Positions 1 to 20,934 of a DNA stretch of 20,934 bases are shown here, piece by piece. Every line of letters begins with the position of its first letter. Within the stretch, counting starts at the first letter, position 1. Source of the DNA: a virus; the IMG/VR virus record IMGVR_UViG_3300042507_006025, positions 1 to 20,934 of that record; one strand, written 5' to 3'. The position numbers were made by a program, and so were the translations under genes. Under the pieces are notes generated by a model. It was given only the letters and a program-made list of their open reading frames with translations. It made no database searches and was not told the origin of the DNA.

Positions 1-1026
1 TGAATTAATCTTAAACCTTCCCTTATCGAATGAACGAATGGGAGCCAAGTAAGGACCTAAAGAGAAAGACGCATCCCATCTCGCAGGAATCTGTCCAGTT
101 TCACTCTTTGCCACCTCTTTGAATATGTTTGTCACTTTGAATGTGAATGCTTCACTACCACCCAATCTATTCATCCATAGCAATCTCAAGTTTTTAGTAC
201 AGCATTCTTTTATTTCATATACATACAATTGACTCGATGCTATATATCCTGACATCGACAAATTACCCATAGTAACAGTGTAGTATTTCACACCACTAAA
301 TGATGTAATCGCCCCACTATCCCAAGTAACACCAGTAAGATTTGGTACGCCAACACCGATCGTGTAAGGAATAAATGTATTGTTACCGGTAAACTTCTTT
401 ACTGCCGTTTCTACCAAGTTACCACCACTATCAAAGGTCATAATATTGAAGGCATTTAAGTTAGCATCATTTGGTAAGAATGTCATGTATTCATTCTCTG
501 TATCGCAGATAGGCTTGTAATTGTTTAACCCAAAAGGATGGGTAACTAAAGCAGGTTGATTACCGGCATAAGTGATACAATAGTTGTTGAATCCCTGATT
601 TTCATTGAATGGCTGTGGAGCTCCACTCAAAGCATATTCTTTTGTCAATATATCAGTACCTGGAGCAAGAACCAAAAGACCAGTTACTGGATCAATGACA
701 AAGTATTTCACCAATCCTAAAAAATCTCCATGTATATCAGGATTGGCAGTCAAATAAGGTTGTCCAAAGTTGGCTCCAAAGATACTCGTTTGTGCTTGTG
801 GCTTCGGTTGACTTTGTGTCTGTAATATCCTGCTAAAATCAAATTCAAAGAAGTAATCATTCGATACCACTTTGTAAGGAGATTTGTCTATTGTTGTGAC
901 TATACCATCGACCGCAGCAGTCAATGAAGCTTTGACAATAGGATTGACACTTGTAATCTTTGTCACCCATAGACATGGGGCATACATAGATTGTATATTA
1001 TATACCGGGCCGTAAATTATTGACAT
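1..1026 (-). CDS. Large virion structural (tail/baseplate-type) protein, 3' end cut by window edge
   Basis: This frame opens with ATG at 1026 and runs without a stop for 342 codons to the window edge, so only the N-terminal part is seen. It starts one base after the TAA of the upstream gene. The translated protein is rich in Thr, Asn, Gly and aromatic residues and has no enzymatic motif. Near residues 285-310 is a segment containing KECCTKNLRLLWMNRLGG followed by SEAFTFK. That reads like a conserved segment I associate with virion proteins of Bacteroidota tailed phages; this is from memory, not from a search. Its place at the end of a tail-assembly gene series supports a tail or baseplate role. 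An internal tail-tip or fibre-base protein is equally possible. The exact function is not determined. Confidence 0.7.
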   Translation of the reverse strand, partial: MSIIYGPVYNIQSMYAPCLWVTKITSVNPIVKASLTAAVDGIVTTIDKSPYKVVSNDYFFEFDFSRILQTQSQPKPQAQTSIFGANFGQPYLTANPDIHGDFLGLVKYFVIDPVTGLLVLAPGTDILTKEYALSGAPQPFNENQGFNNYCITYAGNQPALVTHPFGLNNYKPICDTENEYMTFLPNDANLNAFNIMTFDSGGNLVETAVKKFTGNNTFIPYTIGVGVPNLTGVTWDSGAITSFSGVKYYTVTMGNLSMSGYIASSQLYVYEIKECCTKNLRLLWMNRLGGSEAFTFKVTNIFKEVAKSETGQIPARWDASFSLGPYLAPIRSFDKGRFKINS

Positions 1027-1027
1027 T

Positions 1028-1342
1028 TTATCCGTTTAAATAGTTATTTAATTCCTCATCACTGGCAGTTAGTGTATCAAACAATTCCACCCATTCAGCA
1101 TAAGAACTGCCAGGAGCAATCTTATAAGATGTTTGAGCAGATACTCTTTGAAAGGCTAACTTCTGACTATCTGTCGCAGCTGAAAATTGTGTAGCATATA
1201 TTGTTGGATACATTACTATGTCCCAATTTTTAACCCAATTCAAAGGCCAAAAGGAGAAGATTCCATACTTTACTGTCGTTGTATTCTCTCCTAAAGCTTC
1301 ATTTGCTATGGTTTCTTGTAGTTCTGCTTCATCGTAAGTCAT
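1028..1342 (-). CDS. Hypothetical protein in tail operon (104 aa)
   Basis: Small soluble protein with an acidic N-terminus and Trp/Tyr-rich middle (FSFWPLNWVKNWDIVMYPT). I see no membrane segment or known motif. It is preceded by a short A-rich leader (roughly 1343-1366, runs of A on the minus strand) and its stop lies one base before the next gene, so the two are probably translationally coupled. It follows the HK97-gp10-like gene, where small tail-completion or tail-chaperone-like proteins are common. That is position-based inference only; I do not recognise the family. Confidence 0.7.
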   Translation of the reverse strand: MTYDEAELQETIANEALGENTTTVKYGIFSFWPLNWVKNWDIVMYPTIYATQFSAATDSQKLAFQRVSAQTSYKIAPGSSYAEWVELFDTLTASDEELNNYLNG

Positions 1343-1366
1343 TGTATATATGTTTTTTTAAGTTTT

Positions 1367-1864
1367 TTAATAAGATTTTGCTAATGTATCTGAAATTAAT
1401 GTAGTTATCACTTCTGTCATTGCTTTTTCTATAAGTTCTGCCACCTCTTTTTCTGTATCTTTTAAAGCATCATTGATGGCTCCGGTCTTCTTACCCATAG
1501 ATTTGCTGTTATTTGTCGGCATTCCCTCAATACTATGTTTCTTTGCTATGGCAAATGCTACTCTTAATGCTTCCTTTTCATCCGATATACCTAATTTTAT
1601 TTTGGCAAATCTCTGTAATCCCTCTATTCTTGGTTTGGCAAATGGCTTCTTTATTTGAGCAGCAGTAACACCATAATTTTGATACATCCCATAGTCATTC
1701 AAATAAAAATCCACCCTGCCTCCTATATCTGTTGTCTGTATTTTATAGTTGATTGTGTCAATTAGATCTCCAGTCATTACATGGTCTTGTAGCTTGAAGT
1801 TGTAAATCACAGCTTTCTTTACGACTTCACCAATGCTATTCAACAATGTATCTAAATCATTCAT
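1367..1864 (-). CDS. HK97 gp10-like head-tail/tail completion protein
   Basis: 165-residue protein. A helical N-terminus is followed by a segment GRVDFYLNDYGMYQNYG (about residues 49-65), then basic residues KKPFAKPRIEGLQRF and a long helical C-terminus. The hydrophobic strand followed by Y-x-x-YG and a basic proline-containing stretch resembles the gp10-like family (minor tail/neck proteins of siphoviruses), although here the protein is longer than the usual 110-140 residues. The ATG overlaps the end of the preceding gene by 4 bases. Position after a tail-terminator-like gene fits a head-tail joining role. Assignment is by pattern only. Confidence 0.6.
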   Translation of the reverse strand: MNDLDTLLNSIGEVVKKAVIYNFKLQDHVMTGDLIDTINYKIQTTDIGGRVDFYLNDYGMYQNYGVTAAQIKKPFAKPRIEGLQRFAKIKLGISDEKEALRVAFAIAKKHSIEGMPTNNSKSMGKKTGAINDALKDTEKEVAELIEKAMTEVITTLISDTLAKSY

Positions 1865-2067
1865 TTTCTCTTTTTATCTAATCTTTCAATCACTATATCT
1901 GCCGGAAGCTTGACAATGTATGTCGCCTGGTATATTGTTTTTATCATAGTGTAGTTCTTCCCTTTGTAATTGTATGGCATTACTTGCCTAATCTCTGTAA
2001 TTGGAAAAACAATCTCCTCAAAATCTGTCATATCAGGTGACTTACAAACAAACTTTATATTACTCAT
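1861..2067 (-). CDS. Hypothetical small protein (68 aa) in tail operon
   Basis: Small, probably beta-rich protein (IVFPITEIRQVMPYNYKGKNY, then TYIVKLPADIVIERLDKK) with no membrane segment. Overlaps of 4 bases on both sides (with the 190-aa gene upstream and the gp10-like gene downstream) indicate translational coupling within one operon. I do not recognise a family. Position between two tail-completion-like genes suggests a virion assembly role, but nothing in the sequence proves this. Confidence 0.65.
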   Translation of the reverse strand: MSNIKFVCKSPDMTDFEEIVFPITEIRQVMPYNYKGKNYTMIKTIYQATYIVKLPADIVIERLDKKRK

Positions 2068-2636
2068 AATAATTCATAATCGTTAATGGATGGTGGAACA
2101 TCGTTAAACGCAGTAGGTAAGTTTGGAATATCCACAGTATCAAGAGGACAATCCATTTGGTACCAGATCGTGAAGTCACACTTAATCAAACACAAACTGT
2201 CATTGTGTTTATCACTGATATAATCCGTTTGTACCGGACCTTGAAATCCTATTTGATAAGGAGCCGTTCTTCCCACTCTGTTGAACTCCGAAAAGACATT
2301 GACTACCAATGCCTCCAAGTCCCTGAATACTTCAATAATACTTCTTTGGTTCATTGTCCCATCGTTATTGTAGTATTGAAGATCACTAAACACCATAGTA
2401 CATCTCAAAGTATTGGTATATCTTTTCTCTTTGATTTCAAGGGATCCTGTTGGATACAAGAACTGGATTGATGGGTATAATTTACCAACAGTATTCTGTC
2501 CAGTCCAGTTGTTTTGGATATTCGTATTGATGTCACTATACCACCCAAAATGATAAAAACCCACTCGACCAGGAGTAGAGACATTGATGCTCTGACATAC
2601 TTGGTTGAATAGGTTTGATAATTGTACTATGTTCAT
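2064..2636 (-). CDS. Putative tail completion/terminator-type protein
   Basis: 190-residue soluble protein. An N-terminal helix (NIVQLSNLFNQVCQSI) is followed by beta-rich sequence, with motifs such as LYPSIQFLYPTGSLE around residues 53-67 and CTMVFSDL near 79-86, and it ends with a strand containing CDFTIWYQMDCPLD. Short N-terminal helix, several long strands and central EVFRDLEALVVNVFSEF helix resemble tail terminator or minor tail proteins of siphoviruses. It follows the tail-assembly chaperone pair after a roughly 50-base gap. Function is inferred from fold-like pattern and position; no catalytic residues are seen. Confidence 0.55.
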   Translation of the reverse strand: MNIVQLSNLFNQVCQSINVSTPGRVGFYHFGWYSDINTNIQNNWTGQNTVGKLYPSIQFLYPTGSLEIKEKRYTNTLRCTMVFSDLQYYNNDGTMNQRSIIEVFRDLEALVVNVFSEFNRVGRTAPYQIGFQGPVQTDYISDKHNDSLCLIKCDFTIWYQMDCPLDTVDIPNLPTAFNDVPPSINDYELL

Positions 2637-2686
2637 AGGTAAGAATTTCGCACAATTTACATAATTTATTCAATAATTTTTTACGA

Positions 2687-3007
2687 TTATTTCTTTTTAC
2701 TCAATACCTCGCTGTATCTGTTTTGATAGGCATTCTCTTCAGCGACAGAGCTCAAATAGGTAAAGGCTTCCCATAGGTTTGCTTGTTCTGCTGAATGTAA
2801 GGGAGTAAGGTCCGGTCTGTTGAATATTCCGCTTTCTGCTAATTGCTTAATGGTGAGATACCATCCGAATCGTTCTGTAAGGACTCCAACTCCTGCTTTA
2901 ACTTCGTCAAAAGTTGGTTGTTTGTAGAGATTAACGAACTTATTTGCGATTTCTCGATTTGTTTCAGCAAAAAAAAACATACCCTCCATACATCGAGCAT
3001 ATTCCAT
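2687..3007 (-). CDS. Tail-assembly chaperone C-terminal extension in the -1 frame (likely made by frameshift)
   Basis: This frame overlaps the 3' end of the preceding gene by 169 bases. The nominal ATG at 3007 probably is not the real start: the frame is likely entered at the run of nine T (minus strand, 2969-2977). The unique part contains FGWYLTIKQLAESGIFN and a helical stretch with AFTYLSSVAEENAYQNRY. That is the sort of sequence I associate with the second part of tail-assembly chaperones, analogous to lambda gpT in the gpG-T fusion. Fusion after residue ~232 of the upstream frame would give a protein of about 330 residues. The alternative is two separate proteins, or a homopolymer error in the sequence. 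Confidence 0.6.
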   Translation of the reverse strand: MEYARCMEGMFFFAETNREIANKFVNLYKQPTFDEVKAGVGVLTERFGWYLTIKQLAESGIFNRPDLTPLHSAEQANLWEAFTYLSSVAEENAYQNRYSEVLSKKK

Positions 3008-3639
3008 TCTAAGAAATCCTTCTCTCTTTTGAGTAATCTTTCGTGATACTGTTCACCTTTCTTTCTTACCAGGACACACATAACTTTAGGCATAGCAAAC
3101 CAGTTACCTGCTTCCATACTTTGCATCTGTGCTATGAACTGTGCTGTTTCGGCAAACTCAATCACTGTGCTATCCTTCATAAACTGGGTAGGTAAATACC
3201 ACACTTCATCTCCTCTTTCGATAATGTGATCGTATTCCACTTCAGGTAAGTTGTTGAATATACTTATCAAATGAATATACATCCATTCCAAAGCTTTCAC
3301 TTCCATACCGGTGCCACCATCCTTACCCAAGATATAATCTTCTGACAATCCTGAAAAGTAAGATACCACCCTCGCATAGTACGGATAGAATTGTTGTGAT
3401 TTGATTAGATCTGTAATGCTCTCAAATTGATTGTTTAACTCCTCATATTTGGTTGTATGCTCTTTACTTCCCTTTGTCAAAGTGTCCAACTCACTCGATA
3501 ACTGATCTATATTCTTTAGTATCTGTGGCTTCGTTGGTTCAATCAAAGAAAGAAAGTCCAAATACTTCTTTAGTGTTATGTCTTTTAACTCCAAAGGGTA
3601 TTCGAACTTATCTCCATTACTCGTTGATAGTTGTATCAT
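2839..3639 (-). CDS. Tail-assembly chaperone-like protein, 0-frame product
   Basis: The start is set at 3639 (MIQLST), preceded by a purine-rich AGAAAGAAAG, rather than the longer 3675 alternative that overlaps the upstream gene more. The protein has an N-terminal beta part (EYPLELKDITLKKYLDFL), a coiled-coil-prone charged stretch near residues 40-75, and a helical core with EVWYLPTQFMKDSTVIEF and a late MLDVWRVCFFLLKQIEK. This resembles the G-type tail-assembly chaperones of Bacteroidota siphophages, which bind the tape measure protein during tail assembly. The gene ends in a Lys/Gln/Ser-rich tail just after a nine-T slippery run where the -1 frame continues in a second ORF. Family assignment is from pattern and gene order. 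Confidence 0.55.
   Translation of the reverse strand: MIQLSTSNGDKFEYPLELKDITLKKYLDFLSLIEPTKPQILKNIDQLSSELDTLTKGSKEHTTKYEELNNQFESITDLIKSQQFYPYYARVVSYFSGLSEDYILGKDGGTGMEVKALEWMYIHLISIFNNLPEVEYDHIIERGDEVWYLPTQFMKDSTVIEFAETAQFIAQMQSMEAGNWFAMPKVMCVLVRKKGEQYHERLLKREKDFLEWNMLDVWRVCFFLLKQIEKSQISSLISTNNQLLTKLKQELESLQNDSDGISPLSN
2969..2977 (-). promoter_or_regulatory. Slippery T9 run, likely -1 frameshift site
   Basis: On the minus strand nine consecutive T lie between ATG and GCTG. The 0 frame reads TGT TTT TTT TTG; the -1 frame reads ATG TTT TTT TTT GCT. Tandem TTT codons can re-pair in the -1 frame without mismatch (X XXY YYZ type). The run lies where two overlapping tail-chaperone-like frames meet, as in lambda G/T. 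Transcriptional slippage on the same run would have a similar effect. I did not identify a downstream pseudoknot. Confidence 0.55.
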
Positions 3640-3937
3640 CTTTCTTCTTTCTGGTCTTTTTGATTGTAGTTTCACTATTGGCTAATACATTGGCCTCATA
3701 CATTTCTTTGGCCTCCATTAGTGATATTCTGTTTTCTTTCTCGATAACATCTTTTGGTTTGTTGCTACCTTCCAATATACCAGCATCTCCCATTACTTGT
3801 GGTTTAAATCTGTTATTGGATCTGTTGTTGTTGATGTATCTCTGTATTTGTCCTGACAAAGCTCTGGAAGCAAAGTCATTGTACTTCGATAATACACCAA
3901 TGGTGTCTGTTAGTTGTTTGATGTCATTCTGTTCCAT
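3617..3937 (-). CDS. Hypothetical phage protein (106 aa)
   Basis: Hydrophilic, mostly helical protein with an Asn/Arg-rich middle (RYINNNRSNNRFKP) and a basic C-terminus (KKTRKKKDDTTINE). No membrane segment or catalytic motif is visible. It overlaps the upstream membrane-protein gene by 14 bases and the downstream chaperone gene by 23 bases, indicating one operon. I do not recognise the family; the location just before the tail-chaperone genes only hints at virion assembly. Confidence 0.65.
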   Translation of the reverse strand: MEQNDIKQLTDTIGVLSKYNDFASRALSGQIQRYINNNRSNNRFKPQVMGDAGILEGSNKPKDVIEKENRISLMEAKEMYEANVLANSETTIKKTRKKKDDTTINE

Positions 3938-4208
3938 CTTCTTTAGTTTGATTGTTTAATAATTCATTCGCTGTCGCTTTTCTCAATCCAAGCAATCCAG
4001 CTCCTATACCAACAAAGATAATACTTTGTGTTATAATATCAATATCCTTGTTTATGAATACCTTGTCCAAGCATCCAATGAGAAAGCATAATGTTCCAAC
4101 AGTACACACCAAGACACCCATTGTCCCTGAAGCACTGGTCTTCCCATCACTATTGGATGTCATTTGGGCAAAGCTAAACGACTCTATTCGGGTTAATAAC
4201 TTCTTCAT
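3924..4208 (-). CDS. Small membrane protein with two predicted transmembrane segments (94 aa)
   Basis: Residues about 31-50 (VLVCTVGTLCFLIGCL) and 60-76 (IIFVGIGAGLLGL) are hydrophobic enough for two membrane spans, separated by a short charged loop, with a polar N-terminus and an acidic C-terminus. Short two-span proteins next to phage packaging or tail genes can be holins, superinfection-exclusion proteins or proteins of unknown role; the sequence does not discriminate between these. It overlaps a 51-aa gene by 35 bases and the next gene by 14 bases. Confidence 0.65.
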   Translation of the reverse strand: MKKLLTRIESFSFAQMTSNSDGKTSASGTMGVLVCTVGTLCFLIGCLDKVFINKDIDIITQSIIFVGIGAGLLGLRKATANELLNNQTKEDGTE

Positions 4209-4329
4209 AGTATTTTATTATTCTGTTTATTGCCAAATTTACCAAAGAAGGTTTGGGAGGAATAGTGCTCTCACCATTTACAAACCTTTGATGGTCTTTT
4301 AGTATCTCTATTGCTTTATCTATGTTCAT
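4174..4329 (-). CDS. Small conserved-looking phage protein (51 aa)
   Basis: A short frame runs from ATG at 4329 to TAG at 4174-4176, beginning 10 bases after the end of the large terminase gene. The product starts MNIDKAIEILKDHQRF and contains PPKPSLVNLAINRIIKYY. That is a pattern I have seen in short phage proteins of the AI-x-x-L-x-x-H type; this is recall, not a search. It fills the gap between terminase and the membrane protein and overlaps the latter by 35 bases. Function unknown; probably a small helical protein. Confidence 0.7.
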   Translation of the reverse strand: MNIDKAIEILKDHQRFVNGESTIPPKPSLVNLAINRIIKYYEEVINPNRVV

Positions 4330-4338
4330 GATTAATTA

Positions 4339-5760
4339 TTATCCAAATGCCAATACTCCCTTTTGTGTATCTGTAAGCTCTCGCACAATATATCTCAAAG
4401 AATCCATGCTGTGATCTTCACTTGTCACTACTTCATTGGTAAAATTACCATCCTTGTCTTCTTTATACCGGTAAGATCCTATCTCCCTGATTGTATTGTG
4501 TGAATTGGCTGTAATGTACAAAGAATATTCCAATATTCGCAGTATTCCATAGTAGATTGAATTGGCTCCCTTCTCACTTGGTTTCACATTGAATATACTT
4601 CTCAAGTCCTTAATAATCTCTGGTCTCGCATTATCTGCCACTATCTTACTACCCTTTGATATGTTTAGTTTTATCAATTCATTCAATATGTCCTTACTTG
4701 TCATATTGGATTTGTATAAGAGCTCGTTGATATAGATCCTTTTGTTTGGCTTGTCCAACTTCACATGTAACAGAACAGTCGGATCATTAAAACCAAAGTC
4801 CATACCATAACCATCCAAAGCTTTCACCTGGTTAAATTGCTCCAGTGATATGCTGTTCCATTTAGGAAAGACCAATCCCCCTTCAAATGGTTTAGGATCC
4901 TGTTGGTATAGTGCCTGAAAGGCTCTTGGATTTGCCACCTTAATCTCCATTAATCTCTTTAACGAATGCTTACTCTCCCATAGTGCTTCTCCTGGCTCTC
5001 TCACATCGTGTATACTTGTCACACCTTCATTGATCGCAGGAAGGGATAGGATTGTCCAGGAGTTATCGTGGTTCATCCGTGATAATATCCGACCGCTCAA
5101 GTCATCCAAATTCCATCTTGTTTGTGTCACTATGATTTGACTGTCATTGTGTAACCTTGTTAAAAATACTTGTGTGAACCAATCCCACACCCTGCTACGA
5201 TATGTAATGGATTCCGCTTCGATAGCATCTTTTACTGGGTCATCAATGATACCAATGTCGGCAGGAGTTCCAGTAAGGGAGCCACCAACACCAATGGACT
5301 TATAAAACCCTCTATGCTCTACTATCTCAAACATATCAGAGTTTCTCAAGTAGTTTCCTTTGGCTTTCGCTCCTCCTCCGTTTAGAGTAGTGTCAGGGAA
5401 GATTTCACTGTACTTCTGATCATCAATAATCCTTTGTACATCTCTGTTGAAGGATGTCGCTAAATCGGAAGAGTAAGAACAACCGATAATCTTTAGTTTG
5501 GGATTGCGGCCCAATAGATAGGCAGGTAATCTCCTTGATGTGAGCTCCGACTTTCCATGCTGTGGTGGCATAAACACCATTAACTTCTTTATCTTACCTT
5601 CTGCGAATTGCTGAAGATAGTCCATAAGGAGATCGTGATGCCAGTTGATTTCATAGTCAGGCTTTGTATATTGAACAAAGTCCCTAAACTCCTCACTCGC
5701 TAACTTTGCCTTTATCTCTTGTTGCTTTTGTAATAAGAGCATCCATTGCTCGGAGTTCAT
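4339..5760 (-). CDS. terL: Terminase large subunit (ATPase/nuclease packaging motor)
   Basis: 473 residues, a usual length. The N-terminal ATPase has a Walker A-like motif MPPQHGKSE (residues 64-72, deviant QHGKS form) and Walker B IGIIDDP (169-175), with the preceding GGSLTGTPAD. The C-terminal RNase H-like nuclease part shows DFGFNDP (321-327), VADNARPE (374-381) and SEDHSMDSLRY (447-457), giving candidate metal ligands D321, D376 and D449/D453. It pumps DNA into the prohead and cuts it. It overlaps the small-subunit gene by 68 bases, so the real start may be one of the nearby Met codons (1 or 7). The call is secure at family level. Confidence 0.95.
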   Translation of the reverse strand: MNSEQWMLLLQKQQEIKAKLASEEFRDFVQYTKPDYEINWHHDLLMDYLQQFAEGKIKKLMVFMPPQHGKSELTSRRLPAYLLGRNPKLKIIGCSYSSDLATSFNRDVQRIIDDQKYSEIFPDTTLNGGGAKAKGNYLRNSDMFEIVEHRGFYKSIGVGGSLTGTPADIGIIDDPVKDAIEAESITYRSRVWDWFTQVFLTRLHNDSQIIVTQTRWNLDDLSGRILSRMNHDNSWTILSLPAINEGVTSIHDVREPGEALWESKHSLKRLMEIKVANPRAFQALYQQDPKPFEGGLVFPKWNSISLEQFNQVKALDGYGMDFGFNDPTVLLHVKLDKPNKRIYINELLYKSNMTSKDILNELIKLNISKGSKIVADNARPEIIKDLRSIFNVKPSEKGANSIYYGILRILEYSLYITANSHNTIREIGSYRYKEDKDGNFTNEVVTSEDHSMDSLRYIVRELTDTQKGVLAFG

Positions 5761-6121
5761 CTTTTGTTAGTTTATTGATGTCAATATCCATCTTAACGGC
5801 AGGTTCATCATTATCCCCTGATATTTTTTGATATTGTGTGCCCAATCGTTTCAATTCATCTTCTGTGGCATGTAGTTTATACCACATAGCTAATAAGGCA
5901 GGATTGTCACTATCTTCCAACTTCCTTTTTATTTTGGTTTTTTTCTTTGCCACTTCCATCCATATGGCTTCACTTATCTCTAACTCCTTGTTGTAACCGG
6001 CATGATAGAATTGTGATTTCTTAATGGGGATGTATTCAAGTAACTGATCTACGGAAGTGATGTTGTGTTCCTGTATTGCCTTGACTGAATATTCAATTAG
6101 CCATTGTCTATCGTATGTCAT
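5693..6121 (-). CDS. terS: Terminase small subunit-like protein
   Basis: 142 residues. The N-terminal half is helical with a helix-turn-helix-like segment (SVDQLLEYIPIKKSQFYH, about residues 23-40). The middle has DNPALLAMWYKLHATEDELKRL (72-93), which I associate with small terminase subunits in Bacteroidota phages, then a charged C-terminus (MDIDINKLTKDELRAMDALI). It immediately precedes and overlaps the large terminase gene. It probably recognises the packaging site and regulates the motor. A leader motif TAAACCA sits 7 bases before the ATG. Recognition is by pattern and position. Confidence 0.75.
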   Translation of the reverse strand: MTYDRQWLIEYSVKAIQEHNITSVDQLLEYIPIKKSQFYHAGYNKELEISEAIWMEVAKKKTKIKRKLEDSDNPALLAMWYKLHATEDELKRLGTQYQKISGDNDEPAVKMDIDINKLTKDELRAMDALITKATRDKGKVSE

Positions 6122-6308
6122 TATCTTTTGGTTTATCTATGTTCATTATTGTTTCGTATCCATCGAGCATATGTTGACTGAATTGTACCTGGCAGATTGC
6201 CATTCTTTGCTGTACATCTGTATACTCTGTTGTCATTATCTCATCGGACATACATCTGTCAATGAAATCTTTCTTTTTCTCTGTTGGTCTTGGTGTTGGA
6301 ATAGGCAT
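6108..6308 (-). CDS. Short conserved phage protein (66 aa, MPIPTP-type)
   Basis: The protein starts MPIPTPRPTEKKKDFIDRCM and continues with TDVQQRMAICQVQF. The pattern PxPTPxPxEKxxDFIxRCMxDxxM...QRxAIC is one I know from short proteins in Bacteroidota phages and as the N-terminal segment of some prohead-protease-like proteins; no catalytic residues are present here. It overlaps the small terminase gene by 14 bases. A TAAACCA leader motif lies 6 bases before the ATG. Its role is unknown, although the position suggests packaging or head maturation. Confidence 0.7.
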   Translation of the reverse strand: MPIPTPRPTEKKKDFIDRCMSDEIMTTEYTDVQQRMAICQVQFSQHMLDGYETIMNIDKPKDNDIR

Positions 6309-6311
6309 TGT

Positions 6312-6776
6312 TTATGGTTTAAGGATTAATACTATGATAGTTGATGTCACTACTGTGGAACCAATACCGAAGTAAGCAAGTCCCTTCCAGAAGTTTTTCT
6401 TTTTTATCTCTGACTCAAGTGATTTTTTCACATCTTCATTGAGTTTTTCAGTTCTCCGGTAACTGTCTATGATATGATTCATCTCTCCAATCTCAATGGA
6501 GTAGTTGATATTAACCGATTCTAATTGGTTTATGACTTTGTTTTTGTCCTGTACTACCAATTGTAAGTCATCGACTACTGACATACACTGCTTATTATCC
6601 ACTTTACAATGGGTAAGGCTGTCAAATCTGTTCAAAACCCATTGAGCATAGGGCCTGTTCATCACAAAGACAGTGTCACCATTGATCACTTGTTGTGTGA
6701 TTGTTCTATTTTGGGAGTAAAGCATTGAGAATGGCAGAAGAACTGCTATCCACCCAGTTAGTAAAAGCTTTGTCAT
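6312..6776 (-). CDS. Secreted/membrane coiled-coil protein, spanin-like (outer partner candidate)
   Basis: 154 residues. An N-terminal signal-peptide-like stretch (LLLTGWIAVLLPFSMLYSQ) is followed by a polar region with two Cys (near residues 57 and 64), a helical coiled-coil-prone segment around 75-125, and a C-terminal hydrophobic span FGIGSTVVTSTIIVLIL. No lipobox Cys is seen, so it is not a classical lipoprotein o-spanin; it could instead be anchored by the C-terminal span. It overlaps the upstream spanin-like gene by 71 bases, reminiscent of nested Rz/Rz1 pairs. Role in outer-membrane disruption at lysis is inferred from topology and lysis-cassette position. Confidence 0.55.
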   Translation of the reverse strand: MTKLLLTGWIAVLLPFSMLYSQNRTITQQVINGDTVFVMNRPYAQWVLNRFDSLTHCKVDNKQCMSVVDDLQLVVQDKNKVINQLESVNINYSIEIGEMNHIIDSYRRTEKLNEDVKKSLESEIKKKNFWKGLAYFGIGSTVVTSTIIVLILKP

Positions 6777-7059
6777 TATTGAATTTTAACTTGTTTATTC
6801 TTATTGCTATCTCTTTTTCCGTTTCTGACATCTTTTCCTTCAAGCTGTCAATACTATTCACCAATTGTGCTCTTTGCTCTCTAATCGAATTTATTTGATT
6901 GTAGAGGCTATCTCTATACCTTTTCTCTTCTTTCAAATAATTTGTGTAGTTATCTTCCCTTGTATTGATCCAAGTGAGAAAGTATATCAGGATAAGATTA
7001 TGGACAACAGCCATAAGGATGAAGACAATGGGAGCTATGTATTCTTTTTTGATTTTCAT
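6706..7059 (-). CDS. Rz-like inner-membrane spanin candidate
   Basis: 117 residues. One N-terminal transmembrane segment (IAPIVFILMAVVHNLILIYFL, about 9-28) is followed by a long charged coiled-coil region (residues 35-95, with repeated Glu/Lys/Leu heptad-like spacing) and a short Ser-rich C-terminus. This N-in/C-out topology with a periplasmic coiled coil matches Rz-type i-spanins. The gene overlaps the lysis-enzyme gene by 4 bases upstream and a second membrane protein by 71 bases downstream, so holin-like, enzyme and two spanin-like genes are in line. Sequence-level similarity to Rz was not demonstrated. Confidence 0.6.
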   Translation of the reverse strand: MKIKKEYIAPIVFILMAVVHNLILIYFLTWINTREDNYTNYLKEEKRYRDSLYNQINSIREQRAQLVNSIDSLKEKMSETEKEIAIRINKLKFNNDKAFTNWVDSSSSAILNALLPK

Positions 7060-7658
7060 TTTATGTCTTTTGATTCAATGAGTGTATATGTAAAGGAATT
7101 TCCCCAAAGTTCTTTTGCTTTTCTACACATATTCATAAACTTGTTGAATTCCCCTACTCTTTTAAACACCTGGCACCCTTCTGACCAGTTCTCCACATAG
7201 GTAGATTCTGTATTGGGGTTTGATCTGTGGATGTTGATGCCATAAACACCAAAGGCAGGAGTATGATAGTCGTAAACCATGTCCTTATTTCTGTCCCTGA
7301 ACACCTTGACATTGTCTTTTTGTCCAAGAGCTTCGTATAGGTTCTTATGTCTGCGGATCATATGGCTTCCCTTGTATTGACCGGGAGCTAATATCGCTAC
7401 ACCATAAGGATTCTTAAACTCTATCATAGCTTTCCTGCCGGGATCGGTAGTGGCTAAATATTCATAGTAGTGCCAAATGTCATTCACCTTGAAAGATAAT
7501 GTAATCCAGTCATCAAAGATATTAGTAACTGACTTACCTGGTATGCTGTTCCTGATGCCAATGATATTGATGTTGTAATCTCCATTGGTAAAATACTCGT
7601 ACCCGAGTTCATTCATTGCTTTTTCTATCTGCTCTCTGGTGAATTTCGTTGTGTTCAT
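7056..7658 (-). CDS. L,D-transpeptidase (YkuD)-like/lysis enzyme
   Basis: 200 residues with no signal peptide. The C-terminal half has VYGINIHRSNPNT (138-150) followed by ENWSEGCQVF (156-165). The spacing His144 ... Ser159-x-Gly161-Cys162 matches the H-x(n)-[SH]-x-G-C signature of YkuD-type L,D-transpeptidases. The family acts on peptidoglycan cross-links; phage members in this position are plausible endolysins, although cleavage activity is inferred. It overlaps the small two-span (holin-like) gene by ATGA and the i-spanin-like gene by 4 bases, forming a compact lysis cassette. Confidence 0.65.
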   Translation of the reverse strand: MNTTKFTREQIEKAMNELGYEYFTNGDYNINIIGIRNSIPGKSVTNIFDDWITLSFKVNDIWHYYEYLATTDPGRKAMIEFKNPYGVAILAPGQYKGSHMIRRHKNLYEALGQKDNVKVFRDRNKDMVYDYHTPAFGVYGINIHRSNPNTESTYVENWSEGCQVFKRVGEFNKFMNMCRKAKELWGNSFTYTLIESKDIK

Positions 7659-7867
7659 TTTTTGTCTTTGGGATATTCAAGGAAAAAAGGCCAGAACATT
7701 CCACCTCCTAAACATGGAAAAAACATGAATAAGGCAAAGGCAATGAATTGTCCGTTCTTTACTCTTGGATATTTTGTCAGGAATTGTTTGATGGTATCTC
7801 TATACACAATAAGACCAGCTGGTAAGGCTACGAGTGTGTATGAAATAAGAAATAAATTTGTAAACAT
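7655..7867 (-). CDS. Small two-span membrane protein, holin candidate (70 aa)
   Basis: Two hydrophobic segments, residues ~3-22 (TNLFLISYTLVALPAGLIVY) and ~43-63 (AFALFMFFPCLGGGMFWPFF), are linked by a short basic loop (KQFLTKYPRVKNG). The C-terminus is short and charged. Size, two-span topology and ATGA overlap with the lysis enzyme gene suggest a holin, but small two-span proteins of other roles exist. It is the first gene after the candidate promoter at 7890-7920 and has a TAAACCA leader motif 11 bases before its ATG. Confidence 0.6.
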   Translation of the reverse strand: MFTNLFLISYTLVALPAGLIVYRDTIKQFLTKYPRVKNGQFIAFALFMFFPCLGGGMFWPFFLEYPKDKK

Positions 7868-7889
7868 AAGATGGTTGTTTGGTTTAGTG

Positions 7890-7920
7890 TAAAAATAGTA
7901 TTTTATTTGTTATCAGAAAA
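7890..7920 (-). promoter_or_regulatory. Candidate Bacteroidota-type promoter for lysis/packaging operon
   Basis: Minus-strand reading: TTTT (7920-7917), 19-base spacer, TATTTTTA (7897-7890). This partially matches TTTG-N19-TAnnTTTG, with last -7 base A rather than G and -33 lacking the final G. It lies about 25 bases before the first lysis gene. It is weaker than the early promoters. Confidence 0.35.
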
Positions 7921-7955
7921 AGTTCTTGAGGTCTTTCTTTTAACATAATGTAGTG

Positions 7956-7980
7956 CCCCACTTCCAAATAGGTTGTGGGG
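7956..7980 (+). terminator. Hairpin with T-run on the plus side in the gap before the lysis operon
   Basis: CCCCAC (7956-7961) pairs with GTGGGG (7975-7980); CC/GG inside (7965-7966 with 7971-7972) may extend the stem across a TT/TT internal loop, leaving an AAATA loop. On the plus strand it is followed at once by TTTTT, a rho-independent terminator pattern. It starts 7 bases after the stop of the minus-strand gene at 7988. In minus-strand RNA the hairpin has no U-tract, so it may be an antisense terminator or another kind of RNA element. Confidence 0.5.
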
Positions 7981-7987
7981 TTTTTCA

Positions 7988-8200
7988 TTACTTGTTTTCA
8001 AGAAGAAACTTTGTACTTCCATCATCTCTACCGGTAGCTTTGATAAAATCGACTTCTACTTTGGCAGAATTGACAATCACTTGTGCTACTGATGCTATTG
8101 TCTTGGCTCTGTCCAAATCCATTGGAGCATCAGGATCCTTTAGCATTTCAAGTGTTTCGAATAAATGATTACGCAAATCATCAATCTTGTTTCTCGGCAT
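7988..8200 (-). CDS. Conserved-looking small helical phage protein (70 aa)
   Basis: The sequence reads DDLRNHLFETLEMLKD, then MDLDRAKTIASVAQVIVNS and AKVEVDFIKATG. This pattern of two helices with DLRxHLFxTLExLKD and RAKxIAxVAQVIVNxAKVEVDFxKA is one I have often seen in small phage proteins of unknown function, usually near terminase or HNH genes. No catalytic or membrane feature is seen. It overlaps the HNH gene by 20 bases. It is the last gene of its operon before an intergenic hairpin. Confidence 0.75.
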   Translation of the reverse strand: MPRNKIDDLRNHLFETLEMLKDPDAPMDLDRAKTIASVAQVIVNSAKVEVDFIKATGRDDGSTKFLLENK

Positions 8201-8786
8201 TGTTAATTCGTTTTAAAATTTTTGTAATAATAATCTGTGCGGACTTAATGTCAGTAGGGTAATATTTTTGATTGGAAGACATATGGTCTTTTCTTGTGGA
8301 TAGATACAGATTGTCAATATCACAATTGGTTTTGTTCCCATCCTTAAATTTTACAATCATATTCTTTTCAATAGGGCCGTAGTGTTGCTCCCAGACATAT
8401 CTGTGTTTTAGCATCATAGCTCTTTTATTAGCAACTTTGATAAAAACATATCCATCTTTGGCACATATCCTTTCGTGACCGACTGGCTTTGCGTTATGTG
8501 GAAGTTGTCCAGGTTTAAACATGGTTTTCTTTGCTATCTCATATACATGCTTTGGCATCTTTACACCTTTGTTTAATGGAACATTACCTTTTTTAAATGC
8601 TCCTTTCATTCGACCTTCTTCTCGTTTTTTTATAACGATAGGATCTTTAACAATTTTGTTTCTGTGCATTATGCTTGTAATTGTGCTAAATTTCATATTG
8701 AACATTTCTGCCAATTCAGTATCTAAAAAGTAAGGCCCCATTTCAAGTATTTGTGCCATAATATGTCCAGGAATAGCTTTGCTCAT
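8181..8786 (-). CDS. HNH endonuclease with N-terminal helix-turn-helix-like region
   Basis: 201 residues. An N-terminal region (LDTELAEMFNMKFSTITSIMHR, about 21-42) looks like a helix-turn-helix. The middle is basic. The C-terminal part has DGYVFIKV (111-118) and KHRYVWEQHYGPI (127-139) followed by FKDGNKTNCDIDNLYL (147-162), the HNH_3-type pattern H-R-x-V-W-E ... D-G-N-x-x-N-x-x-x-x-N-L. Candidate residues are His128, Asn155/Asn159; the usual second His is replaced by Lys/Phe, as is common in phage members. It may be a homing-type or packaging nicking nuclease. The ATG is preceded by A8. Confidence 0.8.
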   Translation of the reverse strand: MSKAIPGHIMAQILEMGPYFLDTELAEMFNMKFSTITSIMHRNKIVKDPIVIKKREEGRMKGAFKKGNVPLNKGVKMPKHVYEIAKKTMFKPGQLPHNAKPVGHERICAKDGYVFIKVANKRAMMLKHRYVWEQHYGPIEKNMIVKFKDGNKTNCDIDNLYLSTRKDHMSSNQKYYPTDIKSAQIIITKILKRINNAEKQD

Positions 8787-8808
8787 TTTTTTTATAGAAG
8801 TCCGATTT

Positions 8809-9072
8809 TTAAATGTCTATTTTCCAGCAATCGAGATTATTGAAGTATGAACCATTCTTTGCCTTGTATCCTTTGATGTTGAAATGGCATGTAATTTTCA
8901 TTCCTTCCATAAGATTATTGGAATACTTCTCAAGGTTTTTGTTCATCAGTTTGAGTGTTACGAATTGAGGATAATCCCCCTCTGTTTGAATTGTGAATTC
9001 CTGTACTTTGAATGTCTCGAATTCTTGAACTGGATTGATTTCGGCTACTGTGCCTGTAATGTTGAAATTCAT
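8809..9072 (-). CDS. DUF3127-like OB-fold protein, putative ssDNA-binding
   Basis: 87 residues, the usual size. The pattern FNITGTVAEINPVQEF (residues 3-17), then VQEFTIQTEGDYPQFVTLKL and a C-terminal KITCHFNIKGYKAKNG and YFNNLDCWKI matches the DUF3127 family, in which a short OB fold ends with F-N-L-R-G-x-x-x-x-x-G-x-Y-F-N-x-L-x-x-W. These are suggested to bind single-stranded DNA; this fits a phage with ERF and YqaJ genes. A TAAACCA motif lies 7 bases before the ATG. The start is 143 bases inside the upstream HTH-like gene, an unusually long overlap. Confidence 0.8.
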   Translation of the reverse strand: MNFNITGTVAEINPVQEFETFKVQEFTIQTEGDYPQFVTLKLMNKNLEKYSNNLMEGMKITCHFNIKGYKAKNGSYFNNLDCWKIDI

Positions 9073-9358
9073 TGTTGATTGGTTTATTGATTTGATAAAT
9101 AATTTGAATAGTATCTGTAAGATTGAATAAGAAAGCAGGATCTATTTTGTAATGGTGGCAGAAGAGATACAGTTGTCGAATTGTGATGCTTCTTTTCTTA
9201 TCGATTATCTGTTTAATGATATGGGGATAGGTTTCCATCACTTCAGCTATTTCTATACGCTTAATCTTTTTACCATTAAGAGCATTAAGGTAAGATAATG
9301 CCAGGACAAATTTATCTGCTATTATATCAATGAGCTCCTGATCTTTAGTTTGTGACAT
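8930..9358 (-). CDS. HTH (XRE/Cro-like) regulator candidate with an overprinted C-terminal tail
   Basis: The start at 9358 (MSQTKDQEL) is preferred over an upstream in-frame ATG (9430) because the extra 24 residues only read through the preceding gene. The product has helices with KIKRIEIAEVMETYPHIIKQII (about 29-50) followed by SITIRQLYLFCHHYKIDPAFLF, resembling an XRE-type helix-turn-helix with the downstream 'L-x-x-[FI]-x-x-x-[FY]-x-I-x-P-x-x-L' helix pattern. The C-terminal ~48 codons coincide with the DUF3127 gene and read as Ser/Arg/Asn-rich low-complexity sequence, so the functional part is probably only the first ~90 residues. It may be a transcriptional regulator. Confidence 0.6.
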   Translation of the reverse strand: MSQTKDQELIDIIADKFVLALSYLNALNGKKIKRIEIAEVMETYPHIIKQIIDKKRSITIRQLYLFCHHYKIDPAFLFNLTDTIQIIYQINKPINNEFQHYRHSSRNQSSSRIRDIQSTGIHNSNRGGLSSIRNTQTDEQKP

Positions 9359-9626
9359 ATTTGTTGTATAATTTTTTGGCAAATATAATGGGTTCTTCTT
9401 GGAACTGGGATGGAGTGTTGATGTATTCATTTAGTTCCGGATAGAAATCTTCTTCTGTCAGTTCATCAATTTTAAGAACTATGGATATGGAAGATTCGAG
9501 AAGGTTGATAAGTTCATCTGTGAGCTCTGTGATGTCTACACCGAGAGCTTTTAGTTGTCTCATTTTTTGGTTGTATAGGCAAATCCTTTTCAGGACTGAC
9601 TCTATGTAAAAGATTTGATCGTTCAT
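9345..9626 (-). CDS. Hypothetical helical protein (93 aa)
   Basis: Mostly helical and acidic: IESVLKRICLYNQKMRQLKALG, then a Leu/Glu-rich segment (ELTDELINLLESSISIVLKI) and a Tyr-containing acidic C-terminus. No membrane segment or known motif is visible. It starts after the terminator at 9641-9673, so it must be transcribed by readthrough or an unseen promoter. AAACCA is directly upstream of its ATG with only one base between. It overlaps the HTH gene by 14 bases. I do not recognise it. Confidence 0.6.
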   Translation of the reverse strand: MNDQIFYIESVLKRICLYNQKMRQLKALGVDITELTDELINLLESSISIVLKIDELTEEDFYPELNEYINTPSQFQEEPIIFAKKLYNKYVTN

Positions 9627-9640
9627 TTGGTTTGAAGGTT

Positions 9641-9673
9641 AAAAAGGAGCCACCCATTGTGATAGATGGCCCC
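9641..9673 (-). terminator. Rho-independent terminator after the ParB-like gene
   Basis: Minus-strand RNA reads GGGGCCATC, a 10-base loop, GGTGGCTCC, then TTTTT: a 9-base-pair stem with two GU pairs followed by a U-run. It begins 8 bases after the ParB-like stop codon, the expected place for the end of the YqaJ/ParB transcription unit. Confidence 0.8.
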
Positions 9674-9680
9674 AGTGTTG

Positions 9681-10466
9681 TTAAATAAATAGGCTTATTT
9701 TGTTTTGGTTTTTGTAATTATATATCTTCTCGATAGCATCTCTCCAGTGGTGAGCTTTTACACACTTGTCTAACAATTCATAATTAAATTGAAGTTTATG
9801 AATAAACATATCTAAATCAAATAATGGATTTTGAAGTACAGTGATAAGAACTTGAACAAATTTTTGATTACCATATTTTGTATAGTATTTGCCAATTTTC
9901 CTAATTTTTTCTGCTAATTCATAAGCATAGTCAAAGTCATTACCGACAAAGGATCCATTTTCGATACAATTGCTGTTTTCATGTTTAGTTTTATTTGTAC
10001 CGGATTTGTTTATCATATAAAGACATGATCTCAATTCAAAATCTTTATTGACTTCCATAAATCTCTTTAGTTTGATGTATGGCTCCAATCCCATTTTAGC
10101 ATAACCCTCAATAAAATCTTTTGGCATCCAGTTCTTTTGATTCATGTTGAGTGTATGAACTTGTTCCAATCGATAGCTATCTGCTTTAATGTAATAAATG
10201 GGCACACCATCAAGTCCTTGAGCTGCCATGAGCCTATGTTGTCCATCTATGACTTCCATATTTTCATTAACAATGATTGGACACATTAGAACACCATGAT
10301 CAATCATGGATTGTCTTAATCTTTTGATGTGTAAAAGATTTGTTGGTCTGTTACCAGGTAACTGTTTAAAAATACTCAAATCGTAAGTTTTCAATACTTC
10401 GCCTACTTTTTGTGTGTTCGCTTGTCTGTTAGTGTTAGACATTGGCTGGAAAAAAGTTGTTGTCAT
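9681..10466 (-). CDS. ParB/Srx-like nuclease-domain protein
   Basis: 261 residues. The N-terminal ~95 residues carry the ParB-like fold: KRLRQSMIDHGVLMCPIIVN (48-67) then EVIDGQHRLMAAQGLDGVPI (71-90), with the diagnostic V-I-D-G-Q-H-R-L. The remainder is helical and lacks a second typical ParB helix-turn-helix that I can identify, so it is not a chromosome-partition ParB. Stand-alone proteins of this fold in phages can be DNA-binding, nuclease or regulatory proteins; the function is open. It is second in an operon behind the YqaJ nuclease and is followed by a terminator. Start may alternatively be at MSNTNRQ, residue 9. Confidence 0.8.
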   Translation of the reverse strand: MTTTFFQPMSNTNRQANTQKVGEVLKTYDLSIFKQLPGNRPTNLLHIKRLRQSMIDHGVLMCPIIVNENMEVIDGQHRLMAAQGLDGVPIYYIKADSYRLEQVHTLNMNQKNWMPKDFIEGYAKMGLEPYIKLKRFMEVNKDFELRSCLYMINKSGTNKTKHENSNCIENGSFVGNDFDYAYELAEKIRKIGKYYTKYGNQKFVQVLITVLQNPLFDLDMFIHKLQFNYELLDKCVKAHHWRDAIEKIYNYKNQNKISLFI

Positions 10467-10495
10467 AAAAAATATTTAAAAAAGGTTAAAAAATA

Positions 10496-11131
10496 CTACT
10501 CTATTTCGATTCCAAGCTTGTCAATCATCTCCATTTGGAGAGAAAGACAATATCTGTAAAATCTATCACATTTGAGAGAGAGCTCAATGATACTGTCTTC
10601 GTTTCTATTGACTGTCTGCTCGATATATTGTAATTCAAATGGGTATCGTGGATCGTAAGAAATAAATGTACAGGTAGTGGCACCAGTGATCCACATGTAT
10701 CCTTGTATCTGCCACCAATAATCTGCTATGTAATCATTGACCGGAGTGTCACAATTTAACCAGGAGAAGTCCTTAAGATTGTTGAAATGGTTGGTAGGGT
10801 TGGAAGGACATTTCACTTCAATGATGCTGTGAGCATTTACAATACCATCAGGAGTGCCTCTGACATATGGAACAGTAGGATGAACGATGGGAAGGATTGG
10901 TTTTGATACTTGAACGAGATTTGCCAGTTCAAATCTTTCAATGGCATGTGGTTCAAATTCGATTCCATGAGCCAAAGAGAAAGCTTTCACTTCTGGTTTG
11001 TAAACTCCAAAGGATTGCATCACTACTTCTGTGGCATATTCTTTAGCAATCAGACCAAAGTCCTCGTTTTTACCTTTGGTCATTATCTTCTTGTAGTTGG
11101 AAGGAGTGATAAACATTTGCTTTAATTCCAT
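10496..11131 (-). CDS. YqaJ/lambda-Exo-family recombination exonuclease
   Basis: 211 residues. Motifs in order are GIEFEPHAIERF (56-67, with conserved acidic residues), RGTPDGIV (91-98, metal-binding Asp95), IIEVKCPS (103-110, Glu105 and Lys107), and YWWQIQGYMWITGA (138-151), the PD-(D/E)xK set typical of YqaJ viral recombinases. Such nucleases resect dsDNA 5'-3' and hand 3' ssDNA to an annealase; here the candidate partner is the ERF protein encoded at 15239-15832 in another transcription unit. First gene after the promoter at 11182-11212. The leader includes AAACCA six bases before the ATG. Confidence 0.88.
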   Translation of the reverse strand: MELKQMFITPSNYKKIMTKGKNEDFGLIAKEYATEVVMQSFGVYKPEVKAFSLAHGIEFEPHAIERFELANLVQVSKPILPIVHPTVPYVRGTPDGIVNAHSIIEVKCPSNPTNHFNNLKDFSWLNCDTPVNDYIADYWWQIQGYMWITGATTCTFISYDPRYPFELQYIEQTVNRNEDSIIELSLKCDRFYRYCLSLQMEMIDKLGIEIE

Positions 11132-11181
11132 AATACTTGGTTTTTAATGGTTAAATGGTTTTTTGTGGTTGAATGGTAGAA

Positions 11182-11212
11182 CGAATATATACTATTTTGT
11201 ATTTATAACATA
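11182..11212 (-). promoter_or_regulatory. Bacteroidota-type promoter for the exonuclease operon
   Basis: Minus-strand reading: TATG (11212-11209), 19-base spacer starting TTATAAAT, then TATATTCG (11189-11182). The -7 box is one base from TAnnTTTG and the spacer has the same length and similar sequence as the promoter at 16172-16202. The predicted start of transcription is near 11177, 45 bases before the ATG. Confidence 0.6.
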
Positions 11213-11224
11213 GTTTTTTAAACA

Positions 11225-11722
11225 TTATTTTGCTTTATTATATATTTTTTTTCCAATTAGTGCCAATTTATAGGCATCTCGTTTGTCTTGTTCGTAGTTC
11301 AGACCTTTGTAGGTATGTTTTTTTTCAGGATTTACACTGTGTTTTTCATAGATCATTACGAGCTCTGTCTCGCTATGATTTAACTTTCTACCTTTGTCTT
11401 TGGGAGATATGCCAACTACATTGAAATTACTGTATTTTAGGTAGTCAACTACGAGTTGTGATATAGCCTGATTGGCACCGACATTTCGTGAGAGCTTTGC
11501 CACTACTAATTTGGAACCATTCATATTGAAAGTAAGGTTTTGAAGATTTGAATTTTCAACTACTATGATATGATGGTCATCAATAAAGTGTGTATTTGCG
11601 TTCACCCATTCCAAGAAATCAATAAATGTTTTCATTGTATAGAATGAAACAATATTATCCTGGATAACACAGATGGTGAATCCACTATCTCTGAATGCTG
11701 GATCAATTCCAATTAGTATCAT
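11225..11722 (-). CDS. RuvC-like Holliday junction resolvase
   Basis: Start at 11722 (MILIGIDPAF) is chosen because it directly begins the RNase-H-fold first strand; the longer ATG at 11788 would overlap the upstream gene by 86 bases and add an unrelated N-terminus. In 165 residues the acidic motifs are IGIDPAFRDSG (4-14, Asp7), IIVVENSN (52-59, Glu56), and DKRDAYKLA (146-154, Asp146/Asp149), matching RuvC/phage resolvases. It would cut branched DNA before packaging or after recombination. It overlaps the glucosaminidase gene by 20 bases and ends the operon. Confidence 0.85.
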   Translation of the reverse strand: MILIGIDPAFRDSGFTICVIQDNIVSFYTMKTFIDFLEWVNANTHFIDDHHIIVVENSNLQNLTFNMNGSKLVVAKLSRNVGANQAISQLVVDYLKYSNFNVVGISPKDKGRKLNHSETELVMIYEKHSVNPEKKHTYKGLNYEQDKRDAYKLALIGKKIYNKAK

Positions 11723-12200
11723 ATTGATGTAGTTTTTTTCTGTGAATAAGGGAGTTGATATAAGACCAGTAGTTTGCTTTTCCACCATATCCTTTCAGTT
11801 GGTTACAAGTTGTAACCGATTGATACCGGAGCTGTGGATAGTGATGTGAAAGGAATAGAGCATGATCAATGAATGAGTGCCAGGTATTGATATAACTTCT
11901 CCATTTAACTTGTCTTCTGTCTATGAAGAAAGTGTTGGTATAGGATATGGCATTGGGAAAGTATTTTATTCCAAAGTGATTATTGGAATGTTTGGCTATG
12001 TATGATTTTCCTCCTCCTGTTTCTACAAGTGACTGGGCCAATTGAAGTGATGTTGGAATACCGGTAAGTATTTCAAGTATTTTGGCTTTGAAAAGATGTT
12101 TTTGAATATACTCTTCTTGAGATTCAGGTTCACCAATGAGAAGGGATAATATGAGCAGGTATGTAAGCATTAGTATGTGGATCCTGTGATATAATACCAT
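11703..12200 (-). CDS. GH73-like N-acetylglucosaminidase with signal peptide
   Basis: 165 residues. An N-terminal hydrophobic stretch (LMLTYLLILSLLIG, 10-23) suggests a signal peptide; a shorter start at Met11 is possible. The enzymatic part shows IPTSLQLAQSLVETGGGKS (48-66), NNHFGIK (73-79), SFIDHALFL and KGYGGKANYW, matching the LAQ-x-x-x-E-[ST]-G-x-G and NxFGIK motifs of GH73 glucosaminidases with candidate catalytic Glu60. It cleaves the glycan strands of peptidoglycan. Oddly it sits between replication and resolvase genes, away from the lysis cassette at 6312-7867, so a second lysis or an entry-related enzyme is possible. Confidence 0.82.
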   Translation of the reverse strand: MVLYHRIHILMLTYLLILSLLIGEPESQEEYIQKHLFKAKILEILTGIPTSLQLAQSLVETGGGKSYIAKHSNNHFGIKYFPNAISYTNTFFIDRRQVKWRSYINTWHSFIDHALFLSHHYPQLRYQSVTTCNQLKGYGGKANYWSYINSLIHRKKLHQYDTNWN

Positions 12201-13006
12201 ACGAATAATTTCGCATAGAGTGACTCTGTCTTTTGTTTATGGTCAGGAGATTCAATACCGGAAAGAATATTCTTTGTTTGTTTACGGGCAGATTCTGCCG
12301 CATAGGCATTGAAAGAATTTCTACCGGAAGATATGTTTCGTAGAGCATCCTTTTTGGCTTTCTCATACATTTGCTTTTTGATGTCTCTGGGGAAGTCGAC
12401 CTTTCCAAAATATTTAAGGATCTTTCCGAAGTACATTGGTATCTCCTGGTATTCGGAGTAAACGGCTTCACCTGATTCTTGTAATTTTTGTTTGGCATCA
12501 TTCATTGTTGCCATTGCGTGAATACGAGCTCTGTGGTTTAGTTCATCAATTTCCTGCCATGTTTTTGTCCTGGTGTTATCTACTTTGGAAAGTTTCTCCA
12601 TGAGTAGTTTGTTTCTGTACCTGGAATAGTTGTTTAGGACATCAGCTACCAGTGTGATTGACATTCTTTTGTATTTGGATAGTTCGAATTCAAACTTTTT
12701 CATGGCAGCACATTCGAAGGCTAATGGTATTTCATTTGGTCCTAATGTCATAAAGTTTTTTTCGATGAAGTAGAAACAATCTTTTATAATTTGTCTGTCA
12801 GTATCAGGTTCATATCCAAGATAGTTTTGACATACAGAGATTAGGCTACCCATGATGAAGTCCATGTTCACTTCTCTGTCAGTATCTTTGATTTGATTGG
12901 TTGAACCGATATACATTTCTTCAAAAGTATTTCTTCTGGTTACGCTGTTCGTCATCTCTAATTTGCTGTTTGAGTTGTTCAATTGTAGATCTTGTTCGTT
13001 GTTCAT
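12170..13006 (-). CDS. Helicase-loader-like/replication accessory protein (hypothetical)
   Basis: A long frame from 13102 overlaps the initiator gene; I place the start at 13006 (MNNEQ), where TAAACAA precedes the ATG by 7 bases. The alternative at 12955 (MTNSV) overlaps less. The unique region is helical: CFYFIEKNFMTLGPNEIPLAFECAA, then KYKRMSITLVADVLNNYSRYRNK, then a coiled region and a basic C-terminus. This resembles the second gene that often follows replication initiators in Bacteroidota prophages; a loader role analogous to lambda P is inferred from position. No Walker motifs are present. Its end overlaps the glucosaminidase gene by 31 bases. Confidence 0.6.
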   Translation of the reverse strand: MNNEQDLQLNNSNSKLEMTNSVTRRNTFEEMYIGSTNQIKDTDREVNMDFIMGSLISVCQNYLGYEPDTDRQIIKDCFYFIEKNFMTLGPNEIPLAFECAAMKKFEFELSKYKRMSITLVADVLNNYSRYRNKLLMEKLSKVDNTRTKTWQEIDELNHRARIHAMATMNDAKQKLQESGEAVYSEYQEIPMYFGKILKYFGKVDFPRDIKKQMYEKAKKDALRNISSGRNSFNAYAAESARKQTKNILSGIESPDHKQKTESLYAKLFVWYYITGSTY

Positions 13007-13880
13007 AAGATAGTTGTTTAAAGTTATTTGAATATTGATTTTGAGCTGTTGTAGTTTGTTGAAGGTATTTGTTGAAATTGGAATTTCTGAATAGTGTTTC
13101 AATCACATAGTGTTCTTTCATTTTTGGATCTGAAAGCATTTGGGATTTAAAAGTTAGCATATTTTTTACTTCTTCCATAGAAACATCTGGATTATCTTTC
13201 AATGCCAGGGATATGGATTTGTATGGTTGGTATTTGACAAACTTGTCATATGCTGTTGGTATTCTTGGTTTGGTATTGGTTATGGAATAATAAAAATCCA
13301 TTATTTCAACAAACTGAAAATAGAAGGGCAAATCTGTGATTTGTTTTTCCTTTCTCTCTTTATTATTATTATTTAAATTATCATTTATTATATTATCTAT
13401 CTTAATATTATTATTATTTATATTATAGTTCGGATATACATCCGTAGGGGTTCGGATTTCTATCCGTAGGGGGTTCGGGTTTTCATCCGTAGGGGGTTCG
13501 GATGTGTGTCCGTAGGGGTATGGGTTTTTATCCGTAGGTTCGGATGAGAATCCGTAGGTTAAAATTGAAAATATTTCACTTATTGAATAGTAAGAAGCTC
13601 CCATCTTTTGATTGTCCTGGTGTGGATTAATTATACCCATTTCAGACATTCTTTTTAATCTTCGATACACAGTATCCTTTTTCATTTTCAACAATGGCAA
13701 GTTATCAATGATAAGTTTATATGAGATCCAAAAATAATCTTCATTATCGAATGTAACTTTTTTCACATCCTTTGACTTTATCCATTGGGATATGAAAGAC
13801 AATATGTGAGCATCATAGATATCTATGTCCATTCCACTTTCAATTATTGCCTTTTGATTAATAAATAAATTGTATCTCAT
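12921..13880 (-). CDS. Replication initiator (lambda O-like/winged-helix) protein
   Basis: 319 residues. The N-terminal part (about 1-115) has helices YDAHILSFISQWI and a winged-helix-like pattern in NLPLLKMKKDTVYRRLKRMSEMGIINP (59-85), as in phage replication initiators of the O/DnaD type. Residues ~118-155 are Pro/Thr/Asn-rich and encoded by six DNA iterons. An Asn/Ile-rich stretch (~156-177) is encoded by a highly AT-rich tract. The C-terminal ~140 residues are helical (MEEVKNMLTFKSQM). Overall plan and embedded origin resemble lambda O. The gene starts only 5 bases after the terminator at 13885-13940, so its expression needs readthrough or an alternative structure. Confidence 0.75.
   Translation of the reverse strand: MRYNLFINQKAIIESGMDIDIYDAHILSFISQWIKSKDVKKVTFDNEDYFWISYKLIIDNLPLLKMKKDTVYRRLKRMSEMGIINPHQDNQKMGASYYSISEIFSILTYGFSSEPTDKNPYPYGHTSEPPTDENPNPLRIEIRTPTDVYPNYNINNNNIKIDNIINDNLNNNNKERKEKQITDLPFYFQFVEIMDFYYSITNTKPRIPTAYDKFVKYQPYKSISLALKDNPDVSMEEVKNMLTFKSQMLSDPKMKEHYVIETLFRNSNFNKYLQQTTTAQNQYSNNFKQLSYEQRTRSTIEQLKQQIRDDEQRNQKKYF
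13359..13427. other. AT-rich DNA-unwinding-element candidate next to iterons
   Basis: 69 bases with only three C and no G on the plus strand (66 A/T), directly beside the iterons and inside the initiator gene, where it encodes Asn/Ile/Asp/Lys codons (IDNIINDNLNNNN). Placement next to initiator-binding repeats matches the unwinding region of lambdoid origins. Confidence 0.6.
13429..13558 (-). repeat. Six iterons inside the initiator gene, candidate replication origin
   Basis: Six copies of CTACGGA-N5-AYCCGAA (19 bases, minus strand) separated by 1-4 C bases give a 20-23-base period, about two helical turns. Minus-strand starts of the core are 13557, 13537, 13515, 13492, 13469 and 13447. CTACGGA is invariant; the right half is ATCCGAA or ACCCGAA in five, ACCCATA in one. 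Each unit has inverted CGGA/TCCG halves. The core is read in all three codon frames (Tyr-Gly, Thr-Asp, Leu-Arg), so the conservation is at DNA level. Location with the AT-rich tract in an O-like gene predicts the phage origin. Confidence 0.78.
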
Positions 13881-13884
13881 AAAA

Positions 13885-13940
13885 TTAAAAAAGCCTCCAA
13901 AAGTGCGTGTAGTAGAGAATACACAACACCTCGAAGGCTT
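13885..13940 (-). terminator. Long terminator hairpin just before the initiator gene
   Basis: Minus-strand RNA: AAGCCUUC (13940-13933) pairs with GGAGGCUU (13898-13891); GUGUUGUGUA (13929-13920) pairs with UACACGCAC (13911-13903) with one bulged U; GAG can pair with U residues between. The loop is UUCUCUAC (13919-13912). A U-rich tail follows (UUUUUU AAUUUU), and the initiator ATG is five bases further. The wobble pairs are GU only in minus-strand RNA, supporting that direction. Confidence 0.75.
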
Positions 13941-13999
13941 GTAATTGGGTTTATGTTGTTGGAAAGTTGGTTCTCGTTCTCTACTCCAAGAATCAACTT
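13885..13999 (-). ncRNA. Candidate ~115-nt two-hairpin small RNA/leader with complementary apical loops
   Basis: Hairpin 1: AAGUUG-A-UUCUUG (13999-13987), loop GAGUAGAGAA (13986-13977), CGAGAA-C-CAACUU (13976-13964); 12 pairs with one A·C mismatch and one GU. Hairpin 2 is the terminator at 13891-13940 with loop UUCUCUAC. GUAGAGAA in loop 1 is complementary to all eight bases of loop 2, giving a potential kissing-loop complex. A Bacteroidota-type promoter at 14005-14035 would start transcription at the first hairpin. No ORF is seen in the interval. It may be a small RNA, an attenuator of the initiator gene, or both; the structure is hand-derived. Confidence 0.6.
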
Positions 14000-14004
14000 C
14001 AATG

Positions 14005-14035
14005 CTAATATAACTTATTTATTCTTAACAGGAAA
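14005..14035 (-). promoter_or_regulatory. Candidate promoter for the two-hairpin RNA
   Basis: Minus-strand reading: TTTC (14035-14032), 19-base spacer, TATATTAG (14012-14005). The -7 box is TAnnTTTG with one change (A for the second of the three T) and the spacing equals that at 16172-16202. The -33 overlaps the end of the AP2 gene. Predicted transcription start (~14001-13998) is at the first hairpin. Confidence 0.45.
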
Positions 14036-14833
14036 GTATTTCACATAATATTTCAAGTGCTTCCCTTCCACATTTATTCTTTCAACTAAAAAGTCACATC
14101 CGCTCTTTTCTTCCCTGACAAATGTTCCAATCATATTTCTAATGTCCAGTGTCGATAACATATTCATCTTGAAATGTAATTCATCCAGGACAGCATAGGG
14201 AGTGATGGTAACAATGTCAAAAGTGTCCATCATTTCTTCCATGTTGACAACAATAAGACGATCAATGTATCTGTCTGGTTGGAATGACTGTTCTTTTTTT
14301 TCAATTGCTGTTCTTACTTTCTGTAATTCATTGCTCAAAACATGCTTTGATACAATGGCATCTCTTGCCTCTTTGTTTATGTACATAGTATTGCCTTTTT
14401 TCTGTTCTTTAATGGCTTCTTCCATCGTGTTGTAAGTGCCAATATACTCACCTAATCTGTTATTCACACAAACATATGCCTGATATTTGTTATTGTGCTT
14501 GTTGATATATATCCCCTTTGGTAAATTGGCATTAAACAAATCTTTCGTTTTAGGCATTTTTTTGCTGTGGTGTTGGTTATGTATCACCTTTTTGAATTTA
14601 GTGTCGCAAAACGGATTTTCTGCCGTTTCTATGGTGTTTTTTCTGTTAATCTTTTGTGGTTTAAACTTTGGATTTATTCCCAATGCTCGATATAAAGCTT
14701 CAAGAGCTGCCTTTGCTTCATCTAAAGAGTAGTGAGTGCCACCATAATGGTCAACACCATTCTTGACAACATTGACATAATACTTTCCATTTCTTACTTT
14801 GATGTTTCTTGGGATTTCACAATTGTTTTTCAT
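14015..14833 (-). CDS. Tandem AP2-like DNA-binding protein
   Basis: 272 residues. Two AP2/ERF-like repeats are visible: residues ~8-51 (PRNIKVRNGKYYVNVVKNG ... YGGTHYSLDEAKAALEALYRA) and ~105-147 (PKGIYINKHNNKYQAYVCVN ... YIGTYNTMEEAIKEQK). Each has the three-strand G-x-Y/W pattern followed by 'G-T-[FY]-x-[ST]-x-E-E-A' and a helix. The C-terminal half is alpha/beta with no motif that I know. No nuclease motif is seen, so it is not an AP2-HNH homing enzyme. It may bind DNA or act as a regulator. It lies immediately before the two-hairpin RNA and the initiator gene, and overlaps the upstream gene by 17 bases. Confidence 0.7.
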   Translation of the reverse strand: MKNNCEIPRNIKVRNGKYYVNVVKNGVDHYGGTHYSLDEAKAALEALYRALGINPKFKPQKINRKNTIETAENPFCDTKFKKVIHNQHHSKKMPKTKDLFNANLPKGIYINKHNNKYQAYVCVNNRLGEYIGTYNTMEEAIKEQKKGNTMYINKEARDAIVSKHVLSNELQKVRTAIEKKEQSFQPDRYIDRLIVVNMEEMMDTFDIVTITPYAVLDELHFKMNMLSTLDIRNMIGTFVREEKSGCDFLVERINVEGKHLKYYVKYFPVKNK

Positions 14834-15242
14834 AATAATTTAGGTTTTTTTGGTTCTTTTGAATGGCTATTTCTTTAATTTTTTTAATGTCATTGGCTGT
14901 TTTGTACTGGGCCATGTATTCAAATATACCGGCATATACCACAGCTCTCTTCATAAATGAATAATGTTGGTTACTCTTTATGGATTCCCAGATGTAATCT
15001 TCCATCTTTAACAATATTTTCTTCTTGTCATCGTATTGGAGATCAATAGATTTCATCCCTGCCTGGATAACCTGATTGGCCATGATGACTGTTGTCTTTT
15101 TGGAAGTAAATACTTCAACAATGGAAGAGGCAATCACTATCTTTGAACAGACAGGATACTTTCCATCGTACCCTATCTGCTCTTGGATGTAGTTGATATA
15201 CCCATCTGCTTGTATGCTAATTTCAACTAATGAGTGTTTCAT
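14817..15242 (-). CDS. Hypothetical protein (141 aa) in recombination operon
   Basis: Soluble protein, helical with a beta segment (GKYPVCSKIVIASSIVEVFTSKKTTVIM). The C-terminus is Lys/Asn-rich (KEIAIQKNQKNLNYYEKQL). No membrane segment or recognised catalytic motif. It overlaps the ERF gene by 4 bases and the AP2 gene by 17 bases, so it is in the same transcript as the annealase. Function unknown. Confidence 0.65.
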   Translation of the reverse strand: MKHSLVEISIQADGYINYIQEQIGYDGKYPVCSKIVIASSIVEVFTSKKTTVIMANQVIQAGMKSIDLQYDDKKKILLKMEDYIWESIKSNQHYSFMKRAVVYAGIFEYMAQYKTANDIKKIKEIAIQKNQKNLNYYEKQL

Positions 15243-15832
15243 AATAATTCTTCAACGATTTTCAATTGTTCTTTTGTAAGCTTGTACTTTTTGATAGCAT
15301 TGCCCACTCTCATTACAGGATTCACCTTAATCCAATCTATCAACTTGTTAAACTGCTCTTCCGTTTCTACTGGTGTCTTTGAATTTTCACTAACTACCAA
15401 ATCTTCCTTTTGGATGGGAGCTCCAACAGCATCCGTATCAACATCAACATTGATACATAGGATAGCAGAAAGGCTGTATCTCTTTGCGTAAGTGATTCCA
15501 CCTCCCATATCCTGGAGAGCATTGGTTCCCTTGTTACCGGACATCGGAGAGAATGGCATCATTGATGTTCTGAACTCTCCGCTTGTGTGATAGATGGTAG
15601 TGGAAAGAAAATCCCCAGTCATATCCTGGCAGATCACAAGACCGCACTCAATAAGCATAGGTCTGATGGTAGTCAATAGATTGTCAAGAGTTACATATCC
15701 ATTCTTCAAGTGAGCATTCTTACCATCCTTTTTCAAGGAAGCATTTTGGAATAGACCTTGAAATTTTACAAGGGCCTTAACCAGTTCTGTGATGGTCTCA
15801 CTTTGGATTAGATGTTCATTTACATTTCTCAT
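15239..15832 (-). CDS. erf: ERF-family single-strand annealing protein
   Basis: 197 residues. The N-terminal half has LVKALVKFQGLFQNASLKKDG (17-37), then VTLDNLLTTIRPMLIECGLVICQ (47-69), followed by GGGITYAKRYSLSAILCINVD (110-130), the G-x-x-x-[TS]-Y-x-[KR]-R-Y-x-L motif typical of ERF recombinases. The last ~50 residues are a basic helical tail. These proteins form rings on ssDNA and anneal complementary strands in a RecA-independent manner. Its nuclease partner is probably the YqaJ-type protein at 10496-11131. A leader with TAAACCA lies seven bases before the ATG. Confidence 0.88.
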   Translation of the reverse strand: MRNVNEHLIQSETITELVKALVKFQGLFQNASLKKDGKNAHLKNGYVTLDNLLTTIRPMLIECGLVICQDMTGDFLSTTIYHTSGEFRTSMMPFSPMSGNKGTNALQDMGGGITYAKRYSLSAILCINVDVDTDAVGAPIQKEDLVVSENSKTPVETEEQFNKLIDWIKVNPVMRVGNAIKKYKLTKEQLKIVEELL

Positions 15833-15851
15833 ATTATTGTGGTTTAAATGG

Positions 15852-16130
15852 TTACTTAATTTGGATTAGAGCATAGGTTCCAGTCAATTGGTCTGTAACT
15901 TCAAAGAAGGTTTTGTCATCATGATCTTCATTGTCATCAAGACCTAACTCTACTTTGTCATCGAGCTCAAGGTCATCAATGTTTAACTCAATCATTTTTA
16001 ATGTTCTAACTACTGACAACATCTGAACATCATTGCCATCGATATGGAAAAACATATCCTTGACATAATCTCCGTAAAGTTCTACTAATGCTTTTTGCTT
16101 GTACTCTGGTAAGTGGCTGAATGGTTTCAT
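15852..16130 (-). CDS. Small acidic protein (92 aa), first gene of early operon
   Basis: The N-terminal half is helical (PEYKQKALVELYGDYVKDMFF); the C-terminal half is highly acidic (DDLELDDKVELGLDDNEDHDD around residues 51-72). No catalytic motif or membrane segment. It is the first gene after the promoter at 16172-16202 and lies 20 bases before the ERF gene. Small acidic first-operon phage proteins can be DNA mimics or early host-takeover proteins, but there is no family recognition here. The leader is nearly identical to that of the exonuclease gene. Confidence 0.65.
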   Translation of the reverse strand: MKPFSHLPEYKQKALVELYGDYVKDMFFHIDGNDVQMLSVVRTLKMIELNIDDLELDDKVELGLDDNEDHDDKTFFEVTDQLTGTYALIQIK

Positions 16131-16171
16131 AATACTTGGTTTTGAATGATTGTATAATTGATTAACGAATA

Positions 16172-16202
16172 CAAATATAACATTATTTTAATTTATAACA
16201 AA
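16172..16202 (-). promoter_or_regulatory. Strong Bacteroidota-type promoter of the ERF operon
   Basis: Minus-strand reading: TTTG (16202-16199), 19-base spacer beginning TTATAAAT, TATATTTG (16179-16172): an exact match to TTTG-N19-TAnnTTTG. Predicted transcription start near 16167. The same spacer start and architecture recurs at 11182-11212. Confidence 0.75.
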
Positions 16203-16231
16203 TTTTTTATAAATAAATATTCAAAAGAAAT

Positions 16232-16262
16232 AAAAAAAACTCATGAGTGTTATCCCATGAGT
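16232..16262 (-). terminator. Rho-independent terminator at end of the structural block
   Basis: Minus-strand RNA: ACUCAUG (16262-16256), 10-base loop, CAUGAGU (16245-16239), then U8 ending at 16232. Perfect 7-base-pair stem; five preceding G may form GU pairs with the U-run. Placed 33 bases after the stop of the 122-aa gene and before the ERF-operon promoter. Confidence 0.85.
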
Positions 16263-16295
16263 CCCCCTTAAAAACTATTTGAATACAAATGAAAA

Positions 16296-16664
16296 TTACT
16301 TATTAGATTTCTCCTCGTAGAGTTTGATTATCTTTTCTCTGTCCTGGAGATTAGATTCCAATCTGTCTTTGTATGAACTGAACATCGTTTTTATCTCCTC
16401 GATATGTTCCTTGTGTTCTGTCCTGGTGTTTTGTTGTTCCTTTGCGAATGTCTCGGTCAATTCCTTCATTTGTTTCTTGGTATCATTCAACCAAAAATAC
16501 AAAATAGCCGGTACACCCATAGATCCGATGGCCTGTAATATCTCCACTTCGCTAATTATACCTCCTGTAAAAAGAAGTAATCCACATCCTGATGCTATAT
16601 CTACTATTCCGTGACTTGTCATTGCCATTTTTATCTCTACAAATATAACGAAAAGGATAGGCAT
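16296..16664 (-). CDS. Membrane-anchored coiled-coil protein, holin-like candidate (122 aa)
   Basis: The N-terminal half is hydrophobic: MPILFVIFVEIKMAM, GLLLFTGGIISEVEIL, and AIGSMGVPAILYFWL (about residues 45-60), followed by a long charged helix (residues 61-120) with coiled-coil-like spacing and KKQMKELTETFAKEQ. One or two membrane spans plus cytoplasmic helix resemble small BhlA/UviB-type phage proteins. A start at Met13 or Met15 (MAMTSHG) is possible. It is last in its structural block, before the terminator. It may be a second holin or a regulatory membrane protein; this is uncertain. Confidence 0.55.
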   Translation of the reverse strand: MPILFVIFVEIKMAMTSHGIVDIASGCGLLLFTGGIISEVEILQAIGSMGVPAILYFWLNDTKKQMKELTETFAKEQQNTRTEHKEHIEEIKTMFSSYKDRLESNLQDREKIIKLYEEKSNK

Positions 16665-16693
16665 TTCACCTACTTACTAAAAATATCGTTATT

Positions 16694-16930
16694 TTATAGA
16701 GTGTCTATATTTACTCCCAGAGCTGTCGAAAATGATTGTAAGCTGTCATATGCCACACCTTCGACTAAAGTGTCTCTAAAGTCAAATAAACGAATAGTTT
16801 GACCACCATTCTCTACGAATATAACATGGAAGCTGTACTGATCTACATAATAAGCTTCATTGGAATATAACTGAACTGCTTTGTCATCAATAATCCAATT
16901 CAATGGGCCAATAACTGAAATCATAATCAT
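16694..16930 (-). CDS. Hypothetical structural-block protein (78 aa)
   Basis: Short beta-rich protein (SVIGPLNWIIDDKAVQLYSNE, then YSFHVIFVENGGQTIRLFDF), no membrane segment. The ATGA overlap with the fibre-like gene shows translational coupling. It may be a fibre-associated or chaperone-type small protein, but only the context suggests this. Confidence 0.6.
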   Translation of the reverse strand: MIMISVIGPLNWIIDDKAVQLYSNEAYYVDQYSFHVIFVENGGQTIRLFDFRDTLVEGVAYDSLQSFSTALGVNIDTL

Positions 16931-18042
16931 ATTGCTTTATTTAAAATTACATTCACCATTCTTAATGTTGTACTATCTGCCGCATTACCTAACTGAATAG
17001 CTACAATGATATACTGATTTTGTGTCCAATCAATCGTAATATCACTGGGAGCAACAGTTGATAAGGCAGCACTATCTGTAAGAGCTCCAGAGGCAGCAGC
17101 GACAAAGTTTGTTGTGGCACCATCGACATTGGCAGTTCTTTCCACTAAAAAGAATCTACCATTCAAGTTAGTTGTCGCATATGTTGCCAACAAACTCGCA
17201 CCGGACAAACTCGCACTGGTATTTACATAGATTCTTACAGTTGGATTGGCAGCAGATCCTGATGGCTTTGTAAACTTTGTAGAAATCTGAATACCATCTC
17301 CAGTACCAATAGTATTCGCAGTAATCAATTTGGAATATACCAAAGTATTGTTCGTATTGCCTGTGTGTGTTGTGTTGGGTGAAGCTTGAGCCAATACAGT
17401 TATATTGGGAGTAAGCCCATTAATTGTTGTAACACCAGTCAGAGCATTGCTATTGAATGATACAGATCCATTATCGGCAACAGTAACTCTATCTACATTG
17501 TTTGTCTTTAGGATTACATCTGCTGTACCTTTCCCCTCAATAACCAAATCAACATTGTTTTGTGAATGGATTAATGGCACCTTATGAATCTCTCCACCAG
17601 TCATATCAATGGTTTTTCCATTACAATTGATACTACCTACCGGATTCAAAGTTAAATCGTTCACAGCAGTGATTGTATTAACATTCAACAGATCATTGTC
17701 ATTGACATTAATATCTAAAGCTCCAGCACTATTGCCAACAGCTAATACTTGTGAAAGATTCTGGGAGCCACCTCCCCCACTTAACTTAAAAAAAAAAGAG
17801 TCAGCCAATAAGTCCAACAAATCGTAAGCATTACCGGCAAATGGAACGACCGCAGCAGGTTCTATCTGTGTCCCTGTAATCTCTGTTGTTACCAATGTTG
17901 TTATCTTGTCACTATTCGCATAGACATCTATCGTAGTGGGTGAAGTCCATTGAATAAATGAATCAGCAACAAATCTTTTGACCACATTGCCTGATCCATC
18001 CTTTAAAATTACATTGCCATTGGAAAGTTTAACTATAATCAT
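16927..18042 (-). CDS. Fibre-like/receptor-binding or decoration protein
   Basis: 371 residues. An N-terminal beta-type module (1-85) ends in a short Phe-rich segment encoded by T10, then a Gly/Ser linker (LSGGGGSQ). Next comes LSQVLAVGNSAGALDINVND (about 95-114), a motif I know from phage fibre and appendage proteins of Bacteroidota phages, followed by Thr/Asn-rich repeats with a beta-helix look. The C-terminal module (from ~230) is jelly-roll-like with Thr/Ala-rich strands. Such proteins decorate heads or tails and may bind the host surface. No enzymatic motif is seen. It starts two bases after the connector gene stop. Confidence 0.65.
   Translation of the reverse strand: MIIVKLSNGNVILKDGSGNVVKRFVADSFIQWTSPTTIDVYANSDKITTLVTTEITGTQIEPAAVVPFAGNAYDLLDLLADSFFFKLSGGGGSQNLSQVLAVGNSAGALDINVNDNDLLNVNTITAVNDLTLNPVGSINCNGKTIDMTGGEIHKVPLIHSQNNVDLVIEGKGTADVILKTNNVDRVTVADNGSVSFNSNALTGVTTINGLTPNITVLAQASPNTTHTGNTNNTLVYSKLITANTIGTGDGIQISTKFTKPSGSAANPTVRIYVNTSASLSGASLLATYATTNLNGRFFLVERTANVDGATTNFVAAASGALTDSAALSTVAPSDITIDWTQNQYIIVAIQLGNAADSTTLRMVNVILNKAI
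17788..17797 (-). other. T10 homopolymer inside the fibre-like gene
   Basis: Codons TCT TTT TTT TTT AAG (residues 82-86). Ten T (minus strand) just after the N-terminal module. One extra or one fewer T in the transcript or in reading gives TAA within one or three codons, so slippage would release an ~85-residue N-terminal product. Functional role not shown. Confidence 0.5.
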
Positions 18043-18043
18043 T

Positions 18044-18694
18044 TTAATAGAAAATTATGTTTGATGAATTATTCTTATACTGCTTACATGTTCTACAAAA
18101 ACCATACATTCCATAACTGCCACAATTACACCAATGCCCAGCTCCTGATCCACATCCACAATCATCCTCACAATCTCCACAGGAATTACATGGACATTTC
18201 TTACTATTGAAATCAGGATAGTTGGCCTTCTCCTTACACAAATAATGGAAGATAACATCTTTCAAGTTTTCCATCCTTTGCATCATTGTGTCCTGCATAA
18301 ACTTTACGGCCTGAAGCCCCCCATTCGTAGCAAACTCTGAATCGTTCGAAAATATTCCTTTGGATGTAACATTCATTGTGATGAATGGTAGAGCTTCATA
18401 CCATACCGCATACGATACAAATCGAAGCAGATATAATGTCCATAAAGTTTCGTAGTTAGGATCAGTTGGAAATTTGTCAACTAAAGCACCAGCATCAGGA
18501 TTGTAGTTACTTACCAATGGGTTCTGTTGTGCCACCATATCCAAGTATAGATTAGTGGTTAGCAATGGAATGACATGTCTTTCTTCCGCACTCTGTATGT
18601 GGGGAGAAATCTGATTGATGTCAAACCTTGCGTTCACTGGAGCCGCTCGATAGATACCAGTATTTACTACTTCTTGTGGTTTAATTAGTTGCAT
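18044..18694 (-). CDS. DUF6712-like head-tail connector-type protein with Cys-rich C-terminus
   Basis: 216 residues. The N-terminal part has FDINQISPHIQSAEERHVIPLL and TNLYLDMVAQ (24-54), the pattern I know from DUF6712-like phage connector proteins. The middle is helical (LWTLYLLRFVSYAVWYEALP). The C-terminal ~40 residues (from ~166) hold ten Cys in KCPCNSCGDCEDDCGCG and WCNCG ... FCRTC clusters, with few other motifs; this could bind metal. It overlaps the portal gene by 14 bases and lies before the fibre-like gene. A role at the portal-tail joint is inferred from position and pattern. Confidence 0.6.
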   Translation of the reverse strand: MQLIKPQEVVNTGIYRAAPVNARFDINQISPHIQSAEERHVIPLLTTNLYLDMVAQQNPLVSNYNPDAGALVDKFPTDPNYETLWTLYLLRFVSYAVWYEALPFITMNVTSKGIFSNDSEFATNGGLQAVKFMQDTMMQRMENLKDVIFHYLCKEKANYPDFNSKKCPCNSCGDCEDDCGCGSGAGHWCNCGSYGMYGFCRTCKQYKNNSSNIIFY

Positions 18695-20096
18695 CTTCTA
18701 TTGTGTTTTGTTCTTGTTGTAATGGAGCAAATCCCAATTCCGCTCTTTGTTCGTCTTGAGTCAATACCTTGTCAATTGTCAAATCTGCCATAAATGATAC
18801 CGGAGTAGGTTTAGCAATATCCAAAGCAATATTGGTCCAGTTGTATCCTAACCAAATACCAGCATCCTGAATAACTGGATTTAAAAACTTACCCAAGAAC
18901 ATCCTTTGCATTGGTCTGATAACAGTATTGTAAACAATCTCGAATTCAGATCGTATCATTTGATTACTTCCCAAACTGCCAGGCTGTCTCAATCCAGTCA
19001 AAGCAACAGTCCATCTGTGAGCACTCACTATGGCTTCTTGTGCCATTTTCTGTAATTGTAAGAACTCTCCCTCGTTTTGATTAGACAATACCTGTACATC
19101 TGCCTTATATGTCTCATCTCTTAATGCCTGGATAAACATTTTACTGTTGTTACCGGTACCAGTGAAGCATGATTTTAGAGCATTGACTAATTCTTGAGCC
19201 TCTTCCTGATTAGTAGAGCCATAAAGATTAACGATAGCAGAAGGAGTGAAACCATTTTCGAACTTGGATTGATTGAATTTTGGTATTCTGTATTCGATTT
19301 CTGCCCATATTTTAGCAGCAACCCATTCAGGTAGTCCCCAATACATCAATGTACTATCGTAATTCTTTAGATGGAAGATAGATTTTTCAACACCATCGAT
19401 CACTTCAAAGTGTGGGAATAGTGGATAATCAATGGGAGCTTCAGGAGTAATATACCAGGGCTGTTCAAATTCACTTGTAACACCAATATGAGTGGGATTT
19501 AATTGGTATTTTCCTGCCTTTTTTGGTCTACACCAGGTTATAGGCAACAATCTCAAGTTGTATTTCTTTGTAGCTCCAATCTTTATCTTTGAAATCTCGA
19601 TAAAAGCATTGCCAAAGTTGTTGAAATCTGTGATAATCTTATTTGTGAGCTCATCAATGTTCTCCCCATCCGCATTTATTTGCTTCAAAAAGTTGTTGAG
19701 GGTAAGTTCATCCATTAAATCCAATTGTTGTTCCTGGATCTTTTGTTTTCTTATGGATGGAAGAGGATCCATTGTCGCAGCAGCTACACTATAATAACCA
19801 TCACCCATAAAGTAAGATACCTTCTGTTGAATGATGGAAGCTGTTGTACTTGAATTATTACAGATGGCCTGTATTCTGTCCAGTGCCCAAAGGTCATAGG
19901 TCTGGAAAGGAATATATTCAATAACAGATTGATCTAAAAATCTCTTTGTAGGTTCAGCAAATATGTCATCTGCCAAAAAAGGAGCCAATCCTAACTGAAC
20001 AGTAGTATAAGCATTAACATTCGGGCCCGACTTCTGTGAAATCTGTATATCCTGTGTTTGTCTCTTGACTCTCCTCTGTGGTTTTGGCATTGTCAT
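18681..20096 (-). CDS. Phage portal protein
   Basis: 471 residues, usual length for PBSX/SPP1-like portals. Recognised patterns: EPTKRFLDQSVIEYIPFQ near the N-terminus, LPEWVAAKIWAEIEYRIPKFNQ in the middle, FENGFTPSAIVNLYG followed by EEAQELVNALKSCFTG (portal core), then AIVSAHRWTVALTGL and NTVIRPMQRMFLGKFLNPVI. No catalytic residues are expected; twelve copies form the DNA channel. Start ATG at 20096 overlaps the preceding small gene by 83 bases; a second ATG at residue 3 is possible. The call is by pattern recall at the family level. Confidence 0.85.
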   Translation of the reverse strand: MTMPKPQRRVKRQTQDIQISQKSGPNVNAYTTVQLGLAPFLADDIFAEPTKRFLDQSVIEYIPFQTYDLWALDRIQAICNNSSTTASIIQQKVSYFMGDGYYSVAAATMDPLPSIRKQKIQEQQLDLMDELTLNNFLKQINADGENIDELTNKIITDFNNFGNAFIEISKIKIGATKKYNLRLLPITWCRPKKAGKYQLNPTHIGVTSEFEQPWYITPEAPIDYPLFPHFEVIDGVEKSIFHLKNYDSTLMYWGLPEWVAAKIWAEIEYRIPKFNQSKFENGFTPSAIVNLYGSTNQEEAQELVNALKSCFTGTGNNSKMFIQALRDETYKADVQVLSNQNEGEFLQLQKMAQEAIVSAHRWTVALTGLRQPGSLGSNQMIRSEFEIVYNTVIRPMQRMFLGKFLNPVIQDAGIWLGYNWTNIALDIAKPTPVSFMADLTIDKVLTQDEQRAELGFAPLQQEQNTIEDATN

Positions 20097-20250
20097 GTTG
20101 TTTGTTTTTTACTTTTTTGGTAGTTGTAATATAATCTACACCTAAATGAAATAGATGCTCTAACTGATCTTGAGTAGCATCCTTCAATACAACCTTAAAT
20201 TTAGCACAATAAGCTGTATTATTCAAAAATGATTCTTTTACCTTAAACAT
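20014..20250 (-). CDS. Small head-block protein (78 aa)
   Basis: N-terminal KVKESFLNNTAYCAKFKVVL, then LKDATQDQLEHLFHLGVDYITT, resembling small proteins of Bacteroidota phages with the L-x-[DQ]-A-T-Q-x-x-L-x-x-L-[YF]-x-x-G pattern. The C-terminal 27 residues overlap the portal gene and are polar. It starts 23 bases after the terminator of the tail-tube gene. Function unknown. Confidence 0.65.
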   Translation of the reverse strand: MFKVKESFLNNTAYCAKFKVVLKDATQDQLEHLFHLGVDYITTTKKVKNKQHDNAKTTEESQETNTGYTDFTEVGPEC

Positions 20251-20272
20251 TATCGTATTATTTTAGATTAAG

Positions 20273-20309
20273 AAAAAAAGGGATTACTATCATTTCTAAT
20301 AGCAACCCC
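20273..20309 (-). terminator. Rho-independent terminator after the tail-tube-like gene
   Basis: Minus-strand RNA: GGGUUGCUAU pairs with GAUAGU-AA-UCCC (10 pairs including one GU, one bulged U), loop of 7-8 bases, then U7. Placed about 20 bases after the stop of the tail-tube-like gene, and before the next small gene. Partial termination would raise the expression of the upstream gene relative to portal. Confidence 0.75.
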
Positions 20310-20330
20310 TCTATATGAGAAATCAAGAGC

Positions 20331-20861
20331 CTATGGAATAATAGTAGCAGTTGCCAAAGGTAAGGCTTGAACTGTTGTTCTTGCTGTGATTGTCACAGTT
20401 GCCTGATTTTGGTCATTGATAGCTGTTCCAGTAGTTGTCTCAACATTAGTCAATTGAGCAGGGAAGCCAATACCTAATGAAGTTAAGGCATTAGTAGTTC
20501 CCCAAATCCATCTGCCACCACCATTCTCAACATGGATAACTACGAATCCGCAGCAACATGCCTGAAGTTCAGCAACAGCATCTCTCGTATCTTGTGAGTG
20601 ACAAGGGAAAGAGCCAACTAATGTTTGATTGATAACTGTGTTACAGTTTGTTCTTTCTAATGTTTCAGTCCAAGAACCAGTTTCCTGGTATGGAGTAAAT
20701 TCATAGAAAGAGGTAGAACCTACCATTGTAATGACAGTTACTTCCCCACTAACAATAGTAAGGGAAGCGACATCGTCAATACTTGCCAGGTAGAACTTAT
20801 CCAAACCTCCAGCACAAGATGTGGAGCAGGAAAGTGATAAACCATTTGTTAAGCAAGACAT
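20331..20861 (-). CDS. Tail-tube-like major structural protein (Cys-rich)
   Basis: 176 residues, beta-rich, no membrane span. N-terminal MSCLTNGLSLSCSTSC then GGLDKFYLASIDDV, central ITMVGSTSFYEF and TETLERTNCNTVINQTL, late GGGRWIWGTTNA and GTAINDQNQATVTITA. This follows the order I know from Bacteroidota tail-tube-type proteins: C-x-x-x-x-G-G-[LI]-x-x-x-Y, then F-x-E-x-x-x-R, then G-x-x-x-x-G-x-x, then T-G-T-A-x-x-D. Unusual features are Cys at 3, 12, 16 and a CCC at ~98-100. The terminator after it suits a highly expressed structural protein. Major tail protein is most likely; a minor head protein is an alternative. Confidence 0.6.
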   Translation of the reverse strand: MSCLTNGLSLSCSTSCAGGLDKFYLASIDDVASLTIVSGEVTVITMVGSTSFYEFTPYQETGSWTETLERTNCNTVINQTLVGSFPCHSQDTRDAVAELQACCCGFVVIHVENGGGRWIWGTTNALTSLGIGFPAQLTNVETTTGTAINDQNQATVTITARTTVQALPLATATIIP

Positions 20862-20891
20862 ATTATATGTTTTTTATTTTGTGAAAAAATT

Positions 20892-20934
20892 TTAGTACGC
20901 AACAGCCATCAATTCATTGAACTTGTAGTTGAAA
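20892..20934 (-). CDS. C-terminal end of upstream structural gene (partial)
   Basis: Only the last 14 codons and TAA (20892-20894) are inside the window: ...FNYKFNELMAVAY. The frame has no stop to the window edge. It ends 30 bases before the tail-tube-like ATG; position upstream of tail tube and portal suggests a capsid or other virion protein, but nothing more can be stated. Confidence 0.5.
   Translation of the reverse strand, partial: FNYKFNELMAVAY

Follow-up and report, generated by a model that had tools for sequence, protein, structure and literature searches.

A recurrent kissing-hairpin RNA that ends in an intrinsic terminator precedes phage replication initiator genes and may attenuate their transcription

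What occupies the non-coding gap in front of the replication initiator gene of this virus, and could it govern expression of that gene? The window, by which we mean the whole 20,934-base IMG/VR viral record analysed here, carries almost all of its coding genes on the minus strand, and the gap (13881-14014) is flanked by an AP2/HNH-like gene and the initiator gene:

14015-14833: AP2/HNH-like gene upstream of the gap (PHROG HNH families)
12921-13880, minus strand: replication initiator, the putatively regulated gene (phrog_428 replication initiation protein, E = 8.5e-15)
13428-13558, minus strand: iteron-like self-similar repeats TACGGATnnnnATCCGAA inside the initiator gene, a probable origin

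The initiator has a lambda-O-like layout of N-terminal winged helix, iterons and C-terminal domain, and the starts of its relatives align at the ATG of the window (13880). On the minus strand, the gap and its upstream edge contain the following elements:

14005-14035, minus strand: promoter-like TTTC-N19-TATATTAG of the Bacteroidetes type (TTTG/TAnnTTTG), with a -7 box matching at 5/6 positions and an imperfect -33 box
13963-14000, minus strand: hairpin 1, with a stem of 7 + 6 bp and a loop of 10 nt
13977-13984, minus strand: kissing sequence GUAGAGAA of loop 1, the Watson-Crick complement of loop 2 in 9/9 sequences
13941-13962, minus strand: single-stranded linker, of which the ACCCAAUUAC portion is invariant in nine close relatives
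13890-13940, minus strand: hairpin 2, an intrinsic terminator stem containing G-U pairs
13912-13919, minus strand: kissing sequence UUCUCUAC of loop 2
13887-13892, minus strand: U-tract of the terminator (6 U), 6 nt before the initiator ATG

The initial annotation had placed loop 1 (GAGUAGAGAA) at 13986-13977 and loop 2 (UUCUCUAC) at 13919-13912 of the minus strand, had proposed that all of loop 2 is complementary to loop 1, and had put a terminator just ahead of the initiator ATG. Its loop coordinates are correct, GUAGAGAA and UUCUCUAC are exactly complementary over 8 bp within the loops (9 bp if A13985 is counted), and the U-tract (13892-13887) is indeed followed by 6 nt and then the ATG at 13880. 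On the minus strand, the 134-nt RNA spanning the gap has a folding energy of -36.4 kcal/mol (z = -4.5), which none of 200 shuffles equalled, and the plus-strand fold is much weaker (z = -1.9). The 5' arm of the terminator (13927-13937 in the window, and also in L012 and L016) can itself form a tiny CCU..AGG hairpin, possible in both sequence variants, CCUUCGAGG and CCUUCUUAGG, which may explain the G-U pairs of the terminator.

Both hairpins are retained in eight related contigs, giving nine sequences with the window. One of these contigs, L003, is 98% identical to the window and departs from it at just three places, namely hairpin 1, the top of hairpin 2, and the initiator N-terminal domain with its iterons (TACGGATnnnnATCCGAA repeats exchanged for GCACGAATATGTGC repeats); the linker and terminator base are unchanged, and the loops of L003, GUAGGAG/CUCCUAC, keep their complementarity. 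Seven further contigs, found through DNA pattern and protein scans, have flanks 88-99% alike and downstream regions 94-99% alike, and the swap among them between GUAGGAG/CUCCUAC and GUAGCAG/CUGCUAC is a coordinated double change. Since the upstream gene is AP2-like in the window and L003 and a different 149-aa gene in the other close relatives while the element is kept, the element tracks the initiator and not its upstream neighbour. The initiators themselves are mosaic, with two N-terminal and two C-terminal types occurring in all four combinations among closely related phages and each N-terminal type bringing its own in-gene iterons, as seen by comparing:

window, 12921-13880: initiator
L003, 5956-6861: initiator
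L006, 12096-12938: initiator
L008, 12019-12906: initiator

In a structural alignment of the nine sequences (A7), the structure including the kissing helix pairs in 98.5% of cells, compared with at most 51% in slid controls, and double changes were observed in ten pairs against 3.1 in shuffles (0/500). The kissing helix is Watson-Crick in 63/63 cells and has three covarying columns in which both sides change at once, one pair being seen as A-U, G-C and C-G; in hairpin 1, stem letters differ across three sub-lineages with pairing kept, and 5/13 pairs show double changes. We caution that the nine aligned sequences represent only about three independent sub-lineages. A lack of covarying changes in the stems or the loop-loop pairing was named at the outset as a result that would refute the proposal, which thus survived this test, and the covariance-model search of related phages suggested alongside it, run with a model built from relatives only (window excluded), recovered the window at 93 bits (E about 6e-18), with matches occurring once per contig.

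Stems of the nine sequences contain 47 G-U cells that can be read only on the minus strand vs 2 of the opposite kind, which bears out the earlier claim that the wobble pairs exist only in minus-strand RNA and shows that the RNA is read on that strand. The same asymmetry weighs against the idea that the inverted repeats act as DNA, whether bound by the initiator or a different protein or serving as an origin or priming structure. Although the element adjoins origin-like iterons, those iterons have other sequences, and we regard a DNA-level role as very improbable. Initiator binding sites in particular were rejected: the loop code is independent of initiator domain types, the loop letters ignoring the N-terminal domain swap and GUAGGAG occurring with both N-terminal types.

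Scanning with the N-terminal initiator domain yielded six further phages, five with domain identities of 28-43% and the sixth, L049, with 33% identity to the L041 domain. Five much more distant phages have the same architecture before the initiator operon, with unrelated kissing sequences of 7-9 bp, and all five elements end in a terminator:

L040, directly before the initiator: GUAGGAC/GUCCUAC, recovered by the covariance model as well (E = 4e-6)
L041, directly before the initiator: CGGGAAG/CUUCCCG
L049, directly before the initiator: GCAUCUCAC/GUGAGAUGC
L042, one gene further upstream, before a 95-aa ORF leading into the initiator: GUAGGAG/CUCCUAC
L044, one gene further upstream, before a KilA-N gene leading into the initiator: GUCAGAGC/GCUCUGAC

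A U-rich tail is present in L003, L006-L008, L012-L016, L040-L042, L044 and L049, and in most lineages the start codon lies 6-14 nt past the U-tract. A total of 444 kb, with both strands counted, held 242 terminator-like hairpins; a loop-complementary hairpin lies upstream of 15, of which 9 belong to initiator operons and are on the coding strand. Mere chance complementarity beside an ordinary terminator is not inconceivable for any single site, as 7-mer loop complementarity arises randomly at 0.66% of terminators (loop-shuffled expectation), but covariation together with five independent distant lineages refutes it in practice, and we give it virtually no credence. Whole-contig scans of six of these phages gave strong matches only at the initiator; a minus-strand match near 1384 of L040 consists of coding repeats of a leucine-rich-repeat gene and is not the element. 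That phage gene (991-1623, about 210 aa) stands a few genes upstream of the initiator. No element was found in the whole genomes of Elizabethkingia phage TCUEAP2 and Flavobacterium phages 1/32 and tant8-1, or, within initiator-flanking regions only, in Campylobacter phage DA10, Pseudoalteromonas phage Y7, Mannheimia phage 587AP2 and the fecal phage MT836526.

Where the RNA begins was judged by comparison. The promoter guessed in the initial annotation gains support from a perfect -7 box (TAnnTTTG) 10-19 nt upstream of hairpin 1 in 4/9 lineages (L003, L041, L042 and L044; 0/2000 draws with as many), although the copy in the window has one mismatch and a poor -33 box. Because this recurrence exceeds chance, the RNA probably starts at hairpin 1 as a transcript of its own, a comparative inference made without 5'-end mapping. 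A good Bacteroidetes-type promoter, TTG-N19-TATATTTG, at 16201-16172 follows closely on a terminator-like hairpin (16270-16231) and heads the early operon, that of the ERF recombinase; it could also feed the initiator region, which counts against an attenuator with its own promoter. Judged by promoters and relatives, the viruses carrying the element are probably phages of Bacteroidota.

A promoter (identified by sequence comparison) and a terminator of its own, as well as an unpaired linker (ACCCAAUUAC) that is invariant in nine close relatives, would also suit a stable two-hairpin small RNA with some other purpose, such as a host target, the initiator being fed by leaky readthrough. We consider this improbable: the linker is not conserved in distant relatives, whereas the position before the initiator operon is, and the short distance from U-tract to start codon in most lineages points to control in cis.

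We lean instead, with no great confidence and without RNA data, towards the element being a 5'-leader transcription attenuator of the phage replication operon. With the U-tract within a few bases of the start codon, we infer that the initiator must come from readthrough. Transcription is inferred to start beside hairpin 1, which would fold first; once the 5' arm of hairpin 2 and its loop have been transcribed, loop 2 could pair with loop 1, a pairing that covariation demonstrates. Folding of the nascent chain predicts that, while the 3' arm of the terminator has yet to be made, hairpin 1 is fully formed and loop 2 unpaired. The kissing loops and short linker would then resist closing of the base of hairpin 2, and polymerase would read into the initiator gene; were the kiss to fail or be disrupted, the terminator would close, a small RNA of about 110-120 nt would be released and the initiator would not be made. 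These two outcomes are inferred from geometry and from the precedent of the guanidine-IV riboswitch. The initial annotation knew of no described RNA class of this form, but guanidine-IV riboswitches have it, consisting of two hairpins with loop-loop pairing of which the second is a terminator (PMC7736828, PMC9788692, PMC11611296). There, rigid kissing hairpins are proposed to stretch the linker so that outer terminator pairs do not form (PMC7736828), and P2, as it grows, shortens the linker in competition with the kissing loop (PMC11611296).

Linkers of 14-23 nt can hardly span a roughly coaxial kissing complex with a closed terminator base, and in L041 this is impossible; by our linker-stretch estimate, in 7/8 lineages the kiss is either ruled out while the terminator is closed or carries a penalty of about 7-14 kcal/mol, compared with 2-3 kcal/mol when the terminator base is open. 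The coaxial geometry is a crude model. Given this strain and the same proposal for guanidine-IV, kissing is favoured as the read-through state; both the trigger and the on/off sign are inferred, not shown. The sign is not fixed because in L042, the exception, a 32-nt linker would tolerate the kiss and the closed terminator together. It also counts against the attenuator that no ligand, protein or other trigger was identified, and its further weak points are the reliance on metagenomic contigs alone, the absence of RNA evidence, the inferred sign of regulation and the small number of independent lineages.

Could the same loops act between molecules? The terminated small RNA might kiss a nascent leader of the same type and promote its termination, so that replication is held in check or phages of that type are shut out, much as in immunity by P4 CI RNA or with the incompatibility RNAs of plasmids. 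In favour of this, closely related phages differ in their loop letters, with the change made in both loops; cognate loops pair at -8.9 to -10 kcal/mol vs -2.9 to -5.7 kcal/mol for non-cognate ones; and in P4, RNA-driven early termination that involves self-complementary segments of the leader blocks the phage's own replication genes (PMC4825925). However, proximity favours intramolecular pairing, and there is no sign of lysogeny, since neither integrase nor resolvase (PF00589, PF00239) was found in 13 contigs of up to 44.8 kb, which may be fragments. That absence speaks against a lysogenic-immunity version and not against copy control or exclusion; because the loops are type-specific and non-cognate loops pair poorly, action in trans is not excluded, and we hold it to be unlikely without dismissing it. 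Under the attenuator reading, too, the released RNA has the same two loops and, speculatively, could disrupt kissing in subsequent transcripts and thereby limit replication type-specifically. Self-recognition in its full form, in which terminated leader RNA shuts off replication operons of the same loop code in trans and spares other codes, is a still more doubtful proposition; if true, the kissing loops would define types for copy control or exclusion that are coded in RNA and diverge among phages otherwise nearly identical.

Set against known systems, the element resembles guanidine-IV (the GGAM-1/mepA motif) and its Gd4v variant in its two hairpins with loop-loop pairing and in a 3' hairpin that is an intrinsic (Rho-independent) terminator shortly before a start codon. 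Unlike them, it lacks conserved loop nucleotides for a ligand pocket, its letters differing completely between lineages, and it precedes a replication initiator and not sugE, MATE or other guanidine-related or transport genes. In P4, transcription of the replication genes is stopped by CI RNA that pairs with segments of the leader, and control of the P4/IsrK type, by RNA-governed premature termination, leaves a short terminated RNA and a longer readthrough mRNA (PMC4825925). As in P4 CI RNA immunity (seqA/seqC) and the related Gifsy-1 IsrK leader, complementary segments lie on the same leader upstream of a replication operon; in contrast to P4, the element here pairs through compact kissing loops, one of them in the terminator hairpin, and shows no integrase (13 contigs, maybe fragments) and no evidence of processing. 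Plasmid Rep leaders (the IncI/IncB repZ loop pseudoknot and pT181-type antisense attenuation) have in common with the element both loop pairing upstream of an initiator gene and specificity loops that change fast. The element differs from them in that its control site is a terminator and not a ribosome site, it belongs to a phage and not a plasmid, and no antisense-strand promoter was found (a consensus scan only, for TTG-N-TAnnTTTG on the plus strand near 13880-14010). It shares with intrinsic-terminator attenuators generally a stable hairpin and then a U-tract in the leader of the regulated gene. The initiator is like lambda O in its N-terminal DNA-binding domain, in-gene iterons and exchangeable C-terminal domain, and lambda is not known to have such a leader in front of O.

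The combination of kissing hairpins and a terminator thus has a precedent in guanidine-IV; the literature searched describes neither an element of this form that lacks a conserved pocket, nor a kissing code that is freely exchanged, nor a location ahead of phage replication initiators. Rfam gave no match at gathering thresholds or at E 10, chance matches being far below the cut-offs (presence of the guanidine-IV model was unconfirmed), and searches for DNA similarity in phage and plasmid collections returned nothing. Such searches miss the element because its architecture is conserved with almost no conserved sequence. The single match in a pattern scan of genome contigs was a chance one inside a GGDEF gene. 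A structured RNA that recurs before the replication initiators of otherwise distant phages implies, if the inferred mechanism holds, that termination within a leader RNA decides whether the phage commits to replication; it would be a clean example of a terminator acted on directly by kissing loops, with no evident ligand pocket, and its orthogonal loop codes could supply ready-made parts for synthetic transcription switches.

In L044 a KilA-N domain gene (1848-2498; Pfam E = 3e-17) separates the kissing element from the initiator, and an antirepressor-like gene may therefore be under the control of the element as well. L043 was left out of the count of distant elements: its loops CGGUCAU/AUGACCG (1749-1909) are complementary, there is no U-tract, and a second CGGTCAT copy stands just before the initiator ATG, an arrangement that is possibly a translational variant of the switch.
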